Assembly: GCA_017857395.1 (NCBI GenBank) | Contig: JAFMDF010000001.1 | Coordinates: forward strand, 60,361 to 124,360 | Direction: 5' to 3' | DNA from: Bacteroidota bacterium | GTDB lineage: Bacteria > Bacteroidota > Bacteroidia > Chitinophagales > Saprospiraceae | Length of the DNA stretch: 64,000 nt | Part shown: positions 1 through 64,000 of the stretch, piece after piece | Numbering within the stretch: the stretch's first letter is position 1 | Layout: each line of letters opens with the position of its first letter | The notes under the pieces: generated by a model | Seen by the model: only the letters and a program-made list of their open reading frames with translations | Told to the model about the DNA's origin: nothing | Database searches by the model: none | Position numbers and translations under genes: made by a program

Positions 1-411
1 ATCTTGTAGTATAACGCTAGCTACATTAATTGGAATTCGATTGGTTTTATAGATATTTGATGCGCCGTTTTGTTTTAAGACAAAAGGTATTTCAGGTATC
101 CAATAATATCCCGAATCCCAAACTTGCAAGGTTAAATCTTTTTTTAATACAATATCCTGCCCAACTTGTGTGGTATCCCAATTGGTTTCTGCTTCAACAT
201 CTAAATTTTCGACTTCTTTTAAAGCGGTTAAATCAATTGATTCTAAAGCTGCATTTTGTGGAAGACTTGTAGTTAGGTGTAGTTGGAATTTGTCTCCGAT
301 TACCATATTGGAACTATCTACATTTGCGCTCACAGAGACTCGTTGTGCTTGTGCAGATACGCCAAACAAAAGCAGAAAAAAGAAGGTAATTGGTAAAATG
401 GAAAATTTCAT
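1..411 (-). CDS. Secreted BatD-like protein, N-terminal part (cut by the window edge)
   Basis: The first 137 codons of a minus-strand gene that runs off the left edge. The start is an ATG at 411-409. Residues 1-22 form a clear signal peptide (MKFSILPITFFFLLLFG, then SAQAQ), so the product enters the periplasm. The mature part begins with beta-rich sequence (VSVSANVDSSNMVIGDKFQL) of the sort seen at the N-terminus of BatD and related proteins of Bacteroidota aerotolerance operons. It lies 62 bp downstream of the DUF58 gene on the same strand, the position where such a protein is normally found after moxR and DUF58. The family call is from pattern and context; the C-terminal membrane helix that would support it is outside the window. 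Confidence 0.7.
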   Translation of the reverse strand, partial: MKFSILPITFFFLLLFGVSAQAQRVSVSANVDSSNMVIGDKFQLHLTTSLPQNAALESIDLTALKEVENLDVEAETNWDTTQVGQDIVLKKDLTLQVWDSGYYWIPEIPFVLKQNGASNIYKTNRIPINVASVILQD

Positions 412-473
412 TTATAGTATAGACTTTAGCTAACTAGCTGCTAATAATAACCTTAATAATTGCTAATAACTTC

Positions 474-1343
474 CTATCTTCCTCGTTTCTTAAAAAACTT
501 CAATAAAGCATTGACATAGGATTCATTGGTTTGAATACTGACGACATCTGCGCCTGATTTGGCAAATGTGCTTTTCAAATAGTCAAAATTTTCTTGAAAC
601 CAACTTTTATATCTTTCTCTAATTCGCTTTACTGACGTATCTAACCAAATTCGTTGCCCTGTTTCTGCATCTAATACTCTAACTAAACCGACATTTGGAA
701 TTTCCACCTCTCTAGTATCATACATGTGTACGCCAATAATATCATGTCGACGAGCAGCGATTCTTAGAGACGTTTCATAATCCTTAGTAAAAAAGTCGGA
801 TAGTATGAATGTTGTACAACGCTTTTTAATAATATTATTCAGATATTCTAAAGCAATGGATAAATTAGTGCCTTTTCCTTCTGGCTTAAAATCAATTAAT
901 TCACGGATAATTCTTAGAATATGCTTTTTCCCTTTTTTAGGTGGAATAAATTTTTCCACCTTATCAGAAAAGAAAATAACGCCTACTTTATCATTATTAT
1001 TAATTGCTGAAAAAGCTAGAACTGCAGAAATTTCTGTAATAATTTCATTCTTCATCTGTTCATTCGTTCCAAAAAAAGAGGAAGGACTAATATCTACCAC
1101 TAGCATTACGGTTAATTCTCTTTCTTCCTCAAAAACTTTGATGTAAGGGTCACCTGTTCGGGCGGTAACATTCCAATCTATATTCCGCACATCATCGCCA
1201 TATTGATACCCTCGAACTTCACTAAAAGACATTCCTCTTCCTTTGAAAGCACTATGATATTCCCCTGAGAAAATGTGCTTACTCAGACCCTTCGTCTTAA
1301 TCTCTATGCGCCGAACTTTTTTTAGTAATTCGCTCGTTTCCAT
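474..1343 (-). CDS. DUF58 domain protein (VWA-like, Bat/MoxR operon)
   Basis: A 289-residue cytosolic protein starting METSELLKKVRRIEIKTKG; an upstream in-frame ATG at 1361 would add six residues, but METSELL is the usual start in this family. The DUF58 signature GDDVRNIDW lies at about residues 49-57, followed by a VWA-type metal site DISPS at about 84-88. Proteins of this family work with MoxR AAA+ ATPases in envelope stress or maturation of other complexes. The gene is the third in the run moxR, DUF3298, DUF58, BatD-like, all on the minus strand. Length and motifs are normal for the family, so I regard it as intact. Confidence 0.92.
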   Translation of the reverse strand: METSELLKKVRRIEIKTKGLSKHIFSGEYHSAFKGRGMSFSEVRGYQYGDDVRNIDWNVTARTGDPYIKVFEEERELTVMLVVDISPSSFFGTNEQMKNEIITEISAVLAFSAINNNDKVGVIFFSDKVEKFIPPKKGKKHILRIIRELIDFKPEGKGTNLSIALEYLNNIIKKRCTTFILSDFFTKDYETSLRIAARRHDIIGVHMYDTREVEIPNVGLVRVLDAETGQRIWLDTSVKRIRERYKSWFQENFDYLKSTFAKSGADVVSIQTNESYVNALLKFFKKRGR

Positions 1344-1481
1344 GATTTCGAGTTTTATCAAGTAATTTCCTATTACTTGATAAATTAATGAGTGACTAAT
1401 TTGAAATCTTCCAATTATAGAAAGTTACAGGAAGATAACCTTATCAACTTGAAATATTGTTCTGCTTTTTCAAAACATTCT

Positions 1482-2798
1482 CTAAAACAGTTGCCGAACC
1501 GAAGCATTTTTCCGAATATTAGCTTTTAGCTTTTTATAAGGAATCATGATTCGTTGACGGTCATAAATGATATGAAAATCACTATAAAAAGAAATACCTT
1601 CTTTACCTAAAGTAAAATAGGTGAATTCCTGATTTTTTATCCAATTTCGATAACTTTCGTTTCGCTTATAAATAGGACTTTTAATAATTTCTGCGGCTAC
1701 CTGTTTTTTGATAAACTGCTTATAATTAAAGCCTTTTTTAAAAATGGTAGTTAACTCAATAACTTCGCCGTTAGTTAAATCATAATTAAAGGTTTTCGTC
1801 TCTTCGCCAACTCCCCACGTTGCATGATAAGTGAGCATACCACTTACAAAATTGTCGGTTAGTAGCGCTACATCCGTCCAACTATAAGCCCTTTGACTTG
1901 CTCTTAATTCAGCTTTTGTCCCTTTTTTACGAATTTTTTGGACATTGACTCGACAATCCTCAATCCAATCTTTAGTCAGTAAAACCATCACTTCATTAAA
2001 GATAGCATGACTACTTTTTGGGAATAGAAAATCGTAATTTGTATAATAATCAGCGTATTCTAAGCAACTGATGTCTAAACTTTTTTGTAGTTGAAAAGAT
2101 ACAATTTTTTGCTTGTTTTGTTGGTCATAAAAACTAACACTTAGGTTTTGGTTGGGTTTATAGATACCCCTTAAAGAGCCTAGAGATGTTGATGTCTTTT
2201 CATCTGCAAAATTTAAGTACAGATTTTTATCTACAGATAAAGTGCCATTTATAACCGCTTTTTTCTTGGTTTTGGTGTAATAAGCAGTACCTAAAACTCT
2301 ATGATTATCTACTCGTTGCAAAATTATTTCAACTGCTTCATTATTTATTTTGCCACTATAAGCATTTATCCACTTATTATCTCCACAAAAAGTTGGGAAA
2401 TCTGGTTGTCTAGCAACTTCTTCTAATTGAATGGTATTGCCAATAGTACCTGCTTCATTTTTCCAATCTAATTGGATGACCTTACCTTCCATTCTTCCAC
2501 TCAAATACCCCGTACATTTATTTGTTCGGTTAAATTCTCTTAATTGTATTTGACTGCCGTCAAGTGTACCTTTCAATTTGAATTTATCTCGACTTCTCAA
2601 ATAAGTTAAATCCCCTGAACATACTTTACTATTGCAGGTTAGCGCAATAGTGACGTCATTAATATCGTCAATTCGCCCTTTATAATACTTGGTCGTACCT
2701 GTACTTAAGCTAGTTTTAACTAGTGTTTGCGCTTGAGCGAAAGGGGAAAAAAATGTGATGATTACTAATCCCACAATAACTTTCATAAAATGATGCAT
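1482..2798 (-). CDS. Secreted protein with C-terminal DUF3298 (RsiV-like) domain
   Basis: About 438 residues, exported. The start is taken at MHHFMKVIVG (2798), with MKVIVGL at 2786 equally possible; an upstream ATG at 2873 would bury the signal peptide behind 25 hydrophilic residues. The signal peptide ends near FSPFAQAQ. The first half is rich in short beta strands resembling a repeated small barrel (motifs such as YYKGRIDDINDV and GTAYYTKTKKKAVINGTL). The last ~200 residues look like DUF3298: a cysteine-containing YxxYD region, a long helix, then YFTLGKEGISFYSDFHII and the end motif MIPYKKLK. In RsiV the related domain binds lysozyme. It lies between moxR and DUF58, an unusual place. The function is unknown. 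Confidence 0.7.
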   Translation of the reverse strand: MHHFMKVIVGLVIITFFSPFAQAQTLVKTSLSTGTTKYYKGRIDDINDVTIALTCNSKVCSGDLTYLRSRDKFKLKGTLDGSQIQLREFNRTNKCTGYLSGRMEGKVIQLDWKNEAGTIGNTIQLEEVARQPDFPTFCGDNKWINAYSGKINNEAVEIILQRVDNHRVLGTAYYTKTKKKAVINGTLSVDKNLYLNFADEKTSTSLGSLRGIYKPNQNLSVSFYDQQNKQKIVSFQLQKSLDISCLEYADYYTNYDFLFPKSSHAIFNEVMVLLTKDWIEDCRVNVQKIRKKGTKAELRASQRAYSWTDVALLTDNFVSGMLTYHATWGVGEETKTFNYDLTNGEVIELTTIFKKGFNYKQFIKKQVAAEIIKSPIYKRNESYRNWIKNQEFTYFTLGKEGISFYSDFHIIYDRQRIMIPYKKLKANIRKNASVRQLF

Positions 2799-2959
2799 TG
2801 TTAGTGTTTTGTTTTTTATAAAAACTGCGGGAGTAGAAGAGGTGATTTTCAATTTATTATATTTTATCTTCAAAAGATAGAAAATAATTATTTTTTAGTT
2901 GATTAAACCTAAAAATCGTTTTGAAAATTGAAAATAGAGTCTTTAAAATTAAAAATCGA

Positions 2960-3952
2960 TTAAGGTACTTCTACCGTATTTAAAATCTTACTGATAATAT
3001 CTTCTTGTGTAATGTTTTCTGCTTCTGCCTCGTAAGTCAAGCCAATTCTATGGCGCATAATATCATGGCAAATATTTCGGACATCTTCTGGAATCACATA
3101 CCCTCTTCGTTTCATAAAAGCATAAGCTTTGGATGCCATTGCTAAATTAATACTCGCTCTTGGAGAACCACCATAACTAATTAAATGACTCAAATCGCCT
3201 AACCCATGCCCTTTGGGGTCTCTAGAGGCAAAAACAATATCTAGAATATATTGCTCAATTTTTTCGTCCATATACACTTTACGAACTGTCTTTCTAGCTT
3301 TTAGTATATCCTCTGGGCTAACAATTGCGTCTATTTTTTCAAAATCTCCTTTTAGATTTCTACGCACTATTTCTCTTTCCTCTTCTTTACTAGGATAAGT
3401 GATTTTTGCTTTGAGCATAAAACGGTCAACCTGTGCTTCTGGTAAAGGATAAGTACCTTCTTGTTCGATTGGATTTTGGGTAGCCAATACTAAAAACGGT
3501 TGATCTAATTTGAAAGTATCGTTGCCAATGGTTACTTGCCGTTCTTGCATCGCTTCTAATAAAGCACTTTGTACCTTAGCAGGAGCTCGATTGATTTCAT
3601 CTGCCAAAACAAAATTGGCAAAAATGGGCCCTTTTCTAACCGTAAATTCATTTTGGCTAGGATTAAAAATCATCGTACCTATAATATCCGCTGGCAATAA
3701 ATCTGGTGTGAATTGTACCCGACTAAACTTGGCATTAACGGCACTAGATAGGGTTTTAATTGCTAAGGTTTTTGCTAAACCTGGTAAACCTTCTAATAAG
3801 ACATGACCGTTTGCTAATAAACCAATCATTAATCGTTCAATCATATAATTCTGACCAACAATTACTTTAGCGGTCGCTTCATTTAATTTTTCTACAAAGG
3901 CACTGTCTATATAAATTTGCTGATTCAGTGCTTCAATATCCACAGATTGCAT
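2960..3952 (-). CDS. MoxR-family AAA+ ATPase
   Basis: A 330-residue AAA+ ATPase. Walker A GLPGLAKT is at residues 55-62, Walker B LADEINRA at about 116-123, and sensor 1 LATQNPIEQEG with the MoxR-typical PLPEAQVDRF follows. The lid domain is complete and ends in a SPRASINL sensor-2 region. MoxR proteins are chaperone-like ATPases that act with VWA/DUF58 proteins. The gene leads a minus-strand run of moxR, DUF3298, DUF58 and a BatD-like gene, so it is probably transcribed from the 3953-4310 region. Nothing is unusual in the protein itself. Confidence 0.95.
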   Translation of the reverse strand: MQSVDIEALNQQIYIDSAFVEKLNEATAKVIVGQNYMIERLMIGLLANGHVLLEGLPGLAKTLAIKTLSSAVNAKFSRVQFTPDLLPADIIGTMIFNPSQNEFTVRKGPIFANFVLADEINRAPAKVQSALLEAMQERQVTIGNDTFKLDQPFLVLATQNPIEQEGTYPLPEAQVDRFMLKAKITYPSKEEEREIVRRNLKGDFEKIDAIVSPEDILKARKTVRKVYMDEKIEQYILDIVFASRDPKGHGLGDLSHLISYGGSPRASINLAMASKAYAFMKRRGYVIPEDVRNICHDIMRHRIGLTYEAEAENITQEDIISKILNTVEVP

Positions 3953-4310
3953 AAATTGGGTGTTTTAAAGTATAGGAGAACTTCTGCTCTCCGAAAAATC
4001 ATAGAGCATTAAAGGCCCCTAATACTAGAATCGTAAAAATAATGCTTTTACGCTTTAATTCTGTATAATTTTTTAGATAAAAGAAGGCAAAGATGCTTAA
4101 TTTTTTAGAAAACTGCGCTAATTTAATTTGTTCTGTTTTTAGATTAAGTTTTGATTGGGGATTTTAACCAAAAATTAACAGGGATTAGAGTTGCGAGCTG
4201 GAAGAATTTGAAACCAATATGCCTAAACTATCTGCTAATTTTCCTACATTTAGGCTGCTAGATAATTTAATAGCTTATTTTTCTAACCTTTAACTACAAA
4301 CATTCATAGT
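3953..4310. other. Divergent intergenic region between moxR and the M20 gene
   Basis: This stretch must hold the promoters of moxR (minus) and of the amidohydrolase (plus). I see two small hairpins, one around GGAGAACTTCTGCTCTCC near 3975-3992 and one with CGTAAAA/TTTTACG arms near 4032-4052. I do not see a convincing TTTG/TAnnTTTG pair or a small gene. Confidence 0.4.
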
Positions 4311-5915
4311 ATGAAAAAAATATTTTTACTATTATTAATAGCAACGATGGTGGCTTCCTGTGCCGTTGCGCAAAAGACGAGTAGTGTTGATAAGAAACTA
4401 GCTGCTTTGAAGAAAGAAGCAAAAACTAAAATTGATGCGAAGGCTAAAATGGCGCAAGTCATGGTAGATAAGGTCTTTAGTTTTGCAGAATTAGGCTTTC
4501 AAGAAGAAGAAACTTCTAAATACTTAACAGGGATTTTAAAAGAAAATGGCTTTACTGTTGAGGAAGGAATTTCTGGTATCCCGACTGCTTGGTGGGCAAA
4601 ATGGGGAAGTGGAAAACCGGTCATTGCGATTGGTAGTGATTTGGATTGTATTCCTAAAGCTTCTCAAAAACCTGGGGTTGCGTATCATGACCCAATTGTG
4701 GAAGGCGCGCCAGGCCATGGTGAAGGGCATAATTCGGGTTCACCTTTAAATATTCTTGCGGTTTTGGCCGTCAAAGAAATTATGGAAAGAGAAGGCATAT
4801 CTGGTACGTTGATTTTATGGCCAGGGGTGGCAGAAGAATTGGTGGGTACAAAGGCCTTCTATACCAGAGATGGTTATTTTGATGATGTGGATATTTCCAT
4901 TTTTACGCATGTGAGCAGCAATTTATCTGTCTCTTATGGACAAGCTAGAGGAACAGGATTAATTTCTGTAGAATATGAATTTGAAGGAGAAGCCGCACAT
5001 GCTGCTGGTTCGCCTTGGAGAGGAAGAAGTGCAGCGGATGCCGTAGAATTAATGAATATCGGCTGGCAATATCAGCGAGAACATTTAAATCCATTGCATC
5101 GCTCGCATAGTGTAATTAATAATGGCGGAGATCAGCCAAATGTGGTGCCTTCCAAAGCTTCTATTTGGTATTATTTCCGACATGTTACGTATCCTCAAAT
5201 TATGGAGGTATATGAAAGAGCGAATAAAATTGCAGAAGGTGCTGCACTGATGACGAATACAGAAATGAGTAAAAAAGTATTGGGTTCTGCTTGGCCTAGA
5301 CATTTTAATAAGGTCATAGCAGAAACGATGTATCATAATATTAAAGACGTCGGTTTGCCTAAATGGAGTGAAGCAGACCAACAGTTAGCAAGAGCGGTGC
5401 AAAAAGAAGTAAATTCTGTCAGAGATACGAATGGGTTAAAAGTGAAATTAGATACCATTGGCCTACCGTCTACTAGGTTTGTAAGTGGTGGTTCTGATGA
5501 TATTGGCGATATTTCTTGGAAATTACCCACCGTTACGATGCGTTTTCCATCAAATATTCCTGGATTGCAAGGGCATCATTGGTCAAATGCAATTGCTATG
5601 GCAACGCCTATTGCGCACAAAGGGGTAGTAGCAGGTGCTAAAGCGGAGGCAATGACTTTATTAGATTTTTTAATGAAACCAGAATTAGTAGAAGAAGCTT
5701 GGAAATATTTTAGAGAAGAACAAGGAATGGTGCAGGAATACAAACCAATGATTACGGAAGAGGATACACCAGCTATTTATTTGAATAAAGAAATTGTGGA
5801 CGAATTCCGACCTAAATTAGAGCCCTACTATTACGATGAAACGAAGTATGGTTCTTATATGGAACAATTGGGTATTAAATATCCTACGCTTCGAACAGCG
5901 GATAAAAAAGAGTAG
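4311..5915 (+). CDS. M20-family amidohydrolase, AbgB-like lipoprotein
   Basis: A 534-residue metal-dependent amidohydrolase related to the B subunit of p-aminobenzoyl-glutamate hydrolase. An N-terminal lipobox (VASC, Cys17) predicts a lipid-anchored, periplasm-facing enzyme. The metal-site region reads GHGEGH at 135-140, where many relatives have a cysteine in place of the glutamate, and the catalytic EE pair follows at about 175-176 (GVAEELVG). The insert domain used for dimerisation carries HSVINNGGDQPNVVP. A late GGSDDIGD motif and a C-terminal extension of about 80 residues complete it. It stands alone between moxR and convergent aroQ. The substrate is unknown; p-aminobenzoyl-glutamate or another N-acyl amino acid is possible. 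Confidence 0.85.
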   Translation: MKKIFLLLLIATMVASCAVAQKTSSVDKKLAALKKEAKTKIDAKAKMAQVMVDKVFSFAELGFQEEETSKYLTGILKENGFTVEEGISGIPTAWWAKWGSGKPVIAIGSDLDCIPKASQKPGVAYHDPIVEGAPGHGEGHNSGSPLNILAVLAVKEIMEREGISGTLILWPGVAEELVGTKAFYTRDGYFDDVDISIFTHVSSNLSVSYGQARGTGLISVEYEFEGEAAHAAGSPWRGRSAADAVELMNIGWQYQREHLNPLHRSHSVINNGGDQPNVVPSKASIWYYFRHVTYPQIMEVYERANKIAEGAALMTNTEMSKKVLGSAWPRHFNKVIAETMYHNIKDVGLPKWSEADQQLARAVQKEVNSVRDTNGLKVKLDTIGLPSTRFVSGGSDDIGDISWKLPTVTMRFPSNIPGLQGHHWSNAIAMATPIAHKGVVAGAKAEAMTLLDFLMKPELVEEAWKYFREEQGMVQEYKPMITEEDTPAIYLNKEIVDEFRPKLEPYYYDETKYGSYMEQLGIKYPTLRTADKKE

Positions 5916-5930
5916 GCAGTAGTCCATATT

Positions 5931-5973
5931 ACAGTAGGCAGTTAGCAGTTTGTTTCTGCTCATTGCCTACTGT
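5931..5973. terminator. Two-way terminator hairpin between the M20 gene and aroQ
   Basis: An 18-bp stem with two mismatches pairs 5931-5948 with 5956-5973 around a 7-nt loop. It lies between convergent genes. The left side also contains the word AGTAGGCAGT twice (5911-5920 and 5932-5941), like other word-repeat gene ends in this window. Confidence 0.65.
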
Positions 5974-5992
5974 TTATTACAAATGATGGAGG

Positions 5993-6412
5993 CTATCTTT
6001 TTAAAAAATATTCGATTCCCAAGTCATACCCGATTAATCCTAATCCCACAATACTACCCACGCATTTAGGCGCTAAATAAGAATGATGTCGAAAAGTTTC
6101 TCTAGCATGAATATTGGAAATATGTACTTCTAAAACAGGCGTCGTTATGCCGCCAATGGCATCAGCTATAGCAATAGACGTATGCGTATAAGCGCCAGCA
6201 TTCATTACTATTCCATCATAAGAAAAACCAACTTCATGAATTTTATCAATCAATTTTCCTTCTGAATTATTTTGAAAATAGTCTAAATGAATAGTAGGAA
6301 ATTTCTTTTCTAAAATACTAAAATACTCGGCAAAAGTCTGATGCCCATAAATTTCTGGTTCTCTTCTACCCAAAAGATTTAAGTTCGGGCCATTAATAAT
6401 TAAAATTTTCAT
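5993..6412 (-). CDS. aroQ: 3-dehydroquinate dehydratase, type II
   Basis: A 139-residue type II dehydroquinase, which dehydrates 3-dehydroquinate to 3-dehydroshikimate in the shikimate pathway. The N-terminal INGPNLNLLGRREPEIYG contains the active-site loop with the conserved arginine and tyrosine. The middle QNNSEG, the MNAGAYTHTS segment and the EVHISNIHARE block are all family signatures. The length matches the 140-150-residue norm. It begins 16 bp after a hairpin that ends the upstream recQ transcript, so it probably has its own promoter or depends on read-through. Confidence 0.97.
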   Translation of the reverse strand: MKILIINGPNLNLLGRREPEIYGHQTFAEYFSILEKKFPTIHLDYFQNNSEGKLIDKIHEVGFSYDGIVMNAGAYTHTSIAIADAIGGITTPVLEVHISNIHARETFRHHSYLAPKCVGSIVGLGLIGYDLGIEYFLKR

Positions 6413-6428
6413 CTTTATTTTTTATAGA

Positions 6429-6462
6429 AAAAGCCTTCCAAATAATCATCTGAAAGGCTTTT
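6429..6462 (-). terminator. Intrinsic terminator after recQ
   Basis: The arms AAAAGCCTT (6429-6437) and AAGGCTTTT (6454-6462) pair perfectly. Read on the minus strand, the hairpin is followed by a T-rich tract. It lies downstream of recQ and just before aroQ. Confidence 0.7.
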
Positions 6463-6540
6463 ATATTTTGTATTAAACTAATGTCAGAAACTTAATTTAC
6501 TGAAGATAAAACTAATCACTAATCAACGAGTCACTAATCA

Positions 6541-8739
6541 CTAATTGGCCATTTCAGACAAAAATTTAATCCGCATTAACTGTATTTCTTCGATAGTAAC
6601 ATCGTCCTCTTTTAACTCTTTAAAAGCTTCTTCCGCAGAATCAGATTCTGCTTCCATGAAATATTCATAAATATCTTCTCTAGAATACTCGTCTACTTCA
6701 TTTTCAATATAATAATCAATATTCAATTTAGTACCAGAAGTAACAATAGCATCTAATTCATGCATCATATCTTCCATAGAAATATTATTAGAATCGGCAA
6801 TATCTTCTAATGGAACCTTTCTATCAACCCCTTGAATAATAGCTACTTTAACTTTCGATTTTTTAGCAACAGTTTTGACGACAAAATCACTAGGTCGTTC
6901 TATTTCATTGATCTCTACATATTCCTTAATCATCTCGATAAATGGCTTCGCATATCTTAATGCTTTACCATGACTGACGCCAGAAATATGCTTCATATCC
7001 TCCATAGAAATAGGATATTGTGTTGCCATATCTTCTAAGGAAGGGTCTTGGAATATTACAAAAGGAGGAACATTTCGTTTTTTTGCTTCTTGCTTTCGCA
7101 AGTCTCGTAGCATTTTTATTAAAAGCGCATCTAAAACACCAGATTTGCCAGAAGATTCCACCACATCAAACTCCGCAGAATCATAATTATGGTTGATTGG
7201 AAGCATTACAGACTGTGGATTTGCGATAAAAGCACGACCAGCATCGGTTATTTTTAAAATACCATAATTCTCAATTTCTTTAAGAATTAGATTATTTAAA
7301 ATAGCATTTCGAAAGACAGAATTCCAAAAGGTTTCATCTTTATCTTTCCCTGCTCCGAATAATTCTTTTTTATTAAATTTAAAATCTTGCATTTCCTTAG
7401 TCTCTTTGCCTTTGACAAAATCAACTAAAGTTTTGATTTTATAATTTTCTTGTAATGCCAACACTGCCTTCAAGGCCTGCGTCATTTCTAGTTTAGCTTC
7501 TAATTTTTTCTTCGGATGCCGACAATTATCACACATATCATTACATTTCGAATCGTCGTAATTCTCTCCAAAATAGTGTAATAAAAATCGTCTTCTGCAA
7601 GAAGTAGTTTCAGCATAAGCCATAATTTCTTGCATCAATTGCGCACTCAATTCTCGTTCAGCTACAGGCTTATCTCTTAAAAATTTTTCTAAACGGAGTA
7701 TATCTTTATAAGCATAAAAAGCCAAGCAATCTCCTTGCAAACCATCTCTACCTGCCCGACCAGTCTCTTGATAATAATTTTCAATACTTTTAGGAATGTC
7801 GTAGTGAATCACAAAGCGAACATCAGGCTTGTCAATCCCCATACCAAAGGCAATGGTCGCTACAATCACATCAATTTCTTCCATTAAGAAGTTATCCTGT
7901 GTTTTGCTACGAGTTTTGGCATCTAAGCCCGCATGATAAGGAGCGGCTTTAATATCATTGACATTTAAGACCTTGGCAATTTCCTCCGTCGATTTTCTAG
8001 ATTGCACGTAGATAATTCCCGACTTATCTGCTTGTCCTTTTACATATTGAACAATGCTTTTAAACGTTGCTTCTTTTTTACCTTTAGGTCGAACTTCATA
8101 ATACAGATTATCTCGATTAAAAGAAGAAACGAAAATATTCTCGTTCTGCATATTCAAGTTCTTCACAATGTCCGACTGCACTTTTGGTGTAGCAGTAGCG
8201 GTCAAAGCTATTACCGGAATTTCTCTATCTATCTCATTAATCATTTGCCGAATTCGGCGATATTCTGGTCGGAAATCATGTCCCCATTCTGAAATACAAT
8301 GCGCTTCATCAACTGCTACAAAAGATAAATCGACCTCTTTGAAAAAGGCGATATTTTCTTCTTTGGTCAATGTTTCAGGAGCAACATACAATAACTTAGT
8401 ATGCCCATTTGCAATATCTTCCTTAACTTGTTTGATTTGTATACGGGAAAGGGAAGAGTTGAGGAAATGCGCCACATTATCATTCTGGCTATACCCTCTA
8501 ATGGAATCTACTTGATTTTTCATCAAGGCAATCAAAGGAGAGATAATGATTGCGGTTCCTTCCAATAATAATGCGGGTAACTGATAGCAAAGTGATTTAC
8601 CACCACCAGTTGGCATAATCACAAAAGTATCTCGGCGGTCTAATACGCTCTGAATAATTTCTTCTTGGTTGCCTTTGAATTTGTCAAAGCCAAACTGAGC
8701 TTGTAATGCTTCGTGAAGGTCAATTTTCGTTTCTACCAT
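6541..8739 (-). CDS. recQ: ATP-dependent DNA helicase RecQ
   Basis: A 732-residue RecQ helicase that unwinds recombination and stalled-fork structures. Walker A PTGGGKS is at about 43-49, the DEAH box at 144-147 in AVDEAHCISEWGHDFRPEY, and helicase motif VI is in QETGRAGRDG. The RecQ zinc site has four cysteines between about 377 and 402. A winged-helix region and an HRDC domain (PPFVIFQDPSLEDMA) follow. A further ~110 residues with two SMEDM-type helical segments form the C-terminal helix-turn-helix extension common in Bacteroidota RecQ. The end of the gene runs into repeats of TCACTAATCACTAATCAA (minus strand TTAGTGATTAG). The protein looks intact. Confidence 0.96.
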   Translation of the reverse strand: MVETKIDLHEALQAQFGFDKFKGNQEEIIQSVLDRRDTFVIMPTGGGKSLCYQLPALLLEGTAIIISPLIALMKNQVDSIRGYSQNDNVAHFLNSSLSRIQIKQVKEDIANGHTKLLYVAPETLTKEENIAFFKEVDLSFVAVDEAHCISEWGHDFRPEYRRIRQMINEIDREIPVIALTATATPKVQSDIVKNLNMQNENIFVSSFNRDNLYYEVRPKGKKEATFKSIVQYVKGQADKSGIIYVQSRKSTEEIAKVLNVNDIKAAPYHAGLDAKTRSKTQDNFLMEEIDVIVATIAFGMGIDKPDVRFVIHYDIPKSIENYYQETGRAGRDGLQGDCLAFYAYKDILRLEKFLRDKPVAERELSAQLMQEIMAYAETTSCRRRFLLHYFGENYDDSKCNDMCDNCRHPKKKLEAKLEMTQALKAVLALQENYKIKTLVDFVKGKETKEMQDFKFNKKELFGAGKDKDETFWNSVFRNAILNNLILKEIENYGILKITDAGRAFIANPQSVMLPINHNYDSAEFDVVESSGKSGVLDALLIKMLRDLRKQEAKKRNVPPFVIFQDPSLEDMATQYPISMEDMKHISGVSHGKALRYAKPFIEMIKEYVEINEIERPSDFVVKTVAKKSKVKVAIIQGVDRKVPLEDIADSNNISMEDMMHELDAIVTSGTKLNIDYYIENEVDEYSREDIYEYFMEAESDSAEEAFKELKEDDVTIEEIQLMRIKFLSEMAN

Positions 8740-9402
8740 TCTTGTGTTTCTTGCTCTAAAATTAAATATGCTTTTTAATTAAGCTGGGGAATTAATAGTT
8801 AAAAGCTAGTCAATATCGACACACCTAATTTAAGATTCGTTTTTTTGTCTGACGAAAGTTAATAAAATTTTGTGTAAGTTTTCCTATTTCCCTTCTTAAT
8901 TTTTAGAGTTTAGAGTTTAGTCATAGAGTGGAGTCATTACTATAATTGTTTATTGACTCCATTTACTGATTCTGTGTTTTCTGTTTATCACAAGTAGTTA
9001 GTCTGTAATAGAACACTAAATGCCATTACCAAGTTTTTTAGGGTAGAACTGCCAATAATAGAAGGTTATACCCTCTTTTTTTGCGGCATACAAAAATAAA
9101 GAAAAAAAATGGACTTTTTTCTAATTAACACTTATTAAAATTGGCTTATTTATTACTTTTTTCTTTTTACGGATAGTATTTATAGTACTTTACTTTGGAG
9201 AGCTATTATTTACTTAAATAGACGAGAACTTTATTCTCATTGAATTTCCGACTTATTTGTTAGGCGGCATCAATTTTGGAGTCCATAATTTTTTAGCAGA
9301 AAATTATTCGCACTGAAAAAATACCTTTTAGGTTAGATGCAATAAAAAAGCCGTTCCAAATAACTCGGAACGGCTTTTTTACCTTTATAAAAATAATGCT
9401 AC
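8740..9402. other. 663-bp intergenic region between recQ and ftsH ends
   Basis: It separates the start of recQ from the end of ftsH, both on the minus strand. It holds the ftsH terminator at 9344-9380, a GGAGTCA/TGACTCC hairpin near 8932-8966 and, on the minus strand, a -7-like TATTTTTG at 9098-9091 that could drive recQ with a ~350-nt leader. I could not find a matching -33 box. I see no gene; the stretch is AT-rich with stops in all frames. Confidence 0.45.
9344..9380 (-). terminator. Intrinsic terminator after ftsH
   Basis: Perfect 14-bp arms, AAAAAAGCCGTTCC (9344-9357) and GGAACGGCTTTTTT (9367-9380), with a 9-nt loop. It lies 22 bp downstream of the ftsH stop and gives a T tract on the minus strand. 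Confidence 0.92.
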
Positions 9403-11367
9403 TTACGCAGCAGGATTTTCTTCTTCTACTACAACGCCATTAGCACTAGGCGTTTCATTTTCACTACCAGGACGTGGACCAACCAAACGCTCTACATCTG
9501 ATTTTAACAAAACCTCTTTCGCCAATAATTGCTGTGCCAATAATTCCAATTCACTCCGTCTATCTCTTAATAAAGCTTTAGCTCGTTCGTATTGAGAATC
9601 AATTAATTTTCGAACTTCTTCATCAATCATATTGGCAGTATCGTCAGAATAAGGCTTATTAAATTGATCTTGTTGCATGGCATGAAAGGAGACATTCCCT
9701 ACTTTTTCATTCATCCCAAAGACTGCAATCATGCTATAAGCCATTTTAGTCACTTGGTCTAAATCGCTTTGCGCACCTGTGGAAATTTTATCAAAAATAA
9801 CAGATTCTGCTGCTCGACCGCCTAAAGTCATACACATTCTATCTAATAAAGCTTCGGTACGAGTAATATACTCTTCTTTTGGTAAATATTGGGCATAACC
9901 CAACGTCCCGATTCCTCTTGGTACAATAGTCACCTTAACCAATGGAGAAGCATGTTCTAAAAACCAGCCACAAATCGCATGACCTGCTTCGTGATAAGCA
10001 ATAATATTTTTCTCTTTTGGAGAGATTATCTTATTCTTCTTTTCTAAACCACCAATCACTCTATCTAAAGCATAATTAAAATCATCTAAATCAACTGCTT
10101 TTTTGTTGCGTCTTGCGGCTACTAATGCCGCTTCATTACATATATTGGCAATATCTGCTCCAGCAAAACCTGGCGTCATTTCTGCTAATATTGTAGGAAT
10201 AATATCTGGTCCAGTTTTAATTTTCTTTAAGTGCACTCTAAAGATAGCTTCTCTACCTTTTAAGTCTGGTCGGTCAATCCCAATTTGTCGATCAAAACGA
10301 CCTGGACGCATTAAGGCACTATCCAATACATCATGTCGGTTCGTGGCTGCCATTAAGATAACGCCTTTATCCGTACTAAAACCATCCATTTCTACTAATA
10401 GCTGGTTCAAAGTATTTTCTCTTTCATCATTACCACCTTGCATAGCACCTTTTCCTCTTGCTCGGCCGATGGCATCAATTTCATCAATAAAAACAATACA
10501 AGGTGCTTTTTCTCTTGCTTGCTTAAATAAATCTCTTACTCTAGATGCACCAACCCCTACAAACATTTCCACAAAATCAGAGCCTGAAATAGAAAAGAAA
10601 GGAACGCCTGCTTCTCCTGCAACGGCTTTGGCTAATAAAGTTTTACCAGTTCCTGGAGGGCCGATTAATAGAACACCTTTAGGAATCTTTCCACCTAAAG
10701 CGGTATATTTTTTAGGATGTTGTAGGAAATCCACTACTTCCATGACTTCTACTTTTGCTTCATCCAAACCTGCTACATCTTGAAACGTAACATTTACTTT
10801 GGCGTTCTGGTCAAATAAAGTGGCTTTAGATTTACCAATATTAAAGATTTGAGAACCGGGGCCACCTGCGCCGCCACCTACTCTTCTCATAATAAAAATC
10901 CACAACGCCACAATGATTAAAATTGGGAAAACCCACCCTAATAAAGGCGTTAACCAATCTTTTTGCTCTTCGTAGTAAATCTGAAATCTTTCATCAGCAG
11001 GAAGCGATTGCTTCAATTCATCTAAGTCAGTTTTAAAAGCTTCAGGAATACCGATATTAAAAATATAATGTGGACGAACGCCCAATTTACTTTGAGAAGC
11101 ATCATCATACTTACCTGAAGCTAATCTATCTGTTCTAAGATGCACATAAGCATACTTCAAATTAACAACTTCTACTTTCTCAACAGCTCCATCTTTTGCC
11201 ATATCTTGAAATCTGTCCCAGCTAATTTGAGGATTGCTGGTATTCGAGACATTAAAGAGCTGTAACGCGATTAGAAAAAGCGCAATAATTCCATAAATCC
11301 AATAAGAATTGAATTTTGGTCCAGTTGGCTTATCCATATTATTCTCTGGCTTATTTTTTTCTTCCAT
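9403..11367 (-). CDS. ftsH: ATP-dependent zinc metalloprotease FtsH
   Basis: A 654-residue membrane AAA+ protease that degrades unassembled and regulatory membrane proteins. Two membrane helices lie at about 22-40 and 138-160, bracketing the periplasmic domain, which is larger than in E. coli. Walker A GPPGTGKT is at 236-243, Walker [14 protein letters not shown] follows, and the zinc site HEAGH is near 458-462. The C-terminal tail is short and acidic ([19 protein letters not shown]). It lies downstream of rsfS with a 157-bp gap, the standard Bacteroidota order, and ends in a strong terminator. Confidence 0.97.
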
Positions 11368-11524
11368 TATCTGTTATTATATAACGATCGGATGAATCAA
11401 AAAGGAGAGTTTCTAAATTACCTTTAAGTTCATCATTTATAGATTCATCTACTATAACCTGCTAAGATGAATATTAGATTAGTGTTTTTTATATAAAATC
11501 GACTAGCTGGTTAAAACTATCGTC

Positions 11525-11911
11525 TTATAGACTACCATACTCGGTGAAAGCTGCATCACTCCAAAGACTTTCTAAATCGTAGAAAGTTCTTTTCTCAGGA
11601 TGAAACACATGTACGACGACATTGAAATAATCCATCAAAGCCCAAAGTCCATCTTGTACTCCTTCAAAATGGGAAGGCAATACTCCTGTTTCTTCCTTTA
11701 CCCGTTTTCGGATATTTTCAGCTATAGATTTTACTTGGGTATTTGATTCTCCTTCACAAATAATGAAAAAATCAGTCGGCGTTGCGCCTAAACCACGTAA
11801 ATCAAGTTTTACAATTTTTTTTCCTTTGATATCTTGAATACTATCTATGATTAAATCGTTCAACGCTTCAATAGATATTATTTCCTTAGTTATTAGTTGC
11901 TGTTGATTCAA
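11525..11911 (-). CDS. rsfS: Ribosome silencing factor RsfS
   Basis: A 128-residue Iojap/YbeB-family protein that binds ribosomal protein uL14 and prevents joining of the subunits when nutrients are low. Signatures are KKIVKLDLRGLGATPTDFFI, the E-x-N-T-Q-V segment, HFEGVQDGLWALMDYFNVVV and the final HPEKRTFYDLESLW. The first ~20 residues are a variable extension. The gene is divergent from birA and precedes ftsH, a conserved trio in this phylum. Confidence 0.95.
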   Translation of the reverse strand: MNQQQLITKEIISIEALNDLIIDSIQDIKGKKIVKLDLRGLGATPTDFFIICEGESNTQVKSIAENIRKRVKEETGVLPSHFEGVQDGLWALMDYFNVVVHVFHPEKRTFYDLESLWSDAAFTEYGSL

Positions 11912-12227
11912 ATCTTACCTCAAAATTTTAATTAAGTAGTTAAAAAAAATAATTGCTTTTCATAAAATAAAAACAATAAATATTTTTTTTAAGATTACTA
12001 AGATGAATGAAAATGGAAAATGCAAATAGTCAATTGGTAAAAATACGAAATTTTTACACGACCTTAAACTATATTTTCCCTTAGTCCTATTTTATTTCAA
12101 AATATTTTCCGTTTACAACTAATTCTGCCTTGAAATGTTAGATTTTTATAACCTTGGACGGCTTAAAGTACTTTTATAACAGTTAAACGCATTGCTTGTT
12201 GTCTGCTTTGTAATAAAATAGTTCAAT
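11912..12227. other. Divergent promoter region between rsfS and birA
   Basis: An AT-rich 316-bp stretch between divergent genes. It should contain promoters for both sides, but I found no -33/-7 pair that I trust. A TTTG at 12208-12211 lies just before birA. No gene or stable hairpin is obvious. Confidence 0.35.
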
Positions 12228-12992
12228 TTGATTAAATCCATTAACACCTTATTTGTAGGAAAGGTTCTACACGAATTTGATGCTTTAGCTTCAACGAACC
12301 AATATGCTGCAAAATTATTAACAGAAGGGCAACCTATTGAAGGAACCATCATTCTTACCCATGACCAATATGCGGGTAAAGGGCAAGCTAGTAATAAATG
12401 GGAAAGTGAACCTCGTAAAAACCTCACTTTTACCACTATTATATATCCAAAATTTTTACCCGCAAGAAAGCAGTTTTTGTTGAACCAAGTTATCTCTTTG
12501 AGTGTTTTTGACACTTTACAAAAATATATTAGTCATGGTTTAACTATCAAATGGCCAAATGATATTTATGTTTTTGATAAAAAAATAACAGGAATTTTAA
12601 TTCAAAATAGTCTAAAAGGTAGCACTTTACAATCCGCTATTATTGGTATTGGTTTAAATGTAAATCAGCAACAATTTATAAGTGATGCGCCTAATCCAAC
12701 TTCGATGGCCTTAGAAATTGGTAAAATTTTAGATTTAGGAACAGTATTGACAGCATTTTGTCAACATTTAGAATATAATTATTTACAATTAAAAGCGAAT
12801 CAAACCCAACTAATTCAGGAACGCTATTTGAATAATTTATTTCGATTCAAAAAAAATGCTTTTTATCGTAGGCTAGATGGCACTATTTTTAAAGGACAGA
12901 TTAAAAGAGTGACGGATATTGGGAAATTGATTATTAAAACAGGAGATGGGGAAGAGGATTTTGCTTTTAAAGAAGTAAAGTATATTCTTTAA
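12228..12992 (+). CDS. birA: Biotin--[acetyl-CoA-carboxylase] ligase
   Basis: A 254-residue biotin protein ligase without the N-terminal DNA-binding domain, so it is an enzyme only. It transfers biotin to acetyl-CoA carboxylase and similar carriers. STNQYA, the biotin-loop segment GKGQASNKWESEP (related to the GRGRxGRxW motif) and KWPNDIYV are visible, followed by GIGLNVNQ. The reading frame opens with TTG at 12228 because an in-frame TAG lies three codons upstream and no early ATG exists; an alternative non-ATG start nearby cannot be excluded. It is divergent from rsfS and followed 45 bp later by cinA. Confidence 0.9.
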   Translation: MIKSINTLFVGKVLHEFDALASTNQYAAKLLTEGQPIEGTIILTHDQYAGKGQASNKWESEPRKNLTFTTIIYPKFLPARKQFLLNQVISLSVFDTLQKYISHGLTIKWPNDIYVFDKKITGILIQNSLKGSTLQSAIIGIGLNVNQQQFISDAPNPTSMALEIGKILDLGTVLTAFCQHLEYNYLQLKANQTQLIQERYLNNLFRFKKNAFYRRLDGTIFKGQIKRVTDIGKLIIKTGDGEEDFAFKEVKYIL

Positions 12993-13037
12993 AAGGGCTT
13001 TCTTATAAAAATTGAATGGCTATAAAAAAATAATACA

Positions 13038-14306
13038 ATGAACGTAAACATAGTAACCATAGGCGATGAAATCTTAATAGGTCAAATCATTGATACCAAC
13101 TCTGCATGGATGGGGCAGCAACTAAATTTAGTAGGCGCAAAAGTATCGGCAATACATTCGGTCAGCGACACCAAAGAAGGGATTATTGCTGCGTTAGAAA
13201 TAGGTTTAAAGCAAGCAGATGTCATTTTATTAACTGGCGGATTAGGGCCAACTAAAGATGACATTACTAAAAAGACTATTGCCGAATATTTCGGTACAAC
13301 GATGGTTTTTCACGAACCAACTTGGGAACGCATTCAAGGAATGTTTAAAAGCTGGGGGCGTAGTACAACACCTGCTCATAAAGAACAATGTTTTATGCCA
13401 GCGAATGCCCAAATCCTTTATAATAAAATGGGAACAGCTCCTGGCATGTGGTTTGAAATAGATGGAAAAATAGTGGTTTCTATGCCTGGTGTGCCTTATG
13501 AGATGAAATATTTAATGGAATTCAAAGTTATTCCAAAATTGGTTGAATATTTCCCTGGTAAACCGATTGCTCATCGAACGATACTAACTGTTGGAGAAGG
13601 CGAATCTAGAATTGCCGCACGCTTAGAGGCGATAGAAAATAGTTTGCCGGATTTTGTAAAGTTGGCTTATCTACCCAATTTAGGAAATGTTAGACTTCGA
13701 CTCTCTGCTATTGCAGAAAATGGAGAAGATATAGAAAATATGTTGAATGAGAAAGCTGCTGCTATTAAAGCCGAAATTCCTGAATTAATTTATGGGTATG
13801 GTATCCAAACATTAGAAGAAGCCATTGGTGAATTATTAATAAATAGAGGCTTAACCTTAGCCACGGCTGAGAGTTGTACAGGTGGATTATTGGCACATAA
13901 AATCACAAAAGTACCAGGTTGTTCGGCTTATTATAAAGGCAGTGTCATAGCATATGCTTATGAAACAAAAAACAAGCAATTAGGCGTAAAAAATGAGACC
14001 TTAGAAGAATATGGAGCGGTGAGTGAAGAGACGGTAAAAGAGATGGTCGTTGGTGTCCTAAAAGCAATTGAGACGGATATTGGTATCTCTATTTCTGGAA
14101 TTGCAGGCCCTGGAGGTGGTACACCAGATAAACCAGTTGGTACCGTTTGGTTAGCCATTGGTAATAAAGATCATATCGAGACTAGAAAATTACAAATTGG
14201 AAAAGATAGATTAAGAAACATTCAATATACGGCGATTCAAGGTTTAAATATGATTCGGCAATTTGTACATAAATACTATCCTGCTACGGTCACTACTTTG
14301 GATTAG
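13038..14306 (+). CDS. cinA: CinA family nicotinamide mononucleotide deamidase / competence-damage protein
   Basis: A 422-residue full-length CinA. The N-terminal MoCF-like domain shows IGDEILIGQIIDTNS and LTGGLGPTKDD. The C-terminal deamidase domain shows TAESCTGGLLAHKIT with the catalytic serine region and SGIAGPGGGTPDKPVGTVW. The enzyme recycles pyridine nucleotides by deamidating NMN, and may hydrolyse ADP-ribose through the N-terminal domain. It lies between birA and the acyltransferase gene with short gaps (45 and 55 bp), so the three may share a transcript. Confidence 0.95.
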   Translation: MNVNIVTIGDEILIGQIIDTNSAWMGQQLNLVGAKVSAIHSVSDTKEGIIAALEIGLKQADVILLTGGLGPTKDDITKKTIAEYFGTTMVFHEPTWERIQGMFKSWGRSTTPAHKEQCFMPANAQILYNKMGTAPGMWFEIDGKIVVSMPGVPYEMKYLMEFKVIPKLVEYFPGKPIAHRTILTVGEGESRIAARLEAIENSLPDFVKLAYLPNLGNVRLRLSAIAENGEDIENMLNEKAAAIKAEIPELIYGYGIQTLEEAIGELLINRGLTLATAESCTGGLLAHKITKVPGCSAYYKGSVIAYAYETKNKQLGVKNETLEEYGAVSEETVKEMVVGVLKAIETDIGISISGIAGPGGGTPDKPVGTVWLAIGNKDHIETRKLQIGKDRLRNIQYTAIQGLNMIRQFVHKYYPATVTTLD

Positions 14307-14361
14307 CCCTTTTAAAATACTAGTTTTGCAGAAATTTTGATTAAGTAGAACCGAATAAATT

Positions 14362-15702
14362 ATGGCTCAAGTAGAATTAGTTATGCCCAAAATGGGAGAA
14401 AGTATCATGGAAGCAACCATTATTAAATGGTTGAAAAATGTAGGAGATACCGTGGAAATGGAGGAGACTATCTTGGAAATAGCGACCGATAAAGTAGATT
14501 CAGAAGTACCTTCTCCTGTAGGGGGAACAGTTGCAAAAATTCTATTTAACGAAGACGATACGGTAGCAGTAGGACAAGTAATTGCTTTGATTGCTACGGA
14601 AGGAGAGGAACTAATGCCAGAAGCTGCTATTCCTGACACTAAAGCAAATGGACAACATTCAGATGAAGCGGAAGTAGCGACGGTCGCAGAAGTTTTGGCG
14701 AATAGTTTAACGGCTGAAGTAGCGAAAATCACTCGGTCGAATGTTGGAGACCGGTTTTATTCTCCTTTAGTCAGGAATATTGCCCAAAAAGAAAATATTG
14801 CCATGGAAGAATTAGACCAGATTTCAGGTACAGGACTAGATGATAGAGTTACTAAAAAAGACATTTTAAACTATATTAAAACTAGAGGGAAGCAAAAGAC
14901 TACACCTATTGTTAAGCCTGAAGTAATTACCCCATCAATTACTATCCCTACTCCATCGCATATCCCTGCACCAATTAGCCCATCTGTTTCAGGAAATGTA
15001 GAAATTATAGAAATGGACAGAATGCGCCGATTGATTGCGGATCACATGGTTATGTCTAAGCGTGTTTCACCACACGTCACTTCTTTTGTTGAAGTAGATG
15101 TAACGGAGATGGTCAATTGGCGAAATAAAGTTAAAGGCGCTTATAAAGAAAAGCATAAAGAGAACATCACTTATACGCCAATTTTTATTCAAGCAGTCGC
15201 AAAAGCAATCAAAGATTTTCCATTAGTAAATGTGTCGGTAGATGGGCAAAAAATTATTGTCAAAAAAGACATTAATATAGGAATGGCAGCGGCATTGCCA
15301 AGCGGTAATTTAATTGTACCTGTTATCAAGAATGCGGACTATTTAAATTTAGTTGGGTTAAGTAAAAAAGTAAATGATTTGGCGGTAAGAGCTAGGGATA
15401 ATAAATTAAAGCCAACTGATACACAAAACGGAACATTCACCGTAACTAATTTAGGTACTTTTGGCAATATCATGGGGATCCCAATTATCAATCAACCACA
15501 AGTAGCTATTCTAGCAATGGGTAGCATTAAAAAGAAGCCAGCCGTTTTAGAAACAGAATTTGGCGATGTTATTGCAATAAGACAAATGATGTTTTTATCG
15601 CTTTCTTATGACCATAGAGTAGTCGATGGTATGCTAGGCGGTTCCTTTTTACGCCGAATTGGTGATTATTTAGAAGGTTTTGATGATACGCAAACGATTT
15701 AA
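14362..15702 (+). CDS. 2-oxo acid dehydrogenase complex E2 (dihydrolipoyl acyltransferase)
   Basis: A 446-residue E2 component. The lipoyl domain lies at about 1-78, with the modified lysine in EIATDKVDSEVPSP. A flexible linker leads to an E3/E1-binding domain at about 130-170 (YSPLVRNIAQKENI to VTKKDILNYI). A proline-rich linker and the catalytic domain follow, with the active-site SYDHRVVDGMLGG near the end. This is the branched-chain or 2-oxoglutarate type rather than the pyruvate type, judged from the single lipoyl domain. E1 and E3 genes are not nearby, so the exact substrate is open. Confidence 0.9.
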   Translation: MAQVELVMPKMGESIMEATIIKWLKNVGDTVEMEETILEIATDKVDSEVPSPVGGTVAKILFNEDDTVAVGQVIALIATEGEELMPEAAIPDTKANGQHSDEAEVATVAEVLANSLTAEVAKITRSNVGDRFYSPLVRNIAQKENIAMEELDQISGTGLDDRVTKKDILNYIKTRGKQKTTPIVKPEVITPSITIPTPSHIPAPISPSVSGNVEIIEMDRMRRLIADHMVMSKRVSPHVTSFVEVDVTEMVNWRNKVKGAYKEKHKENITYTPIFIQAVAKAIKDFPLVNVSVDGQKIIVKKDINIGMAAALPSGNLIVPVIKNADYLNLVGLSKKVNDLAVRARDNKLKPTDTQNGTFTVTNLGTFGNIMGIPIINQPQVAILAMGSIKKKPAVLETEFGDVIAIRQMMFLSLSYDHRVVDGMLGGSFLRRIGDYLEGFDDTQTI

Positions 15703-16147
15703 ACGAGTAGATTTAAGTACCAAAAACTTTTATCTATGTAAATTTTTCTTTATCTTTATTAAAATTTTATACAAAGCAGGAACGTTTTCATTCTTTATCA
15801 ATGGAAACGTTCCTGCTTTTATAATTAATAACAGCGGATTTAAAACGAATTCTATAGTACAATTCAAAAAAATGTTTGATATTTATTCTCCTAGTAGAAT
15901 AGAATACTTGAATAACTTTTCTACCATATAATCGGACAAAGAAGTGGTATCTTCTTTACTCTTCGTTCTAAAAGCTTCCTTTTTAAATTAGATTTTTTAG
16001 AGATCGAACCGAGAAAATTTTTATTCCATGATATGTGTTGGAATAAGCGCTAGAAAAGTCTCTCTTAACTAAAATGTTTTACGGATTATAGCAAGCGCAT
16101 TAGTCATCCGTAAATCAAAAATGAATTAATTATAAATAATAGTTATT
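15703..16147. other. Intergenic region between the E2 gene and greA
   Basis: The first part holds the strong terminator at 15773-15820. The rest, about 330 bp, is AT-rich upstream sequence of greA. I see no clear promoter and no gene; the open frames here are short and lack family features. Confidence 0.45.
15773..15820 (+). terminator. Intrinsic terminator after the E2 gene
   Basis: A 20-bp stem with one G-T pair: 15773-15792 pairs with 15801-15820 around an 8-nt loop. The right arm ends in a short T tract. It is the strongest hairpin on this side of the window. Confidence 0.88.
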
Positions 16148-16621
16148 ATGGCAAATTACACCTATCTATCACAAGAAGGCTATGACAAATTGGTAGCCGA
16201 ATTAGATGAATTGAAATCTACTGGTAGACAAAAAGCAGCAGAAGCAATTGGAGAAGCTAGAGAAAAAGGAGATCTCTCTGAAAACGCAGAGTACGACGCA
16301 GCTAAAGATGCCCAGGGTTTATTGGAAATGAAGATTAATGAAATGGAAAAAGTGATGGCGAACGCACGGGTATTAGATGAAAGTCAAATAGACACTTCAG
16401 CAGTATGTGTTTTTACGAATGTAAAAATTAAGAATATCAAGAATGGTAAAGAGGTTACTTATAAATTAGTGTCGGAATCAGAAGCAAATATTAAAGCGAA
16501 AAAAATCTCTGTTAATTCGCCTGTAGGAAAAGGTTTACTCGGTAAAAAAGTTGGCGAAATTGCTACCGTCGTAACACCAAGAGGGAATATTGATTTTAAA
16601 GTATTGGATATTTCTATTTAA
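16148..16621 (+). CDS. greA: Transcription elongation factor GreA
   Basis: A 157-residue Gre factor that enters the RNA polymerase secondary channel and stimulates cleavage of backtracked RNA. The coiled coil covers about residues 10-75 and carries the acidic tip in GDLSENAEYDAAKDAQ. The C-terminal FKBP-like domain shows VNSPVGKGLLGKKVGE and the end IDFKVLDI. Length is normal. A GTCAGAGGTCAGA/TCTGACTTCTGAC word-repeat hairpin follows at 16627-16695. Confidence 0.97.
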   Translation: MANYTYLSQEGYDKLVAELDELKSTGRQKAAEAIGEAREKGDLSENAEYDAAKDAQGLLEMKINEMEKVMANARVLDESQIDTSAVCVFTNVKIKNIKNGKEVTYKLVSESEANIKAKKISVNSPVGKGLLGKKVGEIATVVTPRGNIDFKVLDISI

Positions 16622-16626
16622 GATAA

Positions 16627-16695
16627 GTCAGAGGTCAGACCATTTTATTATCAGGTAAATTTTGTAATTAATACTAAATTTCTGACTTCTGACAA
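16627..16695. repeat. Word-repeat inverted hairpin after greA
   Basis: GTCAGAGGTCAGA near 16627-16639 can pair with TCTGACTTCTGAC near 16681-16693, one mismatch, across a ~41-nt AT-rich spacer. Each arm is itself two copies of a 6-base word. It may end the greA transcript. Confidence 0.5.
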
Positions 16696-16743
16696 TTCTA
16701 TTTTATCGGAACGGGATGACTGCTTGTCCTCTAATTAAAAAAA

Positions 16744-17139
16744 ATGGCTAGTATTTTTTCAAGAATTGTCGCAGGTGAAATTCCTTCTTATAAAATTGCA
16801 GAAACAGAAGATTTCTATGCTTTTCTAGATATTTTTCCAGTAGCAAAAGGACATACTTTAGTGATTCCTAAAAAGGAAGTAGACTATTACTTTGACTTGG
16901 ACGATGAGTTAATTGCAGGCATTAATGTTTTTGCGAAAAAGATAGCAGTTGCTATTAAAAAAGCGATTCCTTGTGAGCGAATTGGCACAACCGTTATTGG
17001 TTTGGAAGTTCCACACGCACATTTGCATTTAATTCCTATCAATGCAATTGGAGACATGAATTTTGCTAAGAAATTGAAGCTGTCGAAGGAAGAATTTATG
17101 GACATCAGGGCAAGTATTATTGCTAATTTGGAAGATTAA
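16744..17139 (+). CDS. HIT family hydrolase (HinT-like)
   Basis: A 131-residue histidine-triad protein. It begins MASIFSRIVAGEIPSYKIAE, typical of HinT-type nucleotide hydrolases, has the VAKGHTLVIPKKEVD segment, and ends its core with the triad HAHLHLIPI. Members hydrolyse nucleoside phosphoramidates and aminoacyl-AMP. The gene follows greA by 122 bp and converges with ruvC with only 7 bp between stops. Confidence 0.95.
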   Translation: MASIFSRIVAGEIPSYKIAETEDFYAFLDIFPVAKGHTLVIPKKEVDYYFDLDDELIAGINVFAKKIAVAIKKAIPCERIGTTVIGLEVPHAHLHLIPINAIGDMNFAKKLKLSKEEFMDIRASIIANLED

Positions 17140-17146
17140 TAACTGC

Positions 17147-17716
17147 CTATTTCTTTTTTATCCGATTAGGATTATTAGTAAGAAATCCTTTCCATCCACT
17201 ATATTGCCCTTGTTTGCCAAGTACGCTAGTTGACTGGTAATAATGACAAACTGCTGCTGCCAACGCATCTGTCGCATCTAAAGATAGTTGTGTCAATTTT
17301 TGATTTAAAATCGATTCTAACATAGCGGCAACTTGTTCTTTAGAAGCATTACCGCTTCCAGTTACAGAGAGCTTGATTTTTTTGGGGGCATATTCAGTCA
17401 TTTCTACGCCTTTGGTAATTGCTGCCGCAATGGCAACCCCTTGCGCTCTACCCAATTTCAACATAGATTGTACATTCTTTCCAAAAAAGGGCGCCTCGAT
17501 AGCCATTTCTTTAGGCTGGTATTGGTCAATTAATTGCTGAATTCGTTCAAATATGCTTTTTAATTTGAGTTGATGGTTTTCTAAATGACTCAACTTTAAA
17601 ACTCCGTGTTGAACTAAGAATAACTTTTTCTTTCTGACTTCAATAATAGCATAACCCAAAATATTTGTACCAGGGTCAATGCCTAGTAATTTATACGTAT
17701 CAGCAGCATGTTGCAT
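17147..17716 (-). CDS. ruvC: Crossover junction endodeoxyribonuclease RuvC
   Basis: A 189-residue Holliday-junction resolvase. The first acidic residue is in LLGIDPGTNILGYA, the catalytic glutamate in AIEAPFFGKNVQSMLKLGRAQG, and the two C-terminal aspartates in LDATDALAAAVCHYYQ. Dimeric RuvC cuts symmetrical junctions, usually moved by RuvAB, which are not in this window. The C-terminal ~20 residues are a basic tail. It is transcribed after a hairpin that ends the upstream barrel gene. Confidence 0.96.
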   Translation of the reverse strand: MQHAADTYKLLGIDPGTNILGYAIIEVRKKKLFLVQHGVLKLSHLENHQLKLKSIFERIQQLIDQYQPKEMAIEAPFFGKNVQSMLKLGRAQGVAIAAAITKGVEMTEYAPKKIKLSVTGSGNASKEQVAAMLESILNQKLTQLSLDATDALAAAVCHYYQSTSVLGKQGQYSGWKGFLTNNPNRIKKK

Positions 17717-17729
17717 GTAGGAGAGGATG

Positions 17730-17776
17730 AGGAGAGGAGATAAGACGACTTACTTAGTCTCCTTATCTCCTCTCCT
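17730..17776 (-). terminator. Hairpin between the outer-membrane barrel gene and ruvC
   Basis: Perfect 15-bp arms pair 17730-17744 with 17762-17776, and a further GACT/AGTC pairing lies inside the loop. The arms are made of the repeated word GGAGA. It follows the barrel gene on the minus strand and lies just 14 bp before the ruvC start. Confidence 0.7.
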
Positions 17777-17781
17777 TATGA

Positions 17782-18669
17782 TTAAAAACTAAATCCAATA
17801 GAAAACTGTAAGGAAATATTTCTGTCTTTATCTGTACGAGGAATAAAATTTTGGTTACCGTCCAATTCAACTTTTGACACATCATAATCGTCTTTAGTTA
17901 CATCTGTCAACCCATAATTGAATCGGCCTCCAAGAAAAAGCCCTTGATTCCAATAGTAGTAAGCGCCTACATTTAATCCAAAATCAATGGCATTAAAATA
18001 ACTACCTCTGTCTTCTGGAAACTGATAATAAGCCTGTAAAATTCTTGGAATGTTGTTGGGCGTTCCATCTACATTAATGCTGGTTGTACCTAATCCAAAG
18101 TCCACTTCTCCTGGGTTATCTTTTCTATACTTATAATCTAAGGTAGCAATAAAATCATCAATTGGGCTACCTGCTTGTGATTGACCACCATTAAAACTTA
18201 ATTCTCCAGTAGCGGTAGAAGCAATTAGAAATCCAATACTTACGCCACCTTCCACTTCAAATTTTCCGAATTTTCCATATAGCAAAACTGGAATGTCAAG
18301 ATATGAGTTAGAAATGTTTAAATTAATTCGTTGATTTCCAGTTAGGTTGAGGGTAGAACCCGTTTCTGTAGGTAGAATCTGATAACCTGGGCCATTAAAA
18401 TTATAAGCTGTTCCTTTCTGAGCATATAATAATTCCCATTTCACTCCCACTAAATCTGTCAGCCAATAACGAAAAAGCGCTCCAACAAAAAAGCCATTTG
18501 CATTATCATTAACTTCTAAAGCTGTACCACCACTCATTTCAGAAGGGCCATCTATTTTAGATAAACTTAAACCAGCTTTAAAGCCATAAGTTAAAGTTTG
18601 GGCTTGACCTACAACATTCTGTAAACTGAAACAACTAACAACAAATAAAGCGAGGATTAATCTTTTCAT
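17782..18669 (-). CDS. Outer-membrane beta-barrel protein (PorT-like)
   Basis: About 295 residues starting MKRLILALFVVSCFSLQNVV; an ATG eight codons upstream (18693) is less likely because it would push the signal peptide inward. After cleavage near VVGQAQ the protein is made of amphipathic strands rich in tyrosine and glycine (TYGFKAGLSLSKIDG, GVKWELLYAQKGTAYNF, LFLGGRFNYGLTDV) and ends in ISLQFSIGFSF, an aromatic C-terminal strand typical of inserted barrels. It resembles the outer-membrane beta-barrel family common in Bacteroidota. No specific transport or assembly role can be read from it. Confidence 0.8.
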   Translation of the reverse strand: MKRLILALFVVSCFSLQNVVGQAQTLTYGFKAGLSLSKIDGPSEMSGGTALEVNDNANGFFVGALFRYWLTDLVGVKWELLYAQKGTAYNFNGPGYQILPTETGSTLNLTGNQRINLNISNSYLDIPVLLYGKFGKFEVEGGVSIGFLIASTATGELSFNGGQSQAGSPIDDFIATLDYKYRKDNPGEVDFGLGTTSINVDGTPNNIPRILQAYYQFPEDRGSYFNAIDFGLNVGAYYYWNQGLFLGGRFNYGLTDVTKDDYDVSKVELDGNQNFIPRTDKDRNISLQFSIGFSF

Positions 18670-18906
18670 AATCAGTATTTGGTAAATTCTCAATGAGTAA
18701 AAATGGATGGATGATTAAATAAATAATGGGTAAATGCCTTTTTTTTGGAATTTACTTAGCATCATTCTTTTTCTCCAAACGAAAAAACTAGCTTGCTAGT
18801 TCTTCTTAACTTGTAAAATATATTTTATTTATGGAATGCTATTGACCTAATATCCAATATTTAACATCAAGCACTTGCATCCAATAAATACAAACGTACT
18901 TAAAAT

Positions 18907-18940
18907 AAAAAAGCTGCCCCATTTCTGGAGCAGCTTTTTT
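18907..18940 (-). terminator. Intrinsic terminator after tonB
   Basis: The arms AAAAAAGCTGCCCC (18907-18920) and GGAGCAGCTTTTTT (18927-18940) pair with one mismatch and a 6-nt loop. On the minus strand the stem is followed by six T residues. Confidence 0.9.
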
Positions 18941-18964
18941 ATATAAGGTAAAGAATAATTGTTT

Positions 18965-19885
18965 TTATTCTAATCGGAATTTAACAGGAAGGTTAAATTG
19001 AACCCTTACGGATTTTCCTCTTTGCTTACCTGGAATCCACTTCTTGCCTTTAGTGTTCATTAGATTAACAACTCTTAGAGCTTCAGCGCCGCATTGAGCA
19101 CCAATATCTCGAACAGTTCTTGCATCTTTAATCGTACCATCCTTTTCTACAACGAATTGGATTACTACGGTACCTTCAACACCATTTTCTCTGGCGATTG
19201 CTGGATATTTGATGTTTTTGTAAATAAACTCTAACATCTTTTTATCCGCACAAGCTTTTTTCGCTTTATTATCACCTGCTTCGTTTTCACAACCTGGAAA
19301 ACGAGGCATTTGTTCCACTACCTTAAAGATTTCTTCCACTTCAGGCTCTGGCGGAGGAGGTGGTGGCGGAGGTGGAGGAGGCGGTGCTTCCGGTCTTGGA
19401 GGTGGCGGAGGAGTTTCCTCTTCTTCTTCCAAAGATTGATCTTCGAAGACAGGTTCGTCTTCTTCTTCGATTTCTTCTTCCGGTACCTCTTCAATCACTG
19501 GAGGTGGTGGTGGAGGTGGAGGAGGAGGTGGTTCAGCCGTTCTTGGTGGCTCGACCTCGAAGTCTTCAGGGATTTCCAATGCATCATCTGGAATTTCTAC
19601 GACTGCGTCGTAAGACGTCCAGTTAAATGCAAGTACGGTAGTTAGAAGTGCTAAAGCCAAGCCAGCATTCCAAATCGGCCCACTCATTCTGAATGCGTTC
19701 GCTTCTGGATACTTGTTTCGTGCCGATAAAGGCACATGACCTGCTTCTTTATACTTCTCAGTAAGGCTCCCTGCTTCCTTCTCTTTTAGGGTGTGACGTA
19801 AGTAAAATATTACGCCAACAACCAAGGCAATGATTCCTACTAGGGATCCTAGTAGGGCATTACCACTAACTGCGAGTTGGTCCAT
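18965..19885 (-). CDS. TonB family protein (energy transducer)
   Basis: A 306-residue TonB-like protein. Two hydrophobic helices lie at about 10-28 and 71-90. Two long proline tracts flank a glutamate-rich stretch between about 115 and 180, the part that spans the periplasm. The C-terminal ~95 residues form a TonB domain (KNIKYPAIARENGVEGTVVIQFVV, then GKSVRVQFNLPVKFRL) that contacts outer-membrane receptors. A cysteine-containing insert, FPGCENEAGDNKAKKACADK, precedes it, as in many Bacteroidota homologues. The gene follows vanZ by one base and is terminated by a strong hairpin. ExbB/ExbD genes are not nearby. Confidence 0.93.
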   Translation of the reverse strand: MDQLAVSGNALLGSLVGIIALVVGVIFYLRHTLKEKEAGSLTEKYKEAGHVPLSARNKYPEANAFRMSGPIWNAGLALALLTTVLAFNWTSYDAVVEIPDDALEIPEDFEVEPPRTAEPPPPPPPPPPPVIEEVPEEEIEEEDEPVFEDQSLEEEEETPPPPPRPEAPPPPPPPPPPPPEPEVEEIFKVVEQMPRFPGCENEAGDNKAKKACADKKMLEFIYKNIKYPAIARENGVEGTVVIQFVVEKDGTIKDARTVRDIGAQCGAEALRVVNLMNTKGKKWIPGKQRGKSVRVQFNLPVKFRLE

Positions 19886-19886
19886 G

Positions 19887-20276
19887 TTACCGAGTTTTGT
19901 AATAAATATATTTAAAAAATAAAATTCCTATTAAAGAACCGCTAATATTAGCAATTATATCTAGAATCTCAAAATATCTGTTTGGAAAAAATGAATATTG
20001 CATGAATTCCAAAGAAATACCATAAAGAGAACTAATTATCAAGGAAATAAGTAATGTTTTTTTATTGATAGTTTGATTTTTGATTTTATAAAAACCATAC
20101 ACAATTAAAAACGCCAATATTCCATAAAAGACCAAATGTCCTATTTTATCTACTGCTAGAAAATCCCATATAGAAGGGGGCAATTGAATGCCTGAACCAC
20201 TTGATAAATAAAGGATAAGTAGTGCCCAAATTATTGCTGGGAAAAAAGATGTCAAATTTCTTATAAATGCTTTCAA
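19887..20276 (-). CDS. VanZ family membrane protein
   Basis: A 129-residue integral membrane protein with four hydrophobic segments, beginning FFPAIIWALLILYLSS and including the VanZ-type VDKIGHLVFYGILAFL with its conserved KxxH and ending in ILDIIANISGSLIGILFF. Related proteins affect teicoplanin resistance or envelope structure, but the biochemical role is unknown. It sits between gcvH and tonB, a gene order widely kept in Bacteroidota, and its stop codon is one base from the tonB start. Confidence 0.88.
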   Translation of the reverse strand: MKAFIRNLTSFFPAIIWALLILYLSSGSGIQLPPSIWDFLAVDKIGHLVFYGILAFLIVYGFYKIKNQTINKKTLLISLIISSLYGISLEFMQYSFFPNRYFEILDIIANISGSLIGILFFKYIYYKTR

Positions 20277-20466
20277 AAGTATAGATGTAGATTAATTTGA
20301 TTTTGGTGGGTAATACCAATTTTTTTTATTTTTTTTAAGGAAAGTAACACATCTAAATAACCAAGAAAGAATAAATTCCTCAAATAGACGTCCCAAATCC
20401 GATAGTGGAATTGAAAAAAACTTGGAGACCAGTATACAAAATAAGGAAGTTATTTTTTTATCGTTA

Positions 20467-20844
20467 CTAAGCGACAACTTCTTGATAAGCTGTAGCATCC
20501 ATCAAGCTGCCCAATTCTTCTATATCAGAAATAGCTATTTTAACAATCCATCCTTCTCCATATGGATCCTTATTTACTAATTCAGGCTCCTCTTCTACTT
20601 TGCTATTAAATTCAGCAATCGTACCTGAAAGGGGCATAAATAGATCAGAAACTGTTTTGACTGCTTCAATCGAACCAAAAACTTCATCTTGGTCTAAATC
20701 TTCACCTTCTGTTTCTACTTCCACAAAGACTATATCACCTAGCTCTCCTTGGGCAAAATCTGTAATACCTATTGTTGCTACATTCCCTTCTATTCGTACC
20801 CACTCATGTTCTTTGGTATATTTTAAATCGTCAGGAAAATTCAT
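20467..20844 (-). CDS. gcvH: Glycine cleavage system H protein
   Basis: A 125-residue lipoyl carrier that shuttles the aminomethyl group between the P, T and L proteins in glycine cleavage. The N-terminus MNFPDDLKYTKEHEWVRIEG is characteristic, the lipoylated lysine lies in FGSIEAVKTVSDLFMP, and the end segment GEGWIVKIAISD is typical. It is first in the gcvH-vanZ-tonB run. The other glycine cleavage genes are elsewhere. Confidence 0.97.
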   Translation of the reverse strand: MNFPDDLKYTKEHEWVRIEGNVATIGITDFAQGELGDIVFVEVETEGEDLDQDEVFGSIEAVKTVSDLFMPLSGTIAEFNSKVEEEPELVNKDPYGEGWIVKIAISDIEELGSLMDATAYQEVVA

Positions 20845-21278
20845 AACTGTTTTTTAAGAATGTGTCGGTTAATAATATTTACAAGACGCCAAATGTAAGC
20901 GATTTTTCTAATCTATTCTAAAAAAAATAAAATTATGATTTTTTTTTCTTAAAATGAAGGTGGCGGTAAAATTCAATAGCTAGTTTCCTTTATTTAACAA
21001 ACTGCCTAATTTCAAAATTTGCCCATAAAGTGGTAACTATATACTCATTTAAAATATGCAGAAAAAATGAATCCTTATTTTCTTTCCAAACTATTTGGAA
21101 AGCCAACCGATTTCATTTAATTTAGTCGCCCCTTAAAAAGAATAAAAAAAATGTTGCTAATTGTAGGTTTGGGATAACCTTAATTCATTCATTAATGTAA
21201 CATTAATTGTAAAATAGACTAAAACTTACATGAGATTTTTTGAAAATTAATTAACTCGTAACTAAAAGTGAACCTTTA
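20845..21278. other. Divergent intergenic region between gcvH and the PIN-like gene
   Basis: On the minus strand TACATTTG (20897-20890) fits the TAnnTTTG -7 element for gcvH, with only a weak TTTAG about 20 bases upstream. On the plus strand TAGGTTTG lies at 21164-21171 but has no good partner. A perfect CTTTCCAAA/TTTGGAAAG hairpin sits near 21079-21100. I see no small gene. Confidence 0.45.
20890..20921 (-). promoter_or_regulatory. Possible promoter of gcvH-vanZ-tonB
   Basis: The minus strand reads TACATTTG at 20897-20890, matching the Bacteroidota TAnnTTTG -7 box, with TTTAG roughly 20 bases upstream in place of TTTG. The leader to gcvH would be about 40 nt. Confidence 0.4.
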
Positions 21279-22055
21279 ATGAATAATGAAGACTGTAGTA
21301 GAATAATTTTTATTGGATTTGACGATTTGAAAAAAATTAGATTTGACAAACTTGAGCAAGTGTGTGATAAGGTATTTGTGTTTGTTAATAGAGAAGAGAA
21401 AGCAATTCCTTTTGTACTCGTACAGCAATTACAAAAATTAGGAGAGAGCGTACAATGGATTCCAGTTACAGGTAGTAATGAAAAAAACAGTTGTCACTTT
21501 CTAAGTTTTAACTTAGGGGTTGCGCATGAGCAAATGGATGAGGATATAGAATTTGCCCTTATTTCAGAAGATCCAGGGTTTGATGGCATCATTATGCACC
21601 TTAACGAATTGGGGCGCAATGCAGTGAGAGTTACTGGCAATAGAGAAAGAAGTGAACACGCAAGTGACTTTAATAATATTAATTGGTCAAAAAAAGGAGA
21701 GACTGAGGAGCAGGAAAAAGAAACCATAATAGCTAAAAAAGAGGTAACGGTCGTACAAGAAAAAGCACCTACTCCTGAATTGGGTAAAATGAATGGAGAA
21801 CGTTTCGTAGAGAAACCTAAGCCTTCCGCTGTTTCTCCTCAGAGCCAACAGTTGTCTGAAAGAATTGCTAGAGAAACAATTAAAAGATTGGTGATGTCTG
21901 GTAATCGACCTGCTGCGATTGACGCTTTAAAAAGTTATATTTTATTACAATATAATAATGTAGACGTCAATCGAAATATCGATTTAATTATTAGAAAATT
22001 AGAAAAAACGAAGGAAATAGAGGTGAAAGATAAAGAAGTACTATACAATTTTTAG
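21279..22055 (+). CDS. PIN-like/NYN-type protein with altered acidic residues
   Basis: A 258-residue protein. Residues 8-118 resemble a PIN-like nuclease family in which the usual order is LIDYENV, VFVG..Q..IPF, LGERAEYI, NALDFHIAFYLG and IISKDTGFDPLI. Here the matching segments read FIGFDDL, VFVNREEKAIPF, LGESVQWI, NSCHFLSFNLG and LISEDPGFDGII. The first and second acidic positions appear changed to Gly and Cys, while the ED/D pair of the third block remains. A charged linker follows, and residues ~185-258 form a helical C-terminal domain (ARETIKRLVMSGNRPAAIDALKSYI). It sits 72 bp upstream of frr. It could be an RNA-binding protein that has lost nuclease activity; the alignment is by eye. 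Confidence 0.65.
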   Translation: MNNEDCSRIIFIGFDDLKKIRFDKLEQVCDKVFVFVNREEKAIPFVLVQQLQKLGESVQWIPVTGSNEKNSCHFLSFNLGVAHEQMDEDIEFALISEDPGFDGIIMHLNELGRNAVRVTGNRERSEHASDFNNINWSKKGETEEQEKETIIAKKEVTVVQEKAPTPELGKMNGERFVEKPKPSAVSPQSQQLSERIARETIKRLVMSGNRPAAIDALKSYILLQYNNVDVNRNIDLIIRKLEKTKEIEVKDKEVLYNF

Positions 22056-22127
22056 GATTGCCCAGTAATCTGATACTTTTTTCAAAAGATTACTTCGAAA
22101 TTATTTTTATTCATGAAATTTTAAAAA

Positions 22128-22691
22128 ATGGAAGAAGAGTTAGAAATGTCCATAGAAATAGCTCAAGAATCAATGAGTGGTGCAATTGAGCGATTGAAAA
22201 GAGAATTACAAAGAGTCAGCACAGGAAAAGCATCTCCAGCAATGGTAAATGACCTTTTAGTTAATTACTACGGAAGCCCTACTCCGTTAAACCAAGTAGC
22301 AAATGTTTCCAAGTCAGATTCACGAACTTTAGCTATACAACCTTGGGAGAAAGCGATGTTAGGTCCAATAGAGAAAGCTATTTTTGAGGCGAACTTAGGT
22401 GTCACGCCAATGAATGATGGGGAATTAATTAGATTGATGATTCCACCATTAACTGAAGAACGTAGAATACAATTAGGAAAAAAGGCTAAAGCTGTTGGTG
22501 AAGAAGCAAAAGTAAGTGTGCGGAATGCTCGTAGAGATGCCATGGAAGCAGTGAAAAAAGCTGTGAAAAATGGTTATCCAGAAGATGCTGGCAAGAAAGA
22601 AGAGATTAACATACAAGACATGACGAATAACTTTAGCAAAAAAGTAGATGCTTTAATTGCGGCTAAAGAAAAAGATATTATGACGGTTTAA
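22128..22691 (+). CDS. frr: Ribosome recycling factor
   Basis: A 187-residue RRF that, with EF-G, splits the post-termination ribosome. The family blocks RELQRVSTGKASPAMVNDLLV, YYGSPTPLNQVANVS, AIQPWEKAMLGPIEKAI and the C-terminal helix-rich VRNARRDAMEAVKK are all present. Length is normal. The usual partner pyrH is not immediately upstream; instead there is the PIN-like gene. It ends in a strong terminator. Confidence 0.97.
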   Translation: MEEELEMSIEIAQESMSGAIERLKRELQRVSTGKASPAMVNDLLVNYYGSPTPLNQVANVSKSDSRTLAIQPWEKAMLGPIEKAIFEANLGVTPMNDGELIRLMIPPLTEERRIQLGKKAKAVGEEAKVSVRNARRDAMEAVKKAVKNGYPEDAGKKEEINIQDMTNNFSKKVDALIAAKEKDIMTV

Positions 22692-22712
22692 ACTTATTAA
22701 ACTAATTTTACT

Positions 22713-22760
22713 AAAAAGAAGCCTTATTCGTTCTTAATAGAACGAATAAGGCTTCTTTTT
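22713..22760 (+). terminator. Intrinsic terminator after frr
   Basis: Perfect 21-bp arms (22713-22733 and 22740-22760) with a 6-nt loop, ending in five T residues. It starts 21 bp after the frr stop. Confidence 0.95.
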
Positions 22761-22955
22761 TACTAAATCTCGAAGAAATACTGAGAAGATTTAAGAAATT
22801 TTTCCGTTGCGAGACAGGCTCAATGACTAAATTTTCTTTTGATGTTAAAAAATTTCTAAAAAACTAAATATTGACAATGTGAAAATTGTTAAAATGGCAA
22901 TAAAAACAACATATTATTAAAAACATTGTAAATTTATTAAATAATACTTGAAAAA

Positions 22956-22987
22956 TTTGCACCTAACATTAGATTCTATTAATTTTG
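22956..22987 (+). promoter_or_regulatory. Promoter of the tRNA-like RNA array
   Basis: TTTG at 22956-22959, a 20-base spacer and TAATTTTG at 22980-22987 match the Bacteroidota housekeeping promoter (TTTG, then TAnnTTTG). Transcription would begin near 22994, about 30 nt before the first tRNA-like unit. It is the best promoter I found in the window. Confidence 0.75.
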
Positions 22988-23023
22988 TGTCATCAATAGA
23001 ACATAAAGTTGTTCTTTCAATAA

Positions 23024-23144
23024 TGTGAGGTGATGAAACTAGGCAGCCATGCCCTCCTGTCTCGGGGGTGAAGATAAGAAATAAACATTCCGACTTGTTG
23101 GAATGGCTAATCGCTTCGTGAAGGTTCGAATCCTTCTCTCACAG
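23024..23144 (+). ncRNA. tRNA-like RNA, copy 1 (121 nt)
   Basis: The fold is drawn by hand. The acceptor stem TGTGAGG (23024-23030) pairs with TCTCACA (23137-23143), followed by G and an encoded CCA (23145-23147). The D arm has a 3-bp stem ATG/CAT with a leucine-type loop containing GG. An anticodon-like arm CCCTC/GGGGG holds a 7-base loop CTGTCTC, which would read GUC after U33. The T arm is GAAGG, TTCGAAT, CCTTC. The 51-nt extra arm begins with GAAGAT (23070-23075), which pairs with ATC and CTTC (23110-23117) around one bulged G. Inside are a purine-rich strand, a CATTCC/GGAATG hairpin and GCTA. It is unlike any normal class II tRNA. Confidence 0.7.
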
Positions 23145-23250
23145 CCACTTTTCTTTTGAGTAAGAAAAAATAAAGTTTGACAAATTTTTTAGTATTAAAA
23201 ATGAGGTTAAAATCCTATTAATCCTAAATAATTCTGTCAGCTTGTAATAT

Positions 23251-23371
23251 TGTAAGGTGATGAAATTTGGCAGCCATGCCCTCCTGTCTCGAGGGTGGAG
23301 ATAAGAAATAAACGTTCCGACTTGTCGGGATGGCTAATCGCTCTTTGGAGGTTCGAGTCCTTCTCTTACAG
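23251..23371 (+). ncRNA. tRNA-like RNA, copy 2 (121 nt)
   Basis: Same fold and same length as copy 1. Base changes compensate: acceptor TGTAAGG/TCTTACA (G-C to A-U), anticodon-like stem CCCTC/GAGGG (U-G to U-A), extra-arm base GGAGAT/ATC..CTCT (A-U to G-C, and G-C to G-U), and hairpin CGTTCC/GGGATG. The anticodon-like loop CTGTCTC is unchanged. The T loop is TTCGAGT. CCA is not encoded (GCAA follows), so the tail would have to be added by an enzyme. Confidence 0.7.
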
Positions 23372-23389
23372 CAATTTTTATAAAAGACT

Positions 23390-23431
23390 GACAAGCTTAA
23401 ATTTTTTCGATTTTTATAAGTTAAGCTTGTC
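23390..23431 (+). repeat. Perfect 11-bp hairpin between tRNA-like copies 2 and 3
   Basis: GACAAGCTTAA (23390-23400) pairs with TTAAGCTTGTC (23421-23431). It ends ten bases before copy 3 and lacks a T tract, so it may be a processing or stability element rather than a terminator. Confidence 0.55.
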
Positions 23432-23440
23432 CCTCAATCT

Positions 23441-23581
23441 TGTGAGGTGATGAAACTGGCAGCCATGCCCTCCTGTCTCGGGGGTGAAGGTAAGGGATAA
23501 ACGTAGTATATTGGGTGGACCACAATCTTTTCTTGTACTATAGCTAACCGCTTCGTGGAGGTTCGAATCCTTCTCTCACAG
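23441..23581 (+). ncRNA. tRNA-like RNA, copy 3 (141 nt, enlarged extra arm)
   Basis: The acceptor, D, anticodon-like and T arms match copy 1. The extra arm is 72 nt. Its base pairs GAAGGT (23486-23491) with ACC and CTTC (23547-23554), a GAT/ATC to GGT/ACC double change relative to copies 1 and 2. The tip hairpin is replaced by TAGTA/TACTA enclosing a second ATTGGG/CCACAAT hairpin. The flanking internal-loop strands AAGGGATAAA and GCTA are kept. CCA is not encoded. A terminator begins six bases downstream. Confidence 0.7.
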
Positions 23582-23586
23582 CAAAC

Positions 23587-23613
23587 AAAAGCTCCATTCT
23601 TGGGGCTTTTTTT
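23587..23613 (+). terminator. Intrinsic terminator after the tRNA-like array
   Basis: AAAAGCTCC (23587-23595) pairs with GGGGCTTTT (23602-23610), one G-U pair, 6-nt loop, followed by further T residues. It closes the transcript begun at the promoter near 22956. Confidence 0.85.
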
Positions 23614-23641
23614 ATGCCCAGTATCTTCCTTTTATTATTCT

Positions 23642-23718
23642 GTAGTGCCAAGCTCTGCTTGGTATCAAAGTTATTACTTTACACCAAGAAGTAACGATAG
23701 CGATTGGTATAGCACTAC
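23642..23718. repeat. REP-like nested palindrome upstream of manA
   Basis: Outer arms GTAGTGC (23642-23648) and GCACTAC (23712-23718) enclose a CCAAGC/GCTTGG hairpin, a second pairing of GTTATTACTT with AAGTAAC, and TTGGTA on the right. A similar element with GTAGC and CAGAC/GTCTG arms lies at 55787-55846. Confidence 0.6.
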
Positions 23719-23788
23719 TGGAAATGCAACCAATCTAGCTACACGTAGTAAAATCAATTACATATTTAAGCTCACCAAAAAACTATTT

Positions 23789-24994
23789 ATGTCGATTTAT
23801 AAATTAAATGGCGTAGTCCAGCATTACGCTTGGGGCGGAACTCAATTTATTCCTAATTTATTAGCTATTGAAAACAAGGATAAAGTTCCTTTTGCTGAAT
23901 TGTGGATGGGGACACATGTAAAAGGACCAGCCAACGTACAAACAATCAAAGGCGAAATTTCACTAGGTAACCTAATTAAGAAAGCACCTATTAAAAAATT
24001 AGGACAAAAAGTAGCCGCCAATTTTAAGCATCAACTCCCTTTTTTATTTAAAGTATTGGATGTCAATAGCATGCTCTCTATTCAGTCGCATCCAACTAAA
24101 AAGGCAGCAGAAATTGGTTTTGCTAAAGAAAGTCTAACAGATATTGCCGTTACTGCTCCTAATCGAACTTACCGAGATGATAATCATAAACCAGAAGTGA
24201 TGGTGGCATTAACCGATTTTTGGTTATTGCATGGGTTTAAATCCATTGAAGCGATTCGAGCCGTATTAACTATTTCTGAATTTACAAGTCTAAAAGCCTT
24301 TTTTGGCGAGAAAGGCGATATTTTCCAATTGTATAAAGCAATTATGGAAATGCCACAAAAAGAAGTGAATCAATTATTAGCCCCTTTATGGAAGCGCCTA
24401 CAACCAGATTTTGAGGCAGAAAAATTAGCAAAAGCTTCGGCTGATTATTGGGCGGCACAAGCTTTTACGGATTATACGATTGATGGAAATTTTGATAGAG
24501 GTATTTTCTCTATTTACTTATTCAACTTGGTCAATATTAAAAAAGGAGACGGTATTTTTCAAGCAGCTGGTATTCCGCACGCTTATTTGGAAGGCGTAAA
24601 TATGGAATTAATGGCGAATTCTGATAATGTTTTTCGAGGTGGTTTAACCCAAAAGCATATTGATGTACCAGAACTATTAACGCATTTGGTTTTTGACGAA
24701 ATAAATCCACAAATCTTAAAGGGTACAAAAATATCTGAAGTGGAAAGCGTCTTCAAAACACCTGCTCCAGATTTTGAATTGAGTGAAATAAAGCTTGATA
24801 AAAATAAGCATTATCGCTCGACACAAACCACTAGTGCAGAAATATTAATTATAATGGAAGGAACAGTTACTGTCGATTTTGATAGTAAATCATTGTCTTT
24901 TAGGAAAGGAGAAAGTTTCTTTGTAGAGGCAAATACAGTTTATACCATTAAAACGGCAGATAATTGCTTGCTATTTAAAGCTAAAGTTCCTTAA
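23789..24994 (+). CDS. manA: Mannose-6-phosphate isomerase, class I
   Basis: A 401-residue type I phosphomannose isomerase that interconverts mannose-6-phosphate and fructose-6-phosphate. It starts MSIYKLNGVVQHYAWGGTQF; the reading frame stays open upstream into the tRNA-like array, but that extension is not protein-like. Zinc-site segments SIQSHPTKKAAE, NHKPEVMVALTDFW and GIPHAYLEGVNMELMANSDN are present. The C-terminal cupin part ends in FFVEANTVYTI. It is followed by word repeats and then a glycosyltransferase, consistent with sugar-nucleotide supply for surface polymers. Confidence 0.95.
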   Translation: MSIYKLNGVVQHYAWGGTQFIPNLLAIENKDKVPFAELWMGTHVKGPANVQTIKGEISLGNLIKKAPIKKLGQKVAANFKHQLPFLFKVLDVNSMLSIQSHPTKKAAEIGFAKESLTDIAVTAPNRTYRDDNHKPEVMVALTDFWLLHGFKSIEAIRAVLTISEFTSLKAFFGEKGDIFQLYKAIMEMPQKEVNQLLAPLWKRLQPDFEAEKLAKASADYWAAQAFTDYTIDGNFDRGIFSIYLFNLVNIKKGDGIFQAAGIPHAYLEGVNMELMANSDNVFRGGLTQKHIDVPELLTHLVFDEINPQILKGTKISEVESVFKTPAPDFELSEIKLDKNKHYRSTQTTSAEILIIMEGTVTVDFDSKSLSFRKGESFFVEANTVYTIKTADNCLLFKAKVP

Positions 24995-25008
24995 CTCAAA
25001 GGTATAGA

Positions 25009-25096
25009 GGTTTAAGGGTTACAAGGTAACGAAGTTTGTAGAATCTCACCACCTTGTAACCTTGCCACCTTGTAACCTTGCGAACCTCTAGATTTT
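25009..25096. repeat. Word-repeat inverted region between manA and the GT2 gene
   Basis: GGTTACAAGGT near 25016-25027 is inverted as ACCTTGTAACC twice on the right (near 25051 and 25067). The outermost AGAGGTT and AACCTCT also pair. Each arm is built from the word AAGGTTACAAGGT. It could act as a terminator in either direction. Confidence 0.6.
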
Positions 25097-25102
25097 TCCT
25101 CA

Positions 25103-25858
25103 ATGCCCAAAATATCTGCGGTTATCATCACTAAAAATGAAGCAGCAAACATTGCTCGATGCTTGCAGTCGATAATAAATCTAGTAGATGAAATATTAGT
25201 TGTAGATGCTTTTAGTACAGACGATACCGTTAAAATTGCCCAAGGATTAGGCGCAAAAGTGATACAAAAAAAATGGATAGGGTATAGCCAAAATAAAAAT
25301 GTTGGCAACGAATTAGCTAAATACGATTGGATTTTGTCGATTGATGCAGACGAGGTTTTATCGGCAGAACTAATTAGTAGCATTCGAGCCTTAAAGTTTG
25401 ATGAAAATCACATTTATAGCATCAATCGCCTAAATAATTATTGCGGACAATGGATAAAGCATTGTGGCTGGCATCCTGATTGGAATAATCGTTTATTTCA
25501 TAGAAAAACAGCAAAATGGACAGGTGATTTTGTACATGAGCAATTAAGTTTTGCGCCTAAAATTAAAGTCATCCGCTTAAAAGGATTATTACACCATTAC
25601 TCTTACCAAAATTCAGCCGACCATTGGCAACGGATTGAACGATATGCCGCACTTTCTGCCCAACAACTTTTCCAAGATGGTAAAAAAGCAACTTGGATAA
25701 AATTATGGCTCGCTCCCATTGCTCGTTTTTTTAGGACTTATTTTATAAAGATGGGTTTTTTAGACGGTCGAGCAGGTTGGACTATTAGTATCCGAACGGG
25801 GTATTTAGTTAGAAAGAAGTATAAATTATTAGAGGAATTAGAAAGAGGCGTAATTTAG
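25103..25858 (+). CDS. Family 2 glycosyltransferase (WaaE/KdtX-like)
   Basis: A 251-residue inverting glycosyltransferase with a GT-A fold. ISAVIITKNEAANIARCLQSI is the nucleotide-binding start, LVVDAFSTDDT follows, and the metal-binding DxD is in ILSIDADEVLS. The pattern GAKVIQKKWIGYSQNKN and HCGWHPDWNNRLFHRKTAKW resembles the lipopolysaccharide-core glycosyltransferases of the WaaE/LgtF group. No signal peptide. Its stop overlaps the convergent lipoprotein gene by 4 bp. Acceptor unknown. Confidence 0.88.
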   Translation: MPKISAVIITKNEAANIARCLQSIINLVDEILVVDAFSTDDTVKIAQGLGAKVIQKKWIGYSQNKNVGNELAKYDWILSIDADEVLSAELISSIRALKFDENHIYSINRLNNYCGQWIKHCGWHPDWNNRLFHRKTAKWTGDFVHEQLSFAPKIKVIRLKGLLHHYSYQNSADHWQRIERYAALSAQQLFQDGKKATWIKLWLAPIARFFRTYFIKMGFLDGRAGWTISIRTGYLVRKKYKLLEELERGVI

Positions 25859-26901
25859 TCTAAATAAGCGACTTCAACTTTAAGTGCAGTTTCGTTCTCA
25901 TAAATAAAATTTGTTTTAAGCACTGTTTTATCTACGTGACTTAATAACCATTTTTCTTGACCTTTAGGATAATCGGCTTCGATGATGTGTACGATTTTTT
26001 CATTAAAAAAGAAATAAAGGAATGTATTATATTTTTTGATAGTTAATTTTTTCGATGGATTGTTTTGAACCAATTTTTGTTGAAAAAAACTTGTTGAAAG
26101 CCCCCATATAACTTGAGTATTCCTTAATGTAGTGGTCTTTATGCTCAAATGATTGTGTGCTACTAGGAAATTTAAATCATTCCACAATATTCGATAAGTT
26201 TTATTATCTTCTTTATTGGTTTGGTAAGTTACTTCTATTTGGTAATTTCTAGTGCAGTTCATATCCAAAAAGAACCACCCTCCTCTTTTTCCGACTGAAT
26301 TTTTAAAATGCTTTTTTAGTATAGTTGTTTGAATGGAAGTATCTAATTGAAAGATAGGATTAACTGCATTCATTAAATAGGTTTTTTGAAAATCCTGTCG
26401 GTAATTGCTTAATTCGTCAGTATACCAAGTAGGTTGTTCTAATGCAGGATTAAATAGTTCATCAACATAATAATTCCACCACAGTCCAGAATATAAATTA
26501 GGCAAGCATTGAAACCCATTTTCTTTACCTGCCAATAAACTGGCACATTCTCCATTAGGCAACAATTGATTACGGTGTTTTCGTTGTAATAAACAATGGC
26601 CTAATTCATGAAAAATTAAAGCTTTGCGTTGAAAAGTATCTAAGTCAGGCCAGATTGCTTGGTTGATCGTAATAATTTGGGGAGAATGATTAGGCTTGCT
26701 TTTACCTAGTTGATGATTTTCTAAAACGCCAAATTCTATAATTAACCCTTCCTTTCCTGGTTGAATAAGAATACCTCTTTTGTTACCTGCTGTTATAAAT
26801 TTTTCTACATAAGGTATGAATTCATCAGGCGCATGGAAGAAATCTTTTCGATAACAAGTAGTTAAAGTAAGTGGAAATAGAATAAGCAGCATTATTTTCA
26901 T
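25855..26901 (-). CDS. Putative metalloprotease-like lipoprotein
   Basis: About 348 residues starting MKIMLLILFPLTLTTCYRKD, with a lipobox ending at Cys16, so it is predicted to be a lipoprotein; an ATG three codons earlier is also possible. The segment ALIFHELGHCLLQRKH carries an HExxH zinc motif, and a conserved-looking EYV-rich core surrounds it (LYSGLWWNYYVDELFNPA). The C-terminal ~130 residues are beta-rich. The fold is not one I can name with confidence. It overlaps the end of the glycosyltransferase on the other strand. A role in processing surface material is an inference only. Confidence 0.65.
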   Translation of the reverse strand: MKIMLLILFPLTLTTCYRKDFFHAPDEFIPYVEKFITAGNKRGILIQPGKEGLIIEFGVLENHQLGKSKPNHSPQIITINQAIWPDLDTFQRKALIFHELGHCLLQRKHRNQLLPNGECASLLAGKENGFQCLPNLYSGLWWNYYVDELFNPALEQPTWYTDELSNYRQDFQKTYLMNAVNPIFQLDTSIQTTILKKHFKNSVGKRGGWFFLDMNCTRNYQIEVTYQTNKEDNKTYRILWNDLNFLVAHNHLSIKTTTLRNTQVIWGLSTSFFQQKLVQNNPSKKLTIKKYNTFLYFFFNEKIVHIIEADYPKGQEKWLLSHVDKTVLKTNFIYENETALKVEVAYLD

Positions 26902-27026
26902 AAAGCGCAAAATAAAAGCGATTTAGGGAATAAATAGCCAAGTAAATGCCAACGAAAAGTTAATTCGCTTAACAGACCTTAAAGCAGCTAGAATCTTACC
27001 GATTTTCCTTGTATTTTCGTAGCGGT

Positions 27027-28298
27027 ATGAGCAAAGCAATTATTACATTTATCGTTCTTTCCTTACTTGGCTTGATTATTATTCAGGCTTACATGCTGCG
27101 TATTGGGCATACGACAGAATCCGAAAAGTATGATGCGGAGGTTAGCGCTATTATGTATAATATTAGTACAGATTTATTTGAAAATACGCAGTTAAGTAGG
27201 AATATTGCTAAGTTGAGTCAAGAAGCAGATATTGATAAAAGAACTATTTTCAACAACGATTCACTCCCTTTTCATACCGTCAAAGAAATTGATACACTTT
27301 TTAAAGAACAGTTAGCAGCTAGAGGTATTTCTGTAGATTATGCGTTTGCCTTAACAGATGAAAAGAATCAATTAATTTTAAATAGCCCCAACTTTGATGC
27401 GAATCGGTTTAAATTTAATCGGTATGCTCGCCCTTTAGGTTTGGTCAAAATAATTTGTGATTGTGAAGTGCTAATTCATTTCTATCAAAAAAATCTAAAT
27501 ACTTATCTCTTTGGTCAACTAGCTTTTTTATTAATTCCTTCCTTTTTGTTTCTACTAATGATTATCGCAGGGTTTAGTCTTTTAATTTATACCATCAATA
27601 AACAGAAGCGACTATTGGTGATTAAAAATGATTTCATCAATAATTTGACCCACGAACTAAAGACACCTGTTTTTTCCATTTCTTTAATTGCGAAAGTATT
27701 TAAAGAAAGTTTGAAACAGAATAAGACGGAGAAATTAGGAGAATACCTAAATTTATTAGAAAAAGAAAATACCAAATTAAAAGGGCATATTGACAAGGTT
27801 TTAGAATTGGCTTCTTTAGAAAATGGGAAATACAATTTACAAAAAGAAAGGTGCGATTTTCATGATATTATCAATGATGCTGTCGCAGGGTTTGCTTTAA
27901 AAATAGAAACGCAGCAAGGGAAATTAAATAAAACTTTTCAAGCGGTGAGTACCCAATTGGTACTAGATAAGACTCATTTTAAAAACGTTATTCAAAATCT
28001 ATTGGATAATGCCATTAAATATAGCAACGGACAACCAGAAATTAGTATTAGTACCAAAAGTGATCAGCAAAAATTATCTATTGCGGTAAGCGATAAAGGA
28101 ATGGGCATTGCCCCCGAACACCAAAAGCATCTATTTGATAAATTTTATAGAGTAACGACAGGAAATATTCATCATGTTAAAGGGTTTGGCCTAGGCTTGA
28201 GCTACGTTAAATACATTGTAGAAGCACATGGTGGTTCTATTTCGGTAAGTAGCAAAAAGAATGAAGGCGCTACTTTCTTGATGGAATTTCCTTTGTGA
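27027..28298 (+). CDS. Sensor histidine kinase
   Basis: A 423-residue kinase starting MSKAIITFIVLSLLGLIII; an upstream TTG frame is less likely. Membrane helices lie at about 5-22 and 160-183, bracketing a ~135-residue periplasmic sensor domain of no known type. The phosphorylated histidine is in NNLTHELKTPVF (about residue 209). The ATPase domain shows LLDNAIKYS, DKGMGIAPEH and GFGLGLSYVKYIVEAHGG. The response regulator follows 177 bp later, separated by a repeat region. A TATTTTCG at 27012-27019 may be part of its promoter. Confidence 0.93.
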   Translation: MSKAIITFIVLSLLGLIIIQAYMLRIGHTTESEKYDAEVSAIMYNISTDLFENTQLSRNIAKLSQEADIDKRTIFNNDSLPFHTVKEIDTLFKEQLAARGISVDYAFALTDEKNQLILNSPNFDANRFKFNRYARPLGLVKIICDCEVLIHFYQKNLNTYLFGQLAFLLIPSFLFLLMIIAGFSLLIYTINKQKRLLVIKNDFINNLTHELKTPVFSISLIAKVFKESLKQNKTEKLGEYLNLLEKENTKLKGHIDKVLELASLENGKYNLQKERCDFHDIINDAVAGFALKIETQQGKLNKTFQAVSTQLVLDKTHFKNVIQNLLDNAIKYSNGQPEISISTKSDQQKLSIAVSDKGMGIAPEHQKHLFDKFYRVTTGNIHHVKGFGLGLSYVKYIVEAHGGSISVSSKKNEGATFLMEFPL

Positions 28299-28473
28299 GG
28301 TAATGAGGTGACAAGGTAATGAGGTTTCAAGGTGACAAGATAAAAAGGGTATATCCAATAAATCGTTACTTTGTTGGCGATTTAATTTTATTATCCTGCA
28401 ACCTCATCACCTTTTAACCTCGTTACCTCGTTACCTCATTACCTCATTATCTTTTAACCTCACAACCTTTTAA
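28297..28473. repeat. Word-repeat inverted region inside a two-component operon
   Basis: GAGGTAATGAGGT (28299-28311) is inverted as ACCTCATTACCTC near 28434-28446. The right side repeats ACCTCGTT and ACCTCATT in tandem. It fills the space between the kinase and its regulator. Confidence 0.7.
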
Positions 28474-28475
28474 AC

Positions 28476-29156
28476 ATGACCAACCCAAAATTATTATTAG
28501 TAGAAGATGACAGCACGCTTGGCTACATTCTAAAAGAATATTTAGAAATGAAAAACTTCGCCGTCACTTGGGCTAAAAATGGTTTGGAAGGCTTGGCAAA
28601 ATTCAGGGAACAGCAAGTAGATTTATGTATTGTAGATGTAATGATGCCAGAAATGGATGGTTTTACGATGGCAGAACGGATTAGGCAACAAGGTAGTGCT
28701 GTGCCATTATTATTCCTCACCGCCAAGTCTTTAAAAGTAGATGTGTTAAAAGGGTTCAGTTTAGGAGCCGACGATTATATTATTAAGCCTGTGGAAGAAG
28801 AGGAATTAGTGGCAAGAATCAATGCTATTTTAAGACGAACGGAACATCCAGATGAACAGCAAGAAATATTTGAAGTAGGTGATTATGCCTTTGATAGTAA
28901 AAATCAGAAATTATCTTATGATGGAGTAGATAAATACCTAACAGAGCGAGAAGCCCAATTACTTCGATTACTTTGCTTGAACAAAGGGAATTTATTGCCT
29001 CGTCAGTATGTCCTAAAAAATATTTGGGGGAAAAGTGATTATTTTAACCGACGAAGTATGGATGTATTTATTTCTAAATTACGAAAATATTTAGCCAAAG
29101 ATGAGCGCATTCAAATCACGAATGTTCATGGGAGTGGCTTTATTTTGTCGGATTGA
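28476..29156 (+). CDS. OmpR-family response regulator
   Basis: A 226-residue regulator. The receiver domain shows LLVEDDSTLGYIL, the phosphorylated aspartate in CIVDVMMPEMDG (about residue 53) and FLTAKS with the conserved lysine. The winged-helix DNA-binding domain runs from about 130, with YLTEREAQLLRLL and SMDVFISKLRKYL and the ending VHGSGFILSD. It is the obvious partner of the upstream histidine kinase. Targets are unknown. Confidence 0.95.
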   Translation: MTNPKLLLVEDDSTLGYILKEYLEMKNFAVTWAKNGLEGLAKFREQQVDLCIVDVMMPEMDGFTMAERIRQQGSAVPLLFLTAKSLKVDVLKGFSLGADDYIIKPVEEEELVARINAILRRTEHPDEQQEIFEVGDYAFDSKNQKLSYDGVDKYLTEREAQLLRLLCLNKGNLLPRQYVLKNIWGKSDYFNRRSMDVFISKLRKYLAKDERIQITNVHGSGFILSD

Positions 29157-29301
29157 ATAATGAACAAGTATTAATTTCCTCATTATTTGTGCTGCCTTAT
29201 TTTTTATTTTGTTGATGCCCAACTATCTAATATCCGTGGCAAAAAACATCCGTGGCAAATTTAATAAGTAAAAACTTAGCGTTAGACGAAAATATCGAAA
29301 C

Positions 29302-29880
29302 CTAAAACTGGACAATGTCTATCCCTGATACCGTCTTTTCAAACCACCGCACAGGCGCTTGAATTTTATCCCCAGTCTGTGTATCACATTTAAAAAACAA
29401 ATAGTACAGTTGAATATTATCGCCGATCTTATTTAATAAGTTATCCAATCGTTGCTGACTTTTTTCTGGACTTTTAGCTAGTGCAAATAAACGCCAAGCA
29501 TGATAAGCCTCATCATGCATTTCTGTAACGACTAATAATGCTTCCTCTTCAGTATATTTTTCCAAGAATTTTCGAGCATAGACACTATGATGTTTCGTCC
29601 AATCTCTTGGCCTAGTCTTATCTTCGATATGTTTAAAGGTATCGTGAACGTAGGTAATGATGCGCAATTGTCGACGCATATCGGCAGGAATAGCTAACTT
29701 ATCAACGTTAGCTAATACCTCAGGAATGTGGTTAATGACTTGCCCTTCTGGATGTCCATATCTAGGTTTGCCCCAAAATAGACCTGCTTGAAACTCAGGG
29801 TCGGCAATAAAGGTAGCCTCTAAATCCGTTTCAGGTTTTAGTTTTAGGTCAATTTCACTTTCAATGATTACTTTACTCAT
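29302..29880 (-). CDS. HD-domain phosphohydrolase-like protein
   Basis: 192 residues from the ATG at 29880 (MSKVIIESEIDLKLKPE); an upstream ATG at 29958 adds 26 residues that do not look conserved. Residues around GHPEGQVINHIPEVL and LRIITYVHDTFKHIEDK give an H...HD pattern, followed by KHHSVYARKFLEKY and a C-terminal helical region (AYHAWRLFALAKSPEK). This is consistent with an HD-superfamily nucleotide or phosphate hydrolase. The substrate is unknown. It stands alone between the response regulator and the dehalogenase-like gene. Confidence 0.7.
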   Translation of the reverse strand: MSKVIIESEIDLKLKPETDLEATFIADPEFQAGLFWGKPRYGHPEGQVINHIPEVLANVDKLAIPADMRRQLRIITYVHDTFKHIEDKTRPRDWTKHHSVYARKFLEKYTEEEALLVVTEMHDEAYHAWRLFALAKSPEKSQQRLDNLLNKIGDNIQLYYLFFKCDTQTGDKIQAPVRWFEKTVSGIDIVQF

Positions 29881-30337
29881 GCGTTGATATTCCAAGAGCG
29901 ATTTGGTCAATAATACTTTGGTCTGTAGATAATACGAGCACAAAGTTAATTGGTTCATTACTTCCGAACCAACTATTACAATGCTATTTTATTAGATATA
30001 TAAAAAAACAAGCCAATATTTACTTTATGCGTAGAAAAGATTGTTTTAGGAATAATCTACATCGTTTTTGGAAATATAGTTTTGTTTCCGCCTCAAAAGA
30101 TAATGCTTTCGACTAGTATAAGTCATTTGATAAATTAAGAGAACAGAGCGTAGAGACCATTTCATTGAGAGAATAGAGACTGAACGAAAAAATTAACTAA
30201 AATAACAAATTTTCTAGTGTGCTGTCAAATTACGGATTACATCTCAAATCATATTTGGTCGAACATTAATATTTTCTAATTATTCAGTTTATCGTTAACC
30301 TCTATTTTCTCTAATCTCTGCTCTCTTTTCTATAAGC
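29881..30337. other. 457-bp intergenic region with word repeats
   Basis: Contains a spread-out word-repeat pair: GAGAACAGAG and GAGAGAATAGAGA near 30138-30180, inverted as TCTATTTTCTCTAATCTCTGCTC near 30302-30325. No gene seen. It probably contains the end of the dehalogenase transcript and the promoter of the HD gene. Confidence 0.45.
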
Positions 30338-31273
30338 TTACGTCATCTGAATAAACTGCTGAATTAAAGCAACTAAAGTTACGGGTGCATCTTCTTGACA
30401 AAAATGCCCTACATTTTCTAATTCGACAATTGGCCCATTAGGAAATAGTCTTTTAAAGTCATCCATCACCATAGCGGGCAACATTGCTTTATCTGCCATG
30501 CCTTCTGCTAACATGGCTGGCTTTGAGCGCAATTTTTCTAAATTTCCCGTTTTAAGCCCTTCCACTACATAATCTCTAATTCTACCATAAGCAGCATCTA
30601 AAGGAAACTCAATGGCAGCGATACATGCTTCTTTGGTGGCAAAAGGCATAGAATAAGCCCGAATCCATTGTTCATCTACCGCAGCGGAATTATGAAAATA
30701 TAATTTTTTCATATTGCTCAAAACATTATCACCTAACTGTCCCATGGCGTCCCGATAAAATCCTTCTTTATTAGCTTTTAAGACCCATTGAAACCAAGGG
30801 GACTCTTGTAAGCCTGGAGGTTTCGGGTCAGATGGTGGAATATCTCTTACGGCGAAACCATAGCCCATCATGGTGTTCATCATACAAATACGCTTAACTT
30901 TGTCAGGGTAGCGTAAAGTATAAGCGCCAGTAATTGGGCCGCCCCAATCTTGGCAAACAAAAGTAATATCTTCCAAACCTAAATGGTCAATCAATGCAGC
31001 TAAATTTTCGACATGATTTTTAAACGTATATTCACTATCCTGAGGCGTTTCACTTTTACCATATCCTTTATGATCAGGTACGATAACCCGATGCGTTTTG
31101 GATAAAGTAGGAATAAAATTTCGATATAAATAACTCCAAGTTGGTTGGCCGTGTAGACAGATAATTACGTCACCTTCTCCTTCATCCACGTAGTGCATTT
31201 TGAAGCCTTGGCCTTCAAAAAAATTAGGTTTGAATGGGAAAGTGCCGCCGAAAGTTTCGTTTGCTGGAATCAT
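30338..31273 (-). CDS. Alpha/beta hydrolase, haloalkane dehalogenase-like
   Basis: A 311-residue alpha/beta hydrolase. HGQPTWSYLYR at 41-51 resembles the HGEPTWSYLYR of DhlA-type haloalkane dehalogenases, and the nucleophile elbow FVCQDWGGP places Asp at about 109 followed by the halide-binding Trp. The catalytic histidine is in VGHFCQEDAP (about 290). No signal peptide, so cytosolic. Close relatives include epoxide hydrolases, so the substrate cannot be fixed by reading. It stands alone, divergent from the cytochrome gene. Confidence 0.8.
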   Translation of the reverse strand: MIPANETFGGTFPFKPNFFEGQGFKMHYVDEGEGDVIICLHGQPTWSYLYRNFIPTLSKTHRVIVPDHKGYGKSETPQDSEYTFKNHVENLAALIDHLGLEDITFVCQDWGGPITGAYTLRYPDKVKRICMMNTMMGYGFAVRDIPPSDPKPPGLQESPWFQWVLKANKEGFYRDAMGQLGDNVLSNMKKLYFHNSAAVDEQWIRAYSMPFATKEACIAAIEFPLDAAYGRIRDYVVEGLKTGNLEKLRSKPAMLAEGMADKAMLPAMVMDDFKRLFPNGPIVELENVGHFCQEDAPVTLVALIQQFIQMT

Positions 31274-31475
31274 ATTGGAAGTTTGAATAATGAACGATGC
31301 CCGTCTACTGACAGGTAGAAATGATGAAATTTTGTCAGATGGTAAACTATGTTTACCTTACTAGTTAGAATAAGCTGTGACTCGAAAGTAAAAATAGTAT
31401 TTTTATACTAAGAAAAGAAAAAGTCAATAAATATAAAAATAAGGCAACTTAAGATATACTCAAAAAACTAAATTT

Positions 31476-32906
31476 ATGAGACATTATTTATATCTGATTA
31501 TCAGTTTATTTCTCCTCTTTATTGCTTGTAATAAAGACCGACCTATTGAACTAGCGCCTATTCCAACCCTCCCTGAAACCCCAACAATAGATACAATACC
31601 ACCTACTGGGACTAGTCGAGTTCCTCCTACAGCGCAACGAATGGGGTATAAAGATAAAGGTTGGGAATACCTAGTCACAGGTGATTATGTGAATAGCGGC
31701 CCTCCACTAGCACTCTTTAATACCTTTTTTGGTCCCGCCGAAAATTTATTAGAGAGAACTGGAGAGAATGCCCAACTGCCTTATGAATTTAATGCGGTTG
31801 CTGCCTTTAATGGGATAAAAGTAGCCGCACCGAATTGTTTGACTTGTCATGCAGAGCGATTAAATGGGGAATTAATTATTGGATTAGGTAATAATTCCAG
31901 AGACTATACCCAAAATAGAGCAGGTACGAATACTTTAGTTAGCAATGCTATTCAATCTTTTTATGGAGCAACCTCTCCAGAAGCCGCTGCTTATGAGCCT
32001 TTTAAAAGAGCGACAGCAGTTATTAGTGACCAAACCATTTTATCAACTATAGGCGTGAATCCAGCTGGTAAATTAGCCGTTGTTCTAGATGCACATCGCA
32101 ACCCATCTGATTTAACTTGGCTAACGGAACCTCGTTATGCCATTCCTCAAGCAGTCATTCCTTCAGATGTACCCGCTTGGTGGTTAACCAAAAAGAAAAA
32201 TGCTTTATACTATGCGGGAATCGGTCGAGGCGACCATGCAAGAACCATTATGGCAGCCAGTATTTTAACCTTACAAGATTCAGAACAGGCCGCTGAAATT
32301 GATACGCACTTTCCAGATGTTTTAGCTTTTTTAAAAAGCCTCGACCCGCCTAAATACCCTTTAGTAACAGTGGAACAAGAAGTAACCAAAGGCAAAGATA
32401 TTTTTAATATTCATTGTGCTAAATGTCACGGTACTTATGGCGATACAGATACTTATCCTAATTTATTGGTCGATTTAGCAACCATACAAACAGATCCTTT
32501 ATTGGCAACGAGTAATTTTAGTTTATCACCGTTTATAGATTCCTATAATAGTAGTTGGTTTGGGCAAGGAGAAAATGCTGCGGAATTGGTCGCTACGAAT
32601 GGTTATGTAGCGCCACCTTTAGATGGCGTTTGGGCAACTGCGCCTTATTTACACAATGGCGCTGTTCCTACTTTGGAAGATTTATTGAATAGTGAACAAC
32701 GACCGACTTATTGGCAACGAACTTTTGATAGCAATGATTTTGATTATGAAAAAATTGGTTGGCATTATGAAGTAAAAAATGCTGGTGGAGATGCGAATAT
32801 TTATGATACTACACTTCCCGGTTATGGGAATAGTGGACATTTTTATGGCGATAAATTAAGCCTTGAGGATAGAGCTGATTTGATAGAGTATTTGAAAACT
32901 TTATGA
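31476..32906 (+). CDS. Dihaem cytochrome c lipoprotein
   Basis: A 476-residue exported protein. The start MRHYLYLIISLFLLFIAC has a lipobox (Cys18) followed by a proline- and threonine-rich linker. Two haem c sites are seen: CLTCH at about 122-126 and CAKCH at about 314-318. YVAPPLDGVWATAPYLHNGAVPTL near the end is the signature of the dihaem peroxidase and related c-type cytochromes that bind near an electron acceptor. It probably moves electrons at the outer face of a membrane. No partner enzyme lies beside it. Confidence 0.88.
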   Translation: MRHYLYLIISLFLLFIACNKDRPIELAPIPTLPETPTIDTIPPTGTSRVPPTAQRMGYKDKGWEYLVTGDYVNSGPPLALFNTFFGPAENLLERTGENAQLPYEFNAVAAFNGIKVAAPNCLTCHAERLNGELIIGLGNNSRDYTQNRAGTNTLVSNAIQSFYGATSPEAAAYEPFKRATAVISDQTILSTIGVNPAGKLAVVLDAHRNPSDLTWLTEPRYAIPQAVIPSDVPAWWLTKKKNALYYAGIGRGDHARTIMAASILTLQDSEQAAEIDTHFPDVLAFLKSLDPPKYPLVTVEQEVTKGKDIFNIHCAKCHGTYGDTDTYPNLLVDLATIQTDPLLATSNFSLSPFIDSYNSSWFGQGENAAELVATNGYVAPPLDGVWATAPYLHNGAVPTLEDLLNSEQRPTYWQRTFDSNDFDYEKIGWHYEVKNAGGDANIYDTTLPGYGNSGHFYGDKLSLEDRADLIEYLKTL

Positions 32907-32927
32907 TACAAGATTGAAAAAATAAAA

Positions 32928-32961
32928 AATCCGTTGGGAAAATAAGAATGCCCAACGGATT
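32928..32961. terminator. Two-way terminator after the cytochrome gene
   Basis: AATCCGTTGGG (32928-32938) pairs perfectly with CCCAACGGATT (32951-32961). It lies between convergent genes and uses the same CCGTTGG word as the hairpin at 33058-33094. Confidence 0.75.
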
Positions 32962-33057
32962 TACTTCCCAACGGATAAGCTAATAGAGCGTCAGCTAAAA
33001 AAATGATATTAAAATAATCTTTAAACTGTCATCTAGCTCGTCAAATCCGTTGTCTTC

Positions 33058-33094
33058 ATTCATCCGTTGGTATAAAATAGACCAACGGATGAAT
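33058..33094. terminator. Second terminator hairpin of the convergent region
   Basis: Perfect 14-bp arms (33058-33071 and 33081-33094) with a 9-nt loop, ATTCATCCGTTGGT/ACCAACGGATGAAT. It is just before the end of the amidohydrolase gene on the minus strand. Confidence 0.75.
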
Positions 33095-33124
33095 ATCAAT
33101 TTTTTACCTGACTATTTAATCTTA

Positions 33125-36100
33125 TTATTCATTTCCTAAAACCCCAGGCAACCCATTCGGCCCAGCTCCTTGCCAATCAAAAGTAGGCGCTTTTTGCTGA
33201 CGTGGATACACTTCATCTAAAGAATTGCCTTTATACAAACGACCATTTTTCATTACATATTCAATGGTATTTGTATTCCGAATATCAGTCAATGGGTTTT
33301 CATTTAAGATGACTAAATCTGCCAATTTTCCTGCTTCTACAGAACCTAAATCTTTGCTTAAACCAAGCGCTTTAGCCCCTAAAATAGTTGCTGCTTTTAA
33401 AGCTTCATGATTGGTCATGCCGCCTGATTGCATCGCCCATAATTCCCAGTGGTATCCTAAGCCTTGTAATTGCCCATGCGAACCAATCCCTGTAATCCCG
33501 CCTTTTCGAACCAATTCTCTGGAAAATTCTGCATGTCTACTAAAAATATGTTCTTCTTTCATAAACCAACTTCCTCTTCTTCTAGATTTAGCGTCCAATT
33601 CTGATTTAGGCGTAAAATGGTTCATTTTGGCATCTCCTTGCACATCTTCGGTCGCATAGAAATAATTTTCTGCCCAAGGACCTCCATAAGAAACGAGCAA
33701 GGTTGGTGTATAAGCCATTTTAGATTCCGCCGTTACTTGTAAGACATCTTTGTAAATTGGATAAATAGGAAAAGCATGTTCATGACCAGGGTAGCCGTCA
33801 ATTAATTGCGTCATATTTAATTTGAAATCTAAACCTCCTTCTGTTGTCGGCATTAAACCTTGTTCTTTGGCTGCTTCGATAATCCATTGGCGATGTTGAC
33901 GATTTCCTGCCAAATACATCTTAATCGTTTTGGTATTATAATATTCAGAGTATTGCTTCAATACTTTTTTGACATGTTTTAAACTCTTCATTTTATACGC
34001 CCAAAAACCAACACCTGGGCCTGTAGAATAAACTCTTGGCCCTAGCATATCTCCACTTTCTACCATGTCTGCATACGTCAATACATCCGTAGTTGCCGTT
34101 TGTGGGTCACGTGTTGCTGTTACACCATAAGCTAGATTTGCCATGTAAATCCAAACTTGTTTTTTATGAATATTCCAATTTGGCCACATGTGGGCATGTG
34201 TATCTATAAAGCCTGGTACAATCGTTTTTCCAGTCATGTCCATCTTTTTCACATTGCGACCAACTTTAATATCTCCCCTTCTACTAACTTGTTTAATTCT
34301 AGCATTCTCAATCAACACATCCCCATTTTCATAAATTTCATCTCCATTCATGGTAATAATTCGAGCATTTGTCAGTAGAATAGTTCCTGTTGGCACATCT
34401 CGATTAACTTCCGTTTTTACTCGAATTTCTTTGGCTTTATAGCTTTTATCTTCTTCTTCTTCTTCTTCTTTTTTCTCCTCGTCCGATTTTTCTTCCTTTT
34501 CACCAGCGGCTTTTTTAGCAGCTTTCTCTGCTTTTTCTTTAGCAGCCTTTTCTTTTTTCTCTTTTTCTAATTGTTTCTTGACTTTTTTAGCTTCCGCTAA
34601 ATCATACACAAAATAAGCATTACCTAAAGACCAATTGACGGTTTTTCCATCTGCTCCCCATTGTGGGAATTCACCTCCCAACTGCGTTAGTTTTTCAGAA
34701 GGAAAAGCCGCTTTAGTTGCATCAGCTACAGAAATTTCAGGTACTTTTCCACCAATCATTGGAATCATAACGGTATAGATTTCATTATTAATTTTAGCCA
34801 ATGCTTTATTACCTTCGGGTGACATCAAGATTAAGGAAGCATTGGAAGGTTTTTTCTTAGGTTCTTGCTCCGATTCCTGCATCATACAATGGTTATGGGC
34901 TACCGCTTGAAAAGTCGTAATCCCTTTAATTTTGACATGTTGCTTTTCGTCTGTTCCATCCCAACGAATAGACACCAATCCTTTTTCTCCATGATATAAA
35001 TAAATGCGGTCGTCTTTTTTAGTAAAATGTGGGTTGCTGCGACCTTTTACTCTTTCTATTCTGGTAACAGCTCCACCATTGCCGCTTATCCAAGAAATAT
35101 GTCGACTAGCCCCAAAAGCAAAAGGGCCAATGGCATCTTTAAAAGCTTGTGCAGGGCCTTCTAAAAACGTAATTCTATTCGTCTTAGCATCCCAAGCTAA
35201 CTGGGTATAAAAAGCACCTTTTTGAGTCAATTTTCGAGGTGTCCCTCCAGCAGCATTAATTTTGTAAATATGCCCTGCTTCTCCTTCCCAAGTTAAATAA
35301 GCAATCTCCGTACTATTAGCCGACCAAATAGGATTGGCTTCAATATTAGTTGAGTTGGTCAATCGTTTTGGTGTACCGTTAGGATAATCCATTACATATA
35401 AACTATTTAAAACAGTAAATGCTAATTTTTTTCCATCAGGTGATAATTTTGGGTCTCTAATTTGATTGGCTATCATCTTTTTGTCATCCACAATCGGAAA
35501 ATCAAAATTAACGACTGGCCCTAATTCCAATTTGGTATCCACTTCAAAAGGAATATTAGTTGCTTCGTTTTTATCAATAGAAATCTTATGAATTTTTCCA
35601 CCATAAGAAGCGACTAAAAATTTAGAGTCTGGTGTAAAAGACATCGCTGGCAAAACGCCTAATGGCGCAATAGATTCTTGTTCATCTCTTTGTACAGGAT
35701 AAGCTAACCAGCTTTCTTCGCCCGTTGCTAAATCTCTTTTCACTAAACCTGTTTGCGTATCATATCGAGAACCGTAAACCAGCCATTTGCCATCAGGCGA
35801 AAGGGTAGGTGAGAAAGCCGAACCATAGCGGCTCGTTTGACGTTCTACTTCTCCTGTTTCTCTGTCATAAATACCCAACTGATATTGCGGCAATTGGGCA
35901 TTATAATTCCAAGCACCTGTTCTTTGGGCAAACCAGATATAGCGACCATCTTTACCAAAAGCAGGTTCCACTACTTTTAGGTTATCTGGTTTTTTAATTA
36001 ATTGAGCGCCACCACCTCCTTCTTTATGAAAGAGATATAGTTTTAAATTTCGACCACCTTTGGAAACGACTAAATAGTCACTATCAGGTGTCCATTCTGC

Positions 36101-36538
36101 GGATTGGATATGCGCTTCTTTTTCCTTCGTTATCTGAGTAGAATCACCTGTTTCTAAATCTTTTATCCAAACGTTTTCGCTACCATCTCGGTCAGATGTA
36201 AAGGCAATGGATTTGCCATCAGGACTAAATTTTGGATGGGTATCATAAGCCATGCCTTTAGTCAAAGACGTCGCTTTTCCACCAGTAATCGGTATCGTAT
36301 AAATATCGCCCATTAAATCAAAGGCAATCGTTTTACCATCAGGACTGACATCCAAAGAAGTCCAAGTACCTTCATCGGTTTTTAAATGAACGGTTCTGCC
36401 TGCTTCTAAAGGTAAATTTTTGGTTTTATCCTTTTTCTCTGTTTTAGTCGTATCGGCAATTATTTTTTCAGCCTCTTGAGCTACTAGGAAAATAGGGCTG
36501 ACAAAAAGTAGGAATAATAAGGGTAGGAATTTTTTCAT
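33125..36538 (-). CDS. Secreted beta-propeller/amidohydrolase fusion protein
   Basis: A 1137-residue exported protein. After the signal peptide (MKKFLPLLFLLFVSPIFLVA), residues ~45-640 hold many PD40/TolB-type repeats (SPDGKTIAFD, SPDGKSIAFTSD, SPDGKWLVYGS, SPDGKKLAFTV) that form one or two propellers. A highly charged lysine/glutamate linker lies at about 655-705. The C-terminal ~420 residues are an amidohydrolase: GFIDTHAHMWP metal site, a GIGSHGQLQGLG segment and the closing GSVEAGKLADLVILNENPL. Related fusions occur widely in Bacteroidota and are thought to process peptides or other amides; the substrate is unknown. Confidence 0.9.
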   Translation of the reverse strand: MKKFLPLLFLLFVSPIFLVAQEAEKIIADTTKTEKKDKTKNLPLEAGRTVHLKTDEGTWTSLDVSPDGKTIAFDLMGDIYTIPITGGKATSLTKGMAYDTHPKFSPDGKSIAFTSDRDGSENVWIKDLETGDSTQITKEKEAHIQSAEWTPDSDYLVVSKGGRNLKLYLFHKEGGGGAQLIKKPDNLKVVEPAFGKDGRYIWFAQRTGAWNYNAQLPQYQLGIYDRETGEVERQTSRYGSAFSPTLSPDGKWLVYGSRYDTQTGLVKRDLATGEESWLAYPVQRDEQESIAPLGVLPAMSFTPDSKFLVASYGGKIHKISIDKNEATNIPFEVDTKLELGPVVNFDFPIVDDKKMIANQIRDPKLSPDGKKLAFTVLNSLYVMDYPNGTPKRLTNSTNIEANPIWSANSTEIAYLTWEGEAGHIYKINAAGGTPRKLTQKGAFYTQLAWDAKTNRITFLEGPAQAFKDAIGPFAFGASRHISWISGNGGAVTRIERVKGRSNPHFTKKDDRIYLYHGEKGLVSIRWDGTDEKQHVKIKGITTFQAVAHNHCMMQESEQEPKKKPSNASLILMSPEGNKALAKINNEIYTVMIPMIGGKVPEISVADATKAAFPSEKLTQLGGEFPQWGADGKTVNWSLGNAYFVYDLAEAKKVKKQLEKEKKEKAAKEKAEKAAKKAAGEKEEKSDEEKKEEEEEEDKSYKAKEIRVKTEVNRDVPTGTILLTNARIITMNGDEIYENGDVLIENARIKQVSRRGDIKVGRNVKKMDMTGKTIVPGFIDTHAHMWPNWNIHKKQVWIYMANLAYGVTATRDPQTATTDVLTYADMVESGDMLGPRVYSTGPGVGFWAYKMKSLKHVKKVLKQYSEYYNTKTIKMYLAGNRQHRQWIIEAAKEQGLMPTTEGGLDFKLNMTQLIDGYPGHEHAFPIYPIYKDVLQVTAESKMAYTPTLLVSYGGPWAENYFYATEDVQGDAKMNHFTPKSELDAKSRRRGSWFMKEEHIFSRHAEFSRELVRKGGITGIGSHGQLQGLGYHWELWAMQSGGMTNHEALKAATILGAKALGLSKDLGSVEAGKLADLVILNENPLTDIRNTNTIEYVMKNGRLYKGNSLDEVYPRQQKAPTFDWQGAGPNGLPGVLGNE

Positions 36539-36926
36539 ATTGAATTTGATTTTACTAATAAATTAGGTGATAGACAGTCAGCTTAAAAATTGATATTACA
36601 AAAATTAATAATAGAATTAAAGAATATCCAACATCCGTGTCCCTCCATCTATCCGTGGTATTAGTTGCTACCACGGATAGATGAAGGGACACGGATGTTT
36701 ATCATTTTTTTACCTGACGCTCTAGATTTATGTCCCCTTATTAAAAGAGGTACTATATATAAACGATAAAATTAATAAAAAGAATAGGAATTTAAAATCG
36801 AAGGAAAGCATCGTAGTCCTTTATTTTTGATAAGATAGTTTATTTGAAGCTAGAGGTTCACTGAAAAAAAATATCCGTGGCTTTATTTATCTGTGGGAAA
36901 AAAATTAAATCAACACGAAATGTAGC
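36539..36926. other. 388-bp intergenic region with a long inverted repeat
   Basis: Between the start of the amidohydrolase and the end of nadD. The inverted repeat at 36630-36699 is described separately. Beyond it there are single ATCCGTGG words (near 36872) but no gene. Confidence 0.45.
36630..36699. repeat. 70-bp inverted repeat (ATCCGTG words)
   Basis: Two 15-bp arm segments pair with one mismatch between them: 36630-36644 with 36685-36699, and 36646-36660 with 36669-36683, around an 8-nt loop. The words ATCCGTG and TACCACGG recur at 29230-29255 and 36872-36895. Confidence 0.8.
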
Positions 36927-37499
36927 TTATTTATACAATCGACTAGTTGCTAAATACTCAAAAACTGCAGGCGTTACTAAATACTCAACAGATTTTCCAT
37001 TTTTAATACATTTTCGAATATAGCTCGCAGAAATATCCATCAAAGGGGCATCAAATAAAGAAACATTTTCATGGTTAGCTAATGCGCCTAATTCGTATTG
37101 AGGGCGACTGTAGACATAAATCTGATGATTTTTAAGAATGGTCTCATAATTTTTCCATTTATGAAAAGTCCTTAAATTATCTCCGCCCATAATCAAAACA
37201 AATTCTTTAGTTGGATGCTTTTCCCTCATATAAGCCAAGGTATCTACCGTATAAGATGGTTTAGGTAAATCAAATTCTATATTAGAAGCTTTTAGCTTTG
37301 GATTATTTTCAATTGCCAGTCGGACCAAATGCAAACGATCATAGTCTCTAGCCAAAGAAGTTTTTTGCTTTAGTGGATTTTGTGGTGTGACGACCAACCA
37401 AACTTCCTTCAAATCCGTATGAGTAGCCATATAATTGGAAATAATCAAATGTCCAACATGGATGGGGTTAAAAGAACCAAAAAATAAACCTATTTTCAT
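36927..37499 (-). CDS. nadD: Nicotinate-nucleotide adenylyltransferase
   Basis: A 190-residue enzyme that adenylates nicotinate mononucleotide in NAD synthesis. GSFNPIHVGHL at 8-18 has the nucleotidyltransferase HxGH motif, ASNIEFDLPKPSYTVDTL and FVLIMGGDNLRTFHKWK follow, and ISASYIRKCIKNGKS is the ISxTxxR-like motif near the end. Length is normal. It is divergent from galE with 160 bp between starts. The usual neighbour gmk is not present in the window. Confidence 0.96.
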   Translation of the reverse strand: MKIGLFFGSFNPIHVGHLIISNYMATHTDLKEVWLVVTPQNPLKQKTSLARDYDRLHLVRLAIENNPKLKASNIEFDLPKPSYTVDTLAYMREKHPTKEFVLIMGGDNLRTFHKWKNYETILKNHQIYVYSRPQYELGALANHENVSLFDAPLMDISASYIRKCIKNGKSVEYLVTPAVFEYLATSRLYK

Positions 37500-37659
37500 G
37501 CTGTAAAATTTTTAGTACCATCAAATAAAAGCAGTCATCTATTCTTTTTTCAAAAACAAAATCCGATATTTGCTAAATCGAAAATAAGCGTATAATATAC
37601 ACTTATAAAATGTCTAGGAAAAATATCAAAAGCAAAGTAACAATAAATCTAAATTAATC

Positions 37660-38694
37660 ATGGCAAAAATTTTAGTAACAGGCGGATGTGGCTATATTGG
37701 CAGTCACACCCTAGTCGATTTAATAGATAATGGATTTGAGGTTGTTTCAGCGGATAATCATTACAATTCAGCCCCTTCTGTGCTAGACGGAATTGAAAAG
37801 ATTACTCAAAAAAGAGTCAAAAATTATAACATCAATCTTTGTGACTTAGCGGCGACCAAACAAATTTTTGTAGACCATCCCGACATTGTAGGGGTTATCC
37901 ATTTTGCTGCCTTAAAAGCAGTAGGAGAGTCCGTAGAAAAACCTTTGCTTTATTTCCAAAATAATTTAGGTAGTTTATTAAATATTTTGGAATGCATGAA
38001 AGAATTTGACGTTAAAAACTTAATCTTCTCTTCTTCCTGTTCTGCTTATGGCAACGCTGACGAATTGCCTGTTACCGAAGATACGCCTTTCAAAGAAGCA
38101 GAAAGCCCTTATGCTAGAACTAAGCAAATGGGCGAATATATTCTACAAGATTTTGCTAAAAAATATACGGACTTCAACTGTATTTCCTTAAGATATTTTA
38201 ACCCAGCTGGTGCGCATGAAAGTGCTATTATTGGCGAATCTCCAACAAATAATGCAAGTAATTTAGTCCCTGTGATTACAGGTACGGCTATTGGAAACCG
38301 AGAGAGTTTTACCGTCTTTGGCACCGATTATGATACTAGAGATGGCAGTTGTATTAGAGATTATATTCATGTGATGGATTTAGCTAATGCTCATACTAAA
38401 GCAATGGAGTTTGTAGTCAGCGGAAAAAACGAAAAAAATTCAGATGTATTTAATTTAGGAATTGGAGCAGGCGTTTCTGTGATAGAAGCCATTACTGCTT
38501 TTGAGAAAGTTAATGATATAAAGTTGAATTACGAATTGGGGCCAAGAAGGGCAGGGGATGTCATTGCTATTTATGCCAATTTTGAAAAGGCAGCTAAGTT
38601 ATTGGGTTGGCAGCCAAAAAGAGATATTGATGATATTATGCGAACTGCTTGGGAATGGGAAAAGGTTAGAAGTGAGGTGGTCGGTAGTTTGTGA
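37660..38694 (+). CDS. galE: UDP-glucose 4-epimerase
   Basis: A 344-residue short-chain dehydrogenase-type epimerase. The NAD site is GGCGYIGSH at 7-15, the catalytic serine is in FSSSCSAYG and the YxxxK is in YARTKQMGEYIL. LRYFNPAGAHES, RDYIHVMDLA and RRAGDVIAIYAN complete the family pattern. It supplies UDP-galactose for surface glycans. It stands alone on the plus strand. Confidence 0.96.
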   Translation: MAKILVTGGCGYIGSHTLVDLIDNGFEVVSADNHYNSAPSVLDGIEKITQKRVKNYNINLCDLAATKQIFVDHPDIVGVIHFAALKAVGESVEKPLLYFQNNLGSLLNILECMKEFDVKNLIFSSSCSAYGNADELPVTEDTPFKEAESPYARTKQMGEYILQDFAKKYTDFNCISLRYFNPAGAHESAIIGESPTNNASNLVPVITGTAIGNRESFTVFGTDYDTRDGSCIRDYIHVMDLANAHTKAMEFVVSGKNEKNSDVFNLGIGAGVSVIEAITAFEKVNDIKLNYELGPRRAGDVIAIYANFEKAAKLLGWQPKRDIDDIMRTAWEWEKVRSEVVGSL

Positions 38695-38847
38695 TTTTTT
38701 AAATTCAAATGTAAAATTTAAAAATCAAAATTAAAAAATGTGGTTATAGTTTTAGGTTTGGAGATTTGAAATGTCACTACTTGATGCCTTCAACCTTCCA
38801 GTCTATATGGAGAATTTAGTTATCCCACTTTTTAATTTTAAATTAAA

Positions 38848-38929
38848 AAAGCGGTTGCCATAACTTAGCGAATAAGAGCTTGATAATTACCTGATGGTTA
38901 AAAAAATGCTAAGTTTCAGCAACCGCTTT
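38848..38929 (-). ncRNA. Structured element, possible minus-strand small RNA or terminator
   Basis: AAAGCGGTTGC (38848-38858) pairs perfectly with GCAACCGCTTT (38919-38929), and CTTAGC (38864-38869) with GCTAAG (38908-38913), leaving a 38-nt apical loop. On the minus strand the stem is followed by six T residues, so it would terminate leftward transcription. No minus-strand gene lies to its right, so a small RNA starting near 38930-39200 is possible. On the plus strand it may just end galE. Confidence 0.45.
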
Positions 38930-39189
38930 GGTCAATGCTGTATATAAAAGTCGTATTCTTTAATACTACTTTCAGTTAATCAATTGCAAAATAGGGGTTA
39001 ATAAACTACAAAGAAATAGGTAAAATTTAGATTAAAAGAGTTTAACTAATTTTTGAGTATTTTAATGAAAATGTTAAGACCTTAAATTACCTTAACATTG
39101 ATAGTCAATAAGTTATAAGTTGTAAAAAATAAATTTAAGCATTTTATTAAAAATTTTAATAGACTGTTAAAATTCAAAAAAGCGGTATC

Positions 39190-39222
39190 TTGCCCTTAAT
39201 TTTCCAATAAAATAGATTTTCG
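39190..39222 (+). promoter_or_regulatory. Promoter of the VWA gene
   Basis: TTG (39190-39192), a 20-base spacer and TAGATTTTCG (39213-39222) resemble the Bacteroidota -33/-7 pattern. The start codon at 39230 is only eight bases away, so the message would be nearly leaderless. Confidence 0.5.
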
Positions 39223-39229
39223 ACGATTC

Positions 39230-40375
39230 ATGAGTGATGAAGAACGACTAAAAAAATGGCGATTAGTCTTGGGCAAACATGCTGACCCTGAACAGACCAT
39301 TAATTTAGGGGCAGAAGAAGCGAGCAAAGATGGGGTGCTAGAAGCGCTTTATGATAGTGATAATGAGCGTAAAGGTGGGTTAGGTAGTTCTTCGCCAAGA
39401 ATCAATCGTTGGTTAGGAGATATTAGAAAGTACTTCCCTAAATCTGTAGTACAAGTAATGCAGAAAGATGCTTTTGAACGATTGAATATCGAAAAAATGC
39501 TTTTCGAACCAGAGTTTTTAGAGTCTATAGAACCAGATGTTAATCTAATTGGTACGCTCCTATCGCTCACCAAAGTAATGCCGCAAAAAACAAAAGAGAC
39601 GGCTAAAAAGGTCGTCCGAAAAGTAGTCCAAGAATTAGAGAAAAAATTAACCAACCCAATGCGTCAGGCGGTTAAAGGCAGCATTAATAGAGCCACCAAA
39701 AATAGACGCCCTAAATTAAAAGAAATAGATTGGCATAGAACCATTAGAGCGAACCTCAAGCATTATCAAAAAGATTTAGGCACCATTATTCCTGAAACTT
39801 TAATTGGGTATGGTAAAAAAGGACAAGCACTTAGAAAGGTTATTCTCTTAGTTGACCAAAGTGGGTCAATGGCAACTTCGGTGGTCTATGCAAGTGTCTT
39901 TGGTGCGATTCTAGCTTCTCTAAAATCTATCAAAACCCATATTATCGTTTTTGATACCGCCGTGGTTGATTTGACACCAGCGTTACATGACCCCGTAGAT
40001 TTACTATTTGGTACTCAATTGGGAGGTGGAACAGATATTAATAAAGCGGTTGGTTATGCGGAACATTTAATTCAAAATCCAACCGATACTATCGTTTTTC
40101 TAATTAGTGATTTATTTGAAGGAGGCAATGAAAATGCGCTTTTAAAAAGAGTAGCTGCTATCAAAGCTAGTGGGGCACAATTTATTACCCTTTTGGCTTT
40201 AAACGATGAGGGTGCACCTGCTTTTGACCGTTCTGTAGCGGGAAAATTTGCAAGTTTTAATGTCCCTTCTTTTGCTTGTTCTCCCGACCAGTTTCCTGGT
40301 TTAATGGCAGCGGCTATTAAAAAAGATAATATCCAAAATTGGATGGCTAGAGAAGGGATATTAACAGTAGCTTAG
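39230..40375 (+). CDS. VWA domain protein (CoxE-like)
   Basis: A 381-residue cytosolic protein. The first ~200 residues are helical and charged. The VWA domain follows with the metal-site motif LLVDQSGSM (Asp at about 208) and QLGGGTDINKAVGYAEHL, then LISDLFEGG. Such proteins usually act with a MoxR ATPase and sometimes with SWIM and DUF5682 proteins in a cluster. Here none of these partners is beside it, and the nearest MoxR gene is at 2960. It could still use that one. No membrane helix is visible. Confidence 0.85.
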   Translation: MSDEERLKKWRLVLGKHADPEQTINLGAEEASKDGVLEALYDSDNERKGGLGSSSPRINRWLGDIRKYFPKSVVQVMQKDAFERLNIEKMLFEPEFLESIEPDVNLIGTLLSLTKVMPQKTKETAKKVVRKVVQELEKKLTNPMRQAVKGSINRATKNRRPKLKEIDWHRTIRANLKHYQKDLGTIIPETLIGYGKKGQALRKVILLVDQSGSMATSVVYASVFGAILASLKSIKTHIIVFDTAVVDLTPALHDPVDLLFGTQLGGGTDINKAVGYAEHLIQNPTDTIVFLISDLFEGGNENALLKRVAAIKASGAQFITLLALNDEGAPAFDRSVAGKFASFNVPSFACSPDQFPGLMAAAIKKDNIQNWMAREGILTVA

Positions 40376-40469
40376 CTGGCTGACCAAAAACTCCCGATTT
40401 GCTAAATTTATAGAATTTAGTAAATCTCATTTAAACTAAAAATAAAGGATTTAGGTTTAGCAAATTTTC

Positions 40470-41306
40470 CTACTCTCTCCCAACAATATTAGGCGTAACC
40501 TCTTCTAAATATTGGCTAGACCGACCGTATACATCTGAATAAAAATCATTCTGCTGCTTCGCTTCCACTATTCTCTTTAAACCATCTCCTACTCTATAAT
40601 TTTCAGGAATTAAGGTTGCTGGTGGAGGGGCACTGGCAACCAATGTTTCTGAATGAACAGGTATTGCTACCAATTGATTAGGAGATGCCTGAAAATCTAT
40701 ATACGCTGCGCTATTTTCTACCTTTGGTACAGTTGGTCTATTGGTTGTTTCCATCGCAAATAAAACAGGATTTCCTCTATCATACTGATACAACTCATAC
40801 TTTTCAACCGTATTAATTAGCATGCTCGCATAATTTTTTGCTGTTGCATAGCCTGCTTTTTTTAGCCCTTTTGCCCAGCCTTTATAATCTGTTTTAGTTA
40901 AACTAAATAGAAAGGCATATCTTTTATTGACTATCAAAAACTCAGAATGATCATAATAGGAATCTGCGGGGTTATCATATGTTCTAAAACAAGATTTCAC
41001 TAATTTCCCATTGACATAATCATCATCTTTATGATAATATTTACTACCAGTCCAATTTCCTTTACATTTAATACCAAAATGGTTATTAGAATTTTTAGCT
41101 AATCCACTCATTCCATACCTCGATTCAATAATACCTTGTGCCAAAGTAATACTAGCAGGAATACCCGTTCTTTCCATCTCTTGTACGGCTATCGCACTAT
41201 ATTGGTCAACGTAATCTAAAACTAGTAAATCTGAATTGGTATTAGCAAAAGAAGATAAGGAAGAAATAGCAATTATTGCTAAAATAGTTTGAAAGCTTCT
41301 CATCAT
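40470..41306 (-). CDS. Exported glucosaminidase (FlgJ-type peptidoglycan hydrolase)
   Basis: About 278 residues from the ATG pair at 41306/41303 (MMRSFQTILAIIAISSLSSF), which gives a signal peptide; the longer frame to 41414 would add 36 residues that do not look conserved. LAQGIIESRYGMSGLAKNSNNHFGIKC carries the catalytic glutamate, and TKTDYKGWAKGLKKAGYAT is the usual second block of the glucosaminidase domain. It cleaves beta-1,4 bonds of glycan chains in the wall. The C-terminal ~75 residues (from about ENSAAYIDFQ) are low-complexity and lack a recognisable LysM domain. Confidence 0.88.
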   Translation of the reverse strand: MMRSFQTILAIIAISSLSSFANTNSDLLVLDYVDQYSAIAVQEMERTGIPASITLAQGIIESRYGMSGLAKNSNNHFGIKCKGNWTGSKYYHKDDDYVNGKLVKSCFRTYDNPADSYYDHSEFLIVNKRYAFLFSLTKTDYKGWAKGLKKAGYATAKNYASMLINTVEKYELYQYDRGNPVLFAMETTNRPTVPKVENSAAYIDFQASPNQLVAIPVHSETLVASAPPPATLIPENYRVGDGLKRIVEAKQQNDFYSDVYGRSSQYLEEVTPNIVGRE

Positions 41307-41929
41307 GGGTAGGTTTAAAAATGAATAAATGGAGATTGTTGAGTTAATCTCTTTTGAACATTTCGCAATGAAACCTACCAACATCGAACTTATATAAAAG
41401 AAACAGCTAAACACGAAGAGAAAGGGCGGGAATAAATTAGTACTTTATTCCCATCCTTTGAAGGTGCTCTTGTGTTAAGTGGTCACGGCTTAATGACCGA
41501 TTTTTATAGTGTTAAATAGTCCGTGAGGGGGTAACATTACAGTAAAACTGTTATATCATATTCACGATTTTTATAATGCAAAATGAATGCCATTTTTTCT
41601 TAATATGTTTTTTGTCTAACTTTTTTAGGCGAATCTTCTAAAAAATGTTAATAAATTATTAAAATTTTAATATGTTGTTTTAAAATTATCTTTTTAGTGG
41701 TATTTTTTTTAGTTTTTTTGAACTTGACTGACTAAACGGGTAAATAATAACGTTTATCTAAAAAATGAATCAATCTTTATCCATCTTTTGACTATTTAAA
41801 GTGTCTTTTGATTAATCCATTTTCACAAACATTAATTTTATCACTTAAGGAAAGCAAGATTTACTAGCTATAATCACTCGACAAAATAAATAGTCAATAA
41901 ATCTTGAACCTCCTATTATACGATACAAT
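41307..41929. other. 623-bp divergent intergenic region with possible RNA structure
   Basis: Between the divergent glucosaminidase and GIN-domain genes. GGGAATAAA/TTTATTCCC (near 41434-41457) forms a hairpin. TCACGG (41483-41488) and CCGTGA (41521-41526) are inverted, and GTGTTAA occurs twice (near 41472 and 41509). The remaining ~350 bp are very AT-rich. I found no gene and no clear riboswitch. Confidence 0.4.
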
Positions 41930-42604
41930 ATGAAAAAATTCACTTCTTGGATAGGTCTGTTATCCTTCTTAACTTTTGCTACGCCTGTTTTCGTAAAGGC
42001 TAATGCTTTAGCTCCTTTTGATGAAATTATCCTTTCGGGTAATGTTAGTGCCCTATTAGTAGAAGGAGAAGAGGAAAGTATTGAGATTAAAAATGACGCA
42101 GATCGTTTAGATTTTTATGTAGAAGGGAAATCTTTAAAAGTAAAAGCTACAGACCTTGTAAAATACAATAAAACGCCAACGATAAAAGTCATCATTACCT
42201 ATAAAAAATTAAGAGGACTGAGAGCGAGAGCAGGCGCATCCGCTTTTACAGAACAACCAATTAGCGGTGATCAGTTAGATTTAAAATTTTCAAGTGGCGC
42301 ATCAGGAGAAATCGAAGTCAATCAAAATTCTTTGGAGATTAATGTATCTGAAGGAGGTAATTTAAAATTGCGTGGCGAAACAGAATGGCAAGAAATTAAA
42401 GTAGCAACAGGTGGGACTTTATCAGCTTATAAATTAGAAGCTTTGAATACCGTTGTAAAAGCAAATACTGGAGGCAGTGCTAGAGTTATGACGACTAAAA
42501 GTATTAACGCTAGAGCCAACACAGGTGGTAGTATAAGTTATAAAGGAGACCCTAAAAAAGTACAACGAAAAGATGGGCTTTCGGGAACGGTTAGAAGTTT
42601 GTAG
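41930..42604 (+). CDS. Exported GIN-domain (DUF2807) protein
   Basis: A 224-residue protein with a signal peptide (MKKFTSWIGLLSFLTFATPVFVKA). The rest is the auto-transporter adhesin head GIN-type domain: repeated short strands forming a beta helix, such as LDFYVEGKSLKVKATDL, LRARAGASAFTEQPISGDQLDLKFSSGASGEIEV and the closing ANTGGSISYKGDPKKVQRK. These proteins lie on the cell surface or in the periplasm; function is unknown. It is followed by a strong terminator. Confidence 0.85.
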   Translation: MKKFTSWIGLLSFLTFATPVFVKANALAPFDEIILSGNVSALLVEGEEESIEIKNDADRLDFYVEGKSLKVKATDLVKYNKTPTIKVIITYKKLRGLRARAGASAFTEQPISGDQLDLKFSSGASGEIEVNQNSLEINVSEGGNLKLRGETEWQEIKVATGGTLSAYKLEALNTVVKANTGGSARVMTTKSINARANTGGSISYKGDPKKVQRKDGLSGTVRSL

Positions 42605-42632
42605 GATAATTGGAGTACATCCTTTTTAAATT

Positions 42633-42672
42633 AAAAAACCTTTGCTAATATGATTTTAGCAAAGGTTTTTTT
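42633..42672 (+). terminator. Intrinsic terminator after the GIN-domain gene
   Basis: AAAAAACCTTTGCTAA pairs with TTTAGCAAAGGTTTTTT around a short loop, ending in a T tract. It is 29 bp after the stop codon. Confidence 0.9.
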
Positions 42673-42697
42673 AGTTGTTGGCTTAAGCGGAAAAAAA

Positions 42698-42720
42698 AGT
42701 CGGAGCAAATAACCCCGACT
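42698..42720 (-). terminator. Minus-strand terminator after a possible small gene
   Basis: AGTCGG (42698-42703) pairs with CCGACT (42715-42720), with extra GG/CC pairing inside. Read on the minus strand the stem is followed by eight T residues. It lies 35 bp beyond the stop of the 53-codon frame at 42756-42917. Confidence 0.65.
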
Positions 42721-42755
42721 CGAAATAAACACCTAAAACCCTATTAACTAATCTT

Positions 42756-42917
42756 TTATATTTTTAGCAGCCTTTTATAAAGACTATTCTTTTCATTATT
42801 TGGATGGTTATCTAAAAAACATTTATACACTAAAATTAGTTTCCAAACACCTCTTTTATCCATTAAACTGTTTTCTTCAATACCATTACACCTATTATAT
42901 ATCAATTGCTGTTCCAT
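42756..42917 (-). CDS. Possible 53-residue protein of unknown function
   Basis: A minus-strand frame from ATG at 42917 to TAA at 42756. The product starts MEQQLIYNRCNGIEENS, continues DKRGVWKLILVYKCFLDNHP, and ends NNEKNSLYKRLLKI. It has no signal peptide or membrane helix and is rich in charged residues with two cysteines. It is not recognised. Support: an intrinsic terminator of the right orientation follows, an operator-like dyad precedes it at 42958-43005, and a 53-codon open frame is uncommon by chance in such AT-rich DNA. Without conservation data it may still be chance. Confidence 0.4.
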   Translation of the reverse strand: MEQQLIYNRCNGIEENSLMDKRGVWKLILVYKCFLDNHPNNEKNSLYKRLLKI

Positions 42918-43292
42918 ACCAATTTTTAAGACTTTTTGCTAGATAATAATTAAATTTAATGTCATTATGTCATCTATAATTTTAAATTAATGACAAATTG
43001 ACATTTTGTTTAAATAAAATAGTCCTTAATAACCACAACTAGAATATTTTACTGCTTTTTAATAACCGAATCCCTAAGACTTTTATATACTTTTGTACCT
43101 TGCGGTGTTACTATCACTATTTCAATAAAGAATTGCTATAATTAGGCGTTTATAAAAAAATAAAACCAAAGAATTATCGATATTTTAAACCGTTGATAAT
43201 TTCTAAACTTCAACTACAACTTCAAATTCAACCTCAATTCTCGTTGAAGGTGGTTGAAAATTTGAAATTGAAAATTGAAAATTACTTAGATT
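42918..43292. other. Intergenic region upstream of lgt
   Basis: Contains the TGTCA dyad (42958-43005), a TACTTTTG -7-like box at 43088-43095 without a good -33 partner, and word repeats of TTCAAC/GTTGAA just before lgt (43206-43287). No other gene seen. Confidence 0.45.
42958..43005. promoter_or_regulatory. Operator-like dyad with four TGTCA sites
   Basis: AATGTCA, 4 bp, GTCAT, 16 bp, ATGAC, 4 bp, TGACATT: a 48-bp symmetrical site in which each half has two direct TGTCA repeats spaced by 8 bp. This arrangement is typical of a dimeric or tetrameric repressor site. It lies upstream of the 53-codon frame on one side and ~290 bp upstream of lgt on the other. Confidence 0.5.
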
Positions 43293-44459
43293 ATGTATCC
43301 AGATTTATCCTATATACTACACGACCTTTTAGGAACTGATGTTGACAACGCTTTTTCTGTTGTCAAAACCTTTGGGTTATTATTGGCTATTGCTATTTTA
43401 ACGAGTGCCTATTTCTTGAATCTAGAATTGAAGCGAAAAGAAAAACAAGGTTTACTTGGGGCAACTTTAGTGAAAACTTTAGTTGGCGAACCAGCGGCTA
43501 TTAGTGAATTAATCATCAATGCTATTTTTGGTTTTTTATTAGGCTTTAAGGTCGTTCATATTGCGTTGAATTTTTCCGATTTTCAAGCAGATGCGCCTGG
43601 TTTTTTATTTTCTTCTAAAGGAAATATGATAGCAGGAATAATAGGCGCTATTGCTTTAGCGGGTATTAAATATTGGGAAAAAGAAAAACAAAGATTACCT
43701 AAACCTAAAATAGAAGAAAGCTTAGTTTATCCAAGTGACAGAATTGGTGATATTACTTTAATTGCTGCTTTTACAGGTATTCTAGGTGCAAAATTCTTTG
43801 CCATCTTTGAAGACTTGAGCAATCTAACGATGGATAATTTTTTCCATGCGCTTCTTTCTGGCGGTGGTTTAGCAATTTATGGTGGCTTGATTGGTGGATT
43901 TATTGGCGTGGTGTGGTATTTGAAGAAACATAAAATTAATGTCTCTCATGTAGCAGATGCCGTTGCCCCTGCCCTAATCATTGGTTATGGCGTAGGTCGA
44001 ATTGGTTGTCAATTATCAGGAGATGGTGATTGGGGGATTGTCAATGAATTAGCACAACCTTCTTGGTGGTTTTTACCCGATTGGGTGTGGGCGTATGATT
44101 ATCCACAAAATGTCCTCAATAATGGTTTGCCGATTGAAGGATGCGAAGGGAATTATTGCAGAGCTTTAGCGAAAGCTGTTTTTCCAACTCCCATGTATGA
44201 AATGGTTATGGCATTCGCTATTGCAGGTATTTTATGGGCATTGCGTAAGCGTTTACCCGTTCCAGGTATGTTATTTTGTGTGTACTTAATTTTAAATGGC
44301 TTTGAGCGATTTTGGATAGAAAAAATTAGAGTCAATGCCGAATATGATATTTTTGGCTTCCACCCTACACAAGCAGAAATTATTGCTGTTTTATTATTCT
44401 TAATAGGAAGTATCGGTTATTTCGTTTTGCGAAAACGAGGAGAAGCGTTATTTAATTAA
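43293..44459 (+). CDS. lgt: Prolipoprotein diacylglyceryl transferase
   Basis: A 388-residue inner-membrane enzyme that attaches diacylglycerol to the lipobox cysteine of prolipoproteins, the first step for the several lipoproteins encoded in this window. About seven to eight membrane helices are seen, with GGGLAIYGGLIGGFIGVVWYL, the Lgt signature region GYGVGRIGCQLSGDGDWG and NGFERFWIEKIRVN. It is about 100 residues longer than E. coli Lgt because of an N-terminal extension and a loop (EGCEGNYCRAL), as in other Bacteroidota. Confidence 0.94.
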   Translation: MYPDLSYILHDLLGTDVDNAFSVVKTFGLLLAIAILTSAYFLNLELKRKEKQGLLGATLVKTLVGEPAAISELIINAIFGFLLGFKVVHIALNFSDFQADAPGFLFSSKGNMIAGIIGAIALAGIKYWEKEKQRLPKPKIEESLVYPSDRIGDITLIAAFTGILGAKFFAIFEDLSNLTMDNFFHALLSGGGLAIYGGLIGGFIGVVWYLKKHKINVSHVADAVAPALIIGYGVGRIGCQLSGDGDWGIVNELAQPSWWFLPDWVWAYDYPQNVLNNGLPIEGCEGNYCRALAKAVFPTPMYEMVMAFAIAGILWALRKRLPVPGMLFCVYLILNGFERFWIEKIRVNAEYDIFGFHPTQAEIIAVLLFLIGSIGYFVLRKRGEALFN

Positions 44460-44473
44460 TTGATCGTCTTAAA

Positions 44474-45388
44474 TTAAAAAAGACTCATTTGTTGCCCTTG
44501 TTCTTTTATAAATTCAGGGCCTCTAGTTGTTACTGCTGGTAGCAATGCTTTTGCTTGTTCGACTAAATATTTAGCCAATTCAGGCGCTTTAATATTATCG
44601 GGCTCATGCGTAAAAAAGTAAACTTCTGAGATTCCTTGGGCAAACCAACCTTTTAATTTATTGACCCATTCATCAATTCTACTATAATCAGTTGGATGTA
44701 AATCATTACCGACAAAGCGAATCATTGCGATGTTATTCGTTAATTGTTGATGTAATACATCTCGGCGGCCTGCAACGTCCGTTATGACTAAAGCGCAATT
44801 TTTTGCTTTCGCTAATTCTACTAAAGGTAGTAGACCATCTTCCTTCCTAAACCAACTCTCATGTCTTACTTCAATTGCTAAAGGAATATTATCAGGCATT
44901 TTTTCTAAGAAAGTTGCCAAAACCGCCAACCGACCTGCGTCAAAATGTGGCGGCATTTGCATAAAACAACAGCCCATCTTTTCATTTAATTGCTGAATAG
45001 ATTCAATAAAAGCATTTAATTTTCCATCATTTAAGCCCATTCCACTACTATGACTAATAGCTTGTGGTATTTTAGGACAAAAACGAAAATCAGCCGTTGA
45101 TTCTTTTTTCCATTTTTGAATCGTTTCAAAATTGGGAATTCGATAATGCGTAGTATTGAGTTCTATTGTATTGAATTGTTTAGCATAATGCGTCAAATAA
45201 TCTTTAGTTTTAGCGTTTGCTGGATAGACATGCCCTACCCATTCTTTCATACTCCAACCTGTGCAACCGACATATAAAGTTGGATTTGTGGGAGTAGGTA
45301 ATCCTGCCAAAATACTTTTAGTACCTACTGTATCGTTAGGTAAAGCAAAATCGACAGCGCTAATATCTTGTAGTTTTCCAAATTTCAT
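44474..45388 (-). CDS. DUF72 domain protein
   Basis: A 304-residue cytosolic protein of the YecE/DUF72 family, a TIM-barrel group of unknown activity. Typical blocks are YVGCTGWSMKEWVGHVYP, NTIELNTTHYRIPNFETIQKW, FCPKIPQAISH, FMQMPPHF and VYFFTHEPDNIKAPELAKYL. The stop lies only 14 bp from the lgt stop on the opposite strand, without an obvious hairpin between. It is well conserved across bacteria, so probably a housekeeping role. Confidence 0.9.
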   Translation of the reverse strand: MKFGKLQDISAVDFALPNDTVGTKSILAGLPTPTNPTLYVGCTGWSMKEWVGHVYPANAKTKDYLTHYAKQFNTIELNTTHYRIPNFETIQKWKKESTADFRFCPKIPQAISHSSGMGLNDGKLNAFIESIQQLNEKMGCCFMQMPPHFDAGRLAVLATFLEKMPDNIPLAIEVRHESWFRKEDGLLPLVELAKAKNCALVITDVAGRRDVLHQQLTNNIAMIRFVGNDLHPTDYSRIDEWVNKLKGWFAQGISEVYFFTHEPDNIKAPELAKYLVEQAKALLPAVTTRGPEFIKEQGQQMSLF

Positions 45389-45606
45389 ATACGAGTCGTT
45401 TATTATAAAGCAACCAAAAATCAGCCCTAATGTTTAGTGAAAATCTTCCAATTTCAGAAAGATGCGAAACTTTATTCAAAAAAATAATACTGTTTGGACT
45501 AGGATATTGAATCCTAAAAATCACTTATTTTGCGCAACTTGAAAGTTGATTATGCTTAAACTTAAAAAAAGCATTTATTTTATTTGAACTACGCTATCAT
45601 TATTAA

Positions 45607-47355
45607 ATGAAATCAATCTCAAAAATGAGAATCACTTGTTTTATTTTTTTTCTAATTTTTTGCAAAACTAACCTTGCTGCCCAAATTGTACAAGCGCCAA
45701 ATTTTCTATGCATTAAAGGAGACAGTTTAATCTATAATTTACCCAATAATACTTGTGGCGCATTTCTTTCTTATGAAGTATTCGGCAGCCAAAATAAAAA
45801 TGGTGGGTATGTACGCTTAGGAAATATTACTAATGAAAAGGAAACAGCTTTCGAACATATTACGAACATTGATGAAATTTGGTATTACTATATGCAAAGT
45901 AATTATGATTGCCCTAACGCAACCGTTCTTACTTCAGATACTTTAGATAATTTACCGCCTCCTGTTACTCCATTGATTAACGTTTCCGTAGAAGATGAAT
46001 TTGTCCGATTAAATTGGCAAGCAAGTAATGCTCCACAAATAAATGGTTATGTTATTTATCGTTTAACAGATCAAGGGACTGTTCCTATTGATACCGTTTT
46101 TAATAGCACTTCTTACTTAGATACTTTTGCGATACCTAATGAATTCTCAGAAGTTTATTCAGTAGCAGCAATCGACCAATGTGGAAATACAAGTGCTTTG
46201 ATAGCATCGCAACAAACTATTTGGCTTCAATCAACACTTTTTCCTTGTAGCCAAACGATTTCTTTGAATTGGAATCTTTACGAAAATTGGGAAGGTGGCA
46301 TAGAAGCGCAAGAAATTTGGGTGCGCAAGAATGACGCTATAGCAGAAAGAATAGCGGTAGTTATGGACGACCAAACAACTTATGCCTTCGAGAATATTGA
46401 AGATGGAGTGTTCTATGAATTTTTCATTAATGCCGTTCAACGAAATACAGGAATTAGCGCCAAATCAAATGTCAGTCGTGTAGTCGCTAAGATTGTAAAT
46501 CCTGTAGGGAATTTATTGGTAAAAAATGTCACTTTCACAGATAATCAGGAAGTCGAATTACTTTGGGAATGGAATCCCAAGGCAGATTTAGCCGAGGTAA
46601 ATATTTTTCGTTCTAGCGATAACAGAAGTTTTCAAAATATAGGCAATCCTGATACCACTAAACCGCTAGCCAATCCAGCAAATTATCTAGTTACCCCTAT
46701 TCATGCCAATGAGGGAAAAACATTTTATAATATTAGTACAACTGACCAATGTGATAGCACTCAATTATCCAATTATGTCAGCACTATTTTTTTGGAAGGA
46801 GCAGCACAACCTACTAATGAAAATTTATTGACTTGGACGCCTTACGATAGTAGGATAGGGACAGTTAATGGTTATTCTATTTATAAATTAGTTGATAATA
46901 GTGACCCGTTATTCCTAGGTCGAATAGATGGGACGAAGACTACTTTTTCTGACCCAATTGCAACTGCGGCAGATGTAGGTGCTTGTTATTATGTAGAAGC
47001 AGACATTAGTGTCACTTTTGCGAGCTCGGGTATAGAAACACCTATTTCTCGTTCCAATACGACTTGTTTGACACAAATGGCTACTATCGTCATGCCGAAT
47101 GCTTTTGCGCCTAATGGACAAAATCGACTTTTCAAGCCAACGGTTCTATTTAGAGAAACTATCCAGAATTACCAATTAGCCATTTATAGTCGTTTTGGTG
47201 GAAAAGTATTTGAAAGTACAGATGTGAATTTTGGTTGGAATGGGCAAAAAAACGGGAAAGATATGCCAGCAGGGACTTATACTTATTTGGTTCGGATTGA
47301 GCAAAAAGATGGGAAACAGGTGGAAAAGGTTGGGGTTTTGGTGTTGTTGAGATAA
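45607..47355 (+). CDS. T9SS type B cargo protein with FN3-like repeats
   Basis: A 582-residue secreted protein. After a signal peptide (MRITCFIFFLIFCKTNLAA, with an upstream ATG giving seven extra residues) come several fibronectin-III-like modules (VRLNWQASNAPQINGYVIYR, LNWNLYENWEGGIEAQEIW, LLTWTPYDSRIGTVNGYSIY). The last ~85 residues are the gliding-motility-associated C-terminal domain: PNAFAPNGQNRLFKP, LAIYSRFGGKVFES, GWNGQKNGKDMPAGTYTY. This tail sends proteins through the type IX system to the cell surface. Its role is probably adhesive. Confidence 0.9.
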   Translation: MKSISKMRITCFIFFLIFCKTNLAAQIVQAPNFLCIKGDSLIYNLPNNTCGAFLSYEVFGSQNKNGGYVRLGNITNEKETAFEHITNIDEIWYYYMQSNYDCPNATVLTSDTLDNLPPPVTPLINVSVEDEFVRLNWQASNAPQINGYVIYRLTDQGTVPIDTVFNSTSYLDTFAIPNEFSEVYSVAAIDQCGNTSALIASQQTIWLQSTLFPCSQTISLNWNLYENWEGGIEAQEIWVRKNDAIAERIAVVMDDQTTYAFENIEDGVFYEFFINAVQRNTGISAKSNVSRVVAKIVNPVGNLLVKNVTFTDNQEVELLWEWNPKADLAEVNIFRSSDNRSFQNIGNPDTTKPLANPANYLVTPIHANEGKTFYNISTTDQCDSTQLSNYVSTIFLEGAAQPTNENLLTWTPYDSRIGTVNGYSIYKLVDNSDPLFLGRIDGTKTTFSDPIATAADVGACYYVEADISVTFASSGIETPISRSNTTCLTQMATIVMPNAFAPNGQNRLFKPTVLFRETIQNYQLAIYSRFGGKVFESTDVNFGWNGQKNGKDMPAGTYTYLVRIEQKDGKQVEKVGVLVLLR

Positions 47356-47584
47356 GCTACTATTTACTTTCTCTATTTTTCTGCTTTGAAAGGCAGCACT
47401 AACCTAACTTCCCCCGTTCTCACCTTGTCGGGTTAGTCATTTCAATGACGAAACACCTATAAAGGGGGGTATTTGATAAAATATTACATTTTTTTGAATT
47501 TTTCTTTTTTGGAAAGCAACCAAAAAAAGATTACCTTTACTAAGTAACTAAAGGGGTTTTCCCTATATTACTTAACTCTTTTTT

Positions 47585-48133
47585 ATGGACTTCGTTTTGC
47601 CTTTTAACTATAGCGAAAAGGAATTCATAGATGCTTGTGTGCGTAATGAACGTTGGGCACAAAAGCGACTCTATGAAGAACATTATTCCCAAATGATGGG
47701 GGTTTGTTTGCGCTATGGTAGAAATGAACATGACGCCTTGGATATTCTGCAAGAAGGGTTTATCAAAGTTTTTAGAAATATCACCAAATATCAACCGGGC
47801 ACTACTTTAGCTGCTTGGATTCGACGAATTATGGTCAATACCGCCATAGATTATTATCGAAAAAATATTCGGCGACGGACAGAAGACTTAGATACTGCCT
47901 ATGATTTGAAATCAATGGATGCAGATGCCATCAGTCAGTGCAGCGAAAAAGAAATTTTAGAAGCTGTACAGCAGTTAACTCCTGCATACCGAGTTGTTTT
48001 CAACTTATACGTCATTGAAGGTTATTCTCACAAAGAAATAGCTGAATTGATGGAAATTACGGAAAGTACCTCTCGTTCTAATTTAGTTAAATCTAGAATG
48101 AAACTGAGAGCGATAATTAACAAAAAATTATAG
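47585..48133 (+). CDS. ECF-type RNA polymerase sigma factor
   Basis: A 182-residue sigma-70 family protein with only regions 2 and 4. Region 2 contains ALDILQEGFIKVFRNITKY and WIRRIMVNTAIDYYRKN; region 4 is YRVVFNLYVIEGYSHKEIAELMEITESTSRSNLVKSR, split here into shorter blocks, with a helix-turn-helix. The next gene, 33 bp downstream, encodes a membrane protein likely to act as its anti-sigma factor. The pair is common in Saprospiria and Chitinophagia. Confidence 0.94.
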   Translation: MDFVLPFNYSEKEFIDACVRNERWAQKRLYEEHYSQMMGVCLRYGRNEHDALDILQEGFIKVFRNITKYQPGTTLAAWIRRIMVNTAIDYYRKNIRRRTEDLDTAYDLKSMDADAISQCSEKEILEAVQQLTPAYRVVFNLYVIEGYSHKEIAELMEITESTSRSNLVKSRMKLRAIINKKL

Positions 48134-48166
48134 TCAACACACGCAAACTGCATTTGAGTATAGGAA

Positions 48167-49849
48167 ATGAGTCAAGAACTGTTCGATAAAGCAATTAAGA
48201 AGTCGCTTGAAAATTTGGATATAGCGTTCAATGCTGACCACTGGCAGCAAATGGAAATGCTATTGCATAATCTGCCAATAGGGGATGAAGGAGCTATTGA
48301 CGCCCATTTTGATGCGATGATTAAAGACAAAATTAATCATACCGATACGTCAGTTAACTACTCCGCTTGGGCAGGTATTGAAGCAGGCTTACTAAAAGCG
48401 GAAGCCGTAGATATTGAATTTGATGCAGCAATTGCCGATAAAATTATTACCCCAACAGCCTTTGCCGTTCCAAATTGGGATAATGTAGCAGATGCACTTG
48501 ATGTAGCAGATGCCGCAGATGCGGATTTTGATAAAGAAATATATACTAGCTTACAAAACTTACAAGCGAGTCCTCCACCTAATTACTGGCAAAGATTAGT
48601 CAATAGGCTAAATACAGATTTTGCATTAAGAGAAAAATTATATCGTTATAAATTGATAGAAGCTACTTTAATGATTTTATTATTATTAAATTTCTATCAA
48701 TACTTACCAACGAATCACGTTTTTGTTCCTAGTTCGGCTAAACAATATCAGTATCCAGTAGAAGAAAACATAGAACAACCAACTGCTCCTGTAAATCAAG
48801 AAGTATTGGATAAAGCGGATGACCGACCCACTAAAGTAACTCCTAAAACTAATAACGTTAATAGCACACCAAAGCTACCTTTAATTGCTAAGAACATCGT
48901 TGAGAATAAGGAGCGTCAAAATAGTCAACTTGTAAGTCAAGCCGTAGCAAGTTCTGAGAAGATCCATAGAAATTATTTTGGCTCTACACCGATTTCTATT
49001 TTACCAATAGTAATGGAGCAAAGAAGTGGTCTTTCCATTTCTGTTAGCGAAATGAATCAACACCTTACGCTATATACGGAAACAGGTAATTCTATCATAA
49101 ATACAGTTCCTTCTTTAAGACCTAATTTTGTAGAGTCTCAATATATTACACCACTTGGTTGTAAAGATTGCCAATACACTAAAATTCCTGCTCGTTTACG
49201 ATTGGGCTTAGTCGCTAATTTAGCGAGTACCAATGCTTATGTATCTGGCGGGGATATTTTAGACATTAATGCCTTTTCTGAAAAAGGATTTGGTTACGGT
49301 ATTGGCGGTAGCTTAGGGTTTAAATATGGGAAGTGGGAAATTGAAACAGGCTTAATGTATGCCGCTAAACAATATGATCCTAATATTGTGGATACGCCAA
49401 AACCGAATGCTAAAAGAACACATTTCCAAACGATATATTTGCAGACACTTCATATTCCAGTTAATTTAAGGTATAATTATGCGGTATTAGGCAAAGGGAA
49501 ATGGCATTTGTACGCTCAGACTGGCGCAGCTTTGAATGTTGTGCTTCGGGCAGAATATGATTTAGCAGAAGTTTCTTCGATTAGTCGCTCTAAGGTAAAT
49601 GATGTGACCACCTCTAGAATTAATCAAATAGATTTTAATACTGGTTTGTTAGGAGGAGATGGTTTTAAAAATAACCGCTTTCTATCTATTAGTATGGGCG
49701 CAGGAGTTGAACGATATATTTCGCCTAGGTGGAGTGTTTTTGTCCAACCAGATTTCAATTTGCATTTCTCAGGTAATAGCATCGGGCCAACACAGGATAG
49801 AATTAATACATTAGCTATTTCTTTTGGTGCTAGAAAATCATTGTATTAG
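48167..49849 (+). CDS. Putative anti-sigma/outer-membrane barrel fusion protein
   Basis: A 560-residue protein without a signal peptide. Residues 1-150 hold four copies of a ~40-residue motif beginning FDxxI and ending in W plus a leucine (FDKAIKKSLENL, FDAMIKDKINHT, FDAAIADKIITP, FDKEIYTSLQNL). A single membrane helix, LIEATLMILLLLNFYQYL, lies at about 162-180. A disordered linker follows, and from about 340 the rest is a PorT-like beta-rich domain ending in AISFGARKSLY. The order suggests a cytosolic sigma-binding part, an inner-membrane anchor and a periplasmic domain of barrel type. The role as anti-sigma is inferred from context. Confidence 0.7.
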   Translation: MSQELFDKAIKKSLENLDIAFNADHWQQMEMLLHNLPIGDEGAIDAHFDAMIKDKINHTDTSVNYSAWAGIEAGLLKAEAVDIEFDAAIADKIITPTAFAVPNWDNVADALDVADAADADFDKEIYTSLQNLQASPPPNYWQRLVNRLNTDFALREKLYRYKLIEATLMILLLLNFYQYLPTNHVFVPSSAKQYQYPVEENIEQPTAPVNQEVLDKADDRPTKVTPKTNNVNSTPKLPLIAKNIVENKERQNSQLVSQAVASSEKIHRNYFGSTPISILPIVMEQRSGLSISVSEMNQHLTLYTETGNSIINTVPSLRPNFVESQYITPLGCKDCQYTKIPARLRLGLVANLASTNAYVSGGDILDINAFSEKGFGYGIGGSLGFKYGKWEIETGLMYAAKQYDPNIVDTPKPNAKRTHFQTIYLQTLHIPVNLRYNYAVLGKGKWHLYAQTGAALNVVLRAEYDLAEVSSISRSKVNDVTTSRINQIDFNTGLLGGDGFKNNRFLSISMGAGVERYISPRWSVFVQPDFNLHFSGNSIGPTQDRINTLAISFGARKSLY

Positions 49850-50223
49850 AACGATGAACTATAAATGTTGAGTAAAACGAAATCCCGATTTTTATCGGGG
49901 ATGAATGATGAATTGTTAGAATGGAACAATTTATCAAATACTATCCTTCGATTTTCTACCTTATTCTATCTGGATTCCTTTTCCTAAGAAAGTACTCCTT
50001 GTCTCCCTATATTTTGAGAAATACTAATTATTTTCTGCTTCCCTACCTTTTGTATAAAGTTAACTGCATTTACAAATTCAACCTTATTTATCCTACTTAT
50101 TTCTAACTTTTTGTGTATTTTACACCTCCTTTTCTACTAAAATAAACATACTGCTGATAATGAGTAAATTGTGTTTTAGCACATTTTTACCATAAAAATT
50201 ATCCAACTACACAAACGTCAATC
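49850..50223. other. 374-bp intergenic region before dnaE
   Basis: Contains an ATCCCGAT/ATCGGGGAT hairpin (near 49882-49904) that may terminate the sigma/anti-sigma transcript. A 61-codon hydrophobic frame at 49921-50106 is probably not a gene. No clear promoter seen for dnaE. Confidence 0.45.
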
Positions 50224-53200
50224 ATGCCAGAATTTGTACACCTACATTGCCATACCCAATACTCTCTTTTAGATGGTGCTTGTGAAATAGGAACCATGAT
50301 GCGTAAAGCTGCAGCCGATGGACAGAAGGGAGTTGCCCTGACGGATCATGGAAATATGTTTGGGGCATTTAAGTTTGTGGCAGAGGCAGAAAAAGCAGGG
50401 GTAAAACCAATTATAGGTTGTGAATTTTATATGGTCAAAGACCGCCATATTAAATTCTTTGCCAAATCTAAAGGAGAAAAAGATAAGCGGTATCACCAAT
50501 TGTTACTCGCCAAAAATAGAAAGGGCTACGAAAATCTTTGTAAATTATGTTCGCTTGGTTTTATAGAAGGATTGTATTCTAAATACCCTAGAATTGACAA
50601 AGAATTATTACTAAAATACCATGAAGGGCTCATTGCCACAAGTTGTTGTATTGGAGCAGAAATTCCGCAAGCCATTATTCATAAAGGAGAAGCAGAAGCA
50701 GAAAAATTATTAAAGTGGTGGATAGACCTTTTTGGAGATGATTTTTATATAGAATTGCAACGGCATAGAGGCTTAGATAATATTGACAATTTAGGCGTGA
50801 GTCAAGAAGATGTCAATCAGGTCTTAATCAAATTTGCTCGTAAGTATAATTTAAAACTGATTGCCACCAATGATGCGCATTATATAAATGAAGAAGATTC
50901 GCTGCCACATGATTTACTATTATGTATCAATACGAATAGTTTAGTCGATGATGAAAAGCGATTTAGATTTGCTAGTTCTGACTTTTATTTTAAGTCGCAA
51001 AAGGAGATGAATGTCTTGTTTCATGATGTTCCAGAAGCCATTGATAATACGATGGAAATCTATGACAAAATAGAATCCTTGACCCTTGCCAGAGATGTAT
51101 TATTGCCGAATTTCCCTATTCCAGAAGGCTTTACGACCCAAGATGATTATTTACGGCACTTAACTTACGAGGGTGCTAAACGACGTTATGGAACAATTAC
51201 GCCTGCAATCTCCGAACGTTTAGATTTCGAGTTAGATGTTATCAAAAAATCGGGTTATCCGGGGTATTTCTTGATTGTCCAAGATTTTACAACCGTTGCC
51301 TTAAAAATGGGCGTTTCCGTAGGGCCTGGTCGTGGTTCGGCGGCTGGTTCGGCCGTTGCTTATTGTATTAATATTACCAATGTTGATCCGATTAAGTACG
51401 ACTTACTTTTTGAGCGTTTCTTAAATCCAGAACGGGTTTCGATGCCCGATATTGATATTGATTTTGATGATGAAGGGCGGCAAAAAGTAATTGATTATGT
51501 GATTGATAAATATGGTCGAAATCAAGTCGCTCAAATTATCACTTACGGTTCGATGGCTGCCAAGTCTTCTTTGAGAGATGTTGGGCGGGTAATGAATATT
51601 CCATTATCAGAAGTAGATAAAGTTGCGAAGTCCTTTCCTATTAATTTAGGGGCAACCTTAAATAAAGTATTGGCAGATGGAGACATTCAACCCAAGTTGA
51701 AAGGGAAAATGAACTCCGAAGATATTGAAAAAGCTTATCAATTTCGACAATTATCAGAAGCGAAAGATGATATTGGCAAAATGATTCGACAAGCTAAAAA
51801 GTTAGAAGGATCCATTCGAAATACAGGAATTCATGCCTGTGGAGTAGTCATTACACCAGATGATATCACCAATTATGTACCAGTAAAAACAGATAAGAAC
51901 TCTGGGATGTTGGTTTCTCAGTTTGATAATAGTGTAGCGGAAGATGCAGGTTTATTGAAGATGGATTTCTTGGGTTTAAAAACTTTGACCATTATCCGGG
52001 ATGCGGTTCGATTGGTTAAAAAAACGCATGATATAGACCTCATACCAGATGATTTCCCATTGGATGATGCCAAGACTTATGAGTTATTCCAAAGAGGGGA
52101 AACGGTCGGTATTTTCCAGTATGAGAGTACGGGCATGCAGAAATATTTAAAGGAATTAAAACCGACCAAATTTGAGGATATTATTGCAATGAATGCACTC
52201 TATCGTCCTGGTCCATTAGAATATATTCCTGAATTTATTGAGCGGAAGCATGGTCGAAAACCTGTAGTTTATGACTTGCCAGAAATGGAAGAATACCTAG
52301 AAGAAACACAGGGAATTACAATTTACCAGGAACAGGTTATGAGACTTTCTCAAAAGTTAGCCGACTTTTCAAAAGGGGAGGCAGATACTTTAAGAAAGGC
52401 AATGGGGAAGAAAAAGAAAGCATTAGTAGACAAAATGTGGCCTAAATTTTTAGAAGGTTGTACTAAAAATGGGCATCCTCAAAAAGTAGTCGAAAAAGTA
52501 TGGAGAGATTGGGAAGCCTTTGCTTCTTACGCTTTTAATAAATCTCACTCTACTTGTTATGCTTTTGTTGCGTTCCAAACAGCTTATTTAAAAGCGCACT
52601 ACCCTGCCGAATTTATGGCATCGGTACTAACGCATAATAAAAGTGATATTTCCAAAGTCACCTTCTTTTTACGAGAATGTAAACGGATGGAATTGGATGT
52701 ATTGGGACCGAACGTGAATGAAAGCCACTTAAATTTTACGGTAAATCCTAAAGGGCAAGTCCGTTTTGGGATGTCTGCCTTGAAAGGTGTAGGAGAAGGG
52801 CCCGTAGAAGCATTAATAGCCGAACGTAAAGAAAATGGACCTTTCAAAAATATTTTTGAAATGGTTCGGCGCTTAAACTTAAAAGCCGTCAATAAGCGAA
52901 TTATGGAGAGTATGGCATTAGGGGGTGGATTCGATGAATTTGAAAATGTAGACAGAGCGCAATATTTTGCTCCTTCTGACAAATACGACACGCTAATTGA
53001 ACATGCCTTGAAATACGGTAATGCTTATCAATTGCAAAAAGCGCAAAATGTTAATTCATTATTCGGTGATTCTGATGAAGTTTTAATTCCAGAACCACCC
53101 ATGCCGATAGCAGAACCTTGGAGTCTAATTGCTAAATTAACGAAAGAAAAGGAAGTAACAGGTATTTATATTAGTGGTCATCCATTAGATGATTATAAAA

Positions 53201-53754
53201 TGGAAGTAGATAATTTTGCGACTTGTAGCTTGGAAAAAGCTGAATCTCTCAAAGGGCAACCATTAAAACTAGCAGGTATTGTTGCAGCAGCTAATCACCG
53301 AATTAGTAAAAAAGGAACTGGTTTCGGATTTTTCACTATTCAAGACTATAATGGGGCAATGGAATTTCCATTATTTAGTGAAGATTACCAAAAATATAAA
53401 CACTTATTTGAAGTAGGACAAGCTTTATATATTCATGGAACTTTCCAGAAAAAATGGAGTGGGGATGATTATCAATTTAAAATTAGTAAAGTAGAATTAC
53501 TAGAAAATGTGGCAGCAAGTATGACTAGTTCTTTGACTTTGCGTATTCCGATTGAAAGTTTGACCAAAGAATTAGTGCACAATATTGAAATGGCTTGTAA
53601 AGCGCATGAAGGAAAGCATAAATTAAAAGTACATTTGATTGACCGAGCTACAAAAATGAAACTACAATTGGTTGCTAAAACGCAGACAGTCAATGCAGAT
53701 AATGATTTGATTGCTAAATTAAAAAAATTAGGTGTGGCTTATAAAGTGAACTAA
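50224..53754 (+). CDS. dnaE: DNA polymerase III subunit alpha
   Basis: A 1176-residue replicative polymerase. The PHP domain starts at once with VHLHCHTQYSLLDGACEIG. The palm domain carries GPGRGSAAGSAVAYC and the catalytic aspartates in PDIDIDFDDEGR near 408-418. The fingers show RPGPLEYIPEFIERKHG and FNKSHSTCYAF. A helix-hairpin-helix (GMSALKGVGEGPVEALIAE) and an OB-fold (LAGIVAAANHRISKKGTGFGFFTI) lie towards the end. It is followed by a long terminator hairpin. Confidence 0.97.
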   Translation: MPEFVHLHCHTQYSLLDGACEIGTMMRKAAADGQKGVALTDHGNMFGAFKFVAEAEKAGVKPIIGCEFYMVKDRHIKFFAKSKGEKDKRYHQLLLAKNRKGYENLCKLCSLGFIEGLYSKYPRIDKELLLKYHEGLIATSCCIGAEIPQAIIHKGEAEAEKLLKWWIDLFGDDFYIELQRHRGLDNIDNLGVSQEDVNQVLIKFARKYNLKLIATNDAHYINEEDSLPHDLLLCINTNSLVDDEKRFRFASSDFYFKSQKEMNVLFHDVPEAIDNTMEIYDKIESLTLARDVLLPNFPIPEGFTTQDDYLRHLTYEGAKRRYGTITPAISERLDFELDVIKKSGYPGYFLIVQDFTTVALKMGVSVGPGRGSAAGSAVAYCINITNVDPIKYDLLFERFLNPERVSMPDIDIDFDDEGRQKVIDYVIDKYGRNQVAQIITYGSMAAKSSLRDVGRVMNIPLSEVDKVAKSFPINLGATLNKVLADGDIQPKLKGKMNSEDIEKAYQFRQLSEAKDDIGKMIRQAKKLEGSIRNTGIHACGVVITPDDITNYVPVKTDKNSGMLVSQFDNSVAEDAGLLKMDFLGLKTLTIIRDAVRLVKKTHDIDLIPDDFPLDDAKTYELFQRGETVGIFQYESTGMQKYLKELKPTKFEDIIAMNALYRPGPLEYIPEFIERKHGRKPVVYDLPEMEEYLEETQGITIYQEQVMRLSQKLADFSKGEADTLRKAMGKKKKALVDKMWPKFLEGCTKNGHPQKVVEKVWRDWEAFASYAFNKSHSTCYAFVAFQTAYLKAHYPAEFMASVLTHNKSDISKVTFFLRECKRMELDVLGPNVNESHLNFTVNPKGQVRFGMSALKGVGEGPVEALIAERKENGPFKNIFEMVRRLNLKAVNKRIMESMALGGGFDEFENVDRAQYFAPSDKYDTLIEHALKYGNAYQLQKAQNVNSLFGDSDEVLIPEPPMPIAEPWSLIAKLTKEKEVTGIYISGHPLDDYKMEVDNFATCSLEKAESLKGQPLKLAGIVAAANHRISKKGTGFGFFTIQDYNGAMEFPLFSEDYQKYKHLFEVGQALYIHGTFQKKWSGDDYQFKISKVELLENVAASMTSSLTLRIPIESLTKELVHNIEMACKAHEGKHKLKVHLIDRATKMKLQLVAKTQTVNADNDLIAKLKKLGVAYKVN

Positions 53755-53757
53755 ATT

Positions 53758-53827
53758 AAAAAGGGTTTTATTGGTATAAAAATAGATTTTCTAGTAAACC
53801 TATTTTTATACCAATAAAATCCTTTTT
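53758..53827 (+). terminator. Long terminator hairpin after dnaE
   Basis: A ~28-bp stem with few mismatches pairs 53758-53785 with 53800-53827 and ends in five T residues. It lies between the convergent dnaE and GCS2-CBS genes and could work in both directions. Confidence 0.88.
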
Positions 53828-53851
53828 CAAATTTTGTTGTTTGAAAAAACG

Positions 53852-55777
53852 CTATTTTTCCTCCAATCGTTCAATCAATCGACCCGCAATTCCCAAGAAG
53901 TCTTTTTCCGTAATAATCCCCACCAATTCGTCACCATGTACCACTGGAATGCAACCAATTTGATGTTTTTTCATCAAATTCATGGCTTCAATGATATTCG
54001 CATCATGGTTGATAATAATTGGGTCTTGTACCATTATCTCTTCTACTGTTATGCTTTCATTATCATTTAACCTACGCTTTTTCGCAAATTCCTTGAGCAA
54101 CATTCTGGAAGTAATAAGCCCTACCAATTTCCCTTTTTTATCTTCCACGGGCAGGTAACGGGTCTTTCTCCAATCCATCATTTCTGCCACAAATTCAATA
54201 ATATCTTCTTTTCGAACTGTAAACAAGTCTGTTACCATAAACTCTTCTACCTTTAATTTGGCAGGACGATATTCTTTCAAATCGCTTAATTTTGGCAATT
54301 CCCAAGTGTGGACAGGTTTTCCTTCTTCTTGATTTTTCAACATACAAGCTGTTAAAACACTTACTGCTTCATCTGTACTTACTTCTTTTTTTAGTTGAGT
54401 AAAAGCACGTAAAGTCCATCTGGCACCATTCATGTGATTTTTGGCCCTTTCTTCAATAATGGACAAATATCTATTAATATCCTTCGGGTCTACTTTCCTT
54501 ATTTTTAATCCTTTTCTTGCCAACGGCAATAAATGTTTTAAGACCAAATCACAAGCCGTAATTTTTTCATCATTGAACCAAGTAAATTTAGAATCTATTC
54601 CAAATCTCGCCGCTTTCCCAAAATTATCTCTGGCATCTTCCCAAGACATCACTTCTCGAATATCCTCAACTTCTTCCGCCATACCTACCATACAACCTAA
54701 CCAAAAAGCAGTATTGGCAAATTCATCAATGACTGTTGGGCCAGCAGGCAGCACCCGATTCTCTATTCTTAGATGGGGTTTCCCATTCGGACTAACCCCA
54801 AAACAGGGTCGATTCCAGCGATAGACCGTAGAATTATGTACTTGTAAAGCCCGAAGTTTCGGTGTTTTTCCTTGTTTTATCATTTCTAAGGAATCTTCTT
54901 CTACATCTCCTGCTAATAGAACTCTAAAACGAGCAATATCTTCTTTATAAATCTCTAAAACTGAATGTTGCAACCAGCCACTTCCAAAAGTAACTCTTGG
55001 GCTGCGTTCTCGCATGTGCTTATGCGTCGTCCGAGTATCTACTGACTGTTGGAATAAAGCAATTCTTGTTTCATGCCATAATCGCTTGCCAAACACCATA
55101 GGAGAATTCGCTGCAATCGCCATAATTGGGGCCGTCAATGCTTGTGAGATATTATACATCTTCACAAAATCTTTCGGTTCAATCTGCAAATGCACTTGGA
55201 AACTCGTATTACAAGCTTCCAAAAGTGGCGAATCATGCTTCACTAAAAGTTCATCAATACCCGTCAATCGCAATTCATAAGAATTGCCAATTAATTGCTC
55301 CGTAATCGCCTTCATCAACGCATCATAGCGTTTCATGGGCGTGAGATTATGTAATTCTAAGTCGAATTTTCTTAGGGTTGGTAAAATACCTGTGAGTAAT
55401 AAATTAGCATCTAAAGATTTAAGGGTTTCGCTAATTTTTCCCAAATTGTGCCGATTCTCTTTTTCCATATCACTTAGACAAGTCCCTTCAAAAACCCTTG
55501 GTTCTAAATTGGTCTCTAAGTTAAATTTTGCCAACTCCGTTTCGACCCAAGGATATTCCTTCATTTTATCCAAAGCCTCCATGGCTATTGGCGCAGGTTT
55601 ATAGGTTTTGGTATCGACTAAGGCCATTTCTTGTTCGGCTCCAATTCTGGTAACGCCTTTTTCAAACCAATCGTTTTCTAGCATATATTTCAATGCTTGT
55701 ACGTCTTTCAATAAATGCCGCATAAAGCGATGCATATCGCTTTTGTCTTTTAGAATGGAAACTTTTTGTTCGCCCAT
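53852..55777 (-). CDS. GCS2-family carboxylate-amine ligase fused to a CBS pair
   Basis: A 641-residue fusion. Residues ~35-480 resemble the GCS2/YbdK glutamate-cysteine-ligase-like family: IGAEQEMALVDTKTYKPAP, NLETNLEPRVFEGTCLSDME, TSFQVHLQIEPKDFVKMYN, and FGSGWLQHSVLEIYKED. Residues ~510-641 are two CBS domains (EFMVTDLFTVRKEDIIEFVAEM, IMVQDPIIINHDANIIEAMNLM and the ending GIITEKDFLGIAGRLIERLEEK), which usually bind adenine nucleotides. This suggests a ligase whose activity answers to ATP/AMP. The substrate is not known; glutamate and cysteine are possible. No regulator gene is adjacent. Confidence 0.85.
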   Translation of the reverse strand: MGEQKVSILKDKSDMHRFMRHLLKDVQALKYMLENDWFEKGVTRIGAEQEMALVDTKTYKPAPIAMEALDKMKEYPWVETELAKFNLETNLEPRVFEGTCLSDMEKENRHNLGKISETLKSLDANLLLTGILPTLRKFDLELHNLTPMKRYDALMKAITEQLIGNSYELRLTGIDELLVKHDSPLLEACNTSFQVHLQIEPKDFVKMYNISQALTAPIMAIAANSPMVFGKRLWHETRIALFQQSVDTRTTHKHMRERSPRVTFGSGWLQHSVLEIYKEDIARFRVLLAGDVEEDSLEMIKQGKTPKLRALQVHNSTVYRWNRPCFGVSPNGKPHLRIENRVLPAGPTVIDEFANTAFWLGCMVGMAEEVEDIREVMSWEDARDNFGKAARFGIDSKFTWFNDEKITACDLVLKHLLPLARKGLKIRKVDPKDINRYLSIIEERAKNHMNGARWTLRAFTQLKKEVSTDEAVSVLTACMLKNQEEGKPVHTWELPKLSDLKEYRPAKLKVEEFMVTDLFTVRKEDIIEFVAEMMDWRKTRYLPVEDKKGKLVGLITSRMLLKEFAKKRRLNDNESITVEEIMVQDPIIINHDANIIEAMNLMKKHQIGCIPVVHGDELVGIITEKDFLGIAGRLIERLEEK

Positions 55778-55786
55778 AATGGAAAG

Positions 55787-55846
55787 GTAGCCCAGACTTT
55801 AATCTGGAAATGAAGAATATTAGTTACAGACGAAAGTCTGCGCTAC
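55787..55846. repeat. REP-like palindrome upstream of the GCS2-CBS gene
   Basis: GTAGCCCAGAC (55787-55797) pairs with GTCTGCGCTAC (55836-55846), one mismatch. Each end is also a small hairpin (CAGAC/TCTG and CAGAC/GTCTG). It shares the GTAG...CTAC outer arms with the element at 23642-23718. Confidence 0.65.
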
Positions 55847-55877
55847 GTTTATACAAAGCTAAATATACTAATTTTTA

Positions 55878-58800
55878 CTATACTGACTCAATTGTTTTAA
55901 TCAAATTCGCATAAATCGGATTACTCATCAATAATTCTCGATTACCTAAAACAACTAAATGTTTTCTTGCCCTAGTCAAAGCCACATTCAACTTCCTGTC
56001 TACTCCTTCTTCCGACAAGGAAACTAATGAATCGAGTTGCGCAAAATTATTGGTACAAAGCGAAATCAAAATAATATCTCTTGCACCACCTTGATACCGT
56101 TCAACTGTATCAATCGTCAAACTTTCTACATCAATATTTTCGGCTAGTAATTGCTGTCTGATTTGTGCAATTTGCGCCCGATAAGGCGTAATAATACCAA
56201 TACTATTTACCGTCATTTCCAAATTGTTTTTTTTATAAATGGCTTGGAAACTCTGAATTAATTCTAACAGTTTTAATCCTTCATATTGATTCGTTTTATG
56301 CGTTTTGCTACGTTCATCCACTTCAGTTTCAATATAAACGACTCGCTGTTTACACAAAAGGTGTTCTAAAAAAGTAGGGTCTTCAGGTAGCTGATAGTTC
56401 AAAGGCACTAACTGAGTTTTGTGATAAGGAATAGAGTTCGGTAGAATTTTTAAATTTTTATTATAGAAAAATTCATTCGGAAAGTGCATGATTTCCTGAT
56501 GCATTCTACCTTGATGACTTAATTGGGCATGTGCCCAATGCCAACCTTTTCTCAGACATTGCTTATAAATTCTTTCAAAAAAAGAATCTCTTAAATTAAG
56601 CATGCCTAGCTTATTCAATTCCTCATCTGCTACTTTTGACTCCTCTGAACTTTGCTGTACTACCGCAGGCAATTGCTGATGGTCGCCAATTAAAACGAAG
56701 CGCTTAAAGTGAGGCAATAAACCGACCAAGTACGGTTCTAACAATTGAGAAGCTTCATCAATGATTACTTGGTGGAAAGTCTTTAATTTTAAAATAGCTT
56801 TTTTACCAGAAATGCCATTAACCGTTCCTACAAAAATGCGGTGACTTAATAATAATTCCTTTAACGCTTTTCGGCTTTCAATTGGTTTTAATTTATAATC
56901 TAGTAACTGTTTTCTAAATTTTGCATTCGTAGAAAATCGAGAACCAATTCGGATGTAATCCCCTTTTATACTTTCGTCAATTTGCTCAATTGCTTCACAT
57001 ATTTCATCTACGGCTCGATTGGTATAAGCCATCAATAAAATATTTTCATCGGTATTTTGCCATAAATATTTGACGACATGCTTTAGCATCATGCTCGTTT
57101 TTCCTGTTCCTGGTGGTCCCCATAGCAAAAAGTAATCTCTGGCGTTAATTATTTTTTTATAGATGTCTTGTTGTTCCAGCGTTAATTCAGTCGGAGCAAC
57201 TAATGATTTTTGTTCAGGCATTCGAGGCGGATTCTGCCCCAGTAACATCGCTCTTTTTACAGTGGAAACTTCTGCAAAAGCAAATAAGCCACGATACAAA
57301 TTAGTATAGCCACTATCCATTAAATCATGTTCTAAATTCCAAAAAATATCCTCTTCAAATAAAGTAGTATTAAATTGTTTGGAACGCAATCGAACAATTA
57401 CCTTTTCATTGTCAATTTCAATAATGGTACATTTAAAAACTTGGTCTTGTAGTGGGGAATCATCAGGTTGTCGATACGGATATAAAACAGCAATATCGCC
57501 TCTTCTAAAATTCGCTAAATTATTGGTGCTTTCTGTTTTGGCAAAAATTAAAAACGGGTCTTCATCTTTGCCTTTAAAATCGGTTAATTTAAGGCAACTA
57601 ATGATATTAAAATTATCCTCTTTTTCCTTATAAGTATCTAACCAAATTGCCGCTTGCCCATTTCGTTTTGCAGAACCATGCATCCCCATTTTTGCCATGC
57701 GATGTTCTCTAGCAATAAAACTAGTAAACAGCGTAAAATACTTTCTTTCTAAAACACTTAATCCATGAAAGGTCTTAGAAAACGCCATCAAATCTCGTTT
57801 GATAAAACCTGAAATTTGTGGAAATCTATCTGGATGCAAATGCCTTAATAAAGGCGGGTTGACCAAATCTCCGTCCTTTAAATTTATCAATCCTTGTTCG
57901 ATAGCTACCAATTGATTGCGCACTTGAATCGCTTCATATTGCTGTGCCTTTATCGTCGGTGCAAAACGTAAGGGGCGATTATCTAAACCAGAATAAAGGA
58001 TATAATTGGTTGGCATAATTTTACCATAAGCTGACCGAATTAATAGATCGTATAATAAAGTCTGTGTATAATGATTATGGCTAATGCCGTAGCGATTAGG
58101 TTTATAAGCTTTACCGCTTTTTAATTCGACAATTCCTGCCTCTTTTTCTTTTGCGGTATTATTTTGATAAAAAACATCTAGTCGTCCTTGTAAGCCAAAC
58201 TTTTCAGAATAAAAGGAAGGTTCTATATAACATTTCTCTTTTTGGATGCCTTGTTTTTCAAATTGCTCCAACACCATTTGTTTGAGCGTAACATAATGTT
58301 TTTGCGATTTACCGTGAATTTCGTACACTTGTTTATCTTCAAACAAGGTAAAAGCCAATGGATTTAATTGAAAAACATGAGAGAATAATTCTTTAAAGGT
58401 AATTTCTGGATTGGTCATTAATTCATCCAAAAAGTAATTGGCAATATTTCCCAACATCAAGGGGACACTAGTTTCAAAAGGCGTGAATCGTTTTAATAAA
58501 TGGAGCAAAGCTTCTGTTCCCGTATCTTTAAAACATTCTGCAACTGCGGTTACATCAATCAAATAATCGGGTTCAATGACAAATCCTTTTGGTCGATAAA
58601 TCCCTGCTTTATCAATTTCCACATCCAATAAATTCATCATAACAGGAAACTCAAATCCTCTCTTTAACGCTCGAATAGTTGGATTGAAATTTTCGTTTCG
58701 CTCTGGAATGCTGTATTGTACTCGAATTTCTTCCCCCACGCCACTTTGGTCTTGGGCAATGATTTGTTGATTCTTTTCATCATCTGCTAAAGCTACAATT

Positions 58801-59246
58801 CTCACCTTTTCCCTATACGCTTTTACTTCAACGGGTACTGTTTTATAAAATCCTTTTGGTGGTAATTTCTTTAGAATATCGGCAGGAATAGCTACATCAA
58901 AAAGCGCTGCAATACTTTCGCTAACTGCCTTTAATCCTAAAGGATAATAAACGTTTTTTAGCTCTTCTTCCGTAATCTTTTTAGACCGAAAAACTTGTTG
59001 GCCTTTAATCCGAAAGTGATGAATGAAAAAACGGGATTGTTTGCTGATTTGAAAGCGTTGACTGGCAAAGGAAATGCGGGAAAAGAGGGTCGTAAATAAG
59101 ACTTTTTCATCTCTCGTAGCTTCCACAAAAGACAGGCTCAATAGTCGGTACAATGCTTCTACTTGCTCTGTAATAGATAGCGCTGTGTTGTTAATCGTTT
59201 TCTGTAGCTCTTTAAATAGTAGTGTGCCGACTTGTGGATTTCTCAT
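55878..59246 (-). CDS. Superfamily I helicase with N-terminal PD-(D/E)XK nuclease (Dna2-like)
   Basis: About 1122 residues from MRNPQVGTLLFKELQK (59246); the frame continues 18 codons upstream into word-repeat DNA and that part is probably not translated. The nuclease is at about 350-400: GLQGRLDVFYQN, GIVELKSGKAYKP and HYTQTLLYDLL give the RecB-type D, ExK and QxxxY pattern. The helicase follows with [14 protein letters not shown] (near 712), VIIDEASQLLEP, GDHQQLPAVVQ and VALTRARKHLVVLGN. I do not see the four cysteines that bind iron-sulphur in eukaryotic Dna2 and Cas4. It likely trims or unwinds DNA ends; neighbours give no further clue. Confidence 0.88.
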   Translation of the reverse strand: MRNPQVGTLLFKELQKTINNTALSITEQVEALYRLLSLSFVEATRDEKVLFTTLFSRISFASQRFQISKQSRFFIHHFRIKGQQVFRSKKITEEELKNVYYPLGLKAVSESIAALFDVAIPADILKKLPPKGFYKTVPVEVKAYREKVRIVALADDEKNQQIIAQDQSGVGEEIRVQYSIPERNENFNPTIRALKRGFEFPVMMNLLDVEIDKAGIYRPKGFVIEPDYLIDVTAVAECFKDTGTEALLHLLKRFTPFETSVPLMLGNIANYFLDELMTNPEITFKELFSHVFQLNPLAFTLFEDKQVYEIHGKSQKHYVTLKQMVLEQFEKQGIQKEKCYIEPSFYSEKFGLQGRLDVFYQNNTAKEKEAGIVELKSGKAYKPNRYGISHNHYTQTLLYDLLIRSAYGKIMPTNYILYSGLDNRPLRFAPTIKAQQYEAIQVRNQLVAIEQGLINLKDGDLVNPPLLRHLHPDRFPQISGFIKRDLMAFSKTFHGLSVLERKYFTLFTSFIAREHRMAKMGMHGSAKRNGQAAIWLDTYKEKEDNFNIISCLKLTDFKGKDEDPFLIFAKTESTNNLANFRRGDIAVLYPYRQPDDSPLQDQVFKCTIIEIDNEKVIVRLRSKQFNTTLFEEDIFWNLEHDLMDSGYTNLYRGLFAFAEVSTVKRAMLLGQNPPRMPEQKSLVAPTELTLEQQDIYKKIINARDYFLLWGPPGTGKTSMMLKHVVKYLWQNTDENILLMAYTNRAVDEICEAIEQIDESIKGDYIRIGSRFSTNAKFRKQLLDYKLKPIESRKALKELLLSHRIFVGTVNGISGKKAILKLKTFHQVIIDEASQLLEPYLVGLLPHFKRFVLIGDHQQLPAVVQQSSEESKVADEELNKLGMLNLRDSFFERIYKQCLRKGWHWAHAQLSHQGRMHQEIMHFPNEFFYNKNLKILPNSIPYHKTQLVPLNYQLPEDPTFLEHLLCKQRVVYIETEVDERSKTHKTNQYEGLKLLELIQSFQAIYKKNNLEMTVNSIGIITPYRAQIAQIRQQLLAENIDVESLTIDTVERYQGGARDIILISLCTNNFAQLDSLVSLSEEGVDRKLNVALTRARKHLVVLGNRELLMSNPIYANLIKTIESV

Positions 59247-59320
59247 GCTGGTTGCTGGTTGCTTGGTTGCTGATTGCTGGTTCGTTGCGTAAACTAGCAA
59301 CTAGTAACCAGTAACTAGTC
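59235..59320. repeat. Word-repeat region (GGTTGCT words) at the helicase start
   Basis: GGTTGCTGGTTGC and related words at 59250-59276 are partly inverted as AGCAACTAGTAACCAGTAAC near 59296-59315. It lies between the DUF1572 stop and the helicase start and runs into the open frame of the helicase. Confidence 0.6.
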
Positions 59321-59887
59321 TCACTTCTTTTCTAAAAATTCGTCTGTAAAATGCGCTATTCTTTTGGGTTCTGCAAATTTTTTCTGATTATAGGTTTTGG
59401 ATGCGCCTTTTGGAATAGATAAAGAAGTCCAATTCTTTCCTGCAATCATTCTTCCAATAAAGACAATTTGACCGACATGGTATGCATAATGTGCTAGTTG
59501 ACGATTAATGGCTTCCGTAACCGTATGCCCCATATTTCTAATATAAATCAGTTGTGCCATTTGGTCTGTTTCTAAGGGGTTAATATTATCAAACAAACAT
59601 TGCCAACCTGCTTCCCATTTTTCTATTAATTCTGCTTTCGTTTTAATGGTCGCTTCAAATTCTCCGTCTCTATCCCGAAAATCTTTTTCTCCATCCGTAT
59701 TTAAAAAATCCGTCCAACGAGATAGCATATTCCCCCATAAATGTTTGACAATAATGGCAATACTATTGCTTTCTGGATTGTATTGCCAAAAGAGGTCTTC
59801 TTCTGAAATCTGTGCAAAAGTCCAATCGCCTAATTGTTTATAATAGGCAAATTGTTTTTTGACACTTTCTACATATTTGGTATCCAT
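59321..59887 (-). CDS. DinB-superfamily protein, DUF1572
   Basis: A 188-residue four-helix-bundle protein. The metal-binding histidines would be in AIIVKHLWGNMLSRWTDF and in RQLAHYAYHVGQIVFIG, the typical DUF1572/DinB positions. GEKDFRDRDGEF and LYNINPLETD-like spacing fit the family. Members include thiol-dependent transferases acting on small toxic molecules, but the activity here is unknown. It lies between the helicase and the DJ-1 gene on the same strand. Confidence 0.88.
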   Translation of the reverse strand: MDTKYVESVKKQFAYYKQLGDWTFAQISEEDLFWQYNPESNSIAIIVKHLWGNMLSRWTDFLNTDGEKDFRDRDGEFEATIKTKAELIEKWEAGWQCLFDNINPLETDQMAQLIYIRNMGHTVTEAINRQLAHYAYHVGQIVFIGRMIAGKNWTSLSIPKGASKTYNQKKFAEPKRIAHFTDEFLEKK

Positions 59888-59977
59888 ATATTGAAGGTTT
59901 AAAGGTAATGAGGTAAAAAGAAGGTGAAGTATACACTTAACCTTTTTACCCTGTAACCTTTTCGGCTTGTTACCTAT
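59888..59977. repeat. Word-repeat inverted region between DUF1572 and the DJ-1 gene
   Basis: AAGGTTTAAAGGTAATGAGGTAA near 59891-59912 (written in blocks of that word) is partly inverted as TTAACCTTTTTACC and TGTAACCTTTT near 59936-59962. The word AAGGTNA is shared with the loci at 25009 and 28297. Confidence 0.55.
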
Positions 59978-60535
59978 TTAGCTTAAACATTTAAAAACCA
60001 GTCGATAAAATGCTGGATGCGATTGCCAAGTCTGACCTGTAACAATTCGACCATGTTTGACTGCCTGGTCTTTGCCGATAAAAGTACCGCCGCAAGCTTC
60101 TACTTCAAATTTCACATGTTCGTAGCAAGTGATATTTTTATCTTGGACTAAACCTGCTGTTACTAAAATTTGAATGCCGTGACAGATAGCGAAAATGTAC
60201 TTTTTGCTTTTATCAAATGCTTGGACTAATTTGATTAGTTTAGGGTCATTTCGCAAAAATTCCGGTGCTCGACCTCCTAGTAATAAAATAGCTTCATAAT
60301 TTTTTTCTTTTACATCCTTGAAAGCAATATTAGATTCCACAATATAGCCTGGCTTTTCAATATAAGTATCCCAACCTGGTTCAAAATCATGAATGACTAA
60401 ATTGAGTCTTTTGACACTCGGCGCAGCGATTACTGCTTTCCAACCTGCTTCTTCAAAGCGATGTTTAGCATATAAACATTCGTAGCCTTCTCCAGCATCA
60501 CCCGTAACAATTAGGATTTTCTTTTTCTTTGCCAT
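59978..60535 (-). CDS. DJ-1/PfpI family protein
   Basis: A 185-residue protein of the DJ-1/PfpI superfamily. ILIVTGDAGEGYECLYAKHRF is the start, the acidic residue that assists the nucleophile is in the first half, and the nucleophile is in YIFAICHGIQILVTAG (Cys near 117). HGRIVTGQTWQSHPAFY closes the domain. Members act as chaperones, glyoxalases or deglycases; activity cannot be assigned. It is on the same strand as the DUF1572 and helicase genes, with word repeats between. Confidence 0.9.
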   Translation of the reverse strand: MAKKKKILIVTGDAGEGYECLYAKHRFEEAGWKAVIAAPSVKRLNLVIHDFEPGWDTYIEKPGYIVESNIAFKDVKEKNYEAILLLGGRAPEFLRNDPKLIKLVQAFDKSKKYIFAICHGIQILVTAGLVQDKNITCYEHVKFEVEACGGTFIGKDQAVKHGRIVTGQTWQSHPAFYRLVFKCLS

Positions 60536-60890
60536 TATTTTTTTGTTTTGATTATATAAAGATTGAAGTAGGTACTGATAGGAAACTACACTTTGTATAT
60601 CAGTTAATAAGGCAACAAAATAGTTAATTATTAGGGATACTTTTAATTTTTGAAATAGAAAATTAAAGAAAAATAATTCATTAATAAGTCACCAAGTGTT
60701 TTTAATACCTTGAATAGAGACTATTCAGAATCTGAAATATAACTCCTTTATTTTTTGAAGGACAATTATGAGCTCAAATAGCGAGGGACAATTCACAGAG
60801 TTGTGTTACTTTCAAGTTGCCAACAGTAACACAACTCTGTTAGTTGTACGGTATCTTGTTTAAAATAGGGTAATTTCTTTTTACTGTTTC
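60536..60890. other. 355-bp intergenic region after the subtilase
   Basis: Contains the perfect inverted repeat at 60795-60840 that ends the subtilase transcript, then AT-rich sequence before the DJ-1 gene. No gene or clear promoter seen. Confidence 0.45.
60795..60840 (-). terminator. Terminator-like hairpin after the subtilase
   Basis: ACAGAGTTGTGTTACT (60795-60810) pairs perfectly with AGTAACACAACTCTGT (60825-60840), 14-nt loop. No strong T tract follows, so termination efficiency is uncertain. Confidence 0.7.
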
Positions 60891-62525
60891 TTACCTTCCA
60901 AACTGCTGAATCACTAACCGCTGACTAACCTGCTGATTATCTCGTAATAAAGAAACGGTATAAACACCGGGAGACAAATTACTTACATCCTCTATGATAA
61001 GCGGTGTGGAAAACCGAGGAGGAGTGATGGTTCGTTCTAAAATAATTTGCCCTAAGGAATTGGAAATTACAAATTGGTAAGGTTCAAAATCTGGTGTTTC
61101 AAAAGCAATGGTAATTGCTCCAGCCGTTGGATTAGGATATACATTAAGAATAGCTAAATTTTCGCCTTCCGTTGTTCCACAATAAATTTGCAGGTTGGTC
61201 ATGGCATTAAAGACATTTAGTCTACCACCTGAAACAGTCCTACTTTCAAGTCCTCGAATTGGGTCTGTACCTACGAGCAAAATATTTTTTAAAAAAGAAG
61301 CCGTCTGTTTTGGATTAATTTTAGCATCATTTGCCAATTGACTACAAGGTAAGGCATACATTAAGCCTATTGCCCCTGTTACATGCGGAGTTGCAAAGGA
61401 AGTTCCTGAAAACTCGCCATATTCTCGGTCTTTATCTGTCGCTCGGATGCTTTCTCCTGGTGCACCAATATCAATAGAAACGTTCCCAAAACCACCATCT
61501 CTAGCTTTTTCATCATTCCTATCTGTAGACGTTACTCCAATGAAAAAATTACTGGTACAATTCGTTGGCGTATCTCCAACGACTTCTACATCTACATCAT
61601 TATTTGGGCCTGCCCCAACTGAAAGAATACCAACTTCTCCCATCAAATCATACATCTCGCATAGTTCAAGGCCCATAAACAATTCTGTTGGACGCGTGTT
61701 ATCCCAGCCAAAAGAATTATTATTGGCAACGATGAAAGCGCCTTCTTGCCCATTGGTCTCATTATATTTTTTACGGAGATTGTATAAATATTCGTAAGCT
61801 TCAATTACTTCACTAGATAAATCTACGCCCGATAAAAATAAAATTTTAGCATCCCAATTAATACCTGCCATGCCTATCTCATTATTGGTTCTAGCACCGA
61901 TAATGCCACTCACTTGTGTACCATGACTTAGTACGGGGTGATTATCTGTCAAATCATCGAGATTTAAACCGAAGTAGTCATCTACATAATTATTATTATC
62001 ATCATCTCTCCCATTATTAGGAATTTCTTTTTCATTTCGCCAAATATTCCCTAAGATATCAGGATGGTCTAATTCGATGCCTTTCTCTAAAACAGCGATG
62101 ACAATTTGGTCTCCATTAGCCGTTAATCCACCTGTCGTCTCGTCCCAAACTTCTGGTAATTGGATTCTTTCTAAATTCCATTGGTCATTAAAAAATTCGT
62201 CATTAGGTGTTGTGTTTCTATATTTTAAAGGGGTATCATAGCCAATACTCAAAACATGTCTATCTTTTCGTAGACTACTAATGAGCAAATCTCCTTCGGT
62301 TGGCACGCCACTATATTCAATACTATAAAGATTTAATAATTTAGAAATTTGTCTTTTGATAGTGAATTGAACTTTATTTCTACTAAATGATTGATACCTA
62401 TCTACAAAATCATAAGCATCTACTTTATCTTGGAAGCGAATCAAAATATTAGAATTAGATGATGTTTGTCCAAATAACAAAAACTGGTAGCATAGCGCAA
62501 TAATGATGACAAAGTAATGCTTCAT
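60891..62525 (-). CDS. T9SS-secreted subtilisin-like protein with altered catalytic Asp
   Basis: A 544-residue S8 family protein with a signal peptide (MKHYFVIIIALCYQFLLFG) and an N-terminal inhibitor-like region. The histidine site is VLSHGTQVSGIIGA (about 198) and the serine site GTSFATPHVTGAIGLM (about 374), both intact, with an NNNSFG oxyanion segment. The aspartate site, normally VIDTG or VLDSG, reads IAVLEKGIELDHPDI (about 146), so the catalytic Asp appears to be Glu. The last ~80 residues are a type IX sorting domain (NVYPNPTAGAITIAFE, LSPGVYTVSLL). It may have reduced activity or a different role. Confidence 0.88.
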   Translation of the reverse strand: MKHYFVIIIALCYQFLLFGQTSSNSNILIRFQDKVDAYDFVDRYQSFSRNKVQFTIKRQISKLLNLYSIEYSGVPTEGDLLISSLRKDRHVLSIGYDTPLKYRNTTPNDEFFNDQWNLERIQLPEVWDETTGGLTANGDQIVIAVLEKGIELDHPDILGNIWRNEKEIPNNGRDDDNNNYVDDYFGLNLDDLTDNHPVLSHGTQVSGIIGARTNNEIGMAGINWDAKILFLSGVDLSSEVIEAYEYLYNLRKKYNETNGQEGAFIVANNNSFGWDNTRPTELFMGLELCEMYDLMGEVGILSVGAGPNNDVDVEVVGDTPTNCTSNFFIGVTSTDRNDEKARDGGFGNVSIDIGAPGESIRATDKDREYGEFSGTSFATPHVTGAIGLMYALPCSQLANDAKINPKQTASFLKNILLVGTDPIRGLESRTVSGGRLNVFNAMTNLQIYCGTTEGENLAILNVYPNPTAGAITIAFETPDFEPYQFVISNSLGQIILERTITPPRFSTPLIIEDVSNLSPGVYTVSLLRDNQQVSQRLVIQQFGR

Positions 62526-62677
62526 TTTTATTTTAAATTAGTTTGTTCTGTGCAGACAAAAGGAGAGGATTAGGATGTGTTGGCAAAATACAAATTTTCA
62601 AACTCACAATCCATAGCTAAGTAAGTAGTATCTTGAATAATGCACATTTACTTTTGAAAAGGTAACCCTGAGAACAA

Positions 62678-62714
62678 AAAAACGCTTTAGTTGATTATCA
62701 ACTAAAGCGTTTTT
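62678..62714 (-). terminator. Intrinsic terminator after DUF2911
   Basis: Perfect 17-bp arms (62678-62694 and 62698-62714) with a 3-nt loop, followed by T residues on the minus strand. It lies ~375 bp beyond the DUF2911 stop, so the palindrome would be transcribed with that gene. Confidence 0.88.
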
Positions 62715-62763
62715 ATAAAATAGTTTTATACTTATAGAAAGTACTCAGTTTGTAATTAGATTT

Positions 62764-63048
62764 ACAAATCTGCTAGATTTACGGTATCTACACAGAAGGG
62801 ATAAGCTAAATTTAATGTAAAAAATAGGGTGTCGGAGCGATGCTCCTTAGGAAAATGAAGGAAATCGAATAAATCTACAGACGGGGACGGGGCGATGCCC
62901 CTAAAAAATCCAAAAGAGCGTAGCTCTGACTCTGTCTGTAGAAACGAAATTCCCAAAATTCCCTATAAGGAGCGTAGCTTCGTCACCATCTTTTACCATT
63001 TGCCCATCTGTGTCGGTACCGTAGATCTGCTAGATTTAGCAAATCAGT
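62764..63048. mobile_element. MITE-like nested palindrome (~285 bp)
   Basis: Outer arms ATTTACGGTATCTACACAGA (62779-62798) and TCTGTGTCGGTACCGTAGAT (near 63010-63029) pair with few mismatches. Next come GGTG...GGAGC...CTCC arms (62828 on, 62969-62987), then CTACAGAC (near 62873) with GTCTGTAG (near 62934), with four small palindromes of the form GAGCG(A/T)(A/T)GCTC inside. No protein is encoded. It resembles a non-autonomous palindromic element; I saw no target duplication. Confidence 0.55.
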
Positions 63049-63087
63049 AGTTTACTGTCAGCCTGAACTGACAACCTACAACCGATA

Positions 63088-63636
63088 TTACTTCTCCGCA
63101 CCAACCGATACACTAAAACTAGTTTTTAAGTTTTCCCACATAAAACTAACGACGCCTACATTTTCATCATTGTCGCCTACTTCAAAAGTCATTTGCTCTA
63201 CCATTTCTTGTGTTTTACCTGTTTTAGTGGTGATTCTCAAAGCATCTTGTCCTTTATCGTAACTGTAAGCACCCCATTGATTCGCTTCTTTATTAAAAAT
63301 AATAGTCCACTCACCATCTGAAGGAATCGTAAATAAGGAATATTTACCGGCAGCTAATGTTTCTCCATTGATTAAAACTTCTTGATTTACCTCAAAAGTA
63401 GTTGCATTGTTGGCACCTGTTCGCCAAACTTTTCCATAAGGTACTAATGCACCCCAAACATCTCTACCTTTTACGGAAGGCGAATTATAATTAATATCAA
63501 TTTTTAAATCACCAATCGTATGCGTTGCTGTTACTGGTGGACTTTTAGGTTTTCCGCTTTGTGCAGTAGCCGTAAAAGCTACACTAAGCATTAGGATAGC
63601 TGCGAATAAAAATCGAGTAAAAGAAAGGGACTTCAT
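63088..63636 (-). CDS. Exported DUF2911 protein
   Basis: A 182-residue periplasmic or surface protein with a signal peptide (MKSLSFTRFLFAAILMLSVAFTATA, cleavage near QSGKPK). The rest matches DUF2911: HTIGDLKIDINYNSPSVKGRD, WGALVPYGKVWRTGANNAT, the FEVNQEVLINGETLAAGKYS segment and a final beta-rich half. The function of this widespread Bacteroidota family is unknown. Length is normal. Confidence 0.88.
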   Translation of the reverse strand: MKSLSFTRFLFAAILMLSVAFTATAQSGKPKSPPVTATHTIGDLKIDINYNSPSVKGRDVWGALVPYGKVWRTGANNATTFEVNQEVLINGETLAAGKYSLFTIPSDGEWTIIFNKEANQWGAYSYDKGQDALRITTKTGKTQEMVEQMTFEVGDNDENVGVVSFMWENLKTSFSVSVGAEK

Positions 63637-63786
63637 AATTAGTATTTTGTTAAATTTATAATAGTAAATAAACGTTCTCCTATAGAAGGACTAAAATATA
63701 ACTTATTGGATGCTTGCTAGTTCAATTTCAACTGCTTATTTGCTGACATTTTATAGTATCTAGTGGTTCACCCATAAATCCTTGGA

Positions 63787-64000
63787 CTAACTTCTTATTA
63801 AAGCAATACTTCCTTTTACAATCAACCATTGCGCCAAAATATAAGTGGACATAATGGCTATCCTAGGAAAAGGAATATTTACGGCCTCTTTTTTAAACTG
63901 ATTCAAACCAATTAAAGTATCTGAACACATAAATAATAAAACGCCTATTACGCTAGGTTCGCTCAAATTTTTGATTAATACATAAATTACACGAAATAAT
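63787..64000 (-). CDS. Lysoplasmalogenase (YhhN family), C-terminal part (cut by the window edge)
   Basis: The last ~70 codons of a minus-strand membrane protein that runs off the right edge; the stop is TAG at 63789-63787. The sequence LIKNLSEPSVIGVLLFMCSD, a SDTLIGLNQFKKEA segment, IMSTYILAQWLIVKGS and the tail ALIRS fit the C-terminal helices of the YhhN/TMEM86 lysoplasmalogenase family, which cleave the vinyl ether of lysoplasmalogens. The fragment is small, so the call is tentative. Confidence 0.6.
   Translation of the reverse strand, partial: LFRVIYVLIKNLSEPSVIGVLLFMCSDTLIGLNQFKKEAVNIPFPRIAIMSTYILAQWLIVKGSIALIRS

Follow-up and report, generated by a model that had tools for sequence, protein, structure and literature searches.

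The 64,000-nucleotide stretch of Bacteroidota DNA analyzed here, called the window in the following, contains an array of three tandem tRNA-like units flanked by frr (22128-22691) and manA (ORF end 24994). The units belong to an RNA family that is new to Rfam and to annotation. Judged by its bases, one RNA combines the aspartate identity set with the mark of a GatCAB substrate. These marks, together with a near-constant co-occurrence with gatB, suggest that the RNAs are likely carriers for the conversion of aspartate to asparagine away from the ribosome. We therefore propose, with a probability of about 0.5, that these tRNA-Leu-shaped RNAs, nearly all of them giant-armed, are dedicated off-ribosome carriers for tRNA-dependent asparagine synthesis via aspartyl-tRNA synthetase (AspRS) and then GatCAB. 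More tentatively, the family may be an RNA class that left translation and became a platform for the GatCAB conversion of aspartate to asparagine under an asparagine-sensing regulator, carried by phages and with some copies seemingly self-pairing.

The three copies were scored with R1, a covariance model under which members reach about 65 to 160 bits and ordinary tRNAs lie at or below about 60 bits. The features of the locus are:

22957..22987, forward strand: Bacteroidetes-type promoter, TTG (22957-22959), 20 nt, TAATTTTG (22980-22987), read from the sequence
23024..23144, forward strand: tRNA-like RNA copy 1, T1 to G73, 121 nt, R1 135.6 bits; CCA encoded at 23145-23147
23057..23063, forward strand: anticodon-like loop of copy 1, CTGTCTC (host tRNA-Asp: CTGTCAC), from the sequence
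23069..23119, forward strand: giant extra arm of copy 1, 51 nt, internal loop AUAAAC / GGCUAA, from alignment and sequence
23251..23371, forward strand: tRNA-like RNA copy 2, T1 to G73, 121 nt, R1 127.2 bits
23284..23290, forward strand: anticodon-like loop of copy 2, CTGTCTC, from the sequence
23296..23346, forward strand: giant extra arm of copy 2, 51 nt, from the sequence
23441..23581, forward strand: tRNA-like RNA copy 3, T1 to G73, 141 nt, long-arm type, R1 160.2 bits
23473..23479, forward strand: anticodon-like loop of copy 3, CTGTCTC, from the sequence
23485..23556, forward strand: giant extra arm of copy 3, 72 nt, from the sequence
23513..23523, forward strand: hairpin motif GGGUGGACCAC of the long-arm type in copy 3, UNGA loop and bulged A, pairing drawn by eye
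23590..23613, forward strand: putative intrinsic terminator AGCTCC-ATTCTT-GGGGCT, then T's, after copy 3, read from the sequence

The three homologous units lie where an earlier sequence-only reading had placed them, with the lengths (121, 121 and 141 nt) and extra arms (51-72 nt) given there. A cloverleaf can be drawn for each unit: the acceptor stem has 7 bp (TGTGAGG/TCTCACA; TGTAAGG/TCTTACA in copy 2) and is followed by the discriminator G73, the D stem has 3 bp, the anticodon stem has 5 bp and closes the 7-nt loop CUGUCUC, and the T arm is normal, with a TTCGA loop. CCA is encoded in copy 1 only. The changes between copies that had been described as paired are indeed two-sided in the acceptor and the extra arm; the one claimed for the anticodon-like stem is actually one-sided (U-G to U-A). 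The loop CTGTCTC is constant within the window, as had been stated, but not in relatives, where position 34 can be T, C or A, position 33 C or G and position 37 C or G. The array had also been credited with a textbook promoter and terminator: TTG-N20-TAATTTTG upstream of the array matches the Bacteroidetes promoter consensus, and the terminator at 23590-23613 is legible, but it is absent from the output of a simple terminator scan. A strong hairpin with T/A tails (22714-22760) follows frr and is probably the frr terminator.

ARAGORN found no tRNA in the window and no tmRNA at the three units, no family of Rfam 15 covers them at gathering score, and none of the 45 RF00005 matches in the genome corresponds to one of them. 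A relaxed Rfam search (E up to 10) gave 33 matches, none at gathering score; 21 of them lie on the hairpin after frr, which gives sub-threshold matches to microRNA and sau-5971 models. In listings of open-licence PMC papers, none was recognizable as an account of the RNA family. Since neither Rfam nor ARAGORN assigns any of the three units and covarying relatives exist, the earlier proposal of a new tRNA-like regulatory or enzyme-substrate RNA gains support.

Single-sequence folding of the three copies was no better than chance (z -0.96, -0.38 and 0.53), and the structural evidence is thus comparative. An alignment of 22 units including the three of the window supports a cloverleaf with a three-part extra arm, in agreement with the canonical tRNA layout (7-bp acceptor, D, 5-bp anticodon and 5-bp T arms). 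Among its pair cells 97.8% are standard pairs and two-sided changes occur at 16 pairs; none of 500 shuffles reaches 97.8% or 16. The covariation score is 0.379; shuffled alignments give 0.173 and slid registers about 0.1. Two-sided changes are found in the acceptor, D, T and extra-arm helices, and the anticodon stem shows one-sided changes only. The different anticodon register given by unconstrained RNAalifold was rejected because it fails at one pair in 5 of the 22 sequences; the tRNA register pairs in 22/22. Across 281 unique members, U-G, U-A, C-G and G-C all occur at pair 30-40 (G-C in 3/281), and 30 of these members have a U.U at 29-41.

The extra arm varies from 31 to 149 nt across members, and the motif GGTNGACCA is present in 104/215 bacterial and 58/66 viral unique members. 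One relative of 76 nt (L061), called tRNA-Asp(atc) by ARAGORN, lacks the giant arm and keeps U1-A72, G73 and a loop CTATCTC; the constant part is therefore the core and not the arm. In viral extra arms, perfect palindromes that differ in sequence lie 3' of the UNGA hairpin (e.g. L188, L197, L208 and L214). A palindrome of at least 8 nt occurs in 43/58 viral arms (shuffled mean 6, maximum 9) and more weakly in bacterial ones (19/104, shuffled maximum 17). The viral arms thus look as if self-pairing or dimerization were conserved.

A covariance model run against Bacteroidota, a check of the kind that had been suggested, showed that relatives are widespread and that the homologues covary. The own genome contains three copies only, besides chance or tRNA matches. 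DNA similarity search matched 39 of 60 genomes, own genome included, with many weaker matches that were short or in spacers. R1 identified carriers in 33/61 genomes of the family and 68/395 genomes of the class to which the window belongs, own genome included in both, and in a phylum sample of 247 genomes all R1 matches above 65 bits lay within the class. R2, a core-only model that handles long arms badly and does not recover the copies of the window at its own threshold, yielded the arm-less L061 and nothing outside the class among 148 phylum genomes. A bacterial pattern scan gave at least 119 loci, with an R1 match in all 119; named carriers include Chitinophaga, Niabella, Pedobacter, Sphingobacterium, Dyadobacter, Spirosoma, Hymenobacter, Cyclobacterium, Algoriphagus, Echinicola, Neolewinella and Portibacter. 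The covariance model finds relatives in Saprospiraceae genomes. A plasmid search gave no match to the RNA. The 391 R1 matches yielded 314 parsed and 281 unique members; the remainder comprises 60 matches under 100 nt, regarded as ordinary tRNAs, and 17 that did not fit the D-arm pattern, including the likely members L089:6564 and L159:3441 and one truncated member. Truncated or divergent members (e.g. L159:3441, 56 bits) and the arm-less L061 (62 bits) fall below the usual R1 range.

Because members from the pattern scan carry a fixed-sequence bias, unbiased base counts were taken from 77 pattern-free members (84 matches found by DNA similarity or R1, minus duplicates and one truncated match). 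U1, G2, U35, C36, C38, C71, A72 and G73 are invariant (77/77 each), position 34 is G in 72, and at position 37 there are 73 members with U, two with C, two with G and none with A. A purine at 37 is thus found in 2/77 members, compared with 426 of 430 ARAGORN tRNAs from the examined loci, which upholds the earlier view that an elongator role is unlikely. U33 is absent in 30 of the 281 unique members and U, C or A stands at position 34 in 12. In two loci of the genus of the window (L011 and L012) array copies 1 and 2 read CTTTCTC (anticodon UUC) and copy 3 keeps GUC. The tRNA-Asp of the host has the loop CTGTCAC and G73, so that the loop of the RNA differs from it by A37 to U37 alone.

According to PMC9976931, strong aspartate determinants are G73, G34, U35, C36 and C38; these are present in 77, 72, 77, 77 and 77 of the 77 members, respectively. 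The same paper also lists G10 among the bacterial Asp identity elements and describes G1-C72 as strict in bacterial tRNA-Asp, where it helps to place the 3' end in AspRS. G10 was found in 9/77 members, and G1-C72 is replaced by U1-A72 in 77/77. For amidation of Asp-tRNA, U1-A72 is given there as determinant and G1-C72 and U20a as antideterminants, so that all 77 members carry the GatCAB-substrate pair. The base after GGC, which bears on U20a, is A in the parsed members, which were chosen for GGCAG and whose D loop was numbered by eye. The tRNA-Asn genes found by ARAGORN in the examined loci have G1-C72 in 11/11 cases (nine viral, one from another bacterium and one from the host), a count to which bacteria contribute those two genes only. 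Members conserve A and A at leader positions -4 and -2 and C at position 74, bases that are common in ordinary phage tRNAs too, where the comparison of C74 assumes that the tRNA ends reported by ARAGORN include base 74; we infer that this fits ordinary tRNA maturation. In its D arm the RNA is similar to Bacteroidota tRNA-Leu, and ordinary tRNA-Leu genes are the best-scoring non-members under R1 in the loci checked.

The presence of GatCAB was scored by gatB alone. In the class sample, gatB is present in 68/68 RNA-positive genomes; overall, 294/395 genomes pass the gatB cut-off (own genome included), and 226 class genomes have gatB and no RNA. In the family of the window (61 genomes), gatB was found in 31/33 carriers versus 5/28 non-carriers (Fisher P 7.6e-10), and the two carriers without gatB are assemblies that are 89% and 74% complete. 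Independent pairs of carriers and non-carriers were concordant with gatB in 12 of 15 cases, reversed in none and tied in three (sign test 0.0005), on a single-gene GlnRS tree of 57 of the 61 family genomes. RNA and gatB take 15 steps each on this tree; the shuffled mean for the RNA is 19, and clustering is weak. Taken together, aspartate determinants, GatCAB determinant and gatB co-occurrence give specific support to the enzyme-substrate branch of the earlier proposal. Features that go beyond that first reading are the body resembling tRNA-Leu, the loop that deviates from that of tRNA-Asp at a single base, the occurrence in phages and the AsnC-like neighbor.

GlnRS was found in 61/61 family genomes (57 over the cut-off), so these genomes should not require GatCAB to make Gln-tRNA. 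AsnA (4/33 carriers, 5/28 non-carriers) and AsnB over the cut-off (22/33 carriers, 18/28 non-carriers) showed no association with the RNA, and neither enzyme was over the cut-off in 9/33 carriers and 8/28 non-carriers. That AsnA and AsnB fail to track the RNA counts against a simple reading as the only route to asparagine. PMC4206432 reports that AspRS and GatCAB of B. bacteriovorus allow an E. coli Asn auxotroph to grow, and regards GatCAB as possibly vestigial in some bacteria. It also describes genera, some of them Bacteroidetes, that have AsnRS, GlnRS and GatCAB, lack Asn synthetase and contain tRNA-Asn with U1-A72; on this evidence tRNA-Asn could be a GatCAB substrate in some carriers.

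Among 148 bacterial loci with at least 700 nt of upstream sequence, a divergent AsnC/Lrp-family gene is the first gene upstream in 89, mostly at a distance of 120-245 nt. Two AsnC-like examples that were scanned have NCBIfam AsnC as best match, with 161 and 157 bits (cut-off 227; next best 68 and 64). The AsnC-like gene is non-adjacent in the examined Saprospiraceae loci, including those of the genus of the window, and in the Cyclobacterium/Algoriphagus loci. The promoter type TTG-N18-22-TAnnTT(T/C)G precedes 75/158 bacterial copies or arrays, where mononucleotide shuffling gives a mean of 1.4 and a maximum of 5, and only 2/77 viral ones. Other neighbors of the bacterial RNA loci vary (sufB, an acyl-CoA synthetase-like gene, trmB, rluD). 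Up to 12 loci have a trmB-type gene downstream in the same orientation (L039, L068, L150, L185 and others, several of them Chitinophaga); that of L039 matches Pfam Methyltransf_4.

Viral copies were found in IMG/VR, where the pattern occurs in at least 120 stretches, some of them from near-duplicate contigs; R1 was applied to 80 of these and matched in 80/80, with 66 to 143 bits. The RNA lies less than 200 nt from an ordinary tRNA in 37/80 viral loci, on the same strand every time, and within 10 nt in 20 loci, with tRNA-Ser as the neighbor in 11 of those. In 29 viral loci there was no ordinary tRNA within the stretch examined. In bacteria, by contrast, a tRNA gene was present in 3/50 scanned loci, always over 3 kb away from the RNA. 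Several phages carry large tRNA sets and a tmRNA near the RNA. A search of annotated phages gave three records, one of them informative: LR756504.1, an unannotated record of an uncultured phage of 636 kb, which was matched by BLAST alone, with 75% identity over 99% of copy 3.

The RNA shares parts with several known systems. With the tRNA-Asn of the ND-AspRS and GatCAB pathway (T. thermophilus, D. radiodurans, B. bacteriovorus) it has U1-A72 and G73 in common, and charging with Asp followed by amidation would be expected for both. That tRNA-Asn has the anticodon GUU and decodes, whereas the RNA combines an Asp-type loop and, in 75/77 members, a pyrimidine at 37 with a Leu-like body and a giant arm. 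The loop CTGTC.C, G73 and G2-C71 are common to the RNA and tRNA-Asp, which differs in G1-C72 and A37 from the U1-A72, U37 and class II body of the RNA. Bacteroidota tRNA-Leu has a nearly identical D arm (host GGTGAAATTGGTAGACA versus GATGAAATTGGCAGACA in several members) and the same class II layout, but A73; the RNA has G73 (77/77), the Asp-type loop and an arm of 31-149 nt. The staphylococcal cell-wall tRNA-Gly and other non-proteinogenic tRNAs are charged tRNA paralogues that are kept out of elongation. They differ from the RNA in amino acid, enzymes, structure and distribution, and are not known from phages. The tRNA-like ends are also found in tmRNA and tRNA-Sec, the latter being long-armed as well. 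A tmRNA was rejected because ARAGORN finds none at the units, and thus no tag reading frame, and a separate tmRNA is encoded in some of the same phages; tRNA-Sec was rejected because its UCA anticodon is absent from the RNA, with U35 and C36 in 77/77.

The same identity marks and the gatB link would also be expected if the RNA stayed uncharged and acted as a scaffold or regulator bound to AspRS, to GatCAB or to the two together, in a transamidosome-like particle or as an inhibitor; the giant arm would then be its functional part. The large arms with their conserved internal loop and UNGA hairpin motif would suit such a role, and the self-complementary phage arms (palindromes in 43/58) suggest assembly. 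However, a pure scaffold would not need an acceptor end, G73 and C74 conserved as in ordinary tRNAs, and L061 is a member without any giant arm; we consider this explanation unlikely. The link to gatB could also be indirect, if lifestyle or ancestry is shared by both genes and the RNA does something else, or if GatCAB acts on ordinary tRNA-Asn. The 226 class genomes with gatB and no RNA, a tree built on one gene and the U1-A72 tRNA-Asn reported for some Bacteroidetes in PMC4206432 are in favor of this. The 12 concordant and 0 reversed independent pairs, the invariance in the RNA of U1-A72, the GatCAB mark given in PMC9976931, and the G1-C72 of the tRNA-Asn genes found argue against it and make an indirect link quite unlikely.

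The Leu-like D arm, the long arm, G73 as a mark of serine too, and tRNA-Ser as the nearest tRNA at a coordinate distance of 5 in 11/80 viral loci would fit a class II tRNA that carries serine or leucine and acts as a donor outside translation. Yet the bacterial identity table in PMC9976931 lists A73 for Leu and C72 for Ser, against the invariant G73 and A72 (77/77), and neither amino acid explains the invariant U35, C36 and C38 or gatB, so that such a donor is improbable. Least probable of all is a role in translation, in which the RNA would read GAN codons and insert an amino acid at them, for instance under stress or for phage proteins. The anticodon would be GUC, in some members UUC or CUC, and the proximity to ordinary tRNAs on the same strand in 37/80 viral loci would be in line with it; the pyrimidine at 37 in 75/77 members, the base other than U at 33 in 30/281 and the fact that the host and several of the same phages have an ordinary tRNA-Asp speak against it.

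In the proposed role as a carrier for asparagine synthesis, a tRNA-Leu-like paralogue would have gained the AspRS marks and the GatCAB mark. Its transcript is predicted to be processed at the 5' end by RNase P and completed with CCA as in ordinary tRNAs. Aspartyl-tRNA synthetase would load it with aspartate, GatCAB would turn the RNA-bound aspartate into asparagine, and the asparagine would then be released or used. The pyrimidine at 37 and the giant arm would bar the RNA from decoding, so that the Asn-loaded RNA would spare aspartate codons. The AsnC-like, presumably asparagine-responsive regulator would set the level of the RNA, and phages, as a guess, might supply their own copy for the same function. 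The main doubts about asparagine synthesis on this RNA are the absence of G1-C72, G10 in 9/77 members only and the accommodation of a giant-armed class II body by AspRS. U1-A72 may weaken the charging of the RNA by AspRS, and for a class II body on this enzyme we know of no precedent.

The pathway of tRNA-dependent asparagine synthesis is known, but to our knowledge no dedicated non-decoding RNA has been described for it. If the proposal is true, GatCAB gains a non-translational RNA substrate in bacteria that seemingly do not need it for translation, which would explain why it is kept in bacteria that already have GlnRS and a G1-C72 tRNA-Asn. It would also be a case of a tRNA given over entirely to metabolism, and annotation would gain a conserved RNA family, carried by phages, that it has so far missed. 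Even with the chemistry wrong, there remains a covarying RNA family new to Rfam that tracks gatB in one bacterial family and is present in many phages.

The viral contigs also contain a second tRNA-like family, with near-constant halves AGTCAGGTGGCGAAA... and CAGGTTCGAATCCTGTCCTGACTA around different inserts. By pattern it has 12 copies, seven of them in one contig and all outside the window; copies are located at L208:5130-8251, L217:9980-10112, L220:4332-4445, L254:4500-4609, L263:11179-11262 and L284:1311-1403. The assembly of the window itself carries a dense array of divergent tRNAs at G000:C313:28000-29400 (L317, L342), one of which is called tRNA-Stop (anticodon UUA) by ARAGORN; this contig is probably phage or prophage.
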